Assembly: GCF_039529835.1 (NCBI RefSeq)
Contig: NZ_CP154262.1
Span: 744,001 to 808,000, forward strand
DNA length: 64,000 nt
Reading direction: 5' to 3'
Origin: Arthrobacter sp. TMP15
Lineage (GTDB): Bacteria > Actinomycetota > Actinomycetes > Actinomycetales > Micrococcaceae
This document shows, one piece after another, positions 1-64,000 of this stretch (position 1 is its first letter; each line of letters begins with the position of its first letter). Both the position numbers and the translations under genes were made by a program. The notes below the pieces were generated by a model that was given only the letters and a program-made list of their open reading frames with translations, had not been told where the DNA came from and searched no databases.

Positions 1-440
<440 letters not shown>

Positions 441-455
441 GTCTTCTGCATCGCT

Positions 456-504
456 AAAAGCGCGGCTACATCACGAATTTCTTGTGGTGTAGCCGCGCTT
501 TTTT
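456..504. terminator. Bidirectional intrinsic terminator between sucD and the rhodanese gene
   Basis: The sequence AAAAGCGCGGCTACA pairs with TGTAGCCGCGCTTTTTT across a short loop. A T run follows the stem on the plus strand and a shorter one (TTTTAG) on the minus strand. It sits between two convergent genes, so it can end transcription from both sides. Confidence 0.88.
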
Positions 505-520
505 CTGCCCTTTGGTGGTG

Positions 521-826
521 CTACTGCTCTGGAACCGTTGGCAGGCCCTGTGCCTCCCAGCCTGTCATTCCACCGCCAAGGGTGTCAGCGTTGTACCCAC
601 GTGCTGTCAGTGCTTGTGCAACTTTTTCGCTGCGTCCTCCTCCGTGACAAACAGCAATGATGCGTCGGGACTTATCTAGTTCCCCCACACGCTGGAGAAT
701 CTCACCGGAAGGGATATGGACAGCATCCTCGATCATTCCCGTAGCTAGTTCTGAGGCTTCGCGGACGTCGATGATTTGGACATCCGGGTCTGCGGCCAAG
801 ATATCGGCCGGGGTGATCTCTTGCAT
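521..826 (-). CDS. Rhodanese-like domain protein
   Basis: A 101-residue single rhodanese domain. The loop CHGGGRS holds the catalytic cysteine that carries the persulfide sulfur in sulfurtransferases, and IIDVRE is the typical beginning of the domain. The frame is open for ten more codons upstream, but the ATG at 826 has an AGGAG ribosome site at a good distance (bases 831-836 on the plus strand), so I start there. Such lone domains are cytoplasmic sulfur carriers or phosphatase-like proteins of unknown substrate. The gene is convergent with sucD and divergent from the LOG-like gene. Confidence 0.85.
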   Translation of the reverse strand: MQEITPADILAADPDVQIIDVREASELATGMIEDAVHIPSGEILQRVGELDKSRRIIAVCHGGGRSEKVAQALTARGYNADTLGGGMTGWEAQGLPTVPEQ

Positions 827-907
827 GGGTGCTCCTGAAAATGGTGCCAGCCCCAATACGGAGCCGGCGTCGAAGAAGAAATATCACTTCCAGACTAGGC
901 TAGAGGC

Positions 908-2053
908 GTGAATTCACCACTTGCACCCCGCGCCAGGGACATTGAAATTGAAGACCTGAGAGAATTTGACCAGCTGATCGATGGTGGCGTGAAATCGATG
1001 CGCGGCTGGCACGTTCAGTCCGTAGATCTGCGTGGTCGGGCTGTGGAGCTATCAACTGTGTGCGCTGCGGGGGCTGTTTTCATGGGGTGCCGCTTCGATC
1101 CGGGCATTGAGGATTTGCTGCGCAGCCAAGGTGCATTGATCTTCCCCACGCTGCCGCACGTCCCTTTCAACGCCTACCGCGGGCACCTTTACACGGGCGA
1201 GGAGCTCTTTAGAGGTATTGCCCACGCACAGTATGAGACGGTCCCAGATGCTCTCATCTACCAATGGACCCTGCAGACTGGCCGCGCGTCCGGGCTGCAT
1301 GCCTCGATGGCCACCGCCATGCATGATCACGCCATATCTGACGCACTTGATGATTTCTTAGGGCAGATCTTGGTCCCTGTTGTGGGTGTCATGGGCGGCC
1401 ACGCGGCGAAGCGAGGTAGCGCCCAATATGCCCAAGCGGCATGGCTGGGCCGCGCCCTGAGTAAGGCAGGATTTCTTGTGGCAACTGGCGGCGGCCCCGG
1501 TGCTATGGAGGCGGCTAATCTGGGTGCCTATCTTTCCATGTACGACGCCGGAACCTTGGAAAGTGCCCTTCTCACCTTGGCAGCCGTTCCCGGCTTCCGT
1601 CCGTCGGTCACCGAGTGGGCCCGGGCTGCGTACAGGGTGTGTCAGGAGCATCCGGAGGGTGCTGACACTTTAGGGGTCCCCACCTGGTTTTACGGACACG
1701 AGCCACCCAACATGTTCGCCACGAAGATCGCCAAATATTTCACCAACGCCTTACGCGAGGCGATCTTACTTGAGCGTTCCCGTGGCGGAATAGTTTTCCT
1801 GCCAGGAGCTGCCGGCACCGTGCAGGAGATCTTTCAGGATGCCTGCGAGAACTACTATGCTCCCGAGCAGGCAGTGACTCCTATGGTGTTAGTTGGGCGT
1901 CACTACTGGGAGGCGGAGGTTCCAGTGTTGCCGCTTCTGAAGACATTGGCAGCTGGCCGGGCTATGGACAGCTTTGTTCATGTGGTGGAGTCTGTGGAGG
2001 AAGCCTGTGAAGTGCTGGTTAACTCCCATTCGGTGAATCGAACTCGCGCGTAG
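908..2053 (+). CDS. LOG/lysine-decarboxylase-like Rossmann nucleotide-binding protein
   Basis: A 381-residue protein of the LOG (lysine decarboxylase-like) fold. The nucleotide-binding loop VATGGGPGAMEAAN (about residue 197) is clear. The second family motif, normally PGGxGTxxE, reads PGAAGTVQE, so one glycine is replaced by alanine. Classical LOG proteins (about 190 residues) release cytokinins from their ribotides; this long version has an extra N-terminal region of about 150 residues, and its substrate is unknown. Start is a GTG with a weak ribosome site. A short repeat array begins at the stop codon, and the convergent VIT1-type gene follows. Confidence 0.75.
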   Translation: MNSPLAPRARDIEIEDLREFDQLIDGGVKSMRGWHVQSVDLRGRAVELSTVCAAGAVFMGCRFDPGIEDLLRSQGALIFPTLPHVPFNAYRGHLYTGEELFRGIAHAQYETVPDALIYQWTLQTGRASGLHASMATAMHDHAISDALDDFLGQILVPVVGVMGGHAAKRGSAQYAQAAWLGRALSKAGFLVATGGGPGAMEAANLGAYLSMYDAGTLESALLTLAAVPGFRPSVTEWARAAYRVCQEHPEGADTLGVPTWFYGHEPPNMFATKIAKYFTNALREAILLERSRGGIVFLPGAAGTVQEIFQDACENYYAPEQAVTPMVLVGRHYWEAEVPVLPLLKTLAAGRAMDSFVHVVESVEEACEVLVNSHSVNRTRA

Positions 2054-2130
2054 TGAGCGAGCGTGGCGCAAAACACGACTTGGAGTGAGCGAGCGTGGGC
2101 CAAAACACGACGTGGAGTGAGCGAGCGTGG
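2052..2130. repeat. Tandem intergenic repeat, AGTGAGCGAGCGTGG units, 32-bp period
   Basis: Three copies of AGTGAGCGAGCGTGG start at 2052, 2084 and 2116, with AAAACACGAC between them. The same sequence, in the opposite orientation, recurs at 47524-47569 and 53610-53695. All three arrays lie at the 3' ends of backbone genes. Confidence 0.85.
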
Positions 2131-2143
2131 GGGTGGGGGACCG

Positions 2144-3238
2144 CTACGCGCCTACTAAGCCACCGAAGAGGATCCCCAGCAGATATGTAGCTGCGGCGGC
2201 GCCCATTCCGATGGCTAGTTGTCGAATTCCGCGCCATAGCGGTGAAGCACCAGAAAGTAGGCCCACAATGGCGCCGGTTCCTAGCAGCGTCAACCCCACC
2301 AAAGCGCAGGCAAGGGCAAGGGCGCCAAAGCCGGTCATGCCGAATACGAACGGCAGGATGGGAATGACAGCGCCTGACGCAAAGAAGCAGAAACTTGAAC
2401 TTGCCGCGCCCCAGGCCGTACCCAGAGTCTGAAGTTCCTGTGCTGATTCAACATTTTCGGTGGAGGCGGACAGGCTTGGATCACAATCACAGGCTAGTTC
2501 GCTGAGGCGTTCGGCAGCCCGGTGTTCGGCAGCTTCGCGTGTCATGCCCCTGGCTAAATAAACAAGCACAAGTTCATTATTTTCCAGGTCAAGCGATGAC
2601 GCTGCTGTGAGGGTGATCTGAGTTGGCGCTGACGCGTCAAGCATTTCCCGCTGAGAACGCACGGACACAAATTCTCCCGCGCCCATGGACAATGCCCCTG
2701 CCAACAAACCGGCAATACCGCTAAAGAGCACCACTTGGCTGCCAACTCCGGTGGCCGCCATGCCCACCACCAGCGACAGGTTGCTAACGAGCCCGTCATT
2801 GGCGCCAAAAACGGCAGCCCGAAAAGAACCGGAGAGCCTGGTGCGGCCCCTGGCGGAGAGCCCACGAATTACTTCTTCATGGATTGACTCATCGGCTGCC
2901 ATGGCATCAGTGGCGTCAGCATCGCTTGCGTAGGGTGATCTTGATTCCGAACGCTGCGCTAGGGCAAGCACAAATACAGAGCCGAAACGGCGGGCCAGAA
3001 AACCCAATACTTGGTTGCGATTTGAGGAACGCCTAGGGGGGCCAACATGCTCGCCGAGTAAGTCCAGCCAGTGTTTCTCGTGGCGGCCTTCCGCTGTGGC
3101 CAGCGCCAGCAGGATCAGCTTTTCTTCACCGTCACGGCGCTTGGCCAGGTCGCGGTAGACGGCAGCCTCGGCGCGCTCATCGGCCAAATACTGGCGCCAC
3201 CGCTTGATCTGCGCTGGTGTGGGGATAGGTTCAGACAC
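2144..3238 (-). CDS. VIT1/CCC1-type iron/manganese transporter with N-terminal ferritin-like domain
   Basis: A 364-residue membrane protein. Residues 1 to about 140 form a helical ferritin/rubrerythrin-like domain with EAAVYRDLA and AEGRHEKHWLDLL, the spaced Glu and His residues expected of a di-metal site. From about residue 145 the CCC1/VIT1 domain begins with the diagnostic FGANDGLVSNLSLVVGMA, followed by five predicted membrane segments and the SMGAGEFVSVRSQREM motif. The family moves Fe2+ or Mn2+ out of the cytoplasm; the ferritin-like domain probably senses or delivers iron. Convergent with the LOG-like gene. Function is well supported at family level; the metal is not defined. Confidence 0.88.
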   Translation of the reverse strand: MSEPIPTPAQIKRWRQYLADERAEAAVYRDLAKRRDGEEKLILLALATAEGRHEKHWLDLLGEHVGPPRRSSNRNQVLGFLARRFGSVFVLALAQRSESRSPYASDADATDAMAADESIHEEVIRGLSARGRTRLSGSFRAAVFGANDGLVSNLSLVVGMAATGVGSQVVLFSGIAGLLAGALSMGAGEFVSVRSQREMLDASAPTQITLTAASSLDLENNELVLVYLARGMTREAAEHRAAERLSELACDCDPSLSASTENVESAQELQTLGTAWGAASSSFCFFASGAVIPILPFVFGMTGFGALALACALVGLTLLGTGAIVGLLSGASPLWRGIRQLAIGMGAAAATYLLGILFGGLVGA

Positions 3239-3635
3239 GTGGGCGTACTCCTTAAAGTCAGCCCTTACTGTAGCCCGGATCCGGGCTGATTTCCGGCCGG
3301 TAGTCCTAGCGAAAAAGTTTCGGGATCCCGGAAGTTACCCCCACAAGAAACAAATTATAGAAAGTATTTTCGTGCAGTTGATGCAACGCCATGGGACTGG
3401 CTTGCAGGGTGGCCCTCTTCATCGCCGGGCTGGTCAAGTCCAACGCCGGCATGATGGTCATGGCATCAACCATTAGTGCCGGCTTGGGCGCGAGCTGGGC
3501 AGCAGCAGTAACCGCAGCGAAGAACAAGAAATAGCTCCGCACGCCCCGCCATTACTTTCGGCTGTGAACTCGCATAGGCTGTGATGCCAATGGGCCCCGC
3601 GCATCGGGACCACGGTTCGAAAAGGCGGTAGCGAA
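3239..3635. other. Intergenic region without a convincing gene
   Basis: About 400 bases between the transporter start and the lipoyl-domain gene. A 47-codon hydrophobic frame (3391-3534, plus strand) has no ribosome site and I could not relate it to a family. The 5' end of this stretch must hold the promoter of the transporter gene. Nothing else was recognised. Confidence 0.5.
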
Positions 3636-3878
3636 GTGAATGAAGTCCTCTTTCCCATGATGACAGGAGATGCAACTGAGCCTGGTGTGCTGGCAACCTG
3701 GCACGTTGCAGATGGTGAGATGGTTGCTGAAAAACAATTACTCGCCGAAATCGCCATCAATAAGATCGACGCCGAGATTTACGCGCCCGCCGCTGGCACG
3801 GTGAGGCTGCGGGTAGCAGAAGGCGATGAAGTACAGCAGGGATCAGTCATCGTCAGCATTGAATGGCCAAACCCCTAG
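3636..3878 (+). CDS. Stand-alone lipoyl/biotinyl-carrier domain protein
   Basis: An 80-residue protein that is a single lipoyl domain. The hairpin INKIDAEI places a lysine (residue 43) exactly where lipoyl-lysine sits in E2 subunits of 2-oxoacid dehydrogenases (usual motif DKA). GTVRLRVAEGDEVQQGSVI is the matching C-terminal half. Start is GTG with AAAGGCGG upstream. No dehydrogenase or carboxylase subunit lies nearby, so either it serves enzymes encoded elsewhere or it is a leftover of a larger acyltransferase. Family assignment is firm; partner unknown. Confidence 0.8.
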   Translation: MNEVLFPMMTGDATEPGVLATWHVADGEMVAEKQLLAEIAINKIDAEIYAPAAGTVRLRVAEGDEVQQGSVIVSIEWPNP

Positions 3879-3898
3879 CGTTATGGGTCACTGGCGGC

Positions 3899-4183
3899 TT
3901 AGTGTGCTGTGAGCCCAAAGCCTATCCGGCGCCCGGCTTTGACCCGAGTCTGTGCAACTGTGATCACCAGGGTGCCTATTTCCGGAATCCACTGAGCCGG
4001 GCGGACTGCGTGGGCCAGCGCATTGGCCAACTCTTCTGGGGCCGGACACTGATAGCGGTGGTAGCCGCCGGGCGTGGCGAAGGTGACAGAACCCAGAATA
4101 ACGTCCACGGCGGGCAGAACCGAGATGCCGGAAGGGCGTGTGGGCGGCTGACGTGATGCGGGGACTACGGAGGTAGCAATCAT
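3899..4183 (-). CDS. Hypothetical protein
   Basis: A 94-residue protein that I do not recognise. Its composition (ordered hydrophobic segments such as IPEIGTLVITVAQ and a basic C-terminus) looks more protein-like than the overlapping plus-strand frame. A purine-rich AAAGG lies about nine bases upstream of the ATG. It converges with the lipoyl-domain gene and stands alone, followed by about 200 bases without a gene before the symporter terminator. It could still be a chance frame. Confidence 0.45.
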   Translation of the reverse strand: MIATSVVPASRQPPTRPSGISVLPAVDVILGSVTFATPGGYHRYQCPAPEELANALAHAVRPAQWIPEIGTLVITVAQTRVKAGRRIGFGLTAH

Positions 4184-4331
4184 GGTGGATGCCTTTGGCT
4201 TGCTCTTACCCGCGAAGATTTTCCGCCGGTCACTTCCTCATCCGAACCACCCTTGAAGCATGGGGAAGGTGCGCGATAAGTCGGAGCTTGGCATCGCATC
4301 TCATGAAGCTGGCTCCAGACTACCGCTTTAA

Positions 4332-4386
4332 AGTACGACGGCGGCAGGTGAGGTAATAAATGTTAGTCACCAACCGCCGTCGTACT
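4332..4386 (-). terminator. Hairpin with AGTACGACGGCGG arms, after the symporter gene
   Basis: AGTACGACGGCGG (4332-4344) is perfectly complementary to 4374-4386, and inner GGTGA/TCACC arms extend the stem. On the minus strand the stem is followed by TTTAAAG, so it is a plausible terminator of the symporter gene. Its arm is close to that of the larger hairpin at 47569-47625. Confidence 0.7.
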
Positions 4387-4400
4387 CTGGAGAAGAGCTG

Positions 4401-5924
4401 TTACTTCTGTAGCTGGGCGCCTACTTCATCCGAGTTGGTGTCTGTGACGGCTGCGGCGAGTCGGTCATCCCAAGCCTTGCGAATGTGATCGGGTGTGCGC
4501 GGGGTCAGCAGGGAGACCACAACATAAACAAGCAATGATGATGCCAAGCCAATGTAGATGGGCTCGTTGGCGTAGATTCCGTCTTCGCTGAAGATGACTC
4601 CGGTGGCGAACAGCACCAGCATGGCAATGGTGACTACGCTGCCAACTGCCATTGACCAGGCAGCTCCAAGACCGGTACCGCGCTTCCAAACAAGGCCGCC
4701 GATGATGGCAACGAGCAGACCGCCAACCAGAATGTCGTAGGCGATTGTCAACGCGAAGACCACGTCGTTGACCACAATGGAAATCAAAACCACGAGGACA
4801 CCCAAGCCCAGGACGTAGGCACGGTTGGCGTTAACATCGTGCTCCGGGTTGGCCGAATCTGAGGTGTCAATTTTCTTGCCGAACCAGCTGGCAACGTAGG
4901 GGACAACGTCTTTGCGGGCAACTGTCGCTGCGGCAATGAGTGAGCCGGATGCTGTGGACATCATGGCGGCCACAGCCGCGGCCATGACGATGCCACCAAT
5001 GCCCAGGGGCAGTAACTGGGTGGCGACTTCTGCGTAAACAACATCCTTGCCCAGGTTGGCAATGTCAATGGTGGGCAGCGCAACAAATGCTGCCATTCCG
5101 ATCAATGCGCCAGCAATACCGTAAAGGATGCAGTAGATACCGGCGGTGGCACCGCCCCAGCGGGCAACTTCGGGGGTGCGGGCGGTGAAGACGCGCTGCC
5201 AAATGTCCTGACCGATGAGCATCCCCAGGGTGTAGACCACAAAGTAGGTGATGATTGTTTGGACGCCGATTCCATCCCACTGGAAGAAGCTCGCATCAAC
5301 GCGGTCACGGATGCCGTCAAGGCCGCCTGCCGCGTTCCAAGCGAAGGGCAGCATGAGCAAGAAGATACCCACGGTCTTGATGATGAACTGAACCTGGTCA
5401 GCGAGGGTGATTGACCACATGCCGCCAATCGTGGAGTACAGCAACACAATCGCTCCACCTACAGCGATAGCCAGCCAGCGGTCCCAGCCGAAGAGGACCA
5501 CAAAGATGGTGGCATAGGCTCCTGTAGAGGTTGCCGAGATCATGATGGTGTAGGCGAGCATGACTATGCCTGAGAACTTGGTGCTCTCTTGACCGTAACG
5601 CAGGCTGAGCATCTGTGAGACTGTGTAGATCTTCAACTTTTGCAGGGTGGGGGCAAATAGCAGGCTGAGCAGTAACACGCCAACACCGATGGCAATGACC
5701 AGCCACATACCGGAGATGCCGAACTTGTAACCGAGGCCCACGCCTCCTACTGTGGAGGCGCCACCGAGCACCACGGCGGCCATGGTTCCTGTGTAGAGGA
5801 ATGGTCCTAATCGACGGCCGGCCACCAGGAAGTCGCTATTATTTTTGGTCCGCGACTTTCCCCACCAACCAAAGGCCAGCATGGCCACCAAATATAAGAC
5901 GACTATGGCAATGTTTAAGTCCAT
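4401..5924 (-). CDS. Sodium:solute symporter (SSS) family transporter
   Basis: A 507-residue polytopic membrane protein, about 13 predicted membrane segments, of the SSS family (relatives carry proline, pantothenate, polyamines or acetate with Na+). Typical family stretches include GGRRLGPFLYTG-like and GGASTVGGVGLGYKFG near the N-terminus and a conserved IGGMWSITLADQVQ in the middle. I start at the ATG at 5924 because GGAG lies seven bases upstream; a longer frame exists but has no such site. It is divergent from an XRE-cupin regulator with a palindrome between them, which suggests local control by that regulator. Substrate is not shown by sequence; a guanidino compound or polyamine is a guess from the ureohydrolase at 44.7 kb. 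Confidence 0.85.
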   Translation of the reverse strand: MDLNIAIVVLYLVAMLAFGWWGKSRTKNNSDFLVAGRRLGPFLYTGTMAAVVLGGASTVGGVGLGYKFGISGMWLVIAIGVGVLLLSLLFAPTLQKLKIYTVSQMLSLRYGQESTKFSGIVMLAYTIMISATSTGAYATIFVVLFGWDRWLAIAVGGAIVLLYSTIGGMWSITLADQVQFIIKTVGIFLLMLPFAWNAAGGLDGIRDRVDASFFQWDGIGVQTIITYFVVYTLGMLIGQDIWQRVFTARTPEVARWGGATAGIYCILYGIAGALIGMAAFVALPTIDIANLGKDVVYAEVATQLLPLGIGGIVMAAAVAAMMSTASGSLIAAATVARKDVVPYVASWFGKKIDTSDSANPEHDVNANRAYVLGLGVLVVLISIVVNDVVFALTIAYDILVGGLLVAIIGGLVWKRGTGLGAAWSMAVGSVVTIAMLVLFATGVIFSEDGIYANEPIYIGLASSLLVYVVVSLLTPRTPDHIRKAWDDRLAAAVTDTNSDEVGAQLQK

Positions 5925-6004
5925 GTGATGCTCCAGAGTGCGAAGTAGTAGTAATCCCCCGAAATATTGCCTCTTAAGCAACACTTGTTGTCTATTAGGC
6001 TAAA

Positions 6005-6022
6005 CTGTGACTGCAGTTACAG
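6005..6022. promoter_or_regulatory. Candidate operator of the XRE-cupin regulator
   Basis: CTGTGACTGCAGTTACAG is an 18-base near-perfect palindrome (one mismatched pair) in the space between the divergent symporter and regulator genes, about 50 bases before the regulator start. Position and symmetry fit a homodimeric helix-turn-helix repressor site; binding is inferred. Confidence 0.55.
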
Positions 6023-6074
6023 TCAAAGTGCAGCTTGAGAGCAAGCGGCAGCCGTGGTGTCAAAGGAGCCGCTA

Positions 6075-6662
6075 ATGAAAGCTTTGCACGTGGAACCAAG
6101 TACCGGTCCCGTTGCCATTGGATCGCGCATTCGCGCCGCTCGCCAGGATCAGCGACTAACGATTGAGCAAGTGGCTAACGCGACGGGACTGACAAAAGGG
6201 TTCCTTAGCAGGGTCGAGCGCGATCTCACCTCACCAAGTGTGGCCTCCCTTGTGACGCTGTGCCAAGTTCTCTCAATTTCCATTGGCGAACTTTTCGCAG
6301 CCCCGGAAACCCACTTGACGCGTAGGGGAGAGGGCCCGCGCATCTCCTTAGGCGGTGAGGGAATCGTAGAGCGCCTGCTGAGCTCACGCTCTGAACGTCG
6401 CCTGCAAATTCTTGGCGCCACTATTGAACCTTATGGGTGTGGCGAAACTGAACTTTATGCTGTTGATTGTGATGTGGATGTTCTGCACATTATCAGCGGA
6501 GAATTGACATTACGCATGACCCACGAGTCCTATGACCTGCGCGCAGGGGACACGCTTTCATTTCCCGGCCGGGAACCGCACAGTTGGCAGAACCATACGG
6601 CGTATCCTGTTGAAGCGTTGTGGATTCTTGTGCCGGCAGCCTCGGGCTCTGGGGTCAACTAA
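6075..6662 (+). CDS. XRE-family transcriptional regulator with C-terminal cupin domain
   Basis: A 195-residue regulator. Residues about 15-70 form the helix-turn-helix domain ([20 protein letters not shown], then [18 protein letters not shown]), and residues about 120-190 form a small cupin barrel ([28 protein letters not shown]) that binds an effector. Such proteins usually control an adjacent transporter or amino-acid/amine catabolic genes. The start at 6075 is chosen for AAAGGAG six bases upstream. Divergent from the symporter and overlapping the 3' end of the APC permease gene by four bases (convergent). Confidence 0.88.
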
Positions 6663-8638
6663 CCCACATGCACCCACGGGCGGGCCACCAGATCCGGCTC
6701 GGCCTCGCGGAGCACCTCCCGGGTTACCGGTGCAATTTCGCCCTCTCCGATAAACAGATACTTCAGTAAATTGGAGATGGGGTTCCCCTCGGTCCAACGG
6801 AAGTAAATGTGCGGAATAAGCCCCGTAACATCGCGAATATGTAGCAGAACAGCGGCAATGGTATTGGGCACATTTGAGGCGTGTACCTGTAAAATTTTGT
6901 AACCGTGCCGGGTGATACCACGTACCTCCAACGCCGTCTCAAAATCTGAAGAGTCATCCACAATGACCTCCATGAACAGCACCTCTTTAGGATTGCCAAT
7001 ATCATTGACGTGCGCGGCATGGGCAAGCTTGCGTCGGTAGGCAGAGGAGCTGCGAGTCTTTGGGTCGTGGGAAATGATCCGCAACCCGCCTTCGTCCACG
7101 GCTGCCACAAAGTTCATGGCTGCCTCATCCAAACGAATGTAGGTGGCCCGCAGCTCAAAGGATCGACGGATCCTCGAAAGCAGGCTAACAAGGACAATGC
7201 CTAGAATGAACAGCAGCGCGATCTTCAGACCGTCAGGGCGTTCGATCGAGTTCGCCACAGTTGTGTACATGAAAGCTACTGAGACGGCACCAAAGCCAAC
7301 AGTCTTTACTCGCTCACCTTTGCGCCTGGCGGATAAGGTTACGGCGATCGCTGCGGAGGTGATGAGCACCAGAACACCTGTGGCATAGGCACCTCCCTGA
7401 GCGTCGACGTCGGCCTTGAAAATTACTGTGATGAGAATTGCGACGGCGGTGAACACCAGCACCAGGGGTCGCACGGCGGCTGCCCACTCGGGTGCCATGC
7501 CAAAGCGCGGCAAATAGCGTGGGACGAGGTTCAAAAGCCCGGCCATGGCGCTTGCTCCGGCGAACCACAAGATGGCTATGGTGCTGATGTCATAGACTGT
7601 GCCGAAGCCTTCGCCGAGTAGTTTGTGGGCTAGGAAGGCAAGAGCGCGTCCATTGGCTGCCCCACCCGGCTGGAATTCGGCGGCGGGAATCAAAATAGTG
7701 GTGGCCAGCGAGGACGTGATCAGGAAGGTACTCATGATGACGGCCGCTGTGGTGAGGAGCCTATGAGCGCCCTTGATTCGACCCTCAGGATTAGTATCCG
7801 TGTCGGTGGGGTGACCCTTGATCTGCGGCATGACGGCAACTCCCGTTTCAAACCCGGACAGGCCCAAGGCAAGGCGGGGAAAGACAAGGAGGGCGATGGC
7901 AACAATCATGATTGGGTTGCCGTGTGATGTGGTGAGCGCGCCCCACCAATCGGCAGTCAGCAGGGGACTGTTCACCACGTTCACCAGTGCCACACTGATA
8001 ACTACAAGGTTCAGGACTAAAAAGAGGGCCACTAGAACCACTGCAATGCTGATGGCTTCCTTGAAGCCCCGCATGAAAACAGCTGCCAAGGCAGTAATCA
8101 AAACAAGTGTGATGATGACGTTTTGCCCATGAAGGAAGTCCGGTGCGAAGGGATTTTCAATCACATGGGCGGTGGCGTCCGCGCTTGAGAGCGTGATGGT
8201 GATCATGAAGTCGGTGGCCGCGAAACCGAGCAGAGCCAGCACAAAGAGCTTGCCCCACCAGCGCGGAAGCAGGCGTTCAAGCATGGCGATAGAGCCGGCG
8301 CCACGTGGGCTCTCCCTGGCTACCCGCTTGTACACGGGAAGTGCGCCGAACAAGGTCACCAGGACAAGGACAATGGTGGCTATCGGAGCCAACACCCCTG
8401 CTGCCAGCGCTGCTATGGCGGGCTGGTAGCCAAGGGTTGAGAAGTAGTCAAGACCTGTCAGGCACATGACTCGCCACCATGAGTGCGGTTTCTGGTGTTC
8501 TGCTGGCCGGCCATGCGGTCCCTGACGTTTGCCGGAACTTTCGGGCATGCCTTCTAACAACCACTGGTGCAGCGCTGCTTTGCCCCGAAGCTTTCCGGCG
8601 CCTCCGGGATCGGCCGGAGCCTTGGCAAGGGATGTCAC
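6659..8638 (-). CDS. APC-superfamily amino acid permease with long cytoplasmic C-terminus
   Basis: A 659-residue transporter. An N-terminal soluble stretch of about 55 residues is followed by about 12 membrane segments (from [20 protein letters not shown] to about residue 490) and a soluble C-terminal part of about 165 residues. The family exchanges or symports amino acids, or in KUP relatives potassium; the sequence does not decide the substrate. GTG start with AAAGG at eight bases. It is the last clear backbone gene before the accessory region. Its stop overlaps the regulator stop. Confidence 0.8.
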
Positions 8639-9011
8639 GTGCGGCCTTTCGTCTTCGCTACCGCTAAATTGCGGAATTTACCGAGCTGTGGCTGCGGTTG
8701 CAGTTGATGCGCGGCTACTGGAGACTAGCACCGGTGTGCACCGATTAAGGTCGGTTTTGACGAAATCTATACGCCCGACTTTTTTTGCACGCCTGAAGGC
8801 GACGAGGCCATTTTTAGCAGGCGGCAGCACTGTTCAATGTTCTTCAGCAGGAGCCCATTGTGAGTCTCTTAGAGCGGGGCTGACATGGGACTCGCGGCTA
8901 AGGCGTGTTGGTACTGATCCGGCTTTGGGCAGTGGGATTGTGGCCGGAGCCATCCCAGGCTTAGCCCGACTTCGCGTTGAGGGAGCCCGCCACAAGTCAC
9001 CTGCGCAATTC
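8639..9011. other. Intergenic region, left edge of the accessory region
   Basis: About 370 bases between the permease start and the recombinase stop. It must hold the permease promoter. A plus-strand frame crosses it (including a stretch around 8910-8990 with protein-like composition, GTDPALGSGIVAGAIPG), which may be a gene remnant, but I could not identify it. Confidence 0.35.
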
Positions 9012-9599
9012 TCAGGAGTTTATTGGCCCGGCTGCCCTGCGCTGTCTGCGTTGAAGGGCCCGGTAAATGGTGGATCGGCTGATGGAGAATAGTTCGGCTA
9101 GTTCGGCCATGGTGTATTTACCCTCATTGTGTAGTTCAAGGAGGGGGGCTTCTTGCTTCACCGTGAGCTTTGGCTGCTTTCCCCTTAGCCTGCCGTTGGC
9201 CTTGGCAACCTTCATTCCCTCGCGGGTGCGCATACTGATGAGGTCGGCTTCAAACTCGGAGATCATTGCCAGAACGTTGAAGAGCAGTTTGCCCATTGGG
9301 TCAGCGGGGTCATGGACGGAGCCACCAATGCTGAGCTTGACTTCACGGCTGGCGAGGTCGTCCGCAATTTGGTGGGCGTCCCGGACGGAACGGGCTAGGC
9401 GGTCGAGCTTGGTAATGACGAAGGTATCTCCGGCCCGGCATGCTGCGAGGGCTTCGCGAAGTCCGGCCCTGTTCTTGTTCCTACCAGTAAAGCCATGGTC
9501 AACGTAGACGCGATCCGGCTCAACGCCGAGGATAGCCAAGGCATCACGCTGTGCGGTGAGGTCTTGTTCTTCCGTTGATACACGGGCATAGCCAACCAT
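9012..9599 (-). CDS. Small serine recombinase (resolvase/invertase family)
   Basis: A 195-residue site-specific recombinase. YARVSTEEQ carries the nucleophilic serine (residue 8), TKLDRLARS and the arginine-rich segment around it are the other active-site parts, and the C-terminal TMAELAELFSISRSTIYRAL is the DNA-binding helix-turn-helix. Length matches Tn3 resolvases and Hin-type invertases. I start at MVGYARVST (9599); the frame runs on upstream only because the IS30-type element is inserted 41 bases before the start. This insertion probably separated the gene from its natural promoter. It is the leftmost gene of the accessory region. No cognate res site was identified. Confidence 0.88.
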   Translation of the reverse strand: MVGYARVSTEEQDLTAQRDALAILGVEPDRVYVDHGFTGRNKNRAGLREALAACRAGDTFVITKLDRLARSVRDAHQIADDLASREVKLSIGGSVHDPADPMGKLLFNVLAMISEFEADLISMRTREGMKVAKANGRLRGKQPKLTVKQEAPLLELHNEGKYTMAELAELFSISRSTIYRALQRRQRRAAGPINS

Positions 9600-9640
9600 G
9601 ATCTCAGAGATGCAGTCCAGTGTGTCATATACGCTCCGCG

Positions 9641-11498
9641 GGATTCTATCGATCGAAGCAACACCTATTTCAAGGTGATTCGATATGTATTTGAGTTCTT
9701 CTTCTCCAACAGGCATCAGGTTTTTGGCCTCGATTAAGCAGGGGAATGGTCTCAAACCTTCCGCCCGCGCGGCTGGTGTCCACCAAGAGGTTGGATATCG
9801 CTGGTTGCGTGAAAGTTATCTGGGATTCCGCTGTGATGGAAAGAATCCGGCCGAGGCAACGGAGGCGTTGGGGTTCACCACTTCTAGGATCCCGGCGTGG
9901 GAGGCTGCAGTGGGCGACACGGGACGGCACCACCTGCAGGTCGACGTCAAGGATGAAGTCACATTCTGGGAGGCATTTGATGCTGGCAAAGATCTTGCCC
10001 AGTCCGCTCTTGTGGCCGGGGTTGGCCGCTCGACGGGGTATCGGTGGCTGCAGGTGCGTTTCGAGCAGTTCCGGGGCCAGAAGGTTACCTTGAAGCGTTG
10101 TCAGTCCAGGCTGCGGCTGACGGATCATCGCTGCCACGCTTTGGAACGCGAACGCCTTGCACGACTGGCAACACAGCGAAATGCGGCTGCTGCAGCCCAA
10201 CACGCCGCCGTCTTGTCATCGGGGCGGTACGCGGACCAGGTGCTGGCTTCAACGGTGTCTGAGTCGAAACAGCACCGCTTGGAGCGGAACACGAAGTACT
10301 GGCAGCTGATGCGAGAGGGCAAAAGCAACGCTGAAGCATGCAGACTTCTGGGTATGCACAGACGAACAGGCACGGTACTGCGACAAGCCAACAATTTCCA
10401 GATTCCGTCCCTCAAACCGGTGCCGGAACCGGCCGGCCGATATCTCCAGTCCCGTGAACGGCTGCAGATAGCCGACCTGCTGGAACTGGGTCATTCCATG
10501 CGTTCAGTGGCCCGCGAACTAGGCCGTCAACCCTCCACCATCAAACGAGAATTGGACCGTCATCGGGACAGCGAAGGCCGCTATCTGCCCCGCACCGCCG
10601 ATCATGACGCCAGAGTGCAGCGCGCACGGCCGAAGACCCACAAGCTCGCCTCGAATCCTCGGCTGCGCGGACTAGTGCAACGCAAACTCAATCGCTGCTG
10701 GTCCCCTGATGAAATCTGTGGATGGATGAAGAAAACCTACCCCGAGGACCTCACGCTGCGGCTCTGTCCGGAGACGATCTACCGGGCCCTGCTGTTGCGC
10801 GATGGCCAAGGTATTCACAAGCGTTACGCCACTAAGCTGCGGACCGGTCGAAGGATCCGCAAGACTCGCTGGCGTAACCGGACTGGGCAAGGTTCACGGA
10901 TCCGCAATATGACCATGATCGACCAGCGGCCGGCCGAGGTTGAAACACGGTTGGAAGCTGGCCATTGGGAGGGAGACCTGGTGATCGGGGTCGGATCCGT
11001 ATCAGCCATGGTGACTTTACGAGAGCGGAAAACCCAGTACGGCATCGTCGTTAATCTGCCGTACGACCACACGGCGGCAAGTGTGAACGCAGCCATCAGC
11101 GGTGCGTTCGCGAAGCTCCCACCTGCCATGAAACGAACACTGACCTGGGACCAAGGAGTCGAGCTGGCCTCGCATGAGGAACTCACTCAAAAAACCGGCG
11201 TGCCAGTGTATTTCGCTGAGCGCTCCAGCCCCTGGCAACGCGGCGCGAACGAGAACTTCAACGGCCTACTTCGCCAATACTTCCCCAAGGGCACCAACCT
11301 CGCCGTTCACAGCACACAGCACGTTGCCAACGTCATGCGCGAACTCAACACGCGTCCACGAAAGACCATGGACTACGACACCCCAGCAGCACTATTCAGT
11401 ACCGAACGCAAAGCATCAACCAAGATTATGAGGTAGCCTCGAAATATCGGGATAACGACCCCAATTTCATTCAATTGTTGCGTCGACCAATAGAATCC
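9641..11498 (+). mobile_element. IS30-family insertion sequence, apparently complete
   Basis: 1858 bases bounded by 23-base imperfect terminal inverted repeats: the left end GGATTCTATCGATCGAAGCA (9641-9663) matches the reverse complement of 11476-11498 at 20 of 23 positions. One long transposase gene fills the interior. I could not find a convincing short target duplication (flanks CCGCG and GCCCT). The left end lies just before the start of the serine recombinase. Confidence 0.85.
9685..11436 (+). CDS. IS30-family transposase with three extra N-terminal helix-turn-helix repeats
   Basis: A 583-residue transposase, about 200 residues longer than classical IS30 transposases. The catalytic DDE domain is intact: GHWEGDLVIG (Asp 431), LTWDQG (Asp 489) and NENFNGLLRQYFPKGT (Glu 523). 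Residues 258-300 are the usual IS30 helix-turn-helix (SMRSVARELGRQPSTIKREL). Ahead of it lie three related units at about residues 13-50, 94-130 and 205-238, each with the pattern 'GxxxxxxARxxGVxxxxGYRWL', that look like duplicated DNA-binding modules. No frameshift is seen, so the element could be active. Family is certain; the role of the extra modules is inferred. Confidence 0.9.
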   Translation: MYLSSSSPTGIRFLASIKQGNGLKPSARAAGVHQEVGYRWLRESYLGFRCDGKNPAEATEALGFTTSRIPAWEAAVGDTGRHHLQVDVKDEVTFWEAFDAGKDLAQSALVAGVGRSTGYRWLQVRFEQFRGQKVTLKRCQSRLRLTDHRCHALERERLARLATQRNAAAAAQHAAVLSSGRYADQVLASTVSESKQHRLERNTKYWQLMREGKSNAEACRLLGMHRRTGTVLRQANNFQIPSLKPVPEPAGRYLQSRERLQIADLLELGHSMRSVARELGRQPSTIKRELDRHRDSEGRYLPRTADHDARVQRARPKTHKLASNPRLRGLVQRKLNRCWSPDEICGWMKKTYPEDLTLRLCPETIYRALLLRDGQGIHKRYATKLRTGRRIRKTRWRNRTGQGSRIRNMTMIDQRPAEVETRLEAGHWEGDLVIGVGSVSAMVTLRERKTQYGIVVNLPYDHTAASVNAAISGAFAKLPPAMKRTLTWDQGVELASHEELTQKTGVPVYFAERSSPWQRGANENFNGLLRQYFPKGTNLAVHSTQHVANVMRELNTRPRKTMDYDTPAALFSTERKASTKIMR

Positions 11499-11582
11499 GC
11501 CCTCCCATCACCGGTCAATTCACCGGACACCTCTTACGGCACAGTTGGCAACTATCAGTCACAACGTTGCATGTCAGGGGTT

Positions 11583-11641
11583 GGTTTGTTCGGTGGGGGA
11601 CCGGCTTACGGGACGATTCGAAATGTTAATCCGAACAGACC
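11583..11641 (+). repeat. Accessory-region spacer element, copy 1
   Basis: GGTTTGTTCGG (11583-11593) pairs with CCGAACAGACC (11631-11641), one mismatch, around the core CGGCTTACGGGACG (11602-11615). A small upstream hairpin AGTTGGCAACT lies about 50 bases before. It aligns with the copy at 12169-12318. The element stands between the IS30 right end and the gene at 11812. Confidence 0.6.
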
Positions 11642-11811
11642 TCTAACGGGACGAAGACACAGATTTGATAACCAAAAAATGTGCACTATCTGGTTCGTCT
11701 TGCGGGTAGCGGGGGTGACATTCAGCGTTGCGATCTATACCCGAGAGCATTTGCGATAAGGGTCTTCGCGGAACCATGCTTGTCTAGCGAGAAATCCCGT
11801 ACTGTGAGGGA

Positions 11812-12105
11812 ATGGATGTTCAGTGGATGCCAGAGCACGATGTTGGAGAAGATTTTGATGCCCCCACATATAGGGCGCGCATTTGGTCTGGTCCCCCCAA
11901 GCCTGGATATTCCTGGGCTGTTGATGAGTATGAAATCTCCAACGCCTCAAACGTCAGGGAGGCGATTGCCTGGGCGGAAACCGAAGCTGCAGGCCGGCCA
12001 TTGGAATTCTTCGTTAAATGGTTTGAGACGGCATTGAGGGCGCCCGATTACGAGATTGTTCAAGATCCTCGGATGATGAAATTGTTTGGTACGTCTCCCG
12101 AGTAA
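11812..12105 (+). CDS. Hypothetical protein
   Basis: A 97-residue acidic protein that I cannot assign. It is rich in aromatic residues (WSGPPKPGYSWAVDEYEI and FFVKWFETAL), has no signal or membrane segment, and looks like a compact cytoplasmic alpha/beta protein. GAGGG stands very close to the ATG, so an internal start at the sixth codon is also possible. A spacer element precedes it and another follows 63 bases after its stop. Confidence 0.65.
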   Translation: MDVQWMPEHDVGEDFDAPTYRARIWSGPPKPGYSWAVDEYEISNASNVREAIAWAETEAAGRPLEFFVKWFETALRAPDYEIVQDPRMMKLFGTSPE

Positions 12106-12168
12106 GATTAGAGATCAGGCACCCTCTGTGCGGCACCGATCTGGTTTAGGGTGCGCAGCCCCTTCAAG

Positions 12169-12318
12169 GTTCCCCTCTGGAACTGCCATGGCACGACTTT
12201 CCGGCTCCCGCGTGCCCCTGAATCCACTGGTCGGTATCCGACCGGCTTGCGGGACGCCGAAACTCTTATCCGGACATACCCCTTGTGGGTGCTTCTTGCG
12301 AGGATGGGACGGTGGGCG
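12169..12318 (+). repeat. Accessory-region spacer element, copy 2 (long form)
   Basis: Begins with the hairpin GTTCC-cctct-GGAAC (12169-12183). About 45 bases later comes a second hairpin, GGTCGG-tat-CCGACC (12229-12243), fused to the core CGGCTTGCGGGACG. Homology with the minus-strand copy at 37501-37643 extends over the whole 140-150 bases. It lies 3' of the gene at 11812. Confidence 0.75.
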
Positions 12319-12454
12319 ATCGGCCACCCGCATGGAAGACCGAGGGTATCTTCCAGAAAGCAAGCTCTTGTGTAACGCTAAGGGAAACGGCTAGATTCAT
12401 GTCGTCGGTGATTGTTGATAGCGATCGTCACGACACATAGGGCAGGGGGACCCC

Positions 12455-12952
12455 ATGAAGACTCGTAAGTTTTGTACGTTGAGTGCCGCCATCCTGATGG
12501 CAGTAGTTGTCGGGATGTCAGGCCAGGCAGCGTCCGCTTCATCGCTCACGTCGGAAACAACGGTAGGCGTCACCACCGTTGCCGCGCCCCAGGGTCAAGA
12601 CCCGGTCATGGTGGCGGCAGCAGAATACAGACCGTTTACGTCGGCGAATTTTCGGTACAACCTGATCCAGCGAACCGGTTACGACCCCGGGTCACGGTGC
12701 CAGGAGCACCACACCATGCCCCTGGCCTTCAGTACGTACTTCGGCTCCAAGGGCATTCAGATCCGCGACCCGCAGTTCGGTCTGTGGTGGGTTTCGACTG
12801 CCGGGGTGGCCAACAATCACTCTTCTCTGGCCGCCGGGTACAATCGTGACTGGAAGAGATGGATTGACCAGAACCCGAACGCGACGAAGGCAACCGTGCT
12901 TCAGTTCAATGCGTCGATTAAGGCCGTTTACGCGGGCTGCTACCGTTGCTGA
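12455..12952 (+). CDS. Secreted HNH-like (DUF2380-type) nuclease toxin candidate
   Basis: A 165-residue protein with a signal peptide (basic KTRK, hydrophobic core, likely cut near SGQAASA at about residue 28). The mature C-terminal half carries QEHHTMP (His 85-86), GIQIRDPQFG, a further His 122, and YNRDWKRWIDQNPNAT. This order of motifs is that of the HNH/DUF2380-type nuclease domains used as toxins in polymorphic toxin systems. The next gene begins at or just after its stop and would be the immunity gene. I see the motifs directly; nuclease and toxin roles are inferred. Alternative: a secreted housekeeping nuclease. Confidence 0.55.
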   Translation: MKTRKFCTLSAAILMAVVVGMSGQAASASSLTSETTVGVTTVAAPQGQDPVMVAAAEYRPFTSANFRYNLIQRTGYDPGSRCQEHHTMPLAFSTYFGSKGIQIRDPQFGLWWVSTAGVANNHSSLAAGYNRDWKRWIDQNPNATKATVLQFNASIKAVYAGCYRC

Positions 12953-12963
12953 AAGGTGAGAGC

Positions 12964-13473
12964 TTGTCCGAGTGGTTTCGCATAGAGGCCAGATCAAAAC
13001 GCAACGACGTGTGGCTCGGCGTCTGCGGACAAGGTAAGCCGAAGATCATCGGAGATCCCTGGTACATGCCCGACGGTGTCACCAGTGTCTACCCGTTCAT
13101 CGTGGACTGGCGTCCTGAAGAACTTCCGTTCCCGGTATGGCTTGCTCCCTTCAACGGAGGCAAGAAGTACGGTGACCTGCTGTGGACCGGTGGGATGGCG
13201 TTGAAGATTGCCTCCACTCGTTTCATCGAGGCACTTCGCGCCGCTGAGGTCACCGGTTACCGAACCTTCGACGTCGAGGTTCGAGACCACGCCGGCTCGC
13301 CTCTCGAGGGGTACACCGGCTTCGCGACCGATCCGTTCCCGGGCTCTGACATTCAGAATATCTATGGCCAGACGGTTCAGAACTATGTTTTCATCGCCAC
13401 TCAGCGTGTCGTCGAGGCATTGCACGATCACGGAGTTGACCAGCTGGAGATCAGCTCCTACACCCCCGACTGA
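12964..13473 (+). CDS. Probable immunity protein paired with the upstream toxin
   Basis: A 169-residue cytoplasmic protein with no signal peptide, rich in aromatic and acidic residues. It starts at TTG 12964 behind AAAGGTGAG; an in-frame TTG at 12946 would overlap the toxin gene. The layout (a tight two-gene unit, small soluble acidic protein after a secreted nuclease-like protein) and the pattern VTGYRTFDVEVRD plus late NYVFIATQRVVEAL resemble immunity proteins of the DUF1629/Imm11-like sort, but I cannot name the family with certainty. The two genes should be tested as a pair. Confidence 0.5.
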   Translation: MSEWFRIEARSKRNDVWLGVCGQGKPKIIGDPWYMPDGVTSVYPFIVDWRPEELPFPVWLAPFNGGKKYGDLLWTGGMALKIASTRFIEALRAAEVTGYRTFDVEVRDHAGSPLEGYTGFATDPFPGSDIQNIYGQTVQNYVFIATQRVVEALHDHGVDQLEISSYTPD

Positions 13474-13847
13474 CGTCGAACCCCTCGCGCAGAGGACGAA
13501 TCGCGCAAGCACAACCTGGTGTCGGAACATACACTAGTCTCAGGCGCCGCGGCCACAAGAGGACGAGACTATCGAATCCATTAGAGACTTGTGCCGATCG
13601 GCACGAAATTAGCGATGCTGGATCTCGAAAGAATTGCCGTGACAACGAGTAGCTTTCGGGTCCATTAGTCGGTTCGAAACAATTCTGGCGAACCCTGTCC
13701 GCAGGAGGTTCCACTTGCGGCTACTGTGATCTGTGCAGATTTGGTATGAGTTTTTGGAAAAATGACGGCATCTCTGCGGGCTACCCATTCCGAGGGCGCA
13801 GCCATGGTCCCCTTGTCAGGGCACGGCTTCTACACTAAGTTTCGTGA
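13474..13847. other. Intergenic region with two inverted repeats
   Basis: TAGTCTC (13535-13541) pairs with GAGACTA (13565-13571) and may end the toxin-immunity transcript, although no T run follows. GTGCCGATCGGCAC (13591-13604) is a perfect 14-base palindrome, a possible operator. No gene was recognised; the 3' end must hold the promoter of the lipoprotein gene. Confidence 0.5.
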
Positions 13848-14486
13848 ATGGGGATCAAATGGCGTAATCAGAGATGTTTTCCGATTCTTGCCTGTACCAC
13901 CGCTACTTTGCTCGCACTATCCGCGTGCACCGGGGCCCCACAGCAAACGAACGAGTCCAATCTCCCTGTCCCCGCACCCTCATCAAGCGTGTCCACATCG
14001 TCACTGGATTCTGAAATTAGTCCGCACGCCAAGGGAACCTCACTTCAATTCGAATGCGTCAATCCCATCAGGACTGGGCTCACAGCAGTCGATCTTGGTG
14101 CAGGGCCGGAAAAGCCAGGAGTACCGGAAGTTTTCTACATCAACACAGCCTCCACCGGAATAGACGCAAACCAGTGGGGCGCCGGCGTTACCTCTGACGG
14201 CCTCCAATTCCAAAAGATGGGCCTCGTCATGAAGGCAGGCACCGCTTTCACGTTAAGCGTGCCCGCAGAAATGCGCGACAGCATGAAGATCGGCTGGTCA
14301 AATTCCGGGTATACACTCGCCGACGAATTAGTGATTCCCGGTTGTTCATCCGCACAAGCCAACGCAAACTGGCTTGTCTACCCCGGCGGGTTTTGGCTCA
14401 AGGAACCCGGATGCGTTCCCCTCGAGGTAACAACGGACCAAACGACCCAGACCACCTACATCCCAATCGGCAAGACCTGCCCCTGA
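13848..14486 (+). CDS. Lipoprotein of unknown function
   Basis: A 212-residue exported protein. The N-terminus has a basic and hydrophobic signal ending in the lipobox LSAC (cysteine near residue 27), then a Ser/Pro/Thr-rich linker (PAPSSSVSTSS) typical of actinobacterial lipoproteins, then a domain with two further cysteines (FECVNPIRTG, IPGCSSAQ, EPGCVPLEV). I do not recognise the domain. It is anchored to the outer face of the membrane. It stands alone, with 78 bases to the next gene. Confidence 0.7.
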   Translation: MGIKWRNQRCFPILACTTATLLALSACTGAPQQTNESNLPVPAPSSSVSTSSLDSEISPHAKGTSLQFECVNPIRTGLTAVDLGAGPEKPGVPEVFYINTASTGIDANQWGAGVTSDGLQFQKMGLVMKAGTAFTLSVPAEMRDSMKIGWSNSGYTLADELVIPGCSSAQANANWLVYPGGFWLKEPGCVPLEVTTDQTTQTTYIPIGKTCP

Positions 14487-14564
14487 TCGCATGTCCGACC
14501 GTCCCAGTAGCCGTTCCACCTGAGGGTGGATGGAAAGGAAGACTCAGCCGTGTTTGGATGAAGC

Positions 14565-15050
14565 ATGGTCATCCAACAGATCCGGCTCATGCGTATCACC
14601 GTCGTCATGCTGGCGCTTGGGTCGATCCTGGCCCAAATTTTCATCACGCCGCACGTCGCGAGGTCCTTTGCGGCAGCGTATCCTGAGGTCGCCTACCTAG
14701 AGCGCCCGTACACCATCGCCGTCATCGTTGCGATCGCCGGCTTTGAGCTGGCACTGCTGGCGGTCTGGCAAATTCTCTCGATTGTGAAGCGGGGAGCAGC
14801 GTTCACCGGGTCACCAATGCGTTGGGTTAATTTTATGACAGTCTGGCTCCTCTTCACCGCAGCGACATTGATCGGCATCATCATGCACGCCACTTTCATT
14901 GCAAACATTGGCACCCCCGTTATGCTCTTCGGGCTTCTCGCCTCTATCGCTTTCGGAGCAAGCGCACTGGTCTTGAGGACAGCGGTGAAGCGCGGACTCC
15001 TAACCGGTATATTCCAAGACGACCCTGAGCAAGGCACCCCTGCCCCGTAG
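14565..15050 (+). CDS. DUF2975-like integral membrane protein
   Basis: A 161-residue protein with four predicted membrane segments. The order (an N-terminal segment, a periplasmic loop ending YPEVAYLERPYTIAVIVAI, then VWQILSIVKRGAAFTGSPMRWVN) matches DUF2975 proteins. Members are often followed by a small XRE regulator; here the next plus-strand regulator is hipB, 620 bases away, so that partner is missing. Function unknown. Confidence 0.65.
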   Translation: MVIQQIRLMRITVVMLALGSILAQIFITPHVARSFAAAYPEVAYLERPYTIAVIVAIAGFELALLAVWQILSIVKRGAAFTGSPMRWVNFMTVWLLFTAATLIGIIMHATFIANIGTPVMLFGLLASIAFGASALVLRTAVKRGLLTGIFQDDPEQGTPAP

Positions 15051-15122
15051 ACCGACGTGCTTCACTCTTTGCGTACGTGATAATTGCGCTGGTTCCGTCA
15101 GTATGGTTTCGCCTGTACCGGT

Positions 15123-15140
15123 CTTGGTTCGGCTTGCGAT
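15123..15140 (+). repeat. Accessory-region spacer element, short copy
   Basis: CTTGGTTCGGCTTGCGAT, matching the AAGGTTCGGCwTrCGGG sequence found after several genes here. It lies 72 bases after the DUF2975-like gene, on the same strand. Confidence 0.5.
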
Positions 15141-15188
15141 ATCCGGGGGCTAAGTTACGTGGTGCTTGAGTGGGCATGATTCCAAGTC

Positions 15189-15395
15189 TCAGCGTTCCTT
15201 GATGCCATAATGTGCTCTGCCGTCATCAAACCGGTAACCAATGGTAAAGGAAGAATAAATCACGCCATTCTTGAACTGGGTCTTTACCTCCTCGGCGAAT
15301 GTATCCGCTTCGGCCACGGTGGCGAAGACACCAAGGATGGTGTCGTGTGGGCTCTCATCACGCTGAACGATCCAGACTTTGTGCTCTGACTGCAT
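15189..15395 (-). CDS. Small hypothetical protein
   Basis: A 68-residue soluble protein. Its N-terminal half (KVWIVQRDESPHDTILGVFA, then AEADTFAEEVKTQF) looks like the small 'ILGVF...EAxxF' proteins of actinobacteria and phages that fold as one alpha/beta unit. Purine-rich GAGAG precedes the ATG. It is divergent from hipB and on the strand opposite to its neighbours. No function can be given. Confidence 0.6.
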   Translation of the reverse strand: MQSEHKVWIVQRDESPHDTILGVFATVAEADTFAEEVKTQFKNGVIYSSFTIGYRFDDGRAHYGIKER

Positions 15396-15596
15396 CTTGG
15401 AAGTCTCTCTTACCGGCCTCTGCCCCGCAACAGGTTCCCCTACGGGCTCAGAGCTACCAGGCTAACGACTTCTGATACTCGTGCCGTCGCTTTCTGAAAG
15501 CGACAGTTGCATAGCCAACGGTCAATATGACCAGCTGTGATCCTGAATTGCAGAGGTACTGAGGTCAACGGCAGTCGCTAGACACCGGAATTGATG

Positions 15597-15633
15597 CGAA
15601 TATTCATATCATCGATTATGATGTGAATATTCG
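15597..15633. promoter_or_regulatory. HipB operator candidate
   Basis: CGAATATTCATATCAT is followed, after five bases, by its near-perfect inverted copy ATGATGTGAATATTCG (one mismatch in 16). It lies 39 bases before hipB in an AT-rich promoter region. Autoregulation of hipBA through such palindromes is established for the family; this exact site is inferred. Confidence 0.7.
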
Positions 15634-15671
15634 TATCACAGCATCGTCTGTGTCAATGTGGAAGGCTCAAA

Positions 15672-15923
15672 GTGTCGAAACAAATAGCGAAGATCCATTC
15701 ACCGGCTGATCTAGGGATGGCTTTGCAGCAGGCGAGGCTGGCCGTAGGAATGTCCCAGAGGGAGCTTTCCGCGCGGACAGGCGTCACGCAGAGCGCTATC
15801 AGCAATCTGGAGTCCGAGGCCTATACTCTCTACGCGGAAAGGCTTTCTAAGCTCTTGCGCGAATGCGGTGTGACCGTCACCGCGGAGTGGGACGATAGTA
15901 CTGAAAGTGGAGAACCTCAATGA
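15672..15923 (+). CDS. hipB: HipB-type antitoxin, XRE helix-turn-helix
   Basis: An 83-residue DNA-binding protein. The helix-turn-helix spans GMSQRELSARTGVTQSAISNLES (shown in part), followed by a short C-terminal tail of the kind that contacts HipA. In the family it neutralises the HipA kinase and represses the operon. GTG start with a GGAAGG site. The stop overlaps the hipA start (ATGA), so the two are translationally coupled. Confidence 0.88.
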   Translation: MSKQIAKIHSPADLGMALQQARLAVGMSQRELSARTGVTQSAISNLESEAYTLYAERLSKLLRECGVTVTAEWDDSTESGEPQ

Positions 15924-17164
15924 GACTCCATGTTGAGTTGAGCGGTCAGTTCATTGGGGTGCTGAGCGGTGACGAGCGCACATTCGACTTCACACCGGCA
16001 CGCACGGCTATCGATCATTTCGGGGTGGGTAGCCGGGCCTTGTCCGTCGCTGTGCCATTGGTCGCGCGGCCAAACAGGGCGCACGCGTCGCGGAGGCGGA
16101 GCTTCTTCGAGGAACTCCTCCCGGAAGGAGACCAGCTTGAGTTCATGCTGGCGATGGCCGGGTTGCGCAGGCGCGATGCTTTGGCGTTCTTGGCGCGGTT
16201 CGGGCGCGACATCGCGGGCGCGCTTCAAATATGGGACGCTGACAATCCTACGGAGCCACAGACCCCCGAAGCCCGGCCGGTGTCGGAGGAGGACGTGCAC
16301 GTCCTGCTGACTGAGCGCGCCGCGAACCCGCTCGCTAACTCCGGCGTTCTGGGCAAGACTTCGCTCGCCGGCGTGCAGCCGAAGATTGTTCTTGCCCAGC
16401 TGGACGGCGGATGGCACCAAGTCTTCGGCGGGTTCCCGTCGACGCACATCGTGAAGCCGATAGTTTCAAACCGGCCCACGGAAATATTCGATGAAGAGTA
16501 CGGGGCGCGCTTCACCCGTGCGCTTGGCGTTGCCAACTTTGACACGCATCTTGCAAACTTTGGCGGAACCGATGCGCTCGTTATTCAACGGTTCGACCGT
16601 GATCTTGCAGTTCCAGGCGGGAGGGTTCACCAAGAAGACTTCAACCAGGTCCTCGGAGCCGCCGGGAACCAGAAATACCAGGCGTACGGCGGCATCGTGA
16701 ATCTGAAGCGCATCGCTGAAGTACTGAGAACTCACGGTCAGGCAAACGATATGCGGAAGCTTGCCGTCGTCACAACCCTCGGTGTCGCCATCTCAAACCT
16801 CGACATGCACGCGAAGAACCTGGGTCTTCTGCACTATGCCGATGGGCACATTGCATTGGCGCCAGCGTATGACTTTGTACCTCATGGTCTTCGCGAAGGG
16901 TTGGATGGGCAGCTGGCCCTCGCTGTGAACAAGAAGTACTTGCACGCGACCGTCACCAAGGACGATCTCGTCCTCGAGTTCAGTTCGTGGGGCATGCGCG
17001 GCACTAAAGATATCGTCAACGACACGCTTGAACAGGTGCAAGTCATTGCCGCTAGGGAGGAACCCGTTACTCAGGCGGCGATAGGATTGGCCGAGAATGC
17101 TAGTGCGACTGTGCAGCATCTGCTCGACGGACGTGCCGCGGGCGCAATGGAAATGGGCCCGTGA
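15920..17164 (+). CDS. hipA: HipA-type serine/threonine kinase toxin
   Basis: A 414-residue HipA kinase, close to the usual 420-440. The N-terminal subdomain is followed by the glycine-rich loop SLAGVQPK, the catalytic loop SNLDMHAKN (catalytic Asp and metal-binding Asn) and the metal-binding APAYDF. HipA kinases phosphorylate an aminoacyl-tRNA synthetase (GltX in E. coli) and cause growth arrest or persistence. All key residues are present, so the toxin looks active. Coupled to hipB by a four-base overlap. Confidence 0.9.
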   Translation: MRLHVELSGQFIGVLSGDERTFDFTPARTAIDHFGVGSRALSVAVPLVARPNRAHASRRRSFFEELLPEGDQLEFMLAMAGLRRRDALAFLARFGRDIAGALQIWDADNPTEPQTPEARPVSEEDVHVLLTERAANPLANSGVLGKTSLAGVQPKIVLAQLDGGWHQVFGGFPSTHIVKPIVSNRPTEIFDEEYGARFTRALGVANFDTHLANFGGTDALVIQRFDRDLAVPGGRVHQEDFNQVLGAAGNQKYQAYGGIVNLKRIAEVLRTHGQANDMRKLAVVTTLGVAISNLDMHAKNLGLLHYADGHIALAPAYDFVPHGLREGLDGQLALAVNKKYLHATVTKDDLVLEFSSWGMRGTKDIVNDTLEQVQVIAAREEPVTQAAIGLAENASATVQHLLDGRAAGAMEMGP

Positions 17165-17500
17165 CAATCAACGACGAGAGATTTATGCGCTAGCGCCAGC
17201 ATGCCGTTTCGGACTTACATGCCTCGTTCTGCTTCCCTTGGATCAGGCCTTCAGTCCAGGCCACCAACGTGTTCCGTCCAAGGTTCACCAGTGGACACCA
17301 CCCCCCCCCACCCCGTTTCGCTGTCTCGTTGTGAACTCCACCTAACCGGGACCGGACCAGCCAGTAGCAGGTTGTGTCAGGTCGTCCATCATGTTGTTCC
17401 AGACCAAGCCCTCAGGCCCTGTGGTTGACTGTTGAACAGCAACATTGCTTTGACCACCGTTGTTCTATACTCATAGCGAAGAATGCTTGGGGGCTTCTGA
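17165..17500. other. Intergenic region after hipA
   Basis: About 340 bases with no gene. It contains CAAGGTTCACCAGTGGACACC near 17270, which resembles the start of the spacer element found after other genes, and a run of ten C bases at 17301-17310. A promoter for the next gene is expected near its 3' end. Confidence 0.4.
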
Positions 17501-17977
17501 ATGTTTGAACCGAAACGAATCGCAACACGAGGCTTCTTCCTGTGGCGTGTCGCTTCCCTGCTGGCCCCGCTATTCGTGGTCCTTGCCTTACTGCTACCAC
17601 TGACAACCGTTCCAGCGGCAGCCCTTGTGACCCTCACTCTGGTATTGGGTTTCCCCACCTGCAAGTCGATGCTGCAGCAACGTAATTCTCGATGCAGCAC
17701 GTCCTGGTGGCTCGGGTTATCCGGAGCATCAATTTTGGCCTTACTGGCCAAATGGATGCTGCTGGCGATGCCTTTCCCCCGATATGCAGACTATTTCCCT
17801 CCAGAGCATGTGTCGCCTCTGCGCCAAGCAATCCTTGACAACGCGTCAGTGCTTTATTGGGGAGCCAGCTGGGTAGCGGTCATCACCACCATCGCTGCGG
17901 TAGTCGTCCTTAGCCGATTGTTCCAAAAAATCCTAGCAATTCATCGGCAGACGGTGCTTGAGACTAGCCATTTATAA
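17501..17977 (+). CDS. Hypothetical membrane protein
   Basis: A 158-residue protein with three or four hydrophobic segments (residues about 14-55, 72-92 and 120-142) separated by a polar loop FPRYADYFPPEHVSPLRQ. GGGGG lies seven bases before the ATG. No family was recognised. It sits alone between hipA and the carbamoyltransferase-like gene. Confidence 0.6.
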   Translation: MFEPKRIATRGFFLWRVASLLAPLFVVLALLLPLTTVPAAALVTLTLVLGFPTCKSMLQQRNSRCSTSWWLGLSGASILALLAKWMLLAMPFPRYADYFPPEHVSPLRQAILDNASVLYWGASWVAVITTIAAVVVLSRLFQKILAIHRQTVLETSHL

Positions 17978-18159
17978 CCAAAGCCATTGATTGCTACCTG
18001 AAATAAAGCTCGAAGCGCACCCTCAAGAACGGATCAACCGTAAACAGTGCCGTAGGCCGTTCCCGTTATGGGTACGTGTTAGCTGTGTAAGCGGCCACTG
18101 AAAATGACGCACCCGGATCTGTCACCAGCTATGCCCAACCACTCACGCCCTAGAATCGA

Positions 18160-18990
18160 ATGATGCATCACCTTCTGCGCCTGGATGATTGGACCCCTTC
18201 AAACCTGCATGAACTGTTCTACGTGGCTAGAGAATTCGAACAGGGGTGCGGGCCACGCGTAAAAGGCAGCGCCGTGCTCTTCTTTCCGTCGTCCAGTCTT
18301 CGCACGCGGGTATCGTTCGAGCGCGGGGCCTTGCTGATGGGGCTACAACCTATAACTCTCCCGCCCGAAACGCTCGACAAGCCGGAGGCACTGGTCGATG
18401 TAGCGGGCTATCTTGGGCAGTGGGCGGATATAGTGGTCGCCCGTCATCCCAGCATCGCGCTTCTTGAGGAGATCGCTGCGGCGAACGTCCTTCCGGTGGT
18501 GAACGCCATGACCGATGTGAACCACCCATGCGAGGTCTTGTCCGACTTGTATACTCTCTCCGTGACCAGCGATCCATTGGAGCTGCGCTACCTTTTCGTG
18601 GGGGCCGATGGGAACATCTCTCGGGCGTGGCAGGAAGCTGCACGTGCCTTTGGGCTCGACCTGGTCCAGTGTTGCCCGCCCGAGTTGTCCAGCCCGGGTG
18701 CTGCGTGGAATGGCGACCTCAGGGACGCTTCAAGCCGCGCTGACGTGATCATTACCGACGGCCCTGGCAAACACGCAGAAGCCCTTGCCCCCTATCAGGT
18801 GACAGCCGAGGTGTTGCATTGGGCACCCGATGGGGTCCGGCTGGCTCCTTGCCCGCCATTCGTGCGTGGGCGAGAAGTCTCCGCCGATGCAATCGCTAGC
18901 GCGTCCTTCGTCGGTCACGGATTCAAGTCGGCCTTGCTGCCGGTACAACAGGCCATCATGTCAATGCTTCTAGACTCGGCTCGTAAATAA
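18160..18990 (+). CDS. Divergent aspartate/ornithine carbamoyltransferase-family protein
   Basis: A 276-residue protein with the two-domain carbamoyltransferase fold. SSSLRTRVSFE (about residues 44-54) is the carbamoyl-phosphate loop, and NHPCEVLSDL (about 121-130) stands for the HPxQ motif, with Glu in place of Gln. The HCLP segment that binds ornithine is replaced by APCPPFVRG, and the protein is shorter than ArgF or PyrB. It is an orphan among unrelated accessory genes, so arginine or pyrimidine synthesis is unlikely; a specialised carbamoylation of another amine or hydroxyl group is possible. The start ATG has a weak ribosome site. A spacer element follows five bases after its stop. Confidence 0.75.
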   Translation: MMHHLLRLDDWTPSNLHELFYVAREFEQGCGPRVKGSAVLFFPSSSLRTRVSFERGALLMGLQPITLPPETLDKPEALVDVAGYLGQWADIVVARHPSIALLEEIAAANVLPVVNAMTDVNHPCEVLSDLYTLSVTSDPLELRYLFVGADGNISRAWQEAARAFGLDLVQCCPPELSSPGAAWNGDLRDASSRADVIITDGPGKHAEALAPYQVTAEVLHWAPDGVRLAPCPPFVRGREVSADAIASASFVGHGFKSALLPVQQAIMSMLLDSARK

Positions 18991-18995
18991 CCGTT

Positions 18996-19013
18996 CAAGG
19001 TTCGGCTTGCGAG
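18996..19013 (+). repeat. Accessory-region spacer element, short copy
   Basis: CAAGGTTCGGCTTGCGAG, five bases after the stop codon of the carbamoyltransferase-like gene and on its strand. Compare 22403, 27113 and 41274. Confidence 0.55.
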
Positions 19014-19045
19014 TTGCTAGCTTGTGCGTGGAGTGTCGCTGCACT

Positions 19046-19462
19046 TCAGTCGACGCGCGTGGCTACACGGTCGCAGAGCGTGACCCACTCACCCTCGGGT
19101 TTGAACTCCCAGTGGTGAGTTTGAGTACGACTGTCGTCGCTGAATGTGATCGTTGCTCGTGCCTGTTCGCCGGTGAAGTGCCACGTGTCCCCGTCAACGT
19201 CTACCTGATAATTGTTTGCGAATCCGCCATTGTCTATGGTCCACGAGAAATAGCAGCCTCGCTTGGGATCCCAGCCCAGGAAGCTCATCGTGTCAAACGG
19301 TCCATTGGCATGCTCATCTTGCACTATAAAAAACCCGCCCGAATACCAGTGAGCGGAGTGAACGCTACGCCACGGTCCACCTTGCCTGTCGGTTCCAAAT
19401 GCCGTGCCCTCTGCAGTCCAGTCGCCGAGAAAAGCTGTCAGCCTCATGTGCTCATTCGTCAT
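19046..19462 (-). CDS. DUF1579-like lipocalin-fold protein
   Basis: A 138-residue soluble protein. The opening LTAFLGDWTAEGTAFG and the later GWDPKRGCYFSWTIDNGG, HHWEFKPEGEWVTL are the pattern of DUF1579 and related calycin-fold proteins of unknown ligand. No signal peptide. The ribosome site at the ATG is poor; a second Met at codon 6 is an alternative. It is on the minus strand, tail-to-tail with the carbamoyltransferase-like gene. Confidence 0.65.
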   Translation of the reverse strand: MTNEHMRLTAFLGDWTAEGTAFGTDRQGGPWRSVHSAHWYSGGFFIVQDEHANGPFDTMSFLGWDPKRGCYFSWTIDNGGFANNYQVDVDGDTWHFTGEQARATITFSDDSRTQTHHWEFKPEGEWVTLCDRVATRVD

Positions 19463-19704
19463 GAGGAGACTCTGGCATATCGACAGGTCCTTCGTCTAGG
19501 ACTCGATGCGGTGGGCGGACATTTCGTACAATTTGTCCGTTTAGGGTTGCCTAATACGGATCGGTCAGACCTTGACCTTGGTGTGTTCGCCCAGCAAGAT
19601 CGGACAACCGCACTTCGGGATGTCAGCCCCCAATGCGACAAGGTCCTGGAGTTTGTTTCACATGAGGTCTGGCCGTTTGAAGGCGTATCTAAATTAGCTA
19701 TCAG

Positions 19705-20238
19705 TTATCCTTCGGGCGAGGAGGCGTAAGCTAGCGCTTCGACCAGCTGCGGGGCAATAACGTCACGGCATACGTTCTCTATGCCGCGATTATTCCATGA
19801 AATCTCTATGCTGAAAGTTTGAAGATTCGCGACCGGAACGGGGTATATAAGGAGAAAGAACCCTTCCCAGATACCCGCGGTAGGCATATAACTCCACCCG
19901 CCTGAAGATAGAGGCCCTGGACCCCATTTTTCGAGGAACTCAGTATCATCTTGATACTCGGTGTCGCCCACCAGTTGCCAGCGACACCGCACTGTAAGTG
20001 AATCTGGATCTGGGGTCTCGTGCGGCATATTAAACGGCCGGCCAGCGGATAACGTAGCGCCTTGCGCCATAAAATCTTTATCCACTCTGATGGCTGCGTT
20101 CATCACGAAGCTCACTTCGTCGTTCGTTGCCGCTAGTCCTCTGAGGCTTATCACCACGTCGGCAGTGTCGACCATTATTGGATCTGATACCGAGACGGGG
20201 TATGGAATCCGGATTCTTGGGTGTTCGGAGACTTCCAT
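19705..20238 (-). CDS. Hypothetical protein
   Basis: A 177-residue soluble protein with no family that I know. It contains DTADVVISLRGLAATNDEVSF, a beta-rich middle and a hydrophobic strand EGFFLLIYPVPVANLQTFSI, then a short helical end; it could be an immunoglobulin-like beta protein. I start at the Met with AAGGA ten bases upstream (20238) rather than the first Met at 20271. The 240 bases between it and the next minus-strand gene hold only fragments of frames. Confidence 0.5.
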   Translation of the reverse strand: MEVSEHPRIRIPYPVSVSDPIMVDTADVVISLRGLAATNDEVSFVMNAAIRVDKDFMAQGATLSAGRPFNMPHETPDPDSLTVRCRWQLVGDTEYQDDTEFLEKWGPGPLSSGGWSYMPTAGIWEGFFLLIYPVPVANLQTFSIEISWNNRGIENVCRDVIAPQLVEALAYASSPEG

Positions 20239-20448
20239 AGACGAGAGATCCTTAGATCGTTGATGGGGCATCGGAGATATCGAGCCGATGTCGAAATTAG
20301 TCTCAACACTAACGTCACCCCTCTGCGTCCGGGTGCCACAATTCGTCCGAGAAATTTTGCCAAGTGACTTAGCGCCATCGACACCACATTAGAAGCCACT
20401 ATTGATGCCTCCGACGCAACTGACCAAAATCGTAATTCAGGATCCCCT

Positions 20449-20466
20449 CAGGGTTCGAGATACGGG
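20449..20466 (+). repeat. Accessory-region spacer element, variant copy
   Basis: CAGGGTTCGAGATACGGG, related to CAAGGTTCGGCTTACGGG. It lies 50 bases before the acetyltransferase at 20516. No plus-strand gene precedes it directly, so the preceding cargo may have been lost or inverted. Confidence 0.4.
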
Positions 20467-20515
20467 CCGGCATCAGCCCCGTGACCAGCACAGTCCGACG
20501 ACATATGCTCGAACC

Positions 20516-21070
20516 ATGGATGACATCATGCGAGTGCGACGGCATATCGACCTCTCGACAGAGGAACTTGATGCGCTGGAGAAGCTTTTCGATAGCGAAT
20601 ACCGGAGCGAGTTCGGCGTATGGAACCCGGATGCACCCTACGGCTATTCGCCCGCAGACACTCACGTGCTGGCGTTTCGCGGTCAAACACTGGCTGCACA
20701 CGTCGGGTTCCAGCGCCGCTCGATCTCAGTAGGCACCCATGAAGTCATCGTGGCCGGTACGGGAGGTGTCTTGGTCGATGAGCGCTCACGCGGTACTGGT
20801 CTCGGTGCACGAGCGATGCGGCTCGCTCAAGAAGTGATGCGAGATGAAGCCGGTGTCGATTTTGGCTTTCTCGGGTGCCGAGAAGAAGTCGTGCCGTTTT
20901 ACGAGTCGGCGGGGTGGGTTCAGATCCACGCCTCGGAACGGTGTTTATCCCGCCTCGACCAGAGGTCAGTCATCGTGTCCGAGGGCGGACCGAACCTCAT
21001 CTGTTCCGCCAACCATCACGCGAGTCAGTGCCCGCAAGGTGATATCGATCTTCGGGGTACACCCTGGTGA
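20516..21070 (+). CDS. GNAT acetyltransferase resembling aminoglycoside 2'-N-acetyltransferases
   Basis: A 184-residue acetyltransferase. TLAAHVGFQRRSISVGTHEV followed by GTGGVLVDERSRGTGLGARAM matches the core of AAC(2')-I enzymes (strand 4 and acetyl-CoA loop), and the C-terminal QGDIDLRGTPW resembles the AAC(2')/NodA-type end. AAC(2') enzymes inactivate gentamicin-type drugs and are chromosomal in mycobacteria. Sequence identity is clearly distant, so drug activity is a hypothesis. I start at the ATG at 20516, since the upstream frame lacks protein-like character. Confidence 0.7.
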   Translation: MDDIMRVRRHIDLSTEELDALEKLFDSEYRSEFGVWNPDAPYGYSPADTHVLAFRGQTLAAHVGFQRRSISVGTHEVIVAGTGGVLVDERSRGTGLGARAMRLAQEVMRDEAGVDFGFLGCREEVVPFYESAGWVQIHASERCLSRLDQRSVIVSEGGPNLICSANHHASQCPQGDIDLRGTPW

Positions 21071-21161
21071 TCGAACCATCCCGTAGAGCGTTCCTCGAAT
21101 GGATACCCTGAAGTGATCAGGACTATTCTTTGTCCGGCGGGTAGTGATGGAGGATAGGTGC

Positions 21162-21719
21162 ATGGTCAGCGCGGTGAAGGATGAAGGTTGCGTGATTCGA
21201 GTTGGGGGCCGATCGCGAGGTGATGTCATGCAATTGCTACACAGCGCAAATTTCTTGCTCAATGTCCACGCCGAGACGCTGCTTGCTCACCCCGCCTTCG
21301 ACGCACTAGAGAGTCGAAGCTTACGAATCGTGGAAAGAACGGTAGAGGAGCTTGGCTTCGAGAGCGGGGCTACTTGGTCACGGGTCTTCGCCGCTGCGAA
21401 GAACCAAGGCCTCGAACTTTGCCCCTTAGTGACGGGCCCCTACCTCCGATTGGCGATGATGGAGCAGGCGGACGCGCCGGACTCCGTCTTGTCTGCAGGC
21501 CGCGCCCCGACTGGAGCAATCCACGTCGCTTCCGAGCCGCCGAGCGGGGACGTGGAGTATCCGAAGGGGTTCTACATCCGTGTCGTGGGCGGGCGGGCGT
21601 GGCTCAGGGGTTACCGGTGCGATGACACGTATGAGTGTCCGCCAGAACAGCGGTTCGCATTCGTACTGCCAGCTGCCCGACAAAGCGCGAGCTCATTCTC
21701 GGGCCACAGGAAGGGGTAG
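21162..21719 (+). CDS. Conserved protein of unknown function, accessory-region type
   Basis: A 185-residue protein. The series LLNVHAETLLAHPAF, TVEELGFESGATW, LELCPLVTGPYLRL and YPKGFYIRVVGGRAWLRGYRCD is a pattern I know from conserved actinobacterial and proteobacterial proteins often named helicase without evidence. I can give no activity. Start is the ATG at 21162 with GGAGG eight bases upstream, in preference to the GTG at 21144. It is in line with the acetyltransferase upstream. Confidence 0.6.
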   Translation: MVSAVKDEGCVIRVGGRSRGDVMQLLHSANFLLNVHAETLLAHPAFDALESRSLRIVERTVEELGFESGATWSRVFAAAKNQGLELCPLVTGPYLRLAMMEQADAPDSVLSAGRAPTGAIHVASEPPSGDVEYPKGFYIRVVGGRAWLRGYRCDDTYECPPEQRFAFVLPAARQSASSFSGHRKG

Positions 21720-21894
21720 CGATCCCGATGCTGCTTCGCGTTACGGTGGTGGTTCCACAGCGGACAGCAGCACCGATCTCGCCGCCACAGTTGAATTGGG
21801 TGGTTCAACTTCCCGGAGCTGGACCGTCATATGGGACATCCTGACAAGGACGAATCGAACTTGGTTTGGTGACGATCAAAGATACGCTGGCCAC

Positions 21895-22392
21895 ATGGTC
21901 TACAACACTCATCAGCGCGAAATTGCAGCCCCTGCTAGTGAAGTAGGGTCCCTCATTGACTCGCTTGCGAGTAAGAATGATCGGCTGTGGCCCCGAAGCG
22001 AGTGGCCAGCAATGCGCTTGAATGGACCGCTTGGCGTGGGCGCAGCGGGAGGACATGGGCCAGTGCGCTACGTTGTGTCTGTATTCGAGCCCGGCAGGCG
22101 GATCGAATTTCAGTTCACCGGCCCATCGGGTTTCAATGGGCACCACGGTTTCACTGCAACCAGCCTTACGGACAATTCAACGCTACTCCGGCACGAGCTT
22201 TCCGTGTCGCCGAGCGGAGCGGCGAAACTCACCTGGCCAATCTTCTTCAGACCTATGCACGATGCTCTTATCGAAGAAAGTCTTGATCGCGCAGAAAACG
22301 AATTTAGTTCCTCACCAGATGCTGCACACCGCCGGTCGCTGTGGACGAAGATACTTAGGGCACCATTCTCCGCACGGATGACCCGCAAGTAG
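21895..22392 (+). CDS. SRPBCC-family (START-like) protein
   Basis: A 165-residue protein of the SRPBCC fold, a cavity-forming barrel that binds lipids or other small hydrophobic ligands. The opening NTHQREIAAPASEVGSLIDS and the middle VGAAGGHGPVRYVVSVFEPG are typical. The frame is open further upstream, but that part is low-complexity and not protein-like, so I start at the ATG at 21895; the ribosome site is weak. A decayed paralogue lies at 43667-44085. A spacer element follows ten bases after the stop. Confidence 0.7.
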   Translation: MVYNTHQREIAAPASEVGSLIDSLASKNDRLWPRSEWPAMRLNGPLGVGAAGGHGPVRYVVSVFEPGRRIEFQFTGPSGFNGHHGFTATSLTDNSTLLRHELSVSPSGAAKLTWPIFFRPMHDALIEESLDRAENEFSSSPDAAHRRSLWTKILRAPFSARMTRK

Positions 22393-22402
22393 CAAGCCCA
22401 GT

Positions 22403-22440
22403 AGAGGTTCGGCTTACGGGGGCGCTTTGCCACCAATAGA
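22403..22440 (+). repeat. Accessory-region spacer element copy
   Basis: AGAGGTTCGGCTTACGGG (22403-22420) directly 3' of the SRPBCC gene. About 25 bases after it, TTGCCGA pairs with TCGGTAA (one G-T pair), in the place where long copies have their second hairpin. Confidence 0.55.
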
Positions 22441-22485
22441 GTGTTGCCGAGCTCAGAATCGGTAACGATCAGTGAGAATAGGGCC

Positions 22486-23095
22486 ATGCCATACGCCAAC
22501 GACATCGTGACGTTTCACGAACCACCTGTCCCCGAAGGGCAATCACCCTATTCTTGGCGCCGGGGCGTCACTGACTTTCGACATAGTCGACTGGCGTGAT
22601 GAATGGCCCGGGCAATTCCAATTGCTCGCTAAACAGATCAAGGATGCTCTGGGCTGGCGCGCGCTGGTCATCGAACATGTTGGCTCAACCTCCGTTCCAG
22701 GCCTCCCCGCCAAACCGATTATCGACATTGACCTGATCGTCGCCGACCCCAACGATGAGGCGTCATACGTTCCAGCACTTGAACGTGCCGGTTTCGAACT
22801 ACGGGTTCGGGAACCTTGGTGGTTTGGACATCGCGTCCTGCGCCACTTGGAGCCGCCTTGCAATCTGCACCTCTTTGGCTACGACAGTCCCGAGGTAATT
22901 AAGCATCGAATCTTCCGCGACTGGCTTCGCGCCAATCCTGACGATCGTGTTCTCTATTCAGATACCAAGCGCGAGGCGGCAGCTTTGTCTCAGGACGCCG
23001 GCGAACATTCCATGCAGTACAACGCCCGCAAGGAACTCGTCATTAGGGAGATTTACCGTAAAGCGTTCATCGCCACAGGTGTACTCAAAGCCTAG
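22486..23095 (+). pseudogene. GrpB-family nucleotidyltransferase-like gene with a frameshift
   Basis: From ATG 22486 the frame encodes a normal GrpB N-terminus (PYANDIVTFHEPPVPEGQSP, then YSW) and then breaks. The rest is in the next frame from about 22568 (LTFDIVDWRDEWPGQF) to 23095, with the family core EHVGSTSVPGLPAKPIIDID and HLHLF-like CNLHLFGYD. Removing one G from the GGGG run at 22562-22565 joins both parts into one ORF of about 202 codons. Either a real one-base insertion inactivated the gene or the run was misread in sequencing. The GrpB family belongs to the nucleotidyltransferase superfamily; its substrate is unknown. Confidence 0.8.
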
Positions 23096-24299
23096 GAACG
23101 ACAGAAAGGGGCGCACCGTTCCACAGACTGTTCCCGCTACGTACAGGCTCTGGGTGACATCCATTGGCAAGGTATGGTGATGACCGCTTGGACCTGCCTT
23201 ACGATTTATGCCTTTTCTGCGGCGACCCCATTTTGTGCCGGCCAGCAGACCCGAAAGATCGGGGCGGACAAGGAGTGCATAAAAATGCTCTCAACTTGCC
23301 CGCCCCATGTTACTGGTGTTGCTCTGGCCCTCTCAAGCTGTCCGAGAACCAGGTGTTACTGATGTTGCTGTGTCCGCCTCCTCCTGCTTGACGGTCCGGT
23401 ACTGCTGGTGCTGCCCTGGCCGCCTCAAGCTGTCGACGACTAGGAATTACTGGTACTGCTTGTGTTGCTCTGGCCGTCTCAAGCTGTCGACAACCGGATG
23501 TTACTGCAACGGTGCTTCCCCCTCTAGAAAAGCAACTACAACCACTGTGGGCGGGGGAACTTCCGTTCTCTTTTTCTTACGAGAAAAAATATAGCCACTC
23601 TCTGAAATCTCGTCAAGTCGACTTTGGGAGGTCTGAGTTAAGTCGCCTCTAGGGTTGGCACGGGACCTACCTGATGGCTCGCAATCGCTCAGCAGTAAGT
23701 GATCGAAGTCCTCTGCCTTGACGATTGCTCCCGGCCCCTTCCTCATGTCTGAGCTGCTAGTAGCTCCGGCCCTTACGCAGGATTTTCACGGCCCCGGTTC
23801 TCCTGCACGACTTGCGTGCCCTGGATGTCTTTCCGGAGACTTTAGCGACTACCGCCCTGGGCGGGGTTCCTTAGCCTTGGTCGGCACTTAACCGCGCTTG
23901 TAACAGCATCCTCGATGGCCACGCCGTGAAGACAGGCAGCCAGCCCTTCGCCTCGCTAGACCAGGTCGTATTTGAGGCCAGTCTCATCACGCAGTGCTTC
24001 GCATCAGTCCGTTTTCTTCGCCCGCGTACTGCTAGCAGCTCTGGTCTCCCGGACGGCTTCAACCAGCACCTGGGTTGACCGACCCGTTACCACCTCTCCC
24101 GCAAAGCGTTCCTGCTTCGGGGATTGTGGGCTTTTCCGAATCCAGAGGACGGGGACGCTGGCAAAGCACACCTACCCCCGCTTTGGGACGGGTCAGGTAC
24201 CTCCAACTTTGTTTGAGGCAAATGGCTAAAATGAGCTGAATCACGGCTTGATGTTGGCGCGGTTCTGGCAACATTGAGTGTAAGAAATGGGCTTGGATA
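23096..24299. other. Long region with no credible gene
   Basis: About 1.2 kb. It holds the tandem repeat at 23308-23498. Short frames on both strands have no ribosome sites and unnatural composition (many Cys, Ser and Arg). A fragment around 23190-23330 reads LPYDLCLFCGDPI..., which may be a relic of a zinc-binding protein. A short similar pair, CTGCTAGTAGCTCCGG near 23755 and CTGCTAGCAGCTCTGG near 24028, hints at older duplications. I see nothing functional. Confidence 0.45.
23308..23498 (+). repeat. Tandem repeat, four units of 46 bp (last 53)
   Basis: Units start at 23308, 23354, 23400 and 23446, each with the outline TGTTACTGGTGTTGCTCTGG, CCGCCTCAAGCTGTC and a GAC-rich end. The last unit has seven extra bases. 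The first seven bases of a fifth unit follow. The period is not a multiple of three, so it is not a protein repeat. Function unknown. Confidence 0.8.
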
Positions 24300-24875
24300 T
24301 TGGCAATCCGCCACGGAAAGTTTGGTCGAGACATGCGGGAATGGCTCGGGCAGCACCGGAAGGTCATCATTCCGCTGCTCTTAGTCGTGATGGCTTTGGT
24401 ATCACTTCTCGCCTACAGGACAAGTGGAAACACTTGGTCCTTTGGGCTATTTTCAACCCTGTTCAATCTAGTGTGGTGGGGCGGGCTCTATTTCCTGTAT
24501 GCGAGGGAAGCCAGGAAACGGAAGCGCTCTTTAGAGCAGCGAGGCATCTTCGTCTACCTAAGATATCCGGGTTCCCGCCCGGGGTCGTTGCAGGACGTGT
24601 GGGCCGGCGGAACGGCAGCCTGTTACCCACATCAAATTCTGTTCCAAGAGGTCATGTCCGGGTCAGAAGTTCCTCTGGGAAAGCCGACAACATTGGACGT
24701 CGTCAGTGTCCCCGATCTTCCAGAGCCAGTCGCTGGTGGCAAGGCGGGCCACCTGCCACCAGGACTGATGGTACTGACTCTGGCACTGTCCCATGGCGCC
24801 GTGGAGATCGCTGCTGAACCTATAGCTCTAGAAAAGCTGAAACAACAAGTGTTTCATGGTGGCCCCCTAGCCTGA
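24300..24875 (+). CDS. Membrane-anchored protein, possibly DUF2550-like
   Basis: A 191-residue protein with a basic N-terminus, two membrane segments (residues about 22-40 and 48-68) and a cytoplasmic C-terminal domain. The layout RGIFVYLRYPGSRPGSLQDVW, GGTAACYPHQILFQEV and the late GAVEIAAEPIALEKLKQQV resembles actinobacterial DUF2550 proteins, which have a PH-like fold. The match is by pattern only. The gene follows the repeat region and precedes the attenuator of the next gene by about 270 bases. Confidence 0.5.
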   Translation: MAIRHGKFGRDMREWLGQHRKVIIPLLLVVMALVSLLAYRTSGNTWSFGLFSTLFNLVWWGGLYFLYAREARKRKRSLEQRGIFVYLRYPGSRPGSLQDVWAGGTAACYPHQILFQEVMSGSEVPLGKPTTLDVVSVPDLPEPVAGGKAGHLPPGLMVLTLALSHGAVEIAAEPIALEKLKQQVFHGGPLA

Positions 24876-25150
24876 TTCTGGCCTGGACAGATGTGAAGCA
24901 CAACGGAGCGGCAGCCTCCGAGGAGGACCTAACACAGCGTCCCGCAGGAGGGTCCCCTCCGGGCGGGGAGCGAGTGGTTCGATCTCCTCGGTTCGTATTC
25001 ACGACTATCGCGTCCTGCAAGGGTTTCCCTTGCCTGCGTGGCGGCCGTTGAAGAATCTGGCTTTGGTCAGCCCGGAGTGCCGCCATCGCTGTAGCCGTTG
25101 ACACCACGGACCAGTTGTCACTGGAGTCACATGTCTCAAGTGCTACCGGG

Positions 25151-25261
25151 AAGGAGGCCCAGCGTGATCACCACAACCATGGGCGCCTCCTCCCATGAAC
25201 TCACCCGGGCACGATAGGGCCTGGATCGTTCACCGGGCGAGTCGCCTCCTGAACCGGAGGC
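25151..25261 (+). promoter_or_regulatory. Translational attenuator candidate ahead of the acetyltransferase gene
   Basis: Four segments alternate: GGAGGC at 25153-25158 (ribosome site of the leader ORF), GCCTCC at 25185-25190 (inside the leader ORF), GCCTCC at 25244-25249, and GGAGGC at 25256-25261 (ribosome site of the acetyltransferase gene, eight bases before its ATG). Segments 1:2 and 3:4 can pair exactly. The 3:4 hairpin would hide the downstream ribosome site. A ribosome on the leader would disturb pairing 1:2, free a GCCTCC or GGAGGC segment and so alter access to the gene. A TTGACA at 25098-25103 is a possible -35 box. Structure is seen; regulation is inferred from erm/cat-type attenuators. 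Confidence 0.55.
25164..25217 (+). CDS. Leader peptide, 17 residues
   Basis: GTG start six bases after the strong site AAGGAGG (25151-25157), then MITTTMGASSHELTRAR and TAG. It ends 51 bases before the acetyltransferase ATG. The perfect ribosome site for so short a frame, and its place ahead of a ribosome-site-hiding hairpin, are what suggest a regulatory leader peptide. The peptide does not match a leader that I know. Confidence 0.55.
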   Translation: MITTTMGASSHELTRAR

Positions 25262-25268
25262 TTCCTTC

Positions 25269-26225
25269 ATGTTTCGACCTGCATCAATTTCTGACCTCGA
25301 TCTTCTGCTTTCTGCGCGCGCCGAGGACCCCGTAGGGATCATCGACGTGGAGCGCTACCGCCGCGAACTCGAACTCCATCAATATCGGCCCGAATGGAGC
25401 TGGCTACACGAAATCAACGGGCGGCTCATAGCGCGCGCCTTGTGGTGGGGACAACCCCACTCTGATTATCCCGTCTCGCTGGATTGCCTCTGGGTAGACC
25501 CGTCAATCACTGACCCGGGCATCATCGCGGGCCGCCTCGTCGAGGCCGGGCACCACGCGTTGCGCGCGAGCGGCATCGATCGCCTTCCCGATCTGAATAT
25601 GGATGTCCCTCAAAACTGGCACGACGACCCGCGTGCCGTCGCAGCAGTCAAGTGGCGCCAAGACGCCGTCGTGTCCGCTGGGCTGACTGAGACCATTGAA
25701 AGGCTCAGCTATGCCTGGACGGGGAACAAACCCACACCTAAGCGCAGCGACAGGCTGACCTTCACCCCTGCTGATGATCGGGTGTTCCTTGAGATCTTCA
25801 GCGAGGCCGCCCAAGGAAGCCTGGACATACACACACAGGCAGACTTGGCAGAGCTTGGACCGGACGTTCAAGCAGCGGACGATCTCGATTTCTACCTGGG
25901 GCTTCCCGGTGATCGACAGATGTGGCGAATCGCCCAGAATCTGAAGGGAGATCGCGTTGGGTTCATCATTCCTTCCCGGAGTGCCTATAACGCGAGCGTG
26001 AGCTATCTCGGAGTAGTCCCAGAGCATCGTGGACATGGTTTCGTCGATGACCTCCTTGCGGAAATCACGATCATGCACCGGGACAACGGTGCACCCAGCA
26101 TCACGGGTACGACTGACACGACCAACGCTCCGATGGCGGCGGCTTTTCGCCGCGCCGGATATGACGTGACCGCGGTCCGCATAGTCTTTGGGCCCCATCC
26201 CGCCAATATTCTTGGCACAGCATGA
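25269..26225 (+). CDS. GNAT-family acetyltransferase with two tandem GNAT-like halves
   Basis: A 318-residue protein. The C-terminal half carries a normal GNAT core: SYLGVVPEHRGHGFVDDLLA (acetyl-CoA loop) and ITGTTDTTNAPMAAAFRRAGY. The N-terminal half has the same general outline (LHEINGRLIARALWWGQ, LDCLWVDPSITDPGIIAGRL) without a canonical loop, as in two-domain members such as mycothiol synthase-like enzymes. Substrate unknown. Its ribosome site lies in a hairpin behind a leader ORF, an arrangement known from genes induced by ribosome-targeting antibiotics; that makes a resistance role worth testing. A long spacer element follows 38 bases after the stop. Confidence 0.8.
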   Translation: MFRPASISDLDLLLSARAEDPVGIIDVERYRRELELHQYRPEWSWLHEINGRLIARALWWGQPHSDYPVSLDCLWVDPSITDPGIIAGRLVEAGHHALRASGIDRLPDLNMDVPQNWHDDPRAVAAVKWRQDAVVSAGLTETIERLSYAWTGNKPTPKRSDRLTFTPADDRVFLEIFSEAAQGSLDIHTQADLAELGPDVQAADDLDFYLGLPGDRQMWRIAQNLKGDRVGFIIPSRSAYNASVSYLGVVPEHRGHGFVDDLLAEITIMHRDNGAPSITGTTDTTNAPMAAAFRRAGYDVTAVRIVFGPHPANILGTA

Positions 26226-26263
26226 TGTGGATCGGTCAACGCGACCGGAGTGCACCGATAGAG

Positions 26264-26372
26264 GGTCCCCAGCGGAACATGACGAGCTGACGTGAGTGCA
26301 AACTGAGTTTGTTTCTTAATCGCACCTCCGACCGAGCGGCTTACGGGACACTCCGAATATTCCTAGGTGCGA
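26264..26372 (+). repeat. Accessory-region spacer element, long copy
   Basis: Starts with GGTCCCCAGCGGAAC (26264-26278), the first hairpin. Then TCGCACCT (26320-26327) pairs perfectly with AGGTGCGA (26365-26372) around the core CGGCTTACGGGAC (26337-26349). The arms differ completely from those of the copy at 11583, yet they are complementary, which points to a conserved structure. Confidence 0.7.
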
Positions 26373-26514
26373 CAGCCCTAAGGACAGTGCCAGCGTCATT
26401 TTCATCTTGTTTGGCTCCCGCATGTGCAGCGACTTGGAATTACCCACCATGTACTAATGCCAGTCGGTTAGCAGATTAGGATTGAAAATCAGCAATCAAC
26501 TTGACAGGTGAACG

Positions 26515-27105
26515 ATGAGTCTTTCAAAGGCCTACCCACATGGCCCTAGGCTGAGTTTCCGTGACTTCACGGCGGAGGACATCCCGGCTGTGCACGAGTT
26601 CACCTCAGATCCTGAGGTTACTCGCTGGTCAACATGGGGACCGAATACTTTAGAGCAAACAATTTCCTTTGTTAAGGATGCGGCCCGTGCGCACCTGGAA
26701 GAGGGCCGATCAGCGTTTTCACTTGCTGCTGTTTTGGAGGGTAAGACCATTGGCTCTGTGGCCATTTGGACTACCGATCCATACGATCACAACGGAGAGC
26801 TTGGATACACCTTCCACCGCTCCTACTGGGGAAACGGCTATGCCACCGAAACTACGGTCCAGCTACTTAAATTTGGGTTCGATACGCTCAAACTGGAGCG
26901 AATCAGCGCCACCTGCCATCCTGGCAACATCGGTTCAATTCGAGTTCTAGAAAAGAGCGGGTTCACCCTAGAGAGGCGGCTTCGTTCCCACCGATTGGTG
27001 CGAGGAGTTCGCAGGGAGTCTATGCTCTATTCCATTTTGCGCGATGAACACGCCAGCGTAAGAGCCGAGACAATAACTGACTTGGAAAACGACGAATCAC
27101 GTTAA
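26515..27105 (+). CDS. GNAT acetyltransferase, RimJ/RimL type
   Basis: A 196-residue acetyltransferase of the RimJ/RimL group. PRLSFRDFTAEDIPAVHEF is the usual N-terminal strand; GELGYTFHRSYWGNGYATET contains the acetyl-CoA loop; ERISATCHPGNIGSIRVLEKSGF is the conserved C-terminal core. Members acetylate ribosomal protein N-termini, tetracycline-like or other small molecules; the target cannot be read here. ATG with GACAGGTGA upstream. A spacer element follows directly after the stop. Confidence 0.85.
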   Translation: MSLSKAYPHGPRLSFRDFTAEDIPAVHEFTSDPEVTRWSTWGPNTLEQTISFVKDAARAHLEEGRSAFSLAAVLEGKTIGSVAIWTTDPYDHNGELGYTFHRSYWGNGYATETTVQLLKFGFDTLKLERISATCHPGNIGSIRVLEKSGFTLERRLRSHRLVRGVRRESMLYSILRDEHASVRAETITDLENDESR

Positions 27106-27106
27106 T

Positions 27107-27165
27107 CCCACTCAAGGTTCGGCATGCGGGAGGATGTGTGAAGTGAACCAGCCCGCTGCGGTGGG
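27107..27165 (+). repeat. Accessory-region spacer element copy
   Basis: CAAGGTTCGGCATGCGGG (27113-27130), two codons after the acetyltransferase stop, enclosed by the arms CCCAC (27107-27111) and GTGGG (27161-27165). Sixteen bases later the next gene starts, so it fills the whole gap between two genes. Confidence 0.6.
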
Positions 27166-27180
27166 GCCTAGGCTGAGGGC

Positions 27181-27528
27181 ATGATCTTCTCTGTGGTATT
27201 TCTTCTTGCCTGCTACGTTCTGCTGATCATTGTCATCGTGCGATGTGCTGATGGCCGGATCGGCGTCAACGGTCTGGCAGGCATTCGGATATCTTCGATC
27301 ATGGCTACCGAACAAACATGGATCGCAGGCCACAAAGCCGCTAAAAGGCCATCACTAACAGGAATTTATTGCGCCATAATTTTCCTACTTCCAACTCTCT
27401 TTGTCCCGGGGAAAGCGCTGCAAGCAGTCTTCCTTCTCGGATCGTGCCTCATCATGCTCATCGGCGTCATCGCTGGTGCATCCGCAGGATCAAAGGCAGC
27501 AAAGTTAGCTCTAGAAACACGGCACTAG
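27181..27528 (+). CDS. SdpI-like small membrane protein
   Basis: A 115-residue protein with three membrane segments (residues 3-20, 61-77 and 84-105). Between the first two is NGLAGIRISSIMATEQTWIAGHKAA, the conserved cytoplasmic stretch of SdpI-family proteins. In Bacillus SdpI gives immunity to the SdpC killing factor; here no such toxin is seen nearby, so immunity is only a possibility. Confidence 0.65.
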   Translation: MIFSVVFLLACYVLLIIVIVRCADGRIGVNGLAGIRISSIMATEQTWIAGHKAAKRPSLTGIYCAIIFLLPTLFVPGKALQAVFLLGSCLIMLIGVIAGASAGSKAAKLALETRH

Positions 27529-27637
27529 CACCGGCAATGCTCGATATAGAGCAAACGTACCCCGCTCGGCGTTCCGGCTAAGGGACCGATCGCGGCACTA
27601 CCGATCAAGATATGAACTAGCTACTGCTGGTGGGTTC

Positions 27638-28072
27638 CTAACGGGCGGAGACTAGGATATTGTCTGCGATCTTCGTCCATCCTGGTTCAAGTTTTCCGGT
27701 ATCCGAGTCATCTCCGAGAAGAATCGTGGACAGGGAGCCTTTTAGCGAAGACATACTTACGATGTCACCGCTGCGTTTCGTATCGCTACAGCCAACCTGC
27801 CACTCATCGTCTGCGTCAGGTAGAACAACGGCCAAACACGTCGTTTTGGCATCCTCGCTCTGCAACGCGAAGTACTGCACCCCGTCTCTCGTGGCAAGGA
27901 GCCGCGAGCTGTCTCTGTCCACCTGTTCCTGCATAGTGACGAATGCGGGCAACGCATCTTCGGTCGTGGCCGCACGGTCCAGAGCCTTGAGTCCGGACTC
28001 GGCCGAACAGCCACTCAGCAGAAGGACCGCAATACTCGCCGCCATGACGAGCGGAAATGACAGAAGTTTCAT
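27638..28072 (-). CDS. Lipoprotein of unknown function
   Basis: A 144-residue exported protein. The start at 28072 has GGGGAG five bases upstream. The signal KLLSFPLVMAASIAVLLLSGC ends in a clear lipobox with the cysteine at residue 22 (shown here in part: LLLSGC). The mature domain has GVQYFALQSEDAKTTCLAVV and two further cysteines. No family recognised; it stands between SdpI-like protein and the decayed IS30 element, in the opposite orientation to the genes at its left. Confidence 0.65.
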   Translation of the reverse strand: MKLLSFPLVMAASIAVLLLSGCSAESGLKALDRAATTEDALPAFVTMQEQVDRDSSRLLATRDGVQYFALQSEDAKTTCLAVVLPDADDEWQVGCSDTKRSGDIVSMSSLKGSLSTILLGDDSDTGKLEPGWTKIADNILVSAR

Positions 28073-28181
28073 TTTTTCTCCCCAAAGTTCGATTTCACTT
28101 GACGCTACAGCATGTGCCCTGCAGTCAACCAAAACAATACGAAGCCATGCTGCCCGCCAAAGTTTCCCGTAGACGTTCGGT

Positions 28182-29299
28182 GGATTCTGGCGGTCATTGC
28201 AACAGGAGGGGTTCGATCAGTTCGATCGGTTTCGTGAACTCTAGTCGTTTGCGTGGTCTGTCGTTGAGTTCAGCGGCGACCCAGTCAAGATCCTGGGCAC
28301 TGTGGATGCTCAAATCAGTCCATTTGTGTTCTCGTTGATACCACGCTGCCAGGGCGAATACGGGTCGCAAAAGTAGATCTCGATGCCCGTATCAATCTTC
28401 ACGGTTTTCCAGTCCCGTATTTCGATGCCTTGATCCCAGGTCAGGGAATGTCGCAGTGCTTGCGGGAGTGTTTTGATCTTCGCGGTCAATGCCTCACGCA
28501 TCTGCTCCCCTTTGTACCCCTGGGGTAAGTGGACGAGCATCGTGTAGTTGGTGTTGCGTTCCACCAGGGTCCCAATAGCGGTCTGGTTACCCTTGCCAAT
28601 GATCAAATCTCCTTCCCAATGTCCTGGTACGGCACGGTCTTGCGGGAGGTGCGCCGCACGGCCCGCCCAGTGCGTAAATACGCGACCAGATCCCGATTCA
28701 AGGCTCCCCTGGACTGGTCGTACAGGGACTGGTAAATAGTCTCCGGTGACACCTGCATCTCCTCTTCGTTGGGGAACTGGACGCGTAATCGTCCTGCGAT
28801 TTGTTCCGGTGAATACTTCTTGGCAAGGTCCGCTTCCACCACTGTACGCAGGGCTATGTTCGTGTGGAGTTTGGCCGGTTTCGGCCGGCTGGCACGCTCG
28901 TAGGCGAGCATGTGGGCCGAGGTTGCCCGGTAGGCGGTGCCGGGTTTCGTGTTGCGTCTCAACTCCCTGGATACCGTCGAGGTAGACCGGCCAATAACCT
29001 CCCCGATCGCTCTCAAGGACCGTCCCTGGGCGCGGAGAATCGCGATCTCTTCACGCTGAGTGAAGGTCAGGCACCGGCCCTTTAAATTCCTGCCGCGGCG
29101 TGGCCGCACACCAACAGCGTTAGCCACAACAGTGCGCCCGGTACGCCTACTGGTGTTGATCGGAATAACGGCATCAGTGATGAAATCACCTGCCTGCATC
29201 CATGCCCAAAAGACCTGCAGTAGATCCGGCCGGAAAAGGATTGAATAGTTCGCCATAGCAACACTCATTCACTAAGTGTTGCAATCACCGCAAGAACCC
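28182..29299 (-). mobile_element. IS30-family insertion sequence, degenerate
   Basis: 1118 bases with terminal inverted repeats: GGATTCTGGCGGTCATTGCA at the left end (28182-28204) matches the reverse complement of the right end (29277-29299) at 20 of 23 positions. The size is typical of IS30 elements. Its transposase is broken. It is not the same type as the element at 9641, whose repeats differ. Confidence 0.8.
28194..29268 (-). pseudogene. IS30 transposase remnant (frameshift and deletion)
   Basis: The N-terminal part (29268-28603) holds the helix-turn-helix FTQREEIAILRAQGRSLRAI and the YSPEQIAGRLRV segment. At about 28605-28630 the frame shifts just before GHWEGDLIIG. The central part (28606-28310) carries LTWDQGIEI and SPWQRGINENTNGL. 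The segment after NENTNGL (normally LRQYFPKGT) is missing, about 28 bases, and the last 40 residues (LSIHSAQDLDWVAAELNDRP...) lie in another frame. Two lesions make it inactive by itself. Confidence 0.85.
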
Positions 29300-29330
29300 A
29301 AGGTTCCTCGCGCGCGACCGCCGCTATGTG

Positions 29331-29591
29331 CTAGTGACCATAGTGATATCGGCATCCGGCAATGCGATTTTCATCATCGTCGATTTTGTACACTAGGCGA
29401 TGTTCGTCGGTGATTCGTCGCGACCAGTAGCAAGGCAAACCGTGTTTCAACGGTTCCGGCTTTCCGATGCCTTCGTTTCCGTTTCGTGCGATAACCCGCA
29501 GTAGGATGATGATGCGTTTGAGGACCTTACGATCCTGTGTCTGCCACCACTCATAGTCCTCCCATGAGTCCTCGTCCCAGACCAGCTTCAT
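29331..29591 (-). CDS. yoeB: YoeB-type mRNA interferase toxin
   Basis: An 86-residue ribosome-dependent endoribonuclease. The family's catalytic residues are all present at the same numbers as in E. coli YoeB: Glu46 in GKPEPLKH, Arg65 in DEHRLVY, His83 in CRYHY. Cleaves mRNA in the ribosomal A site. One uncommon change is cysteine in LPCYWSRRI, where glycine is usual. Overlaps the antitoxin gene by four bases, antitoxin first. Confidence 0.92.
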   Translation of the reverse strand: MKLVWDEDSWEDYEWWQTQDRKVLKRIIILLRVIARNGNEGIGKPEPLKHGLPCYWSRRITDEHRLVYKIDDDENRIAGCRYHYGH

Positions 29592-29839
29592 TCTGTGATG
29601 TCGTGCTCGACGCCCTTACCAGATTCGAGGCGTTCTATTGCGCCGAGGAGTCTCCTGGCATTCGTGGGGGATTTCAAGAGGTACGCGGTTTCTTTGAATG
29701 ACTGATAATCATCTAGCGAGACGATGACTACTGGTTCGTGACCCGCGCGAGTGATGATGACTTCCTCACGGTCATCGACCACAGCGGTCAGCGTCGCAGC
29801 GTAGTGTGCTCGGGACTCTGAGTAGGTCATTGTGCGCAT
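29588..29839 (-). CDS. yefM: YefM-type antitoxin
   Basis: An 83-residue Phd/YefM antitoxin. TMTYSESRAHYAATLTAVVD is the N-terminal DNA-binding part, VIITRAGHEPVVIVSLDDYQS the central strand, and the C-terminal tail binds YoeB. It neutralises the toxin and represses the operon. The ATG has a weak ribosome site and a second Met follows at codon 4. Confidence 0.9.
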   Translation of the reverse strand: MRTMTYSESRAHYAATLTAVVDDREEVIITRAGHEPVVIVSLDDYQSFKETAYLLKSPTNARRLLGAIERLESGKGVEHDITE

Positions 29840-30269
29840 AATATTTCTTTCTTGTTGTACAACTTATTGTACGAACTTGATTGATGTCCCGCGAAGGTTG
29901 GCACTATGGACAGATCTAGGGCTTGGTAGTAGTGGAACGAAATTACACGATAGAACGCTCCATGCTCAGTAAATTATGTTGCCGTTCTGTGGGTCCATTC
30001 GAAGCCCTGTGTACCGAATTATCCGGCTGGTACAGCTGTGCGCGAGCCACATCCTCCGCCGCGGTGCATGTGGAGTCCCTCTTGAAAGATAAAAGAACGT
30101 CAAACTCCCAATTAGCCTGTGGACAGACCCAGAAGATAGGGATGCACTCTCCCTTCTTCTTTTAGTTTTCCACGACGACCGGCTGCGTGTTCCCTCGCAG
30201 GGTAACGAGCTCTGATTTTGCTGTATGGGGATTGCTGCTTCAGGCCACTCCACCGGGTCGCTGGCGTTT
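29840..30269. other. Intergenic region between yefM and the serine hydrolase gene
   Basis: About 430 bases. Besides the operator it has an orphan hairpin AGAAGATAGGG/CCCTTCTTCT followed by TTTTAG (30131-30165), which would terminate plus-strand transcription although no plus-strand gene precedes it. An 80-codon frame (29923-30165) lacks a ribosome site and protein character. Confidence 0.4.
29855..29874. promoter_or_regulatory. YefM-YoeB operator candidate
   Basis: TTGTACAA (29855-29862) and TTGTACGA (29867-29874), 12 bases apart, lie 16 bases before yefM. TGTACA cores are the established binding sites of E. coli YefM, so the match is telling. Confidence 0.7.
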
Positions 30270-31682
30270 CTATGAGATCTTCTTGTAGAGCCGACCCACA
30301 TAGAGGTACTGAATACCGCCGTCGTCTACAAATGCGAACTCAAGCACACGACCAATGATCTTGCTCAGGAACCGGGCAGGACCGTTAGGCACCAGGGGAG
30401 CGCTTTGTCGAGGTGATTTGATGCCCCCGAGACTAACCTTGGCCACTACAGAAATCGTGAGGGCATTGGCATCGTCAGCACGGACCTCGAATCGTTGGGT
30501 ACCGGATTCGTAGTCACCGACAACACGGCCCAAATCGATGGGGATGCTGCTATCGATGGGGTTCTCGCTGGGGCCGACAAGTCCCAACTCAGAGGCGACA
30601 TCCACCATCAGTTCCCGCTCGAGGGCTGCAAGTCCGGGTGAATTGCCCAGAACCACTAGTGCCAGCCCATGCTCTGGAAACGTATCAAGATAGGCGGACT
30701 GGCCAAAGGTATCCCCGTTGTGTCCAACGGCTATAGTGGGACCCCACTTTTCCAGCATCCAACCCGTCGCCCAGCCCACTGTGACGCTATTAATTCCCCT
30801 CAGGTCTACCTTCTGGGAACGCATGAGACGTGCCGATTCTTCACTGAGCAGTCGTTCACCGGTCAAAGCTAAGCCGTCGCGTAGATGTGCGGCAGCGAAC
30901 CGCAGCAGATTATCGGCGGTACCAGTCACAGCGCCGGCTGGTCCTAGTGAACGCGGCAGTGCCCAGACCGGGGTCGGAAAATACTTTTCTGTCCTGGAAT
31001 GGTCCGGGGTTTGAAGGTGACCTACTGCGACACGGTGCAACGGCGCGTCCTTCGTTTTCGTAATGACCCCCTCCAAGCCCAGTGGTACGAGGATGTGATC
31101 AGCGATGGCCTCATCCCAGACCTTGCCGCGCAGCACCTCGACGATTCGGCCCAGTAGAACGTAACCGGAGTTACTATAGCTGAGCGGGCCACCGACGCGT
31201 GAGGTGATGTCAGCTGTGCCCAAACGATTGACGTACTGTTCCACGCAATCATCTCCGTCGCCAGTGTCAGTAAGGATGTCCCCATCAATACCGCTAGTGT
31301 GGCTCAGCAGCATTTCGATCGTGATGGCTTGAGCCGCCGTGGAATCCGCCAGTGTGAAGTCCGGCAGTACCTCGTCAACACGTGTGTTCAGTGCTAGAAG
31401 TCCTTCATCTACGAGTTGCATGATGAGCGTGGCGGTCCACACCTTAGTGATCGACCCGTATTGATGCAGTGTGTCCGCTGTGAGTTCAACTCCAGTCTTA
31501 ACGCTGGTAACCCCCGAGCACATTGTCCTAATCTCGGCAGAGCCCTGGTCGGTTAGCTGCAACACTCCAATTTGCACGCCCGGGACTTGGTGCCGGCCAG
31601 CAAGTTCCTCGATCCGCGTTTGCCACCGCTCACTGCTGAAGAATCCATTGGGAAGGCTTCTTGATTCCACCATTATTGTCAT
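30270..31682 (-). CDS. Beta-lactamase/PBP-like serine hydrolase
   Basis: A 470-residue protein of the class C beta-lactamase/penicillin-binding fold. The active-site motifs are SITK (Ser 77, Lys 80), YSN (residues 169-171) and GHNGDT for the KTG-like element. An extra C-terminal domain of about 100 residues follows. No signal peptide is obvious, so it may be cytoplasmic, or exported by other means. Members are esterases, D-aminopeptidases or carboxypeptidases as often as beta-lactamases. It is the last gene of a minus-strand run that starts with an ABC transporter and a two-component system, 53 bases after the response regulator. Confidence 0.82.
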   Translation of the reverse strand: MTIMVESRSLPNGFFSSERWQTRIEELAGRHQVPGVQIGVLQLTDQGSAEIRTMCSGVTSVKTGVELTADTLHQYGSITKVWTATLIMQLVDEGLLALNTRVDEVLPDFTLADSTAAQAITIEMLLSHTSGIDGDILTDTGDGDDCVEQYVNRLGTADITSRVGGPLSYSNSGYVLLGRIVEVLRGKVWDEAIADHILVPLGLEGVITKTKDAPLHRVAVGHLQTPDHSRTEKYFPTPVWALPRSLGPAGAVTGTADNLLRFAAAHLRDGLALTGERLLSEESARLMRSQKVDLRGINSVTVGWATGWMLEKWGPTIAVGHNGDTFGQSAYLDTFPEHGLALVVLGNSPGLAALERELMVDVASELGLVGPSENPIDSSIPIDLGRVVGDYESGTQRFEVRADDANALTISVVAKVSLGGIKSPRQSAPLVPNGPARFLSKIIGRVLEFAFVDDGGIQYLYVGRLYKKIS

Positions 31683-31735
31683 GTTCTTCTTTATCCCTTT
31701 GTCTTTATGTTTGTGGTTTTTAGGGCGATTCGCCC

Positions 31736-32413
31736 CTATCTGCTGTGATAGCGGGGTGTGGCGACCACACCATTTTTAAACGCCCAAACAACGGCCTGAA
31801 GTCGATCCCGAACACCCACTTTGGCCAGGATTCCGGCGACGTGGTATTTCACCGTAGTGGACTCGATGAAGAGCTTGCTTGAGATCTCCGGGGTAGAAAG
31901 GCCTTCGCACAAGAGGGTGAGAATTTCTGTCTCCCGGGCTGTGAGCGGGACCACTAGAGAGCGGGATGGGTTGATCGGTGCAGCGGTCCGCTTTGCGAAC
32001 TCTTGCAGCACCCGACGGGTCAAACGCTGGTCAAGGGTGCCTTCACCCCTGGCCACAGAACAAACTGAGCTCAGAAGCGACTTCTCATCTGCCCCCTTGA
32101 GCAGGAAACCGGACGCGCCGGCTTCAAGAGCACCAAACACGTAATCGTCAAGCTCAAAGGTGGTCAGCATAAGCACACCTGTGGTGTTCTCCAGATCACC
32201 GGTTATTGTCCGTGTTGCTGAAATCCCATCGAGACCAGGCATCCTAATATCCATACAAATAACGTCTGGACGTTGCTCACGCACCAGCGCCACGGCCTCA
32301 TATCCGTCTTGTGCTTCACCGACAACACGAATGTTCGGTGCAGCACTCAAGATAACGCTCAGACCTGCGCGGACAATCGCTTGGTCATCGGCTATCGCCA
32401 CTGTGATACTCAT
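31736..32413 (-). CDS. NarL/LuxR-type response regulator
   Basis: A 225-residue response regulator. The receiver domain has ADDQ at residues 8-11, the phosphorylated Asp55 in VICMDIRMPG, and a conserved Thr/Lys end. The C-terminal LuxR helix-turn-helix contains LTAREIEILTLLCEGLSTPEI (as LTARETEILTLL). Overlaps the histidine kinase gene by four bases, so the pair is coupled. Probably controls the ABC transporter and hydrolase genes on either side. Confidence 0.92.
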   Translation of the reverse strand: MSITVAIADDQAIVRAGLSVILSAAPNIRVVGEAQDGYEAVALVREQRPDVICMDIRMPGLDGISATRTITGDLENTTGVLMLTTFELDDYVFGALEAGASGFLLKGADEKSLLSSVCSVARGEGTLDQRLTRRVLQEFAKRTAAPINPSRSLVVPLTARETEILTLLCEGLSTPEISSKLFIESTTVKYHVAGILAKVGVRDRLQAVVWAFKNGVVATPRYHSR

Positions 32414-33615
32414 AGCTGACCTTCGTAGGGAATGATTAAGGTATTAACCCAACTGCCATCTTTTACGGATCCTGTGCGAAGCCGTGCGCCAAGAAGCTCG
32501 GCGCGTTCGGCCATGCCGATCAGCCCATACCCTGCTCGTGCTGTCTCTGGTTTCCTGTGCATAAGTAGATTCGGTCCGTTAGTGACCGTCACCCGCAGCG
32601 ACGCCGTTCCGTAGTCGATCTGAACAGCTCGATGTGTGCCGGGAGCATGGCTAAGCGAGTTCGCCAGTGATTCCTGGACCATCCTGTAGGCAGCAATCCC
32701 CGCAAGTGGGCCAAGATCTCTTGGAGTACCACTTTTCTTTAGGTGCACGCTTGTGCCTGTTGTTGACGCCTGTGCAACGAGCTCCGGGAGACGCTCGATC
32801 GAGGCGATGGGAGCAAGTTCACTTTCCCCGTCGGCGCGAAGGAGACCAACGGTTTGACGCAGATTATTGAGCGTGGTTCGCGCAGCGTTCTGTATCTGCC
32901 GGACGTACTCCCCAGCTTCCTGAGAATTGGATATCCTCAGTGTCTCTGCCGCTTGGGCGCTGACAATGATGCCCGTTAAGTGATGAGCAGCAACGTCGTG
33001 CAATTCACGTGCCATCAAGGCTCGTTCACGCAACACTGCTTCCTGTGCTTGGTGCTCCTTCTCATACTCAGCAGCCTCAGCACGCTCACGGAGTGCCTCC
33101 AAAAGCCGGGCTCGTTGGCCAACGATCTCTGCTGTCACAACTCCCAATCCAAAGACCAAGACGTTGCGTGCCAGCGCGAATGCTAGAACAAACTCAGAAG
33201 GAACCAGGGTGCTTCTCTGCACAGCGATCATAGTAATGATCACAGCAAGGACGCTGAGACTGGCCGGGGCTAGGTAACGTCCCCGGCCGGTGCTCGTGCT
33301 TGCGTAGGAGAACACAGCGATCATCACCGCAACGGTGCCCGTGCCAATTTCACCGGAAGAGACCAGAAGCGTGACGGCATCCAATACCGTTACGAACAGC
33401 AACACGGTCAAAGGAAAACGGTGCCGGGCCAGTAGCGCGAACGCCTGGGCCAACATAAACACCCCCGGTAGTAAGCTGTGCGGACGCTGGCCTGAACCGT
33501 CTTCGATCAAAGCCACCCCCAAAATGTAGCCAAGCGCCAGCAGCGCCACCACCACTACGGGAGTAAACTGCCAGAGCACGCTGCGAATGCGGGCGTGTGA
33601 AAACGTAGATGCCAT
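32410..33615 (-). CDS. Sensor histidine kinase (HisKA_3 type)
   Basis: A 401-residue membrane kinase. Five or six N-terminal membrane segments (to about residue 165) with almost no external loop are followed by a coiled coil and the dimerisation motif ALMARELHDVAAHHL with the phosphorylated His206; the ATPase part near the end has GYGLIGMAERAELLGARL. Kinases with such buried sensors often perceive membrane or cell-wall stress, or work with an ABC permease partner. Partner regulator is the next gene. Confidence 0.9.
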   Translation of the reverse strand: MASTFSHARIRSVLWQFTPVVVVALLALGYILGVALIEDGSGQRPHSLLPGVFMLAQAFALLARHRFPLTVLLFVTVLDAVTLLVSSGEIGTGTVAVMIAVFSYASTSTGRGRYLAPASLSVLAVIITMIAVQRSTLVPSEFVLAFALARNVLVFGLGVVTAEIVGQRARLLEALRERAEAAEYEKEHQAQEAVLRERALMARELHDVAAHHLTGIIVSAQAAETLRISNSQEAGEYVRQIQNAARTTLNNLRQTVGLLRADGESELAPIASIERLPELVAQASTTGTSVHLKKSGTPRDLGPLAGIAAYRMVQESLANSLSHAPGTHRAVQIDYGTASLRVTVTNGPNLLMHRKPETARAGYGLIGMAERAELLGARLRTGSVKDGSWVNTLIIPYEGQL

Positions 33616-33629
33616 AACCCTATTCTCAG

Positions 33630-34472
33630 CTACCTCAGCACGCAGATATCACGGGTGCGCATAGCGGCGCCTGCTCCCGCCAGAACCACGGCAACCAGAG
33701 CAGCTAAAACAGCAAGCGCCACCACTGGCGGGAACCCTCCGTTTATGGGCGACGAGATAGCGCTTTGGGCAAGAGAAAGCGGCATGATCTGCGCCCAGAG
33801 GGGAAGAGTTCCGCTCACGAGTTGAGCAATGGATTGGACAATAATTTCAAATAGGAGCAGACCCAGCATGGTCAATATCCCCACCACCTGGTCACGAGCG
33901 AGAAGACCGACGGCCAAGCCCAATAACACAAGTAGCGTCACCACCACCGTGCCTCGCACCAGCACCAAAATCAGCTCCGGCGTACTCACAAGCAGTTCGG
34001 CGCCTGCTAGAGGTAGGGAAATTATCAGTGTGAGCAGATTTATCGCCGCGTATACAAAACCGACAAGAAGTCCGGTAAGCGCCAAAGCGCCAATTTTTGC
34101 TACCAAAATCAGCCCCCGGCGCGGTTGCGCCAGTGCTGTAGTGACGATACCGCCGAAGCGATAATCACTGGTACCGGCAAGCACACCTAAAATTACGACA
34201 GCCAGTACGGCAATACCCAGCGATCCCGAACCTGTCGAAGCACCAAGTGGACTCAACGCAGCAAGTTGAGCCGCATGAGATTCCAATCCGAAGTCCGGCA
34301 AAGCTACCCCGAGGGTGTCAAGGCCTGGTCCTATAGCACCAGAGGCGAGGGCAGGAAGAAGAGTCAGAAGTGTAATCTGCGTCAGGATGAGGCCAACAAC
34401 GCCGATTATGACAGCAACTTTGACCGCGGTGGTCGTCGTCAGTTTAAGCAGTTCTGCGCGGATCATCAGCAC
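33630..34472 (-). CDS. ABC-2 type transporter permease
   Basis: A 280-residue membrane protein with six predicted segments. SGTSDYRFGGIVTTALAQPRR-like text (here LAGTSDYRFGGIVTTALAQP) is the hallmark loop of bacitracin/lantibiotic-type ABC-2 permeases. Its start overlaps the ATPase gene by seven bases. With the ATPase it would move a lipid-linked or peptide substrate across the membrane. Confidence 0.85.
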   Translation of the reverse strand: MLMIRAELLKLTTTTAVKVAVIIGVVGLILTQITLLTLLPALASGAIGPGLDTLGVALPDFGLESHAAQLAALSPLGASTGSGSLGIAVLAVVILGVLAGTSDYRFGGIVTTALAQPRRGLILVAKIGALALTGLLVGFVYAAINLLTLIISLPLAGAELLVSTPELILVLVRGTVVVTLLVLLGLAVGLLARDQVVGILTMLGLLLFEIIVQSIAQLVSGTLPLWAQIMPLSLAQSAISSPINGGFPPVVALAVLAALVAVVLAGAGAAMRTRDICVLR

Positions 34473-35200
34473 ACCGCCGAGCTTTTAGCCGTGAGGTCAA
34501 GATAAAAACTTTCGAGGTCCCCACCATAGGCTGCAACGACGTCGTTCAATTTCCCCGCCGCCGCTACACTGCCATCAGCGATAACAACAATGTCATCAGC
34601 AACAAGGGCTACCTCCGAGAGCACGTGAGAAGACAAGAGAACTGACCCACCGCCGTCGGCGAACGAGCGAATGAGCTCTCGCAACCAGTGCATCCCAGCC
34701 GGATCCAGCCCATTCGTGGGCTCATCAAGTATCAGGATCGATGGTTCACCAAGCAAAGCCGCTGCCAGGGCTAAACGTTGCCGCATACCCAGCGAATATC
34801 CCCCTACACGACGCTCGGCTACGGAACGCAACCCTACTTCCTCAAGTACTGAATCGATACGATCCTTCGAAACATCAATCTGTGCCGCGAGGATCCGCAA
34901 GTGTTCGCGGCCAGTCCGGCCAGGGTGCAGCCCTCCTGAATCAAGGACAACACCGATGGTGCGAGCCGGCCGATCAAGATCACGGTACCTCCGGCCGTGG
35001 ATAAGTGCCTCACCGTTATCAGGGAAAGTAAGCCCAAGGATCATTTGAATGGTTGTGGTCTTGCCCGCCCCATTGGGCCCCAAAAGACCGACGACCCGAG
35101 TCTCGAGGACGTCGAAAATAACATTATTGACCGCTGGTTGGCCGTTGAAGGACTTAGTTAGCCCTCGAACGGCCACCGCTGGTGCGCTAGATTTGTTCAT
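34466..35200 (-). CDS. ABC transporter ATP-binding protein
   Basis: A 244-residue ATPase. Walker A GPNGAGKTT (about residue 41), signature YSLGMRQRLALA, Walker B ILILDEPTNGLDP, and the switch His in LLSSHVLSEV are all intact. The type is that of drug and lantibiotic exporters (CcmA/BcrA group). Start is the ATG at 35200; the longer frame to 35299 is less protein-like. First gene of the minus-strand run ABC-ABC-kinase-regulator-hydrolase and divergent from a second serine hydrolase. Confidence 0.9.
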   Translation of the reverse strand: MNKSSAPAVAVRGLTKSFNGQPAVNNVIFDVLETRVVGLLGPNGAGKTTTIQMILGLTFPDNGEALIHGRRYRDLDRPARTIGVVLDSGGLHPGRTGREHLRILAAQIDVSKDRIDSVLEEVGLRSVAERRVGGYSLGMRQRLALAAALLGEPSILILDEPTNGLDPAGMHWLRELIRSFADGGGSVLLSSHVLSEVALVADDIVVIADGSVAAAGKLNDVVAAYGGDLESFYLDLTAKSSAVC

Positions 35201-35365
35201 TTCTTCAGCGTACGGACACCCACATATCCACCGCCCCCTCCGCAAGAACAGTCCTAAACCTAACCATGAGTGTAGGGCGCTGCGTGCTTGGACGGGCAAG
35301 GCTGGTTCTTACCTATTCAAGCGGACTGTGAATACCAGCTGTCCCCGAAACGAAGGAACATCATT

Positions 35366-36607
35366 ATGATTCACGAAACAGAGCCTGATGGAACCGCTCT
35401 TGATGCGAAAACCTCTTCGTCTAAAAGACCATTCATTGCCATAACAGTCGCGACCTTACTAGCAGTAGCCACTATAGGCGCCGGCATTTGGTGGGGAGCA
35501 GGAGCCCTGACCCCTACAAGCCCGGCTGGCACCTCGATCGGCAACCGCGTGGTACAAAAACATTTAGATGGTCTGATCGCCCGTGGCTTTCCCGCCGCAC
35601 TTGCATCATTAACGCATCCCAGCGGGGATCACGAAGACTACGTCTCAGGAGTGGGGGATCCAAAATCCGGCGAAAAGGTACCCACCAACGGGGAGGTACG
35701 GATTGGCAGCAATACTAAGACGTTCACCGCCGTCGTAGTTCTCCAACTGGTCCAGGAGGGACTCGTTGAGCTCGATACTCCCATCGAGAGCTATCTACCG
35801 GGTTTACTTCGCGGTCAAGGCATCGACGGCGCCACGATCACCGTTCGGCAGCTGTTGCAGCATACGAGCGGTCTTCCCGAGTACACAAATGAAATTGCTT
35901 TGGAGCTGCAAAAGATACGACACACTTACTTCTCTCCCCGGGACCTCATTGATCTCGCGCTCCGTCAACCAGCACACTTTGGCCCGGGGAAAAGTTGGGA
36001 ATATAACAACACCAACTACATCCTGCTGGGCTTACTCATTGAGAAGATGACCCAACGCCCCATCTTCGAGCAAATCACGGAGCGCATCACAGAACCACTG
36101 GATTTCAAACATACCTATTTTCCAGAGGTTGGCGAACAGGACTTCAGAGGTGCACACCCCGCAGGCTTTCACCCGGATGCCAAGGGCACACAGACCAACG
36201 TGAGCCGCCTGGATCCCTCGTGGGGATGGGCAGCCGGACAAGTCATCTCCACCCCCAGCGAACTCAATGAGTTCACCCGAGCAGTGCTCGATGGCCGTCT
36301 ACTCGGCCCAGAGATGCTGGCAGAGATGAAAAAGACAGTGCCCAGCGATGACAGCCTCTGGCCAGGAGCGGAATACGGGCTCGGTCTGCAAAGCTATCCT
36401 CTTAGCTGCGGCGGGGTAATTTGGGGTCACGGTGGAGATATCCATGGCTTCCAGACCCGCAATGGCGTGGCATCCGATGGCACTGCTTTCAGCGTTGCAG
36501 TGACTTCGCTGCCCTGGGCCTTCATCAATATCAAGGACGAGGAGCTCCTTATGAAAACCTATAAATCCGTCACCGACACTGTAGATGCGGCTTTCTGCCA
36601 GAAATGA
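35366..36607 (+). CDS. Membrane-anchored D-Ala-D-Ala carboxypeptidase-like serine hydrolase
   Basis: A 413-residue protein. One membrane segment (residues about 22-46) anchors it with the catalytic domain outside. SNTK (Ser 115, Lys 118), YNN in WEYNNTNY, and GHGGDIHG supply the active site of class C/PBP-type hydrolases; family names include D-alanyl-D-alanine carboxypeptidase and D-aminopeptidase. AAGGAA stands eight bases before the chosen ATG. Divergent from the ABC transporter genes and so probably in the same envelope-related unit. Confidence 0.85.
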   Translation: MIHETEPDGTALDAKTSSSKRPFIAITVATLLAVATIGAGIWWGAGALTPTSPAGTSIGNRVVQKHLDGLIARGFPAALASLTHPSGDHEDYVSGVGDPKSGEKVPTNGEVRIGSNTKTFTAVVVLQLVQEGLVELDTPIESYLPGLLRGQGIDGATITVRQLLQHTSGLPEYTNEIALELQKIRHTYFSPRDLIDLALRQPAHFGPGKSWEYNNTNYILLGLLIEKMTQRPIFEQITERITEPLDFKHTYFPEVGEQDFRGAHPAGFHPDAKGTQTNVSRLDPSWGWAAGQVISTPSELNEFTRAVLDGRLLGPEMLAEMKKTVPSDDSLWPGAEYGLGLQSYPLSCGGVIWGHGGDIHGFQTRNGVASDGTAFSVAVTSLPWAFINIKDEELLMKTYKSVTDTVDAAFCQK

Positions 36608-36903
36608 CGCTGAGTGTTTAAAGGATCTGAAACTGATCGGCTTTCCTTATGCTTAAACTCTCAGGCGCAAGAACTTCCCAAGCCTCGCATCAAAGGAAAC
36701 TCCTCTGGAACACTCGGAGGGCTTCCTGCATGGTGACCTGAATGGCTCTCCAATATCGGGTGTAAGTGCGAGGCCACGAGTGGTTGTCATGGATAGAGAA
36801 CCTATGCTGCCAGATCGACGTGAACCGTTCCTTTGAATAAAAGGAAGTTCTCACTAGATGTCCCCAGGGACAACCAGAGGAGAACGGGGCCTTATAGTAA
36901 AGG

Positions 36904-37341
36904 ATGCGACTAACCCGACGCCGTGACAGGCCACACCTTGAGCAATGGTCGTCCGTCATCCTGATTTCGCTTCTGTCAGCAGGGCTCTGGTTCGGTTGGT
37001 TCGGCTGGGATGGCGAGTACCAGTACGATGCGGCCACTGGCGAAATGACTGGGCCGTACGAAATTTGGCAGGCAGTAGCGGCGTTCCTGTGCGGCGTCGT
37101 GGTGGTAGGGCTCGCTTACAGGCTCTTGCGTTTTGTCGTTGCTTTGTTGGTAATTCCCGTTTCATTCACGCTCGCGTGGATGAGCACTGCCTCCGCCATG
37201 GATTCGAGCGGCCTGTGGGTTGTCGGGGCGATACTTGTTGCCCTTGGTACTACTTTCGGTACAGCTGGCATGCTTGGCACCGCTGCAGCAGTCGAGGCTA
37301 TAGGCAACAGGCAAAGAACCTCCGCTATCCCGAGCGAGTGA
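36904..37341 (+). CDS. Hypothetical membrane protein
   Basis: A 145-residue protein with four predicted membrane segments (residues about 15-35, 54-75, 77-95 and 102-128), a short loop FGWDGEYQYDAATGEMTGPYE between the first two, and basic ends. No family recognised. AAAGG lies directly before the ATG and GAGGAG about 20 bases before, so the start is uncertain. The 300 bases to its left hold only frame fragments. Confidence 0.6.
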   Translation: MRLTRRRDRPHLEQWSSVILISLLSAGLWFGWFGWDGEYQYDAATGEMTGPYEIWQAVAAFLCGVVVVGLAYRLLRFVVALLVIPVSFTLAWMSTASAMDSSGLWVVGAILVALGTTFGTAGMLGTAAAVEAIGNRQRTSAIPSE

Positions 37342-37500
37342 TACTTGGCGTGTCCAGTAGCCCAGGGTAAATCTCTGAAACGCAAACAGTATCCCGGCGG
37401 ATGGCCCTGCAGGACAGGACGATTTGGGCCACGAAAGGCTGCGAAAAACGGCTCTTATTACTTTTCCGTGGACGTGAAGGAAGTTAAGGCGCGCGGATTG

Positions 37501-37643
37501 CGCCCACTGAAGAGCCCTGGGCTCATAAGGGGTGTCTGCACACTCACGCCGAAAGCATCCAGTACGCCGGCCGTATACCGAACTGTGTAGTCAGGCGCAC
37601 ACGGAAGCTGAAAAGTCGCCCGATGGAAGTTCCCGTGGGGAAC
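37501..37643 (-). repeat. Accessory-region spacer element, long copy, minus strand
   Basis: Read on the minus strand: hairpin GTTCC-ccacg-GGAAC (37629-37643), then sequence alignable with 12169-12318 along about 140 bases, including GTTCGGTATACGGCCGGCGT and CACCCCTTATG. It begins 20 bases after the stop of the RidA pseudogene, which is also on the minus strand, so the gene-then-element order is kept even when the unit is inverted. Confidence 0.75.
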
Positions 37644-37662
37644 GCTCACCGGTCAATCCAGA

Positions 37663-38070
37663 TCAGTGGATAACCGCTGCGACTGCTTCGATCTCTACGA
37701 GTTGATCCTGGTAGCCCAAAACCGTGACGCCCATAAGCGTACTTGGGACACCGTGGCTGCCGAATGCTTCACAAACTACGTCCTAGGCCGTCACTAGGTC
37801 AGCTTGGTCAGAAGAAGCCACCAGAACCCGTGTACTGATCGCATTCTCCAGGCCCGCCCCAGCGGCTTCCAAGTAATCATGCATGTTCTCGAGCGCTTTG
37901 GAGGCTTGTGCTGCGTAATCACCTATTCCAGCAGTTGATCCGTCCTTATTCAAAGGACCGGCTCCTGCGAGGAAGATGAGGCGTGCATCGCTGGGAGCAG
38001 TTGCAGCATAGACGTATTGGGCGACGTCGGAAAGCGAACCCGAATGGATGAAGGTGACCGCACGCGGCAT
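37663..38070 (-). pseudogene. RidA-family gene with an in-frame amber codon
   Basis: The reading frame encodes a RidA/YjgF-like enamine deaminase for 95 codons, to DQADLVTA, then TAG, and then continues in the same frame with DVVCEAFGSHGVPSTLMGVT and LVEIEAVAAVIH to a normal stop: 135 residues in all. At the TAG the family usually has Trp (TGG), so a single base change explains it. RidA proteins hydrolyse reactive enamine/imine intermediates. The truncated product lacks the C-terminal part of the active site. Confidence 0.85.
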
Positions 38071-38267
38071 GGCCGTCCTTGTTTAGATTGACCTACTGGG
38101 CGATTCCCACACTATCGGTGCTAATTCGGGCGCGAACCCGATGGTTCCTGAGCAGGCCACTTCCCGAACCATTCGTTGAGCAACCCCTCATTGCGCAGAC
38201 ATTTCGCAACCGTTGGCGCAACGTCTTACGAGGTATCTTGTGCTCTAGTGTGGCGGACCGCAAGACT

Positions 38268-38492
38268 TCAGAGAGCTTGATTGCGTGGATGATTCTTGGC
38301 GATCCGCTCGTTGCCGTGCTTGTAATTGCCCGTCACTCGGGCCATGAGCTCCTGAGAATTCCCGCGGTCAGCATCTGCAAGGAATTGGTCCGCCGCCGCG
38401 CCCCGCAAAGTTGTTGCCTTCCGCCCATGATGGCGGATCACTACACCATCCTCGGTCACGCTAAATTCGAATCCGTTAGGTACATTTCCCAT
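38268..38492 (-). CDS. Small conserved protein of unknown function
   Basis: A 74-residue basic protein. FEFSVTEDGVVIRHHGRKAT and LMARVTGNYKHGNER are the conserved blocks of a small actinobacterial family I recognise by pattern without a known role. No membrane segment. The ribosome site is weak. It lies alone between the RidA pseudogene and the DUF805 gene. Confidence 0.65.
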   Translation of the reverse strand: MGNVPNGFEFSVTEDGVVIRHHGRKATTLRGAAADQFLADADRGNSQELMARVTGNYKHGNERIAKNHPRNQAL

Positions 38493-38814
38493 TCAACGAT
38501 TATGGCAGTTTCAAGGGTGAGTGAAGGTGTCTCCATGGTGAACCGAGACTATCCGTCAATGAGCGGTGCCCAATCGTTTAGTCACATAGTTACGCAAACG
38601 TCCCCCTTGAAGTTCCACTTCTAAGACTAGTTCCATTCTCATCAGGGTGGGTTCACGCGCAGTTGAACCACTTGAGGTGAATTTCCGCACGGATTGTTCT
38701 CAGACCCGGGTCCGCGCCGCTATATACGCGGGCGGCGACACCGGGATCCTATCCGCACTGGACCACCATCGAGAGGATCGGATAGCCGGAGAAATCCAGA
38801 TGACTCGAGGAGGT

Positions 38815-39225
38815 TCAGTCCACTTGTGTTCTGCCAGGGCTGTTAGGTTGGCGATCGAATCTGCGTCCGGCATCCTTTGACGGCTGCGCCGCAACCACAA
38901 GGCCGATAACGATGAGAATAGCCGCAGGGGGATATTCGGTAACCCCCGGTTGGGTATAGCCAATAAGGGTCTTCGTACCGTTGTCATAATCGTAGTATTC
39001 TGCTTGCTTGTTGCTTGCGGCCCACGAGGCGCCAACGATTACACCAATGCTCAGGGCTGCAGAGGCAATGAGTGAGAACACGGCGTGTGCCAGTTCCACC
39101 CACCAGAACTCGCTTCTCGAGGCGCACCCGTGGAAAGCCGTGTATTTGCGGAAGAAGCGACTAATTGCCTGCCCAATTGGGGCCCCATATAGCGGGACGG
39201 CACGGCTAGCCCAGGCCGGTGTCAC
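38815..39225 (-). CDS. DUF805 membrane protein with an internal deletion
   Basis: The N-terminal GAPIGQAISRFFRKYTAFHG, SRSEFWWVEL is the unmistakable start of DUF805 proteins (the Y/F and R/S-E-F/YWW motif), and AAQPSKDAGRRFDR looks like the family's C-terminal tail. Between them only two membrane segments remain; the usual middle with RRLHD is missing. A deletion of roughly 50-60 codons that kept the frame explains this. Possibly nonfunctional. A GTG at codon 10 could be the true start. Confidence 0.6.
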   Translation of the reverse strand: MTPAWASRAVPLYGAPIGQAISRFFRKYTAFHGCASRSEFWWVELAHAVFSLIASAALSIGVIVGASWAASNKQAEYYDYDNGTKTLIGYTQPGVTEYPPAAILIVIGLVVAAQPSKDAGRRFDRQPNSPGRTQVD

Positions 39226-39415
39226 AGCTGGTTGCAGGGACCCGGCAAAAGCCAGGGAGCGGTGTCGCGGACTTCTTGCATTTCGTCAATTCTTGGTGGG
39301 TTGTTTCGGCACTAAGAGCTAGGCCACCTTGGCAAACTTCTATACGAAACATGCCTTACGAGCACGGATCGTATGCCAATTAGCCACTCTGTGTTCACTT
39401 AGCAGGGATGAAGGA

Positions 39416-39868
39416 TCAGTGCGTGAAGTCTGCGATGAGGTGGAGATTCCGCGACTCAATTAGCTTTTGCATGTAGCGGGCCAGAATCAGCTTCTCAACG
39501 AGGCGTCCTAGGAGCCCATAGGGTGCCTCGAACTCGATCTGATCGATCATCGTGGTTGCCTCTGTATCTTCGCTGAACTCATGGACATGGCGGAACTTGC
39601 GAAACGGCCCCTTGACCTGTTCATCGATGAAGTAGTTCGGCGTTTCCATTTGGGTTATCCGACTCGTCATCCGCAATGGAAGACCGAAATGCCAGGCCTG
39701 CCACGTCACTTCTTCTCCCAGTGAAATGAGACCTGAGGTGACACCAGCGACCGCCTTTTCACGAGAATGCGCCATTGATTCTTCGTGTGCGTCGATACTG
39801 CGGGCGAGGTCAAAGAGCTGCGGTTTCGGCATGCCGGTCCGTGTCGTGCATCTAAAGGAGACTGTCAT
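39416..39868 (-). CDS. SRPBCC-family protein
   Basis: A 150-residue protein of the SRPBCC/cyclase-like fold. Key stretches are TTRTGMPKPQLFDLARSIDAH at the start, ITQMETPNYFIDEQVKGPFR and FRHVHEFSEDTEATTMIDQI in the middle, and a C-terminal helix. Members bind hydrophobic ligands or act on polyketides; in bacteria most are uncharacterised. It differs from the SRPBCC protein at 21895. Ribosome site weak. Confidence 0.72.
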   Translation of the reverse strand: MTVSFRCTTRTGMPKPQLFDLARSIDAHEESMAHSREKAVAGVTSGLISLGEEVTWQAWHFGLPLRMTSRITQMETPNYFIDEQVKGPFRKFRHVHEFSEDTEATTMIDQIEFEAPYGLLGRLVEKLILARYMQKLIESRNLHLIADFTH

Positions 39869-40061
39869 GAACAGAGTATGGCAGTCGGTTGTGTTTTGCC
39901 CGAATTATCCCGGACTGGAAGGACCGCGGACAGGTGACGACGACCGTAAAATAGTCTGAAAACCAGGTGATTGTCCCTGATACCTGGCGCAGCCGGGCTA
40001 CACCACACCGACGTTGAACGCGGTACTTACGGTGTTGAACAACGGGTGAGAACGGTTTTGC

Positions 40062-40451
40062 TTACGTTGCGAAACGCAGTCCGGTCACCGAGACGGTCAT
40101 GTTCGCAGATAGTAGGAAACCGTTACGATGCCGAGAAGCGGCCCCCAAACCAGCATGGGCGCCTAAGCCAAACCCATGAGGGGAAGGCCGGAGCCGTCTA
40201 CCCGGCCCTACAGCATTAGCTGGCTGACGGTGGTCAGTGTGATGTGCGGCGCACCGGTGGCTGCCGGGATCACCGCAGCGATCGAGCGAACCTGCTGGCC
40301 ACGTATCAGCGGAATCCACTGTGGAACGAGTTGCCACATGGATGCACGAGGCCCAGGGTGAGCAGATCAAGACCCTCGAACACAATGGCAAGGCCGATTG
40401 TGTACAGCGCACCCCAGCCAGGCAGGTCATAGTCCGAACGGAAAACCGCAC
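40062..40451 (-). pseudogene. Decayed integral membrane protein gene
   Basis: Protein-like membrane text appears in different minus-strand frames: SDYDLPGWGALYTIGLAIVF (about 40440-40375), AVIPAATGAPHITLTTVSQL (about 40270-40215) and LGAPMLVWGPLLGIVTVSYY (about 40165-40100). Several frameshifts and probably deletions separate them. The complete frames that cross the region on either strand are not protein-like. The parent protein could not be named. Confidence 0.5.
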
Positions 40452-40628
40452 CCGACTTTATGCTGAGTTCCAGCCGCTGTCCTCGACACGCTATGCCAGC
40501 TACCGATCGGCTCGCGGGAACGAACGAATGACGTATTTGGAGTCCCTTCGAGAACGTTTACTTGTTGACCTGCACGCGACGCACTTGACAAACTAGGTAA
40601 ACATTTGTCGCCTCAGGAACGGACAATC

Positions 40629-41207
40629 ATGAGAAAGCTCGTCTATTACGTGGCGACAACACTTGACGGCTATATAGCAGGACCGGGCGGTGGTGATCCA
40701 AGCGGGGCGGATTACTTCCCGCTGACGCCCGATGTCATCCAATTCATCGTGGAGCAGTACCCCGAAACTCTTCCCTGGCCTGCGCGTGCTGCTCTGGGTA
40801 TTGACAGCCCCGGCCAAGTATTCGATACCATTCTAGAGGGACGGTCGTCCTACGAGATCGGTCTTGCGGCCGGAATGACGGACGCCTATCCACACCTTCG
40901 TCACCTGGTATTTTCAACCACGCTAGAAAGCCAGGACCCGGCCGTCGAGATCGTCCGCAACGGGGCTCTAGACCACGTGCGCACGCTCAAGACCGAGGAA
41001 GGTAAAGATCTATGGTTGGTGGGAGGTGGCACACTTGCCCACTCATTGCTGCCAGAAATCGACCGGCTCGTGCTCAAACAAAACAGATCCGTCATCGGCT
41101 CTGGTATCCCACTCTTCAATGGACCGTTCCAATCCCATATGTTCCAGCCCGTTGATGAGACACTGCTGGACTCAGGCATAAGAGTGCTCACCTACGACCG
41201 TGCCTGA
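40629..41207 (+). CDS. RibD C-terminal/dihydrofolate-reductase-like protein
   Basis: A 192-residue protein of the bifunctional deaminase-reductase C-terminal family. KLVYYVATTLDGYIAGPGG is the standard opening; GRSSYEIGLAAG and DLWLVGGGTLAHSLLPEIDR are the NADPH-binding parts. Actinobacterial genomes hold many such orphan paralogues, some of which reduce small molecules or mimic dihydrofolate reductase. Start at 40629, the MRKL Met, with AGGA upstream. A spacer element follows 58 bases after the stop. Confidence 0.85.
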   Translation: MRKLVYYVATTLDGYIAGPGGGDPSGADYFPLTPDVIQFIVEQYPETLPWPARAALGIDSPGQVFDTILEGRSSYEIGLAAGMTDAYPHLRHLVFSTTLESQDPAVEIVRNGALDHVRTLKTEEGKDLWLVGGGTLAHSLLPEIDRLVLKQNRSVIGSGIPLFNGPFQSHMFQPVDETLLDSGIRVLTYDRA

Positions 41208-41265
41208 CCCAATCTCTGCTAACACTCAATGAGAAGCAGACCCACTGACCGGGACACCCCGGTAG

Positions 41266-41347
41266 CCCCGCATAAGGTTCGGCATACCGGAATGGGGCGT
41301 TCGGGATGAGCGGGGCCGGCAACCGCTGATTGAAAGACCAACGGTCT
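41266..41347 (+). repeat. Accessory-region spacer element copy
   Basis: CCCCGC (41266-41271) pairs with GCGGGG (41310-41315) around AAGGTTCGGCATACCGG, which itself folds as TTCGG-cata-CCGGAA. A second hairpin AGACC-aac-GGTCT (41335-41347) follows. The element fills the gap between the reductase-like and phosphotransferase genes. Confidence 0.65.
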
Positions 41348-41370
41348 ATCAACCCGATACGATCTTGTTC

Positions 41371-42177
41371 ATGGATTGGGTTGCGGGAACAGTGCCGGCT
41401 TACATGGATCGGTGGGCTATAGGGCAACGCGGGGATATGGTCATCACTCCTTCTAGCTGGCTAGTTCCAGGTCGCTGGCATGATCGAAACGTCATGCTCA
41501 AGGTCGCCCGCGTTGCCGAAGAGGCCCGCGGTGGCCGCGTCCTTGGTTGGTGGGCCGGTTGTGCCGCAGTGGACGTGCATGAAGTCACCGACCAGGCTGT
41601 CCTGATGGACTTGGCCTCCGGCCAACGGGCCTTGACAGCGATGTGCCAGGCGGGCCGCGATGATGAGACTACTAGTATCCTCTGCGAGACCATCGCCTCC
41701 CTGCACGGCGTCCCTGACAAATCGTCTGCTCCCCGTGATCTCGTGCCCTTGGCGCTTTGGTTTCAAGACCTGATCGCGCCACATGCTGCAAAGCCTCATG
41801 GAGGCAACCTTGAGCGAGCGGCAACCATGGCGCAAGAGCTACTGGAGGCTTCGGCCGCAGAAGCCCATGTGGTTCTTCACGGGGACCTCCATCACGGCAA
41901 TGTTCTCGATTTCAACGGGCGTTGGCGTGCGATTGACCCCAAAGGGTTGTTTGGCCATCGGGCGTTCGACTACGCCAATATTTTCTGCAATCCGTCCACG
42001 GACGTGGCGTTGAAGAATTTTCACCGGCGACTGGCGATCGTCAGCGAGCACTCAGGGCTCGACGTCGATACGGTGAGATCATGGGTCATCGCTTGGTGCG
42101 CACTTTCGGTCGTGTGGAGCGACAAGAGCGGCGGCCAGCCATGGACGCCCCACGCCATCTTGAGCACGTTCGGCTAG
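41371..42177 (+). CDS. Aminoglycoside/hydroxyurea-type phosphotransferase
   Basis: A 268-residue APH-fold kinase of the APH(6)/StrB and hydroxyurea phosphotransferase group (PF04655-like). VVLHGDLHHGNVL is the catalytic loop with Asp and Asn, and RAIDPKGLFGHRAFDYANIF provides the metal-binding Asp and the group-specific GxxDYA part. WLVPGRWHDRNVMLKVARVA holds the ATP-binding lysine. The family can inactivate streptomycin, but chromosomal members are often of unknown substrate. Start at ATG 41371; TTG 41365 is also in frame. Confidence 0.85.
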   Translation: MDWVAGTVPAYMDRWAIGQRGDMVITPSSWLVPGRWHDRNVMLKVARVAEEARGGRVLGWWAGCAAVDVHEVTDQAVLMDLASGQRALTAMCQAGRDDETTSILCETIASLHGVPDKSSAPRDLVPLALWFQDLIAPHAAKPHGGNLERAATMAQELLEASAAEAHVVLHGDLHHGNVLDFNGRWRAIDPKGLFGHRAFDYANIFCNPSTDVALKNFHRRLAIVSEHSGLDVDTVRSWVIAWCALSVVWSDKSGGQPWTPHAILSTFG

Positions 42178-42536
42178 CACCATGGGCATGCGGTTCAGCC
42201 GGTGAACCCTGTCCGCTCGCGGTTGCCTCTGCGAAACCCATCGGGTGGAGCTAAACAACCGCTTCCATTGGTTCATGCAGGCTGTTAGCGTTCATCCACA
42301 TCAACCCGAATCAGGTTTGGCAATGGATGAAGCGGTTACCGAAACTTTCCCGCAGTGGTAGGAGTTCGTCGCGGTGACCGGAAAGACGTGGAGAGAGACA
42401 TCAATGTATCCGCGTTATATAAGGAGCGCGTCAACGCCGTAAGTTCAATCTCTGACAACACATCGTAAAATTGATCTAGCCGCTGTTTGTGGCCCAGAAC
42501 ATTTTTGTTTGATCAAGCAAAGTGGTCTCAGGTCTT
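42178..42536. other. Intergenic region without a recognised gene
   Basis: About 360 bases between convergent genes. No terminator with a T run and no protein-like frame were seen. Confidence 0.4.
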
Positions 42537-43403
42537 CTAGGAATGGCGTACGCCAACGCCATCAAGAACGGCCGTATAGCCCTCCCGGTAGGTGGGGTAA
42601 GAAAACACGAATCCGGTCTCCCGCAGCCTGTTGTTATGGCATCGTTTGCCGCGTCCGCCCTGAGCTTGAGAAGAGTCGTTGACCAATGCCGGTGCTGGTA
42701 GGTCAAGACTGCGTGCCAAGAATTCAGTGACTTCGCGACGATCGGCCGGGAGGTCATCGACGCCGATGTATACGGTTTCAGGCCACTCCACCAAGGTCCC
42801 ATTTTGCCTGGTCATGAGGTGCACGATGGATGCCGCAGCATCGTCACGATGTATCCGACTAGTAAATTCTGGCACGGAGGAAACAGTCGCGGTGCCCTGA
42901 CGTACACGATCAATCTCCCTAGGGCGTCCTGGACCGTAGAGGCCACCAAGACGCAGAATCTTCGCCTCGGGAATCTGCTGGAGTAATGTCTCCTCTGCTT
43001 CTAGCAGCACACGTGCCGTTGGGGTAGTGGGTTTGACCGGAGTGGCTTCGTTGACCCAGGATCCGTCATCAATGCCGTAGACCGCTGTCGATGACACATA
43101 TAACACTTGCGGTGGTGCTGCGCAGTCGTTACGGATTGCGGCGGTTATTCGCAGAACGCTCTCGACGTATGCTGCTCGATAACCATCTACGCTGCGCTCA
43201 TCAGGGCTCATGGCAATCACCACGATGCTGGTGTCCGGCGGCAGCGTGGGTACCTCAGTGGAGAGATCAATGGCCTGTCCTTCGATTTCGGAGGGCAGTT
43301 TGCCTGCTGAGCGTCGAAGTCCCATGACCCGGTAGCCCATAGAAACGAACCTCAGCCCAGTTTCAGTTCCAAGGTCACCACAGCCGGCAATCACAACAGT
43401 CAT
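42537..43403 (-). CDS. NAD(P)-binding epimerase/dehydratase-like protein (atypical SDR)
   Basis: A 288-residue protein of the extended/atypical SDR group, like YeeZ. VVIAGCGDLGTETGLRFVSMG is the nucleotide-binding loop (shown in part as GCGDLGTETG); YVSSTAVYG is the catalytic Ser/Tyr region; RLGGLYGPGR follows. The start at 43403 is fixed by GAGGAG six bases upstream. Substrate unknown. Last intact gene of the accessory region. Confidence 0.8.
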   Translation of the reverse strand: MTVVIAGCGDLGTETGLRFVSMGYRVMGLRRSAGKLPSEIEGQAIDLSTEVPTLPPDTSIVVIAMSPDERSVDGYRAAYVESVLRITAAIRNDCAAPPQVLYVSSTAVYGIDDGSWVNEATPVKPTTPTARVLLEAEETLLQQIPEAKILRLGGLYGPGRPREIDRVRQGTATVSSVPEFTSRIHRDDAAASIVHLMTRQNGTLVEWPETVYIGVDDLPADRREVTEFLARSLDLPAPALVNDSSQAQGGRGKRCHNNRLRETGFVFSYPTYREGYTAVLDGVGVRHS

Positions 43404-43666
43404 TTGATACTCCTCAGACCACACTGTTCGTTTAGATATCTTCGCGGCCCGGTTGACGAGCAGCGAGGCATGATCCGAGCTTAGCGAGGCGCCTGGGCGG
43501 GAACAGCCACGGCGCGCCGCCCGATTATTGAATAGCCGCAAAGCCGCCTCTCCGAAACGGCACCCAGGACAGCTTCGACATCTCCGTCTTTTTTGTCCAG
43601 CGGCTGCGTTGGCCTACCGCTGATAGGACGTCGGTGAGCCCATGACCCGGATCATGCAGTCCCATA

Positions 43667-44085
43667 GGGTCTAGAGCAGATTTCAGCGCGAAATCAGTGG
43701 TCAGCTATGCGCTTAGATGGGACGCTCCCAATAGGCGTAGCGGGCAGATATGGGTCAGTGCGCTATGGCGTGACTGCCTGAGAACCAAGCCGACGGATCT
43801 AATTTGCATTCACTGGCCCACACGACTGCAACGGTCATCACTCTTTGATTGCCGTCAGCTGTGCAAATAATTGAACGTTACTCCAACACGAGCTTTCGAT
43901 ATCGCCAAGCGGAACGGCAAGAATTTCTGGGTCTCTTTTCTCCCTGACGATGCGGGCGCGCTTGTCGAAGAAAGCATGGATCGCGCTGAATACGACCTAA
44001 GCTCCCCTTCAAGCGCTCCACATTGCCGCTCGCTTTGAACGAAGATACTTCGGTAACCGTTCTCTGCACGGATGGGTTGCACATC
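43667..44085 (+). pseudogene. Decayed paralogue of the SRPBCC gene at 21895
   Basis: Nucleotide similarity to 21895-22370 runs through the region: CAGCGCGAAAT at the start, GGGCAGATATGGGTCAGTGC versus GGAGGACATGGGCCAGTGC in the middle, AACGTTACTCCAACACGAGC versus AACGCTACTCCGGCACGAGC, and GATCGCGCTGAATACGACC near the end. A deletion of about 75 bases after the start and several frameshifts destroy the frame. Confidence 0.8.
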
Positions 44086-44684
44086 AGAAGTTAGGAAAGT
44101 GGTTCCACTATCGGGATGCCCTGTGTCAACTGATCAGCAGAGGAACGCGGCGAGCCGATCGATGGAGGTTGCATCCAAGGAGGGTGGGTAGCTGTGGGCG
44201 GATTGCATCGGCTTGAATCGAACGCCGCGTGATTGGGTACGGAGATGCGACTGTACAAAGAGTAGTGCGGCTCCAGACCATGTTGCGGCGGTGGTTGTTC
44301 TCTGAGGATCGCTGTGAAGACCAGGTTCATTCCAACGAGGTGCATCACTAGATCCCTGACGTATGCCTCAGTGCGCGGGCGAGTTGCTTGGAAGCCTGTG
44401 CTGGAGTCGTGAAGAAGTATCTGAAATGCTCGATCATGGATGGGAGCAGCTCAGCACAAACACATCCTCTCCCTGGGAGAATTTTTAGGCTATCTCTGTG
44501 ATCGTTCACCCGTCCAGCAGAGGCGTCCTTTACCCGTTCCATGTTCGCGAGTAGAGCTGATGCGCCCACTATTACTGGCAATCTGTGCAGTCATCTTTCA
44601 AAAACGCTAAAACACCGTGCAGTCCCCAAAAAAAGGTGCCCAAATAATGTATCTGAGATGAAACATTTGGTTCACATTAGGCAA
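44086..44684. other. Gene-poor right edge of the accessory region
   Basis: About 600 bases. Two adjoining minus-strand frames (44091-44348 and 44348-44581) have some protein-like character but no ribosome sites and no recognised family; they may be the remains of one gene. The boundary with the backbone should lie here. Confidence 0.4.
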
Positions 44685-44732
44685 CATCAGTTGTACGATG
44701 GTTGACAACTGCACTGATGTGACGCATATCTA
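44685..44732 (+). promoter_or_regulatory. Promoter and operator candidate of the ureohydrolase operon
   Basis: CATCAGTTGT (44685-44694) is mirrored by ACAACTG-c-ACTGATG (44705-44719). TTGACA (44702-44707) inside it is a good -35 box, with CATATC or TATCTA 17-19 bases later as -10. A regulator bound to the palindrome would cover the -35 box. Which regulator is not known; the XRE-cupin protein at 6075 is one candidate. Confidence 0.5.
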
Positions 44733-44755
44733 ATTTCACAGAAACGAGGACATCC

Positions 44756-45835
44756 ATGAAAGAGCTCCGTATCGAGGCCAATGGCAATCTGGGTCCCATA
44801 GATTCCTCCCAGATCCCGCGCTACGCAGGCGCCGCCACCTACGCCCGCCTCCCCAGACTTGACCAGGTCACAAAAACCGATATCGCTGTTGTGGGTGTCC
44901 CCTTTGATAGTGGTGTTTCATACCGGCCCGGCGCCCGGTTTGGTGCCAACCACGTGCGGGAGGCTTCACGCCTGCTGCGCCCGTACAACCCGGCCTGGGA
45001 CGTTTCGCCGTTTGAAAACTGCCAGGTTGCCGACGCCGGTGACATGGCCGTGAACCCCTTCAATATCAATGAAGCGATTGAAACCATCCAGCAGAATGCG
45101 CTGGATTTGACCGCTGACGGCGCCAAGCTTTTCACCATCGGTGGCGACCACACCATCTCCCTACCCCTGCTGCGTGCGGCTGCCGAACGAGCCGGCGAGC
45201 CAGTTGCCATGCTGCACTTTGACGCGCACCTGGACACCTGGGATACGTACTTTGGTGCCGAATACACTCACGGAACCCCGTTCCGTCGGGCCGTTGAAGA
45301 AGGCATCCTGGACACCGAAGCTATTTCCCACGTGGGAACCCGCGGACCACTGTACGGTAAGAAGGATTTGGATGACGATCACCGTTTCGGTTTCGGCATC
45401 GTCACAGCAGCCGACGTCTATTACCAAGGCGTCCTCGAGACAGTGGCCAAAATCCGTGACCGCATCGGCAAGCGCCCCCTGTACATTTCGGTGGACATTG
45501 ATGTGCTTGATCCCGCACACGCCCCCGGTACCGGTACTCCCGAGGCCGGCGGCATCAGCAGCCGCGAACTGATCGAGATCATCCGCGGGTTCCGCGGCAT
45601 GAATCTGGTAGGTGCTGACATTGTGGAAGTGGCCCCAGCCTATGACCACGCCGAAATTACCGGAATCGCTGCCAGCCACGTGGGCTTTGAACTCGTGACG
45701 TTGATGGCAGATAACCACGTTGCAGGAGACCGGTTCGGCACTCCCAACGGTTATGCCGCCCAAGCCCTTGACGCCGAAAAACGACGCCGCACAGCCGGCT
45801 TTGGATCTACTACCACCGAAGGCGGTACCAAATGA
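44756..45835 (+). CDS. speB: Agmatinase/guanidinobutyrase-type ureohydrolase
   Basis: A 359-residue arginase-family enzyme that splits a guanidino compound into an amine and urea. The binuclear manganese site is complete: [15 protein letters not shown] and [21 protein letters not shown] (quoted in part). PROSITE-like agmatinase features fit, but guanidinobutyrate or guanidinopropionate are equally possible substrates. It is followed, with a four-base overlap, by a ThDP-dependent enzyme. Gene symbol is by family, not by proven substrate. Confidence 0.85.
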
Positions 45836-47520
45836 CTGACCAGCTAAACGAGTCAACACAGACTACAGAAATTCAGCGCAACGGTGGAGACCTGGTTGTT
45901 GAAACACTCACTGCCTTGGGCGCCAAAACCGTCTTTGGCATCCCGGGCCAGCATGCACTGGGCCTCTTTGATGCCTTGGGCCGTTCACCCCTGCACTTTG
46001 TCTCTTCCCGCGTGGAGAACAATTCAGCGTTTTCCGCCGATGGCTACTCCCGGGCCACCGGTGAGGTGGGCGTATTGTTCCTGTCCACAGGCCCCGGGGC
46101 CTTGACTGCCCTTGCCGGCTTGCAGGAAGCGTATGCCACAGGCGTGCCTATGATTGTTGTGGCCAGCCAGATCCCGCTTGAGGGTTTGGGGGCCCGCCGC
46201 AAGGGCATGCTTCATCAGCTCGATGACCAAAAAGCCTCCGCGGCCAATGTGACCAAGAGCCAGCGACTGATCCAGCATGCCTCAGGAATCCCTTCTGCCA
46301 TTCAGGATGCGTGGACGGAAGCAGTTTCCTCCCCGCAGGGCCCGGTCTGGATTGAAGTACCCCAAAACGTGTTGTTGGACCCCATCTTTGTGCCGGCTGT
46401 TGAGGATGCTTTGGCGGAACCTTTCGATAACCCGCCTCGAGTTGAGCTGGTCCGGGAAGCAGTGAAGTGGCTTTCCGCCGCTGAGCGTCCCGTCATTGTT
46501 GCAGGTGGTGGCGTGCGTCGCGGCCATGCCCAAAAAGAGCTGCTCGCTATTGCCGAAAAGCTCAACGCACCTGTGGTGTGCACCCCGGGCGGCAATGGCG
46601 CGTTCCCGTGGAACCATGAGCTTTCGCTGCAGTCGTGGATGGAAGATCGGTACGTTACCGAAGTACTTGAAGATGCAGATGTGCTTGTTGTTATTGGGTC
46701 ATCCATGGGTGAGGTTTCCAGTAACTACTTCACCATGGAGCCGCGCGGGCGCATCATTCAGATCGATGCTGAGCCTCGCGTGCTTGAATCCAACCGCCCG
46801 GCCTTGGGCATCCGTGCTGACGCCGGTCAGGCGCTGAGGGCGCTGGATGAGGCCCTGACTGAACCTCATGGGGAGAAGGCACAGTGGCACGGGGAAACTC
46901 CGCAGAACATTGTGAGGGCGACTCTTGCCAAGGTCCAGGGTCGTCTTGATGAGCAGGATCTGGGTCTGGAGCGCAAGTTCATGGCCGACATTCGCGAAGC
47001 TGTCCCTGCCGAGATGCAGACCTTCTGGGACATGACCATCTCAGCTTATTGGGGTTGGAGCTGCTGGGATTCCAAGGATGGAGAATTCCACTCCGCCCAA
47101 GGTGCTGGTGGGTTGGGCTACGGCTTCCCGGCCGCTATTGGTGGCGCGCTGGGGCTGGAGAGCGCGGGCAAGCCTTCCCGTGTACTGGCAGTTGCCGGGG
47201 ATGGTTCCTCCATGTATTCCATCTCGGAACTGGCTACGGCCAAGCAGCACAATGCCCCTGTCACATGGCTCATTGTTGACGACGGCGGCTACGGCATCCT
47301 GCGTGAATACATGATCGACACCTTTGGTAAAGCCACGCACACTGAATTGGCGCGGCCGGACTTTGTGAAAGTGGCGGAGGCCTTCGGTGTTCCCGCTCAG
47401 CGTGTGAAGGCCGAGCACGTGGGGGAGGCGCTTAAGGCCGCCTTCGCCGCTGAGGGTCCAAACGTTGTGGTGGTTGATGTGCTGTTGAAGATGTTCGGCC
47501 CCACGCACCTGGACATCTAG
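45832..47520 (+). CDS. Thiamine diphosphate-dependent enzyme (acetolactate synthase-like)
   Basis: A 562-residue enzyme of the POX/AHAS family with three domains: Pyr domain with the cofactor-activating Glu in [20 protein letters not shown], a central Rossmann-like domain, and the PP domain with [10 protein letters not shown] to VDDGGYGIL (metal site). Paired with a ureohydrolase it could work in catabolism of a guanidino acid. Ureohydrolase plus ThDP enzyme is also the combination used in clavulanate biosynthesis (PAH and CEAS), but the lactam synthetase and oxygenase genes are absent here, so catabolism is more likely. A 26-bp-stem hairpin follows. Confidence 0.8.
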
Positions 47521-47523
47521 CCA

Positions 47524-47569
47524 ACGCTCGGTCACTTCACGTCTGGTTTTTCCTGACGCTCGCTCACTA
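47524..47569 (-). repeat. GTGAGCGAGCGT repeat, two units
   Basis: On the minus strand AGTGAGCGAGCGTCAGG and, about 30 bases on, AGTGACCGAGCGTTGG. Same family as 2052-2130 and 53610-53695, directly after the ThDP enzyme gene. Confidence 0.75.
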
Positions 47570-47625
47570 AGTACGACGCCGTGAGGTCACCTTCGTTCAG
47601 AAGGTGACCTCACGGCGTCGTACTT
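47569..47625. terminator. Perfect 26-bp hairpin with AGTACGACG arms
   Basis: Bases 47569-47594 are exactly complementary to 47600-47625 with a five-base loop GTTCA. The arm opens with AAGTACGACGCCGTGAGG. A short ATTT follows. It can terminate the ureohydrolase operon and is related to the hairpin at 4332-4386. Confidence 0.85.
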
Positions 47626-47677
47626 CATTTAAGTCGACTCAGAATGTTCTCGTGGGAGAGGCATCTATGCTGGTGGC

Positions 47678-48307
47678 ATGGCTACTCTTTATGATGCTGA
47701 ACTCAGCCCGTCAAAGTCCGAACTTTTGAGTCAGTGGCTGCCTACCCAGCCATGGTTTATTCAGGATGCAACGGAGCTAAGGCGGCTGGCGGCTTTTCGC
47801 TTTGATGATCCGGCCGGTGAGGTTGGCATTGAGACTCATGTGGTGGGCGTTGGTGGGCGGATCTACCAAGTGCCGCTGACTTACCGTGGCGCACCCTTGG
47901 CTGGCGCTGAGAAGTACCTCATAACAACTATGGAGCACTCGGTGCTGGGCGCTCGCTGGGTGTACGACGCCACTGCCGACCCTGTTTACGTGCATGAACT
48001 CGCTGCGGCGTTGCTGGTTGGCAAACCTGCCGCTAGTGAGAATTTAGTGGTTAATGATGGGCTTAAGCACGTGGCCCCCACAGCCCTGCTTAGTAGGACT
48101 GGTGAGCCGGAAACTGAAGTTCCCGAGTTGCAGATTGGTGCTCCGCAGACGTCCAACTCCGTGACAACTATTCCGGCTGGAGTGCTGAATTTGGTTGTTT
48201 TACGAGAGCTGAACACTGCGGGAGTACTGCACAGCGACACCACCTTGAAACTCAGCTGGGATGGGCAGGAGATTCCTTTGGTGATCGCAGCTGCAAACCC
48301 TGCCTGA
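47678..48307 (+). CDS. Maltokinase N-terminal cap-like domain protein
   Basis: A 209-residue protein. LLSQWLPTQPWFIQDATELR and the strands VVGVGGRIYQVPLTYRGAPL are the pattern of the maltokinase N-cap domain (also called CG0192-like), here without the kinase part. In Mak proteins the cap precedes an aminoglycoside-phosphotransferase-like kinase for maltose. Free-standing caps are common in Arthrobacter relatives; their role is unknown. Single-gene unit. Confidence 0.75.
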   Translation: MATLYDAELSPSKSELLSQWLPTQPWFIQDATELRRLAAFRFDDPAGEVGIETHVVGVGGRIYQVPLTYRGAPLAGAEKYLITTMEHSVLGARWVYDATADPVYVHELAAALLVGKPAASENLVVNDGLKHVAPTALLSRTGEPETEVPELQIGAPQTSNSVTTIPAGVLNLVVLRELNTAGVLHSDTTLKLSWDGQEIPLVIAAANPA

Positions 48308-48346
48308 GTGCACCACGGGCAGGATGTCCTGTTCCAGGAAGGGCCC

Positions 48347-49444
48347 TTAAGAAGGCTTCGTGCTGCTCTGTGTGGGCTCTGAATCGAGCGCTTGCAGGTA
48401 TTTGATCGTGTCAGCCAGTGCCACGTTTGCCTCGTTGAGATCAAGGTGGAACTGGTACTCGTGAGGAAGCTTTGGTTCGTGGTTTGCAGGCCAGAAGAGC
48501 CGAGTCACCGACACTCCAGAGTCCTCAAGTGCTTGCGCAAAGGGGATTGATTGTGACCAAGTGAGGGCGTCACCGTTGCCCCCGCTAATGTACGTCGGCG
48601 GAAAGTCAGCATTGACGAAGTTGATCGTAGACATTAGGGAGCCAGTTGATCGAGATGACCAGTCCTTCGTTCCCGCGTACGCCCAGAGTGAGACCTGTAG
48701 CCCCCATGCTTCGATACCGTTGAGCGCGGACATGGCTGGCATGTCATAAACGCCGCAGTTGAGGATGGCCCCCACAACTTGTTCTTCTTTGAGCCCAGGT
48801 GTCATGCCCGAAAGGTGCGCGTAGCGGGGGTTGGTAGTGAGGATGGCGAGCTGACTGGCCAGTTGGCTGCCTGCGGAGTCACCTGCCAGCACAATCCGTT
48901 TTGGATCACCGTTCCATTCAGGGGCGTGCTCGCTAATGTAACCCAGTGCAGTGTTCAGTTGCGTGAGTGCCGTTGGATAGACGGCTTCCGGTGCGGTGGT
49001 GTAGTTGACGCCGATAGTCGTGTACCCCTGGGCCGCGAGGATACGTAAGTAGGGTTCAATGTTTTCCTTCTGCCCTGAAATCCATGCACCACCGTGTACC
49101 CAGACTATTGTGGTCAACTTTTTGGTGCCACCAGCTGGAGTGTAGACGTCGAGGGTTGTATCTGATTGAGGGAGCGAGCCGGTAGGTGGGGCATAAGCGA
49201 TATCTCGGTACTCGGTGAGCTTCGTATCGGGAACGTGTGGTTCCATCTCGGCGACGGTGGACGCGGCGCCCTTCTCGAAAACCGTGCGGATGACCATCAC
49301 TGATGGCCAGGGGGTGATAGCGGCGACGATTGCTGTCAGAGCGACGGCGGCGACTAGGGTTCCCCCAGCGATCACAAGTCGACGCCGGAGAGGTCTTTGA
49401 CGCTTAGCTGTGTCGATATTGTTCGCTATGACGTGCTTTTCCAT
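48347..49444 (-). CDS. Membrane-anchored alpha/beta hydrolase (HSL/esterase type)
   Basis: A 365-residue protein with one membrane segment (residues about 22-45) and an external hydrolase domain. HGGAW is the oxyanion hole, GDSAGS the nucleophile elbow, and a late NGDALTW and NHEPKLPHEYQF supply the Asp and His regions. Typical of carboxylesterases of the hormone-sensitive-lipase group. Divergent from a TetR regulator 350 bases away, which may control it. Confidence 0.82.
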   Translation of the reverse strand: MEKHVIANNIDTAKRQRPLRRRLVIAGGTLVAAVALTAIVAAITPWPSVMVIRTVFEKGAASTVAEMEPHVPDTKLTEYRDIAYAPPTGSLPQSDTTLDVYTPAGGTKKLTTIVWVHGGAWISGQKENIEPYLRILAAQGYTTIGVNYTTAPEAVYPTALTQLNTALGYISEHAPEWNGDPKRIVLAGDSAGSQLASQLAILTTNPRYAHLSGMTPGLKEEQVVGAILNCGVYDMPAMSALNGIEAWGLQVSLWAYAGTKDWSSRSTGSLMSTINFVNADFPPTYISGGNGDALTWSQSIPFAQALEDSGVSVTRLFWPANHEPKLPHEYQFHLDLNEANVALADTIKYLQALDSEPTQSSTKPS

Positions 49445-49731
49445 GTCGCTTCAAAACCCCAATCGGTGTCAAGACAGAACTGTCGTGGCGTGTTCAGTGT
49501 GTTCGATGAGCTACTTAACGTGAGAGCCCGACGCGAGGTCAGGCTCGAATTATGAAAATCGGCAATAGTTGTCAGTAGATCATAGATGAGTTCATTTACC
49601 CCGTGGATAGCCTGACCTTAAGGGCAAGTAAGGGCAGCTCAAAGGCCTGAGCTTGAGTGTGCTCTGTCCGTAGAAGCGCCGGCGCAGAGCTTTCCGGACG
49701 CGGCAAGAGCCCGAGCTATCCAACAGAAGAA

Positions 49732-49779
49732 TTGAACGTGTTCAAAAAGAGTGCTTTACTTATAATTGAACACGTTCAA
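49732..49779. promoter_or_regulatory. Two TetR operators around a -10 box
   Basis: TTGAACGTGTTCAA (49732-49745) and TTGAACACGTTCAA (49766-49779) are perfect or near-perfect 14-base palindromes 34 bases apart, and TATAAT (49761-49766) lies between them. Such symmetry and position before the tetR gene indicate autoregulation. Confidence 0.8.
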
Positions 49780-49797
49780 AAAACTGGGGAGTGGGTT

Positions 49798-50448
49798 ATG
49801 GATAGTAAGAGTGCGCAAACCAAGGCCTTGGTGTTGGATACGGCCCTTGGCATGTTTCGCAGTAAAGGATTCGCTAAGACAACAATGCGGGCCATCGCGG
49901 AGGAAGCGGGTATTTCTGTAGGCAGTGCCTACTATTACTACTCCTCAAAGGATGAGCTGGTTTTGGAGTTGTACCGCGAGTCGGTAGCGGAGCAGGGTAT
50001 GGCAGCATCGGCAACTTTGGAGCATGTCAAAGGTTTCGATGACAGGCTCAAGGCGGCCCTGAACGCAGGAATAGATGCGATGACCCCCTACCACGGCTTC
50101 GGTGGGGCCTTCATTAGTAGCGCGCTACCACCGCAATCGGTCCTCAACCCATTTGGTGGGGCATCAACCGAAGCGAGGGAGGACGCCGTGGGAATCTTCC
50201 GTGAAGTCATCAAGGGCACAAAAGTTCCGCACTTCCTGCGACCTCAACTGCCGGAACTCCTCTGGCTTGTCTACATGGGTGTGGTGCTTTTTTGGGTCTA
50301 TGACAGCTCCGAGAATCAGCGCCGCACCCGGATACTGATTGATGGAGGCGCGCCACTGATCGCCAAACTCGTGGCCCTTTCGCGACTGCCCGTGGTCAAA
50401 CCCATGATCGAAGAGGCTCTGACGCTCAAGATAAGGGTGCAAACATGA
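49798..50448 (+). CDS. TetR-family transcriptional regulator
   Basis: A 216-residue regulator. The helix-turn-helix lies at residues about 10-56 (VLDTALGMFRSKGFAKTTMR, ISVGSAYYYYSSKDELV); the rest is a ligand-binding helical domain. GGGGAG precedes the ATG at 49798. It overlaps the next gene by four bases (ATGA), so it is co-translated with the epimerase. Two operators stand upstream. Ligand unknown. Confidence 0.9.
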   Translation: MDSKSAQTKALVLDTALGMFRSKGFAKTTMRAIAEEAGISVGSAYYYYSSKDELVLELYRESVAEQGMAASATLEHVKGFDDRLKAALNAGIDAMTPYHGFGGAFISSALPPQSVLNPFGGASTEAREDAVGIFREVIKGTKVPHFLRPQLPELLWLVYMGVVLFWVYDSSENQRRTRILIDGGAPLIAKLVALSRLPVVKPMIEEALTLKIRVQT

Positions 50449-51320
50449 AAACTGTCGTTATCGCAGGGGCTTCGGGGTTCATTGGCAAACATTTCTATCG
50501 TCAGTTTGCCGCGGCGGGGTGGCGGGTCCGCACCGTGGGCAGATCAGGTGATGCCGTGTGGGGTGACACAGCTGCCATCAGCGCCGAACTTGAGGGTGCC
50601 CAGTTGCTGATCAACCTGGCTGGCAAGTCAGTTTCTTGCCGTTACTCTGCCGCGAACAAGGCTGAAATTATGCGCTCGCGCCTAGATACCACCGCGGAGC
50701 TGGGACGAGCGGTTGCTTCCTGCCTCCACCCTCCCCTGGACTGGTTTAACGCCAGCACGGGCACCATCTATCGAGACGCTCGGGATAAGCCCCAAGATGA
50801 GTACGACGGCGAATTTGGCGCCGGGTTCTCCGTTGAGGTGGCGCGGGGCTGGGAAGAAACGCTTGCATTAGCGGATGTCAGCGGAACACGGAAGATTCCA
50901 TTGCGCATGACCATAGTCCTGGGACCCGAGGGAGGGGCCATGCGCCCCATCAATAACCTCGCCCGTTGGGGATTGGGCGGCCGTATGGGAGACGGTGGGC
51001 AGAAATTTAGCTGGGTTCATGTGCAAGACCTATTCCGTGCCGTCACATTTCTGCACAACAACCGGGAGATAACCGGTCCAGTCAATATTGCGGCCCCACA
51101 AGTCATCAGCAACTCGGAGCTGATGGCGGCTGTCCAGGGTAAACATAAAATGCCGTTCGGAGTACCTACGCCAGCATGGTTACTCAAGCTTGGCGCCGTC
51201 CTGATCCGGACGGAGACTGAACTTGTTTTGAAGAGCCGCTGGGTTGCGGCGAAGAAGCTCCAAGACGCCGGATTTACCTGGCAATACCCGGATATGGAGA
51301 GTGCATTGGTGGACAGCTAG
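50445..51320 (+). CDS. TIGR01777-family NAD(P)-dependent epimerase
   Basis: A 291-residue protein. VVIAGASGFIGKHFYRQFA is the nucleotide loop; LLINLAGKSV, NASTGTIYRD and RMTIVLGPEGGAM are the characteristic blocks of the TIGR01777 (YfcH-like) group. Substrate is unknown throughout the family. Co-operonic with the TetR regulator. Confidence 0.85.
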   Translation: MKTVVIAGASGFIGKHFYRQFAAAGWRVRTVGRSGDAVWGDTAAISAELEGAQLLINLAGKSVSCRYSAANKAEIMRSRLDTTAELGRAVASCLHPPLDWFNASTGTIYRDARDKPQDEYDGEFGAGFSVEVARGWEETLALADVSGTRKIPLRMTIVLGPEGGAMRPINNLARWGLGGRMGDGGQKFSWVHVQDLFRAVTFLHNNREITGPVNIAAPQVISNSELMAAVQGKHKMPFGVPTPAWLLKLGAVLIRTETELVLKSRWVAAKKLQDAGFTWQYPDMESALVDS

Positions 51321-51534
51321 ATAGCGCGGAGCAAAGCGGTGGCTAGCTAATGGCTGCAGAGAAGACACCCACGCCGGAGAAAGCTCTACGGCGTAACCAC
51401 CCGGTGGGATCGCTAGTGTAGACACATAATGCCACCACACATCGTGGCTGCTGCGCCGTCGGATAGGCTCGCATCAAGAGCCCTGGCAAGCCGCCGCCGG
51501 GACCTGCGCCACAAAATTGCTGATTGGAAACCCT

Positions 51535-53601
51535 ATGAAGTCCTCCTCCACGCTAACCGTCACCACGCGGACCCTCGAGCTGGCAGAACTGGGTGAAGAG
51601 TCCGCACTGCCATCCGTACAGCCTCTGCTGGCACCTCCGTACACAGTGGGTGAGGGTGTTCCGGAAGAAATTTTGGCCGGGGTGCGGTGGGGAAGGGCGA
51701 ACAACCTCTACCCCTATTCCATGCAGGAGAACTACACGAGAGAGACAAGCGCAACAGAGCTGACCGCCGTCGCACTTGAAAATGCGCACATTAAGGCGAC
51801 TTTCCTGCCCGGGCTGGGTGGACGGCTCTGGGAACTAAAGGATAAGGCCAGTGGCAAGGACTTGCTGCACACCTCGGACCGCGTTCAGTTCGCCAATCTG
51901 GCGCTGCGCAACGCGTGGTTTGCCGGCGGGATCGAGTGGAACATTGGCACACGAGGACACTCGCCAAGTACCTGTTCGCCACTGCACACAGCCATTGTGC
52001 GGACCCCGGAGGGCCAGGAAGTGCTCCGAATGTGGGAGTTTGACCGGTTGCGGGAAGTGGTGTTTCAAATTGATGCGTGGTTACCTGCCGAGTCGAAGGT
52101 GTTGTTCACTGCGGTGCGTATCCGTAACCCCAATGAGAAGACTGTGCCCATGTATTGGTGGAGCAATGCGGCCGTGCCGCAGACCCCCGGTACCCGGGTG
52201 CTTGCCCCCGCAAAGCAGGCTTTCCTCTCCAATTATGACGGGGCCATGAGCCGTATTGACCCCACAAACGTAGAGGGCGTGGATGTTACGTGGCCCGTCA
52301 ATAACGGCCAGGCCGCTGACTTCTTCTTCGATATTGAGCCGCAAGAACGCCGCTGGGAGCTTGCCGCAGATGCTGACGGCGACGGGCTGGCCATGGTCTC
52401 TAGCGAGCAATTGCGGGGCCGGAAGTTGTTCATGTGGGGGGAGAGTACGGGTGGACACCGTTGGCAGGAATGGTTGAGCCCCTCTAATGACGGAGAACCT
52501 CGACGCTATGCGGAGATTCAATCGGGCCTGGCGCAGACCCAACTTGAGCACGTGCCCATGCCTGCCGGGGCGAGCTGGCAATGGGTTGAGGCCTACGGTA
52601 ACGCGGCGCTGGATCCCGCGCTCGCCGCCGGGGCGTGGGATAGTGCGCTCACTCATGGAGCGCAGCGCGTGGAGACGCTGGTTCCACGGCAGGGCATTGC
52701 TGATGCCCTGTCCGACGCCGGACGCTGGGCTGATCTGCCCCCTACCGAATTGCTGGTGGCTGGCAGCGGCTGGGGTGCTTTGGAGAGCGGACGTCGCCAA
52801 CACAGCGATATGGAGTGGGTGGATGAGAGTGGAACGCCCTTTGGCGCAGAAACGCTCACCACTGACCAGAGCCCATGGCTTGAGCTTCTCCGCGCCAATG
52901 AAGGCATTGTTGAAAAACCTTTTGAAGCCTCCGCTGCGGAAGCACCCAGTCAGCCCTTCGGTGGGGCGGTGTCATTTGTTCGGGGTCTTGATTGGGAGGA
53001 TCTACTCACAGCAGGACGCAACCTTAGCGCTGAGGCTGCCTTTCACCATGCCGTCATGGTTCATGCGCGAGCATCCAGCAGGGCAGCGGACCTAGCTGTT
53101 GTTGTTGGTTTGTACGACAGGGCTCTTGGTGGGAGCGATGCTGGTGAGGCGGGCACTGGCGGGGACGGGATTGTTGGAGCAGGGGCGCCGCTGAGTGAGA
53201 GAAGCCGGGAACTGGCCTTGCGTGGTAAGGGGTTGGCTCTCTTGGCCGCGGGGGAGGTGAAGGAGGGCTTGCATCACTTGGAACTTGCTTGTTCCACTAC
53301 TTACGGCACCCGGGCGCTGCTGATTGAGGCAATGACGCTGGCAGTGGAGAATGGCGCTCCACAGATGGCGCTGGATCTGTTGGCAAATGGCCCAGAAGCC
53401 GTTGCCTCGTTGGGCAGGGTGGAGCTCTTGCAGGCTCAGGCGCTTGCTGATGTGGGGGAGAGCGGCCAGGCTGCTGCCATTCTGCGGGCCGGGATAGAGG
53501 TGGCTGACCTGCGTGAAGGCGATAACTCAATTGCGGAACTCTGGCAGCGGGTATGTCCTGGCGAAGAGGTTCCGGGGCAATACCAGTTCAGCCTGCGGTA
53601 G
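51535..53601 (+). CDS. DUF5107 protein with C-terminal helical repeats
   Basis: A 688-residue cytoplasmic protein. Residues about 75-340 form a galactose-mutarotase-like beta sandwich typical of DUF5107 (IKATFLPGLGGRLWELKD, GGIEWNIGTRGHSPSTCSPL). The C-terminal 250 residues are helical, TPR-like (ELALRGKGLALLAAGEVKEG). Such proteins occur beside carbohydrate genes and probably bind or process sugars. Start at the Met with GGAAA upstream (51535). Repeats follow the stop. Confidence 0.75.
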   Translation: MKSSSTLTVTTRTLELAELGEESALPSVQPLLAPPYTVGEGVPEEILAGVRWGRANNLYPYSMQENYTRETSATELTAVALENAHIKATFLPGLGGRLWELKDKASGKDLLHTSDRVQFANLALRNAWFAGGIEWNIGTRGHSPSTCSPLHTAIVRTPEGQEVLRMWEFDRLREVVFQIDAWLPAESKVLFTAVRIRNPNEKTVPMYWWSNAAVPQTPGTRVLAPAKQAFLSNYDGAMSRIDPTNVEGVDVTWPVNNGQAADFFFDIEPQERRWELAADADGDGLAMVSSEQLRGRKLFMWGESTGGHRWQEWLSPSNDGEPRRYAEIQSGLAQTQLEHVPMPAGASWQWVEAYGNAALDPALAAGAWDSALTHGAQRVETLVPRQGIADALSDAGRWADLPPTELLVAGSGWGALESGRRQHSDMEWVDESGTPFGAETLTTDQSPWLELLRANEGIVEKPFEASAAEAPSQPFGGAVSFVRGLDWEDLLTAGRNLSAEAAFHHAVMVHARASSRAADLAVVVGLYDRALGGSDAGEAGTGGDGIVGAGAPLSERSRELALRGKGLALLAAGEVKEGLHHLELACSTTYGTRALLIEAMTLAVENGAPQMALDLLANGPEAVASLGRVELLQAQALADVGESGQAAAILRAGIEVADLREGDNSIAELWQRVCPGEEVPGQYQFSLR

Positions 53602-53609
53602 CCCACCCC

Positions 53610-53695
53610 ACGCTCGCTCACTCCGCGTGGTGTTTCCTGCGACGCTCGCTCACTCCGCGTGGTGTTTCCTGCGACGCTCGCACACTCCGCGGGGA
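53610..53695 (-). repeat. GTGAGCGAGCGT repeat, three units, 32-bp period
   Basis: ACGCTCGCTCACTCCGCGTG starts at 53610 and 53642, and a variant at 53674; TGTTTCCTGCG separates them. Reverse complement of the family at 2052-2130. Confidence 0.85.
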
Positions 53696-53782
53696 GAGCC
53701 AACCCCGGCATTACCTCACCGAGTGGGTAGCCACTTGTGAGTGTTTTTGACATGTGCCGTACATGGTGGCAAAGTCCTCAGT

Positions 53783-54490
53783 ATGAACCTGTCAGACAGC
53801 TGGACAGCAGCGCAGTCACAAATCGTACGCGTCAGCGCCGCTGAAGCAGTTTTCAAAGCCCTCCGCACCGCCATCGAGGACGGGGCGTTACCGGTCGGCA
53901 CCAAGCTCAGCTCCGAAGCTGCGCTCGCAGCCCAATATGGGGTCAGCCGCTCTGTGATCCGGGAGGCGCTGCGCTCCTGCACGGCGTTGGGACTGACAGC
54001 GACGCAAACTGGCAAAGGAACTTTTGTTATTGCCAGCCAGGCCTCACGCGATCTGGTGCTGGGTAAGTTCTCGGCCAGCAGCCTTGTTGAGGCCCGCCCC
54101 CACATTGAAGTGCCAGCCGCTGAGCTGGCTGCCTCGCGCCGGACAGAGCACCAGCTCGCCGAGATGCGCGGCATTGTGGAGGCGATGGCTGAGGAAGAAG
54201 ATCCCGAAGCATGGGTTCGTCTTGACTCGAACTTCCACGCCGCGATTGCCATGGCCAGCGGCAATGACGTCTTCGAGCGCGTGGTCAATGACATCCGCGA
54301 GGCCATGGCCATGGCGTCCGAAACTATCAACCTGATCACCGGCAGAGCCCACCAATCCGACCTCGAACACCGGGCCATCGTGGACGCCATAGACAGCGGC
54401 AACAGCGCTGCAGCAGGCCAAGCTATGGCGGACCACCTTTCAGCGGCGCACTCAGCGCTGAGCACCATCATGGGAGTAGAACACGCATGA
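53783..54490 (+). CDS. GntR-family regulator (FadR subgroup)
   Basis: A 235-residue regulator. The winged helix is at residues about 20-85 (LRTAIEDGALPVGTKLSSEA, YGVSRSVIREALRSCTALG), and the FCD domain follows with the metal-binding Asp/His set (LDSNFHAAIAMASGN, HRAIVDAI, HLSAAH). It overlaps the asparaginase gene by four bases and so most likely controls the asparagine/aspartate operon, probably with an amino acid or C4 acid as ligand. Confidence 0.9.
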   Translation: MNLSDSWTAAQSQIVRVSAAEAVFKALRTAIEDGALPVGTKLSSEAALAAQYGVSRSVIREALRSCTALGLTATQTGKGTFVIASQASRDLVLGKFSASSLVEARPHIEVPAAELAASRRTEHQLAEMRGIVEAMAEEEDPEAWVRLDSNFHAAIAMASGNDVFERVVNDIREAMAMASETINLITGRAHQSDLEHRAIVDAIDSGNSAAAGQAMADHLSAAHSALSTIMGVEHA

Positions 54491-55455
54491 ACCACAACAA
54501 ACATCCCGCCCACACCCCCCTCGCCGTGCAAACCCGCGGCGAGCTTGTTGAGAGCGTCCACTATGGGTCGCTAACGGCTGTGGGGCCCGACGGCGTGAGC
54601 CTGGTTTCGCTTGGAGATCCCACCGCGCGCATGTACCCCAGGTCCGCGCTCAAACCCTTGATTGCCGTAGCCATGCTCCGGGCTGGACTGGAATTGCCAA
54701 CAGGTCAGCTGGCTCTGGCAGCCGCAAGCCATTCCGGTTCCGCGCAGCATCAAGAGAGCGCCGCCACGATCTTGGCCAACGCTGGGCTGTCACCTGAAAA
54801 CCTGCGCAATTCCTGCGACCTGCCTTATGGCGTGGCTGAAAGAGAGCAATGGCTGCGCGTAGGAGCCAAGCCCACCCAACTGGCGCAAAACTGCTCCGGC
54901 AAACACGCCGCACTCCTGGCTACATGTAGGACGAACGGCTGGCCGTTGGAGACATACCTACATCCTGACCATCCCCTAGCGGCCCTCATCCGGAGCACGG
55001 TGGCTGAGCTGACAGGGGAGAAAATCACTGCCATCAGCACCGATGGCTGTGGCACGGAAGTGTTTGGTTTGTCCCTGACAGGGATGGCCCGGGCCTTTAG
55101 CGGTTTGGTCACGGCGGCTCCCGGCACACCCGAACGCAGAGTTGCTGACGCCATGCGTGCACACCCTGACATGGTTGCCGGACGCGGCCGTGACGTCACT
55201 GCCCTCATGCTGGCCGTGCCCGGACTGCTGGCAAAAGATGGATTCGAAGGTATCCAACTCATAGCCCTCGCTGATGGAAGCGCAGTAGCTCTGAAGATTG
55301 CCGACGGCGGTGATCGCGCCCGGATGCCAGCTGCAGTCCCAGCCTTGGTGGCATTGGGTGTGGACCCTGCATTGTTGAGCGCGTTCAACGAACTTCCCGT
55401 CTACGGGGGCGGACGCCAGGTCGGGGAACTGCGCGGATTGCCGCTGACCGGCTAA
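54487..55455 (+). CDS. L-asparaginase II family (PF06089) amidohydrolase
   Basis: A 322-residue enzyme of the Rhizobium-type asparaginase II family, unrelated to AnsA/AnsB. PLAVQTRGELVESVHYGSLT, YPRSALKPLIAVAML (catalytic Ser-Lys region), SHSGSAQHQ and NCSGKHAALLATC are the family blocks. It converts asparagine to aspartate and ammonia, feeding the aspartase encoded next. Confidence 0.92.
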   Translation: MNHNKHPAHTPLAVQTRGELVESVHYGSLTAVGPDGVSLVSLGDPTARMYPRSALKPLIAVAMLRAGLELPTGQLALAAASHSGSAQHQESAATILANAGLSPENLRNSCDLPYGVAEREQWLRVGAKPTQLAQNCSGKHAALLATCRTNGWPLETYLHPDHPLAALIRSTVAELTGEKITAISTDGCGTEVFGLSLTGMARAFSGLVTAAPGTPERRVADAMRAHPDMVAGRGRDVTALMLAVPGLLAKDGFEGIQLIALADGSAVALKIADGGDRARMPAAVPALVALGVDPALLSAFNELPVYGGGRQVGELRGLPLTG

Positions 55456-55529
55456 CACCAGACACAAACACACATATTTTCATCCACTTTTATAAGGCGC
55501 AACGAAGCTCGCCCGCACCTAGGAGAATC

Positions 55530-56963
55530 ATGACTCAAACAATTGTTAGTAATCCCATCGCCCCAACAGTGGCCTACCGCCGTGAGCACGATCTGATTGG
55601 TGACCGGGACATCCCCGTAGACGCCTACTGGGGTGTACACACCTTGCGGGCGGTGGAAAATTTCCCCATCACAGGTATTCCACTCAGCAACAACACCCAA
55701 CTTGTCAATGGACTTGCCATGGTCAAGCAGGCCGCCGCCCAAGCCAACCACGAGCTGGGTTTGCTTGATGATGTGCGTGCTGGCGCCATTATTCAAGCGT
55801 GCCAGGAGATCATCGCCGGGAACTTACACGAGCACTTCGTGGTGGACGTTATCCAAGGCGGGGCCGGAACGTCGTCGAACATGAACGCCAATGAGGTCAT
55901 TGCCAACCGTGCTTTGGAAATCCTCGGCCACCAAAAAGGCGACTACCAGCACCTGCACCCGAACGACCATGTAAATCTGAGCCAGTCCACCAACGATGTC
56001 TACCCAACTGCCGTTAACGTGGCCACGATTTTCGCGGCAAAGTCGCTGGTGGGTGCCATGGAATATTTGTGTGATGCCTTCGCAGCCAAGGCAGTTGAAT
56101 TCCGGACAGTTGTCAAGATGGGCCGCACCCAGCTGCAGGACGCGGTACCCATGACACTTGGCCAAGAGTTCAACACTTACGCGGTCACTATGGGGGAGGA
56201 CCGCGCACGCCTCGCCGAATCAACGCTGCTTGTCCATGAAATCAACCTCGGCGCCACTGCGATCGGCACAGGGCTGAACGCACCCCTGGGCTATTCGGAA
56301 CTGGCTTGCCGCCATCTGGTAGAAATCTCCGGGCTGCCATTGACAACCTCCGTTGACCTGATCGAGGCCACCCAAGATGTTGGTGCGTTTGTGCACCTGT
56401 CGGGAGTACTCAAGCGCGTGGCCGTGAAATTATCCAAAATCTGCAACGACCTTCGTCTGCTGTCCTCTGGCCCCCGTGCTGGCTTCGGTGAGATCACGCT
56501 ACCTGCAGTGCAGGCGGGATCCTCGATTATGCCGGGCAAGGTCAATCCCGTGATTCCAGAAGTTGTGAACCAGGTTGCTTACGAGGTGATTGGTAACGAT
56601 GTCACCATCACCATGGCTGCCGAGGGTGGTCAGCTTCAGTTGAACGCGTTTGAGCCCATCATTGTGCACAGCCTGGTCAAGAGCATGCGTCACCTGGAAG
56701 CTGCTTGCACCACGCTGGCTGACAAGTGCATCAGCGGCATTACAGCTCATGAGGACAAGTTGCGTGCACAGGTTGAGCACTCAATTGGCCTTGTCACAGC
56801 CCTCAACCCGGTTTTGGGTTACGCGGCGTCGACCAAAATCGCTTTGGAAGCGCTTGCATCCGGGCGCGGTGTTGCCGAGCTGGTTCTGGAGCACAAATTG
56901 CTTACCGCGGAACAACTCAATGAGCTGCTGCGCCCGGAGCACCTGGCCAACCTCGGCGACTGA
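55530..56963 (+). CDS. aspA: Aspartate ammonia-lyase
   Basis: A 477-residue enzyme of the aspartase/fumarase superfamily that splits aspartate into fumarate and ammonia. The flexible catalytic loop GSSIMPGKVNPVIPE is intact, and the substrate-binding TSxxMPxK-like and STNDVYPTA regions are present. AspA rather than FumC is supported by length, by GRTQLQDAVPMTLGQEF and by the asparaginase neighbour. AGGAG stands before the ATG. A hairpin follows the stop. Confidence 0.92.
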   Translation: MTQTIVSNPIAPTVAYRREHDLIGDRDIPVDAYWGVHTLRAVENFPITGIPLSNNTQLVNGLAMVKQAAAQANHELGLLDDVRAGAIIQACQEIIAGNLHEHFVVDVIQGGAGTSSNMNANEVIANRALEILGHQKGDYQHLHPNDHVNLSQSTNDVYPTAVNVATIFAAKSLVGAMEYLCDAFAAKAVEFRTVVKMGRTQLQDAVPMTLGQEFNTYAVTMGEDRARLAESTLLVHEINLGATAIGTGLNAPLGYSELACRHLVEISGLPLTTSVDLIEATQDVGAFVHLSGVLKRVAVKLSKICNDLRLLSSGPRAGFGEITLPAVQAGSSIMPGKVNPVIPEVVNQVAYEVIGNDVTITMAAEGGQLQLNAFEPIIVHSLVKSMRHLEAACTTLADKCISGITAHEDKLRAQVEHSIGLVTALNPVLGYAASTKIALEALASGRGVAELVLEHKLLTAEQLNELLRPEHLANLGD

Positions 56964-56987
56964 CGCGCCGAACCTGACTGACACGCC

Positions 56988-57018
56988 GTGCCCCGGTTGG
57001 GAATAACAGCCGGGGCAC
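56988..57018 (+). terminator. Hairpin after aspA
   Basis: GTGCCCCGG (56988-56996) pairs exactly with CCGGGGCAC (57010-57018). No T run follows, so it may reduce rather than stop readthrough into the FMN reductase gene. Confidence 0.5.
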
Positions 57019-57078
57019 TGCCGTTGAATCCAGCAGATGCAGATGCATGAACGGTTGGCGTGTTTCAAAGGGGTAGTT

Positions 57079-57816
57079 GTGCGGCAAAAAGTTGTTGTGG
57101 TTTCAGCCGGCCTTGGCGTTCCATCGACCACTCGAATGCTCGCAGATCAAATGGGTGCCAAAGTTTTAGCACGCCTGTCCGCTAGGGGAATCGGCGCTGT
57201 CCTGGATGTGATCGACCTGCGTGAGTATGCCGTGGATATTGCCAACAATATGGTCACCGGATATGCCGGTCCAGCGCTGGCCACCGTCATTGAACGGGTT
57301 GGGGCCGCGGATGCCATGATCGCTGTTACACCAACTTTCAGTGCCTCGTATTCAGGTTTGTTCAAGTCGTTCTTTGACGTCCTTGATCCAAAATTTATTG
57401 ATAGTATGCCTGTGCTATTTGGTGCCACAGGCGGTTCCCCGCGCCACTCGCTGGTGCTGGAGATGGCAATCCGTCCACTCTTTAGCTACCTGCGCGCGAA
57501 CACCATGGCCACGGCCGTTTACGCCTCGCCGGAGGACTGGGGCGGCTCCGGAACCAACCCCCTGGAGCATCGTATTGGAAAAGGCGCCGGTGAGCTTGCC
57601 GCCGTTCTTGCGGCTCGTCTGACTTCTTCCAAGAGCTCACAAGGTACGACGACGGATGGCACCAATGCTGGCACGTCCACTTCCGGTGACTCAGGTCAGG
57701 TAGAGCAGGACCTTGTGGATGCTTCCAGCCACAAGGACAGGCGCGCTCAGCAGATAATGGCCACTATGTCCACGCTGCCTTTTGAAGAACTGTTGGCACA
57801 AACGCAGCGACGCTGA
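57079..57816 (+). CDS. NADPH-dependent FMN reductase (CE1759 type)
   Basis: A 245-residue flavodoxin-like reductase. VVVSAGLGVPSTTRMLADQM is the FMN phosphate loop, DAMIAVTPTFSASYSGLFKS and PVLFGATGGSPRHSL are the flavin-binding parts of the CE1759 group. GTG start five bases after AAAGGGG. The C-terminal tail is a Ser/Thr/Gly-rich linker then a short helix. It may supply reduced flavin to a monooxygenase elsewhere; its link with aspartate use is only by position. Confidence 0.85.
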   Translation: MRQKVVVVSAGLGVPSTTRMLADQMGAKVLARLSARGIGAVLDVIDLREYAVDIANNMVTGYAGPALATVIERVGAADAMIAVTPTFSASYSGLFKSFFDVLDPKFIDSMPVLFGATGGSPRHSLVLEMAIRPLFSYLRANTMATAVYASPEDWGGSGTNPLEHRIGKGAGELAAVLAARLTSSKSSQGTTTDGTNAGTSTSGDSGQVEQDLVDASSHKDRRAQQIMATMSTLPFEELLAQTQRR

Positions 57817-57845
57817 CGCAGCGGCAACTTTGAAACTCCGGTTCT

Positions 57846-58901
57846 CTAGAAGATCGGCTGAACAGGCTTGGATGTCACTGGTGGCGGATCTAGCTCATCA
57901 AGGACCACTGTGAGCGCTGTGCGGTAAATCTCAGGGTGGATCTCAGGACTGGCGTGACCTGTGTGTGGAACGTCGTAGACAAAATGCGGATTCTTCTCCA
58001 AAAGCGCCTCCCAGCCACGAATCGCTGAAGATGCATTGACAATAAAGTCTTCGGGGTCGTAAATGAGACCGATCCCGGTACTGGCGGGCACTCCGCCGTC
58101 GTACTGCCGCGGGAATGCCTGCAAAAATGTAGCTTGGGTTGTGCTCAGGATCAGTGAATTGTTGTTGGGGTCAAGGGAGCTGGAAATTCCACTGCGAGCG
58201 GCCTGGTACATGCCCTGGCCGTTGGGATTGGCTAACCCGCCCCAGATCCCTGCGCCCAACCGGCCAAGCAAACCAAGGTAGGGGACAACCTGGCCGGCCA
58301 GTGAGATGTACTCGCTGCCGGGGTCCAGTGTGTCTGAAACGTTGCTGGGGCTGGAGCCCATCACAATCAGCTTCACACGGATACCCGTTTGTGTCAGCAG
58401 AGATGCCAAAACCACTGCGGCCATCCCACCAAAACTATCTCCGTAAAAGTAGACAGTGTTGATTTTCCGTTCAAAGACATCGCGTTGAATGGCGATGAAC
58501 AGCTGGGCAATGTCGATGCCCTCGTTGGAGTAGCCGATGTAGGACGCCGAGGCCCGGCGGTTCATTGCCGATTGTAGGGCCTCTAATTTGCGGCCAGAGT
58601 CACGGTAACTGACCCGAAAGCCGCCAAGTAAATACCAAGTCCTACCGGGAAACTTCAATGCGGCAGATTTATTCTCCGCATTCTGCGGTGTTGTGATCCG
58701 GTATTGCGTGCGCTCGGTGAGCTTGGTATCAACGGCAATGTTGGTTTGAAAAGCGGTAGTTACGGCGGCCGCGCCCATGGTCAGGAAAAAGAACCTGCGG
58801 GGAACGTCAGGAATCTGGCGTGTGTGTTTGGCATCAGAAGGTGGCCGTTCCGGTTCCTCGTCCTGATGCGCTGTGCTGTGAGATGCTGTGCTGGTAGTCA
58901 T
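57846..58901 (-). CDS. Exported alpha/beta hydrolase, possibly Tat-dependent
   Basis: A 351-residue protein. The N-terminal RRFFFLTMGAAAV after about 34 polar residues resembles a Tat signal anchor (twin Arg before a hydrophobic stretch). The hydrolase domain has YFYGDSFGGMAAV (nucleophile elbow), YDPEDFIVN (Asp) and VPHTGHASPE (His). Substrate unknown. Convergent with the FMN reductase gene and divergent from the GntR gene. Confidence 0.75.
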   Translation of the reverse strand: MTTSTASHSTAHQDEEPERPPSDAKHTRQIPDVPRRFFFLTMGAAAVTTAFQTNIAVDTKLTERTQYRITTPQNAENKSAALKFPGRTWYLLGGFRVSYRDSGRKLEALQSAMNRRASASYIGYSNEGIDIAQLFIAIQRDVFERKINTVYFYGDSFGGMAAVVLASLLTQTGIRVKLIVMGSSPSNVSDTLDPGSEYISLAGQVVPYLGLLGRLGAGIWGGLANPNGQGMYQAARSGISSSLDPNNNSLILSTTQATFLQAFPRQYDGGVPASTGIGLIYDPEDFIVNASSAIRGWEALLEKNPHFVYDVPHTGHASPEIHPEIYRTALTVVLDELDPPPVTSKPVQPIF

Positions 58902-59055
58902 AATTATTCGATCTCATTCTTTCACGCTTCCACGACTCCAAGCCATTTTTTTTACTGCGCGCGTCGACGGCAGCCGTTACCCGCTGGCGGTAATTCAGAA
59001 GAGGTATCCATAGTGTATGTTCGGTAATGATCGCCACAGCCATCAACCAATTGAG

Positions 59056-59069
59056 AATCCTATAGGATT
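59056..59069. promoter_or_regulatory. GntR operator candidate (autoregulation)
   Basis: AATCCTATAGGATT is a perfect 14-base palindrome eight bases before the start of the gntR gene. Its core TCCTATAGGA recurs before the sugar operon at 60039. Confidence 0.75.
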
Positions 59070-59076
59070 TAACGCC

Positions 59077-59760
59077 ATGAAGCCTTTGTCCGGATCCCAT
59101 GCCATCAACCGCCAAGTGTTGGCGGACCATGTTTATGATGAAATTTTGGAATCACTCATGGATGGGCGGCTGGAACCCGGCGCCTCAATGAGCATTGACG
59201 GGACGGCCCGGGAGCTGGAGGTTTCGCCCACTCCTGTGCGGGAAGCCTTGGCTCGGTTGGAGCACACCGGGTTGGTCCGTCGTGTGGCGTTGAAGGGGTA
59301 CAGGGTGGCGCCGCTGTTCTCCTCTGAGGATTTTGCTCAATTGATGGAAGCCAGGCTTGCCATTGAGCCCGTCACCACCAGACTTGCCTGTGAGCGGATG
59401 ACGCCGGAGACCCTGGCGGCCCTTGAGCGATCCATTCATAATTTAGCAACCGCCCTAAGAGGCCCCTCGTTTGCTGAATTTAGAGACTATTTTGATGCAG
59501 ACGAGCTTTTTCATCGCTTGATTGCCGAAAATGCCGGTAATCCGTTCATGCTTGCTGCATATAACGCTCTGGGTGGCCAAGTCCAACGGTTTCGTTTGTT
59601 CGGCGGAATTGGCATTACGGATGCGGATCACGCAATTTCTGAGCACCAGGCAATTTTTGATGCCCTATTGAGCGGGGATGCAACACTTGCTTCGGAGATG
59701 ATGGCAGCGCATGTCTCGAAAGTCCGTGGGCGGGCCATGGCGGACGCACCCGAGTCCTAG
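59077..59760 (+). CDS. GntR-family regulator (FCD type) of the sugar operon
   Basis: A 227-residue regulator with an N-terminal winged helix (ILESLMDGRLEPGASMSIDG, LEVSPTPVREALARLEHTG) and an FCD ligand domain (DADELFHRLIAENAGN, EHQAIFDAL, MAAHVSK). The start at 59077 follows a perfect palindrome whose core is repeated in front of the next operon, so it should repress both itself and that operon until a sugar-derived ligand binds. Confidence 0.9.
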   Translation: MKPLSGSHAINRQVLADHVYDEILESLMDGRLEPGASMSIDGTARELEVSPTPVREALARLEHTGLVRRVALKGYRVAPLFSSEDFAQLMEARLAIEPVTTRLACERMTPETLAALERSIHNLATALRGPSFAEFRDYFDADELFHRLIAENAGNPFMLAAYNALGGQVQRFRLFGGIGITDADHAISEHQAIFDALLSGDATLASEMMAAHVSKVRGRAMADAPES

Positions 59761-60006
59761 CTCAACTGGTTTTTGTTTCCTGCCGACTTGTCGCGGAGTC
59801 CAGCGGCGCATGACTCATAAAAGCCCTTAACTGCCGCGAAATGATCATCACGCGGCGGAAGTCCTTCGGGCCCCGCCCCTTACCTGCAATCCACGCTTGT
59901 GCTCTTTGGCCTGCCTAAACCTGGCCGACTGTCGTGTGCCACGCGGGCACCTCCGCCCCCTTTTGAGCACTCTGCCATGACCCCAGTATTGCCAAAAGTG
60001 TGATGC

Positions 60007-60049
60007 TTGACATATTCCAATTCCTTCGTAATGATAGATCCTATAGGAA
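60007..60049 (+). promoter_or_regulatory. Promoter and GntR operator of the sugar operon
   Basis: TTGACA (60007-60012) is a consensus -35 box; TAATGA (60029-60034) is a fair -10 with 16-base spacing. ATCCTATAGGAA (60038-60049) immediately downstream contains the palindromic core seen before gntR. A repressor there would block the promoter. Confidence 0.7.
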
Positions 60050-60078
60050 ACATGATTACGATTTTGGAGTAAAAGTAG

Positions 60079-61086
60079 ATGGCATACACAGCGGAAAACT
60101 GGCCCATTACGGCGGCCCTTTTGCAGTTCCCGGGCGTAGATGCCACAGGGCAGCACATCAACGATGCCGACGCCTCGGCCTGGATCGAAGTATTCCAGGA
60201 GGTAAAGGATGCAGGCTTTTCAAATGCAGACCTGACCGACAGCTGGGTTCGCCCCGGTGACCTGAGCGCTGCCCGCCTCAAAGAATTCAAGGCCGCCGCC
60301 GAGCATGCGGGAATCGGTATTCCCGTGATTTCGGCAATCCGCCGCAGCGTGATCGATGAAAGCAAGTGGGAAGATAACCTTGCCTACAGTCACCGCACCA
60401 TTGACGCTGCAGCAGCACTGGGTTGTGAAGTTGTTTCCTTTGGTTTACATCAAGCGCTGACAGCCGAGCAGCAAAAACAGCTATGGTTCTGGACTGTGCA
60501 GGGCCACACCGATCCTGTGGACGATAAAGCGACCTGGAACAAGGCAGTTAGCCGACTTCGCGAACTCGGTAAGCATGCGGCCGAATCAGGCATCCTGTTA
60601 TCGCTGGAAATGTATGAAGACACCTACCTTGGAACAGCAGACTCTTCCGTGCAATTGGTGCAGGATATTGACTTGGCCAACGTTGGTTTGAATCCCGATT
60701 TGGGGAATCTGGTGCGACTGCACCGCCCCATTGAAGACTGGCGGGAAATGGTGGCGAAGACGCTGCCATATTCCAACTACTGGCACGTCAAGAATTACAT
60801 TCGGGATGAAAATGTGGCACGTGGCAGCTATGTCACCATGCCTGCCCCGATGGAAAGCGGCTTGATCAGCTACCGCGAAGCTTTCAAGGTGGCCCTGTCG
60901 GTTGGTTACCAGGGCATCATCTGCACCGAGCACTACGGTGGCGATGGCCTCAGCGTGACGGCGAGCAATCAAGCGTATTTGCGTTCACAAGTACTGCCAA
61001 AAACTGACGGTTATGTTCTCGGTGCCAGCCAGGTAGCCCAAGGGCGGCAGGAGCCCGCCCCCGCATCCTCCTTGTCTGCTGTCTAA
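60079..61086 (+). CDS. Sugar phosphate isomerase/epimerase (TIM barrel)
   Basis: A 335-residue AP-endonuclease-2-like TIM barrel, the fold of xylose isomerase-like sugar isomerases. EMYEDTYLGT and GLNPDLGNLVRLHRP carry the metal-binding Glu and Asp, WHVKNY the His, and ICTEHYGGDG the last Glu. First gene of an operon with an erythrulose/dihydroxyacetone-type kinase and an RpiB-type isomerase; it probably isomerises or epimerises a tetrose or related ketose. Confidence 0.8.
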   Translation: MAYTAENWPITAALLQFPGVDATGQHINDADASAWIEVFQEVKDAGFSNADLTDSWVRPGDLSAARLKEFKAAAEHAGIGIPVISAIRRSVIDESKWEDNLAYSHRTIDAAAALGCEVVSFGLHQALTAEQQKQLWFWTVQGHTDPVDDKATWNKAVSRLRELGKHAAESGILLSLEMYEDTYLGTADSSVQLVQDIDLANVGLNPDLGNLVRLHRPIEDWREMVAKTLPYSNYWHVKNYIRDENVARGSYVTMPAPMESGLISYREAFKVALSVGYQGIICTEHYGGDGLSVTASNQAYLRSQVLPKTDGYVLGASQVAQGRQEPAPASSLSAV

Positions 61087-61158
61087 GAAAGCAACCAAGC
61101 AACTGCTTGAGAAAGCAAACTGTGCCATGAATAATCGCAAAGAATCCGAGAAGGAATT

Positions 61159-62895
61159 ATGACTCTGATATTCGACAACCCGGCTGATTTTGCCGATGAG
61201 GCCCTTGCAGGTTTCGTTGCCGCAAACCAGCAGCATGTTGCCCGAGTGGATGGCGGCGTGGTCCGTTCCACGGAGATGAACAAGGGACAGGTTGCCCTTG
61301 TGGTTGGCGGTGGATCCGGGCACTACCCGGCATTCGCAGGTTTGGTTGGAGCCGGTCTGGCCGCAGGATCTGCCTGTGGCAATATGTTCGCCTCTCCCGC
61401 AGCCGGTCAGGTATACCGCGTTGCCAAAGCCTCTAATACAGGTGGGGGAGTGCTACTAAGCTACGGCAACTACGCCGGAGATGTTCTGCATTTCGGTCAA
61501 GCTCAAGTGCGTCTCAATGCAGAAGGAATTCAAACCCGGACTGTTGTGGTCACTGACGACATCGCCAGCGCCCCTCTTGACCAGTTGGAAAAGCGTCGCG
61601 GGATCGCCGGAGATTTGACGGTTTTCAAGATCGCAGGCGCAGCTTCCGAAGCAGGACTTAATCTTGACGAAGTTGAGCGCCTAGCAATCAAGACTAACTA
61701 CCGCACGCGTTCTCTTGGCGTTGCCTTTGATGGTTGTACCCTGCCAGGTGCTGATGAGCCGCTCTTCCGTGTGCCAGCAGGAAAAATGGCTCTTGGCCTG
61801 GGCATTCATGGTGAGCCCGGAATATCCGAGCATGCCATGCCCACAGCGTCCGAGTTGGCAATGTTGCTGGTTTCCAAACTTCTCGCTGACAAACCGGATG
61901 ATGCCGGTAGCGAAGTAGTTGCCATCGTCAACGGCCTCGGCACGGTGAAGTATGACGAGCTTTTCTTACTGTTTGGCAAGGTGAATACCCTGCTGAACGA
62001 AGCAGGGCTGAGCATCTTTGAACCAGAGTGCGGTGAACTAGTGACCAGCCTGGACATGTCCGGTCTCTCATTGACACTGCTCTGGCTGGACGAGGAGCTT
62101 AAACAGTATTGGCATGCCCCCGCCGACGCACCGGCGTACCGCAAAGGTAACTCAGTGCCACGAGCACGCCGGAACATGGTTGAGGTCACCGAGAATGTGA
62201 GCGCCAGCGTTGAAACACCAACTCCGGCTGCTGCAGCTTTGGGCCGCGCTGCTGTGTCAGTCGTTTCAGCTATCCGAGACGTTGTTGTGCAGAACGAAGA
62301 AGCATGGGGAGCTTTGGACGCCATTGCCGGCGACGGAGACCACGGGATCGGCATGCGCCGTGGAGTTGAGGCTGCAACGGCAGCCGCGGAAAACATGGCG
62401 GCAACAGAAGGCGGGGCGTCCATCGGTGCCGTCCTGACCGCAGCCGGTGAAGCTTGGTCCGAAAAGGCTGGGGGTACTTCCGGGGCACTGTGGGGTACAG
62501 CAGTGATCGCCGCAGGCGCCGCGCTGGGCAACAGGGACACCTACTGCAAGCAAAACGCCGGCGAGGCCGTCACGATGTTTGCCAGCGCAATCACGGAACT
62601 TGGAAAAGCCGAAGTAGGCGATAAAACAATGGTTGATGCCCTGGTCCCATTCCGGGATTCATTCCTTGATGCGCTTGCTGGAGACGCCACTTTGGGGCAC
62701 GCATTCCAGACAGCAGCCGGCGTTTCTCGCACAGCCGCTGAAGAAACTGCCCGGCTTCGCCCGCTCAAGGGCCGAGCACGTCCGTTGGCAGAAAAGAGTC
62801 TAGGACACCCCGATCCCGGGGCTGTTTCTTTTGGTCTCATCGTGGAGCGGTTCGGCCAGCATCTTTTGAACACATCAAATGAAAGCGGGGTATGA
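61159..62895 (+). CDS. Dihydroxyacetone kinase family protein, likely tetrulose kinase
   Basis: A 578-residue single-chain ATP-type kinase with both domains. DAK1 (residues 1 to about 335) has [12 protein letters not shown] and the substrate-binding His217 in GIHGEPG; DAK2 (about 365-570) has the nucleotide site GDGDHGIGM. Close relatives next to an RpiB-like isomerase are L- or D-erythrulose kinases (LerK/DerK) of tetritol use in mycobacteria, so erythrulose is a likelier substrate than dihydroxyacetone. AGAAGGA precedes the ATG. Confidence 0.85.
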
Positions 62896-63386
62896 GCATG
62901 ACCAGCCATAGCACAAAGGAATTTCGAGTCGTTGTTGGAAATGATGGGGCGGGCGTTGAATATAAGAACGCGTTGAAGGCCCTGCTTGAGAAAGACCCCA
63001 GGGTTGAATCTGTTCTGGATATTGGCGTTGGTCCTGATGATTGCCGGGCATACCCCCACGTTGCAGTTGACGCAGCTCGCAAGGTAGCTGACGGAGAAGC
63101 AGACCGTGCCCTCTTGATCTGCGGAACGGGCTTGGGTGTGGCTATTGCGGCTAACAAGGTGCCAGGTATCAGGGCAGTGACAGCTCACGACAGCTACTCT
63201 GTGGAACGCTCGGTACTGAGCAATAACGCACAGGTTCTGACTATGGGTCAACGAGTTATCGGGCTGGAACTGGCAAAGAAGCTCGTCACAGAATGGCTTG
63301 CTTACACCTTTGATGAGTCATCGGCATCGGCTGAAAAGGTTGACGCAATCTGCTCCTACGAACCTACCTACACTAAGGCGGACTGA
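62892..63386 (+). CDS. RpiB/LacAB-type sugar-phosphate isomerase
   Basis: A 164-residue isomerase. [20 protein letters not shown], the catalytic [20 protein letters not shown] and the [15 protein letters not shown] blocks define the family. Overlaps the kinase gene by four bases. By analogy with DerI/EryI it would convert erythrulose phosphate to erythrose 4-phosphate, which enters the pentose phosphate pathway; ribose 5-phosphate is the alternative. Confidence 0.87.
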
Positions 63387-63388
63387 TT

Positions 63389-64000
63389 ATGGGAAGTAAC
63401 CAAGAGGGTTCGGAAACGCAATTGCAGTTCGCGGTGGTTGGTTCCGGCTATATGGGCGGCGGAATCGCCCAAGTTCTCGCACTTGGTGGAGCTCGCGTGG
63501 CTTTGGCGGATGTCTCGGGCGAAATAGCCGTAAAAAATTATGAGCGTCTGTTGGTTGAATCAGACCAGTTTGTAAAAGACGGCCTGTTTCCCGAAGGCTC
63601 CACGGACCTTCTTCGCAAAAACCTCTGGGCGGCCGCCTCTATTGAAGAGGCCGTTGCGCAGGCTGCTTTCATCGAAGAAGCTGTCCCTGAAGTGCTTTCC
63701 ATCAAGCATGAATCTCTCGCACGGATTAGTGCAGCAGCGCGCCCTGAGGCAATCATTGGTTCCAACACCTCCACCATCTCGATTGCCGATTTGGCCGTGG
63801 CTGTCCTGAACCCGGAACGTTTCCTGGGCGTGCACTTTTCAAACCCGTCACCATTCATCCCTGGTGTTGAGATCATTCCGCACGCTGAAACATCCAGCGC
63901 AACGGTAGGTGCCGCACGGGACATGGTGCACTCCACTGGCAAGCAAACTGCTGTGGTCAAGGATGTTACAGGCTTTGTCCTGAACCGGCTGCAGTACGCG
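63389..64000 (+). CDS. 3-hydroxyacyl-CoA dehydrogenase-like NAD-dependent dehydrogenase, 5' part
   Basis: 204 codons, open at the right window edge. FAVVGSGYMGGGIAQVLALG is the NAD-binding loop; SNTSTISIADLA and LGVHFSNPSPFIPGVEIIPH (quoted to 20) are the HAD-family core. Members of this fold oxidise hydroxyacyl-CoAs or free hydroxy acids and sugar acids; in this sugar operon a polyol or hydroxy-acid substrate is plausible. Two bases separate it from the isomerase gene. Confidence 0.82.
   Translation, partial: MGSNQEGSETQLQFAVVGSGYMGGGIAQVLALGGARVALADVSGEIAVKNYERLLVESDQFVKDGLFPEGSTDLLRKNLWAAASIEEAVAQAAFIEEAVPEVLSIKHESLARISAAARPEAIIGSNTSTISIADLAVAVLNPERFLGVHFSNPSPFIPGVEIIPHAETSSATVGAARDMVHSTGKQTAVVKDVTGFVLNRLQYA

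What the first reader, a model, noticed from the sequence alone, without database searches (positions are those of the whole stretch)
25098..25271. Leader peptide and hairpin that hides the ribosome site of an acetyltransferase gene
A 17-codon ORF with a perfect AAGGAGG site lies 51 bases before the acetyltransferase start. The gene's own GGAGG is paired in GCCTCC-N6-GGAGGC. The leader's ribosome site (GGAGGC) has its own complement (GCCTCC) inside the leader ORF, giving four interchangeable segments. This is the logic of erm/cat translational attenuators, but I know of no such arrangement for a two-domain GNAT protein. It suggests induction by a compound that stalls ribosomes, and thus a drug substrate.
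Basis: partly seen in the sequence, partly recalled or inferred. Interest (0 to 1): 0.66.

Follow-up and report, generated by a model that had tools for sequence, protein, structure and literature searches.

The report
Leader-ORF attenuator before an acetyltransferase gene
A tiny gene with its own ribosome site sits in front of an acetyltransferase gene in an Arthrobacter, and the same layout recurs before relatives of that enzyme in other actinobacteria, which suggests a switch that senses stalled ribosomes; the switch itself is untested.

Summary
A 17-codon GTG leader (25164-25217) with a perfect AAGGAGG lies 51 nt before a 318-aa GNAT gene (25269), whose GGAGG is one arm of a 6-bp hairpin (25244-25261). 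No shuffle gave a leader with a 7-nt ribosome site (0 of 4000).

The layout recurs. Such a leader precedes 40 of 93 homologues against 0 of 97 control genes. A strong helix in the leader region recurs with different sequences (29 of 50 rows at or below 5/100 shuffles). Eight of 49 leader rows, mostly Streptomyces-like, carry the WblC/WhiB7 antibiotic-stress promoter; the window does not.

Against: 25 of 29 rows of the window's clade lack a leader, the small Shine-Dalgarno hairpin is patchy, and the fold model opens the gene's ribosome site only partly when a ribosome sits on the leader. Leader peptides show no protein-level selection, so ermC-like peptide stalling is less likely.

Best reading: a translational attenuator that senses ribosome position, tied to a little-studied GNAT family. 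Induction and substrate are unproven. New variant of a known kind.

The parts
25126..25150 (+). Start of the stretch shared with the sister strain (25126-29222, 99% identical); upstream DNA is unrelated in the two strains; the sister's upstream ORFs look transposase-like by eye (no family search made)
   Evidence: blastn and ORF list of L003 against the window; base-by-base comparison
25151..25157 (+). Leader ribosome site AAGGAGG (SD1)
25164..25217 (+). Leader ORF, GTG start, 17 codons, VITTTMGASSHELTRAR, TAG stop
   Evidence: leaders at the same place in homologues; 0 of 4000 shuffles
25185..25190 (+).
25199..25208 (+). Arm a, leader codons 12-15; pairs with arm b (10 positions, 1 mismatch; 25199-25242 folds at -19.4 kcal/mol)
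   Evidence: 12 of 100 shuffles give an equal or better helix
25233..25242 (+). Arm b; partner of arm a, and part of the alternative hairpin with arm c
25228..25254 (+). Alternative (anti-sequestering) hairpin b:c, -10.8 kcal/mol; contains the anti-Shine-Dalgarno GCCTCC
25244..25249 (+). Arm c, GCCTCC, anti-Shine-Dalgarno of the acetyltransferase gene
25256..25261 (+). Arm d, GGAGGC, holding the gene's ribosome site GGAGG (SD2, 25256-25260); c:d hairpin folds at -10.5 kcal/mol
25269..26225 (+). GNAT-family acetyltransferase, 318 aa; GNAT domain recognised in the C-terminal half
   Evidence: Pfam PF00583 28.6 bits; nearest PDB sequence nourseothricin acetyltransferase 5c82, E 3.6e-9 over 187-301

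Best explanation
The leader and its RNA form a translational attenuator for the GNAT gene. Resting state: arm a (in the leader) pairs with b, and c pairs with d, so the gene's ribosome site is closed. A ribosome held in the 3' half of the leader covers a; b can then keep c, which leaves the ribosome site open and lets the GNAT be made. Because the leader peptide shows no protein-level selection, the trigger is probably ribosome position or slowness in general rather than one nascent peptide, and the natural trigger is probably a ribosome-targeting compound that the enzyme acetylates. Shown: leader ORF, ribosome sites, possible hairpins, recurrence in homologues. Inferred: translation of the leader, the switch, the inducer, the substrate.
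For: Leader with a ribosome site of 7 nt or more in 40 of 93 homologues against 0 of 97 control genes; of 5 nt or more 53 of 93 against 2 of 97 (rows are related, so not independent). Best helix between leader start and SD2 at or below 5/100 shuffles in 29 of 50 leader rows, with different sequences in different groups (GGCGCUUCUC/GAGAAGCGCC, GCGCUCCC/GGGAGCGC, GCCGCCCUC/GAGGGCGGC). SD2 hairpins of other sequence in L015 (CTTTCCT/AGGAAAG), L065 (GCCTCCA/TGGAGGC) and a set of rows with CTCTCC/GGAGAG and varying loop. SD2 costs more to open than in shuffles in 35 of 49 leader rows (mean 5.22 against 4.58 kcal/mol); in the window 8.8, with 3 of 25 shuffles as high. In the window b:c (-10.8) and c:d (-10.5) are nearly equal, and with the ribosome on codons 15-17 RNA ending before SD2 folds into b:c. 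The Streptomyces-like leader model lies directly before this GNAT family in 40 of 42 hits tested. WblC-type promoter in 8 of 49 leader rows against 0.1% of shuffles. No intrinsic terminator pattern on the + strand here.
Against: SD2 still costs 5.2 kcal/mol to open at the best ribosome position in the window (8.8 without). RNA ending before SD2 also folds into b:c with no ribosome and with ribosomes at two early positions, and does not at three positions near or over arm a (codons 11, 13 and the stop), so the model does not single out the proposed state. Over 49 leader rows a ribosome on codon 1, codon 2 or mid-leader hardly differs from shuffles (-0.33/-0.15, -0.13/-0.14, -0.25/-0.13); only the last codon does (-1.66/-0.50, 31 of 49 rows). 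SD2 hairpins of 5 bp or more: 30 of 72 homologues against 15 of 97 controls, a modest excess. The window's a:b helix is not significant alone (12 of 100). The 29-row clade holding the window has 25 rows without a leader. The window, L004 and L005 lack the WblC box. Translation of the leader rests on ribosome site and ORF length only.
Confidence: 0.45

Rival explanations
1. Translational coupling: ribosomes that finish the leader melt the Shine-Dalgarno hairpin and feed the GNAT start; the leader sets the level and is not a drug sensor.
For: In the ten MYRQV-type rows the leader stop ends 16-18 nt before the gene start, next to the hairpin; a ribosome on the last codon lowers SD2 opening cost most; in L005 the leader stop overlaps the gene's AAGGA by one base.
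Against: In the window 26 nt lie between the stop and the hairpin, too far for direct melting; a long helix in the leader region would not be needed; some members sit behind an antibiotic-stress promoter.
Confidence: 0.22
2. Transcription attenuation, as for whiB7/wblC and ARE-ABCF genes: the leader controls early termination, intrinsic or Rho-dependent.
For: That is how other drug-responsive uORFs in actinobacteria are reported to work (PMC12421871, PMC11550727, passages read); several rows have long GC-rich helices in the leader region.
Against: No intrinsic-terminator pattern on the + strand between leader and gene in the window. The homologues were not scanned for terminators; runs of 4-5 T do occur in some (L004, L073, L089). 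Rho-dependent ending cannot be tested here.
Confidence: 0.17
3. Relic: the leader belongs to the family, but in this lineage it is no longer wired; upstream DNA has been replaced and the gene is silent or driven from a chance promoter.
For: Upstream sequence differs completely between two strains from 25126 outward; no sigma-70-like promoter by consensus before the leader (a simple scan); no WblC box.
Against: Both strains keep 25126-25268 without a difference, but at 99% overall identity only about 1.4 differences would be expected, so this says little.
Confidence: 0.13
4. Direct riboswitch: the RNA binds an aminoglycoside-like substrate itself, as claimed for the aac/aad leader RNA.
For: Similar pairing of two ribosome sites was proposed for aac/aad (details recalled; start of the abstract of PMC7588185 seen).
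Against: No Rfam family at gathering score at the leader or in 20 homologue loci; the aac/aad claim itself is contradicted by PMC9410878 (abstract read); sequence is not conserved between groups, unlike an aptamer.
Confidence: 0.03

Closest known systems
erm/cat translational attenuators (ermC type; features recalled)
   Same: Short leader ORF with a strong ribosome site, possible 1:2/3:4 against 2:3 pairing, and the gene's ribosome site in a hairpin
   Different: No protein-level selection on the leader peptide; the gene is a GNAT enzyme; the fold model gives only partial release; induction untested
uORF attenuators of whiB7/wblC and Streptomyces ARE5 ABCF genes (PMC11550727, PMC12421871, passages read)
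   Same: Actinobacterial uORF before a drug-response gene
   Different: Those are described as acting through premature transcription termination; no terminator pattern seen in the window and the gene's ribosome site itself is paired
aac/aad 'aminoglycoside riboswitch' of integrons (PMC7588185 start of abstract; contradicted by PMC9410878 abstract)
   Same: Leader with ribosome-site pairing before an acetyltransferase (details recalled)
   Different: That sequence corresponds to the integron integration site (PMC9410878 abstract); here the layout recurs over diverged actinobacterial genes with no Rfam match. An integron was not looked for
WblC/WhiB7 regulon GNATs (PMC7157823, PMC10727445, passages read)
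   Same: Some members of this family carry GAAAWY 3 nt before the -35 ahead of the leader
   Different: In the passages read of these two papers uORF control is stated for whiB7/wblC itself, not for its GNAT targets; the window lacks the box

Membership tests
Translational attenuator (ermC type; defining features recalled) | Short leader ORF with its own ribosome site upstream of the gene | tested here: met
Translational attenuator (ermC type; defining features recalled) | Gene's ribosome site held in a stem at rest | tested here: met
   By prediction only: 6-bp c:d hairpin; SD2 opening cost 8.8 kcal/mol, 3 of 25 shuffles as high
Translational attenuator (ermC type; defining features recalled) | A ribosome on the leader frees the gene's ribosome site | tested here: inconclusive
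   Cost falls to 5.2 kcal/mol at codon 17, still closed at equilibrium; b:c folds first in the nascent RNA at codons 15-17, but also without a ribosome
Translational attenuator (ermC type; defining features recalled) | Conserved leader peptide that stalls with the drug | tested here: not met
   L004 and L005 peptides differ wholly; in 22 distinct 18-codon Streptomyces-like leaders entropy is 0.93/1.13/0.90 at codon positions 1/2/3, although some residues recur (Thr at codon 4 in 17 of 22, Arg-Ser at 8-9 in 21 of 22, the latter inside the helix)
Translational attenuator (ermC type; defining features recalled) | Induction by the cognate drug | not testable with these tools
   needs a reporter or ribosome profiling
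Transcription attenuator (whiB7/ABCF type) | Intrinsic terminator between leader and gene | tested here: not met
   none on the + strand of the window there by a simple pattern scan; homologues not scanned
WblC/WhiB7 regulon | GAAAWY 3 nt upstream of the -35 | tested here: not met
   absent in window, L004, L005; full promoter in 8 of 49 leader rows and 10 of 37 in a larger Streptomyces-like set that shares rows with the 49
aac/aad riboswitch or other Rfam family | Match to a curated RNA family | tested here: not met
   (gathering threshold only)
GNAT acetyltransferase | Acetyltransf_1 domain above Pfam cut-off | tested here: met
   28.6 bits against 20.7 for the whole protein, best stretch 228-298
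Streptothricin acetyltransferase (STAT) | NCBIfam curated score | tested here: not met
   25.8 bits against a cut-off of 420

The most novel reading that the evidence does not exclude
A large actinobacterial GNAT family is controlled by leader attenuators that read ribosome position rather than a nascent peptide, in Streptomyces-like members stacked on a WblC/WhiB7 promoter, so that the enzymes form an undescribed, drug-inducible layer of resistance to ribosome-targeting compounds whose substrates are unknown.
Probability: 0.33. Interest if true: 0.72.

Novelty: new variant of a known kind. Interest (0 to 1): 0.55.

Why it matters
If true, a leader of this kind flags which members of a mostly unassigned acetyltransferase family are drug-responsive, points to ribosome inhibitors as inducers and likely substrates, and gives a case where a leader senses ribosome position without a selected peptide. 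Streptomyces members would offer two-layer control (WblC promoter plus attenuator) that can be tested in a standard laboratory strain.

Tried and rejected
Codon-1 stalling as a general trigger: little different from shuffles over 49 rows (-0.33 against -0.15 kcal/mol). Peptide-dependent stalling: no protein-level selection. Intrinsic termination: no pattern in the window. Rfam: no match at the leader. Substrate from structure: a fold without homologues was useless (mean pLDDT 34.6), so no fold search was made. Streptomyces-like RNA model on 24600-27600 of the window: one weak match (12.9 bits) on the other strand at 24945-25022, not at the leader. Literature searches (listings, abstract starts and passages of five papers seen): none was seen to describe leaders before this family; most subscription papers are not held.

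Rows left out of the 93: L001, L002 and L055 (the window or the sister again; L003 stands for it), weak hits (L016-L024, L035-L054), partial or broken pieces (L014, L025, L026, L034), L060, repeats of the same genes (L066, L068), L130 and L134 (fetched, not analysed), weak hits for which no locus was given, and 13 of 18 plasmid records (not fetched). Among the 93, L086/L087 and L062/L108 are near copies. L003, L006 and L013 were left out of the tree; L006 (54% identity, short ORF) has no leader by the rule. Among 38 non-leader rows 6 had a helix at or below 5/100; of these L063 (candidate leader overlapping the gene start) and L094 (helix of the Streptomyces-like type) look leader-like.

Full report
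WHERE. The window lies in a 3.7-Mb genome. A same-species genome has a contig of the same length as one named Arthrobacter sp. H35-MC1. 25126-29222 is 99% identical there, and upstream of 25126 the two strains differ wholly. The sister's upstream ORFs look transposase-like by eye; no family search was made on them.

OBSERVATION. All coordinates of the finding hold. In 4000 shuffles a leader with a ribosome site of 7 nt or more arose 0 times, the anti-Shine-Dalgarno arm 31 times, arm plus a leader of 5 nt or more 0 times. The energy of the whole UTR is ordinary (z -1.39).

THE PROTEIN. 318 aa; a GNAT domain is recognised only in the C-terminal half. The nearest PDB sequence is nourseothricin acetyltransferase 5c82, E 3.6e-9 over 187-301 (4.1e-7 with a six-row profile); the STAT model scores 25.8 bits against a cut-off of 420. 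This is a hint towards streptothricin-like substrates, not an assignment. The N-terminal half matched nothing at the thresholds used. The single-sequence fold failed.

HOMOLOGUES. The protein was found in 2 of 23 genomes of the genus (both of the window's species), 23 of 395 of the family and 45 of 396 of the order (many of these matches weak), and by profile at E 1e-40 in 65 of 394 of the class. Eighteen plasmid records matched, of which 5 were fetched.

LEADERS. In 93 homologue upstream regions a script found ribosome-site-plus-short-ORF candidates in 61. Under a stricter rule the counts are 53 (site of 5 nt or more), 49 (6 or more) and 40 (7 or more), against 2, 1 and 0 of 97 control genes taken from the same loci and the window. 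Typical leaders: VQFTPFQRSLSVAPACCA (Streptomyces-like), MFAKNVVPVPSRGAAGR, MSTLMTRSHLGRQDA and MYRQVFRAALRRGDGG in other groups, VLTPINSALQSTRPAELASRREEKST in L015. The rows are related, so counts are not independent.

TREE. 91 rows: 49 leader, 4 weak, 38 none; the fewest changes of leader-or-weak against none is 10. The window groups with L004 and L005 (leader) and L062, L108 (none) at 99%; the 29-row clade around it has 25 rows without a leader, 3 with, 1 weak (quick method, several long branches). The leader was kept from an older state, or regained, in the window's branch; the data do not decide.

STRUCTURE. The best helix between the leader start and SD2 is matched by at most 5 of 100 shuffles in 29 of 50 leader rows. 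In some groups it joins leader and post-leader RNA, in the MYRQV-type rows it lies almost wholly inside the leader. For comparison, 6 of 38 non-leader rows reach that level over 75 nt before SD2. Sequences differ between groups while the pairing stays. In the window it is 12 of 100. The small SD2 hairpin is seen in 30 of 72 homologues against 15 of 97 controls at 5 bp or more, and 10 of 72 against 3 of 97 at 6 bp or more.

SWITCH IN THE WINDOW. a:b folds at -19.4, c:d at -10.5, b:c at -10.8 kcal/mol. RNA ending just before SD2 folds into b:c with the ribosome at codons 15, 16 and 17, but also with no ribosome and at two early positions, and not at codons 11 and 13 or at the stop. At equilibrium SD2 stays costly to open: 8.8 kcal/mol without a ribosome, 5.2 at codon 17. 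Over 49 leader rows SD2 is closed a little more tightly than in shuffles (5.22 against 4.58 kcal/mol, 35 of 49 rows), and only the last-codon ribosome position differs from shuffles (-1.66 against -0.50, 31 of 49), partly because in short leaders the ribosome then lies next to SD2. The thermodynamic model therefore allows the switch but does not show it.

PEPTIDE. In 22 distinct 18-codon Streptomyces-like leaders entropy is 0.93, 1.13 and 0.90 at codon positions 1, 2 and 3, so there is no sign of protein-level selection; some residues recur, such as Thr at codon 4 (17 of 22) and Arg-Ser at codons 8-9 (21 of 22, inside the helix). Frame changes swap the C-terminal half between close relatives. 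A rule that allowed 15-24 codons found a leader in 40 of 49 loci, all 15-20 codons long. L004 and L005 leaders differ wholly in peptide. Sensing by ribosome position is therefore more likely than by a nascent peptide.

REGULON. GAAAWY occurs in 10 of 49 leader rows and the full promoter pattern in 8 of 49 (shuffles 2.7% and 0.1%), against 3 and 1 of 38 non-leader rows. In a larger Streptomyces-like set, which shares rows with the first, both counts are 10 of 37. The window, L004 and L005 have neither. The motif is from PMC7157823 (passages read), which lists 16 GNATs in the WblC regulon.

SPECIFICITY. The Streptomyces-like leader model (built from 12 such leaders) hits 42 of 81 genomes of that genus, 43 hits, with 43 first-look candidates scored per genome. 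Of the 42 hits tested, 40 lie on the same stretch as a homologue directly downstream; the other two precede a rifampin-monooxygenase-like gene and another GNAT followed by an IF-1 gene. The 43rd (G792) is the L094 homologue.

VERDICT. A real, recurrent leader element before a GNAT family; an attenuator is the likeliest mechanism but unproven; inducer and substrate are open.

Noticed in passing
L172:30-1169: A leader-model match (E 9.6e-5) with the leader MYAGPIWVLPLPVTAGRPR lies before a gene matching rifampin monooxygenase (460 bits over the 329 aa held; cut-off 800 for the whole protein).
   Followed up: partly
L176:30-1149: A weak leader-model match (E 0.0027) lies before a different GNAT that is followed at once by an IF-1 (infA) gene (78.9 bits, cut-off 61.15); the leader is VNTVTHGCSLNPSRSGG.
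   Followed up: partly
window 25125/25126 and L003:2857/2858: The two strains of one species part exactly here, 38 nt before the leader start; the sister's upstream ORFs look transposase-like by eye, so the promoters may differ.
   Followed up: partly
window 4197-4308 (-): SAM-IV riboswitch, 62.6 bits against a gathering score of 38.
   Followed up: no
window 20402-27105: Three GNAT-type genes within 7 kb (20402, 25269, 26515), with a GrpB-family gene (22622) between and an SdpI-family gene (27181) after them.
   Followed up: no
L004 and L005, about 85-110 nt before the leader start: A palindrome of the form ATACCCC..GGGGTAT (L004) lies upstream of the leader; it recalls a copper-repressor operator (recalled, not tested).
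   Followed up: no
Streptomyces-like leaders, codon 4: Thr at codon 4 in 17 of 22 distinct 18-codon leaders, with a variable third codon position: the one place where a residue rather than the RNA may be kept.
   Followed up: no
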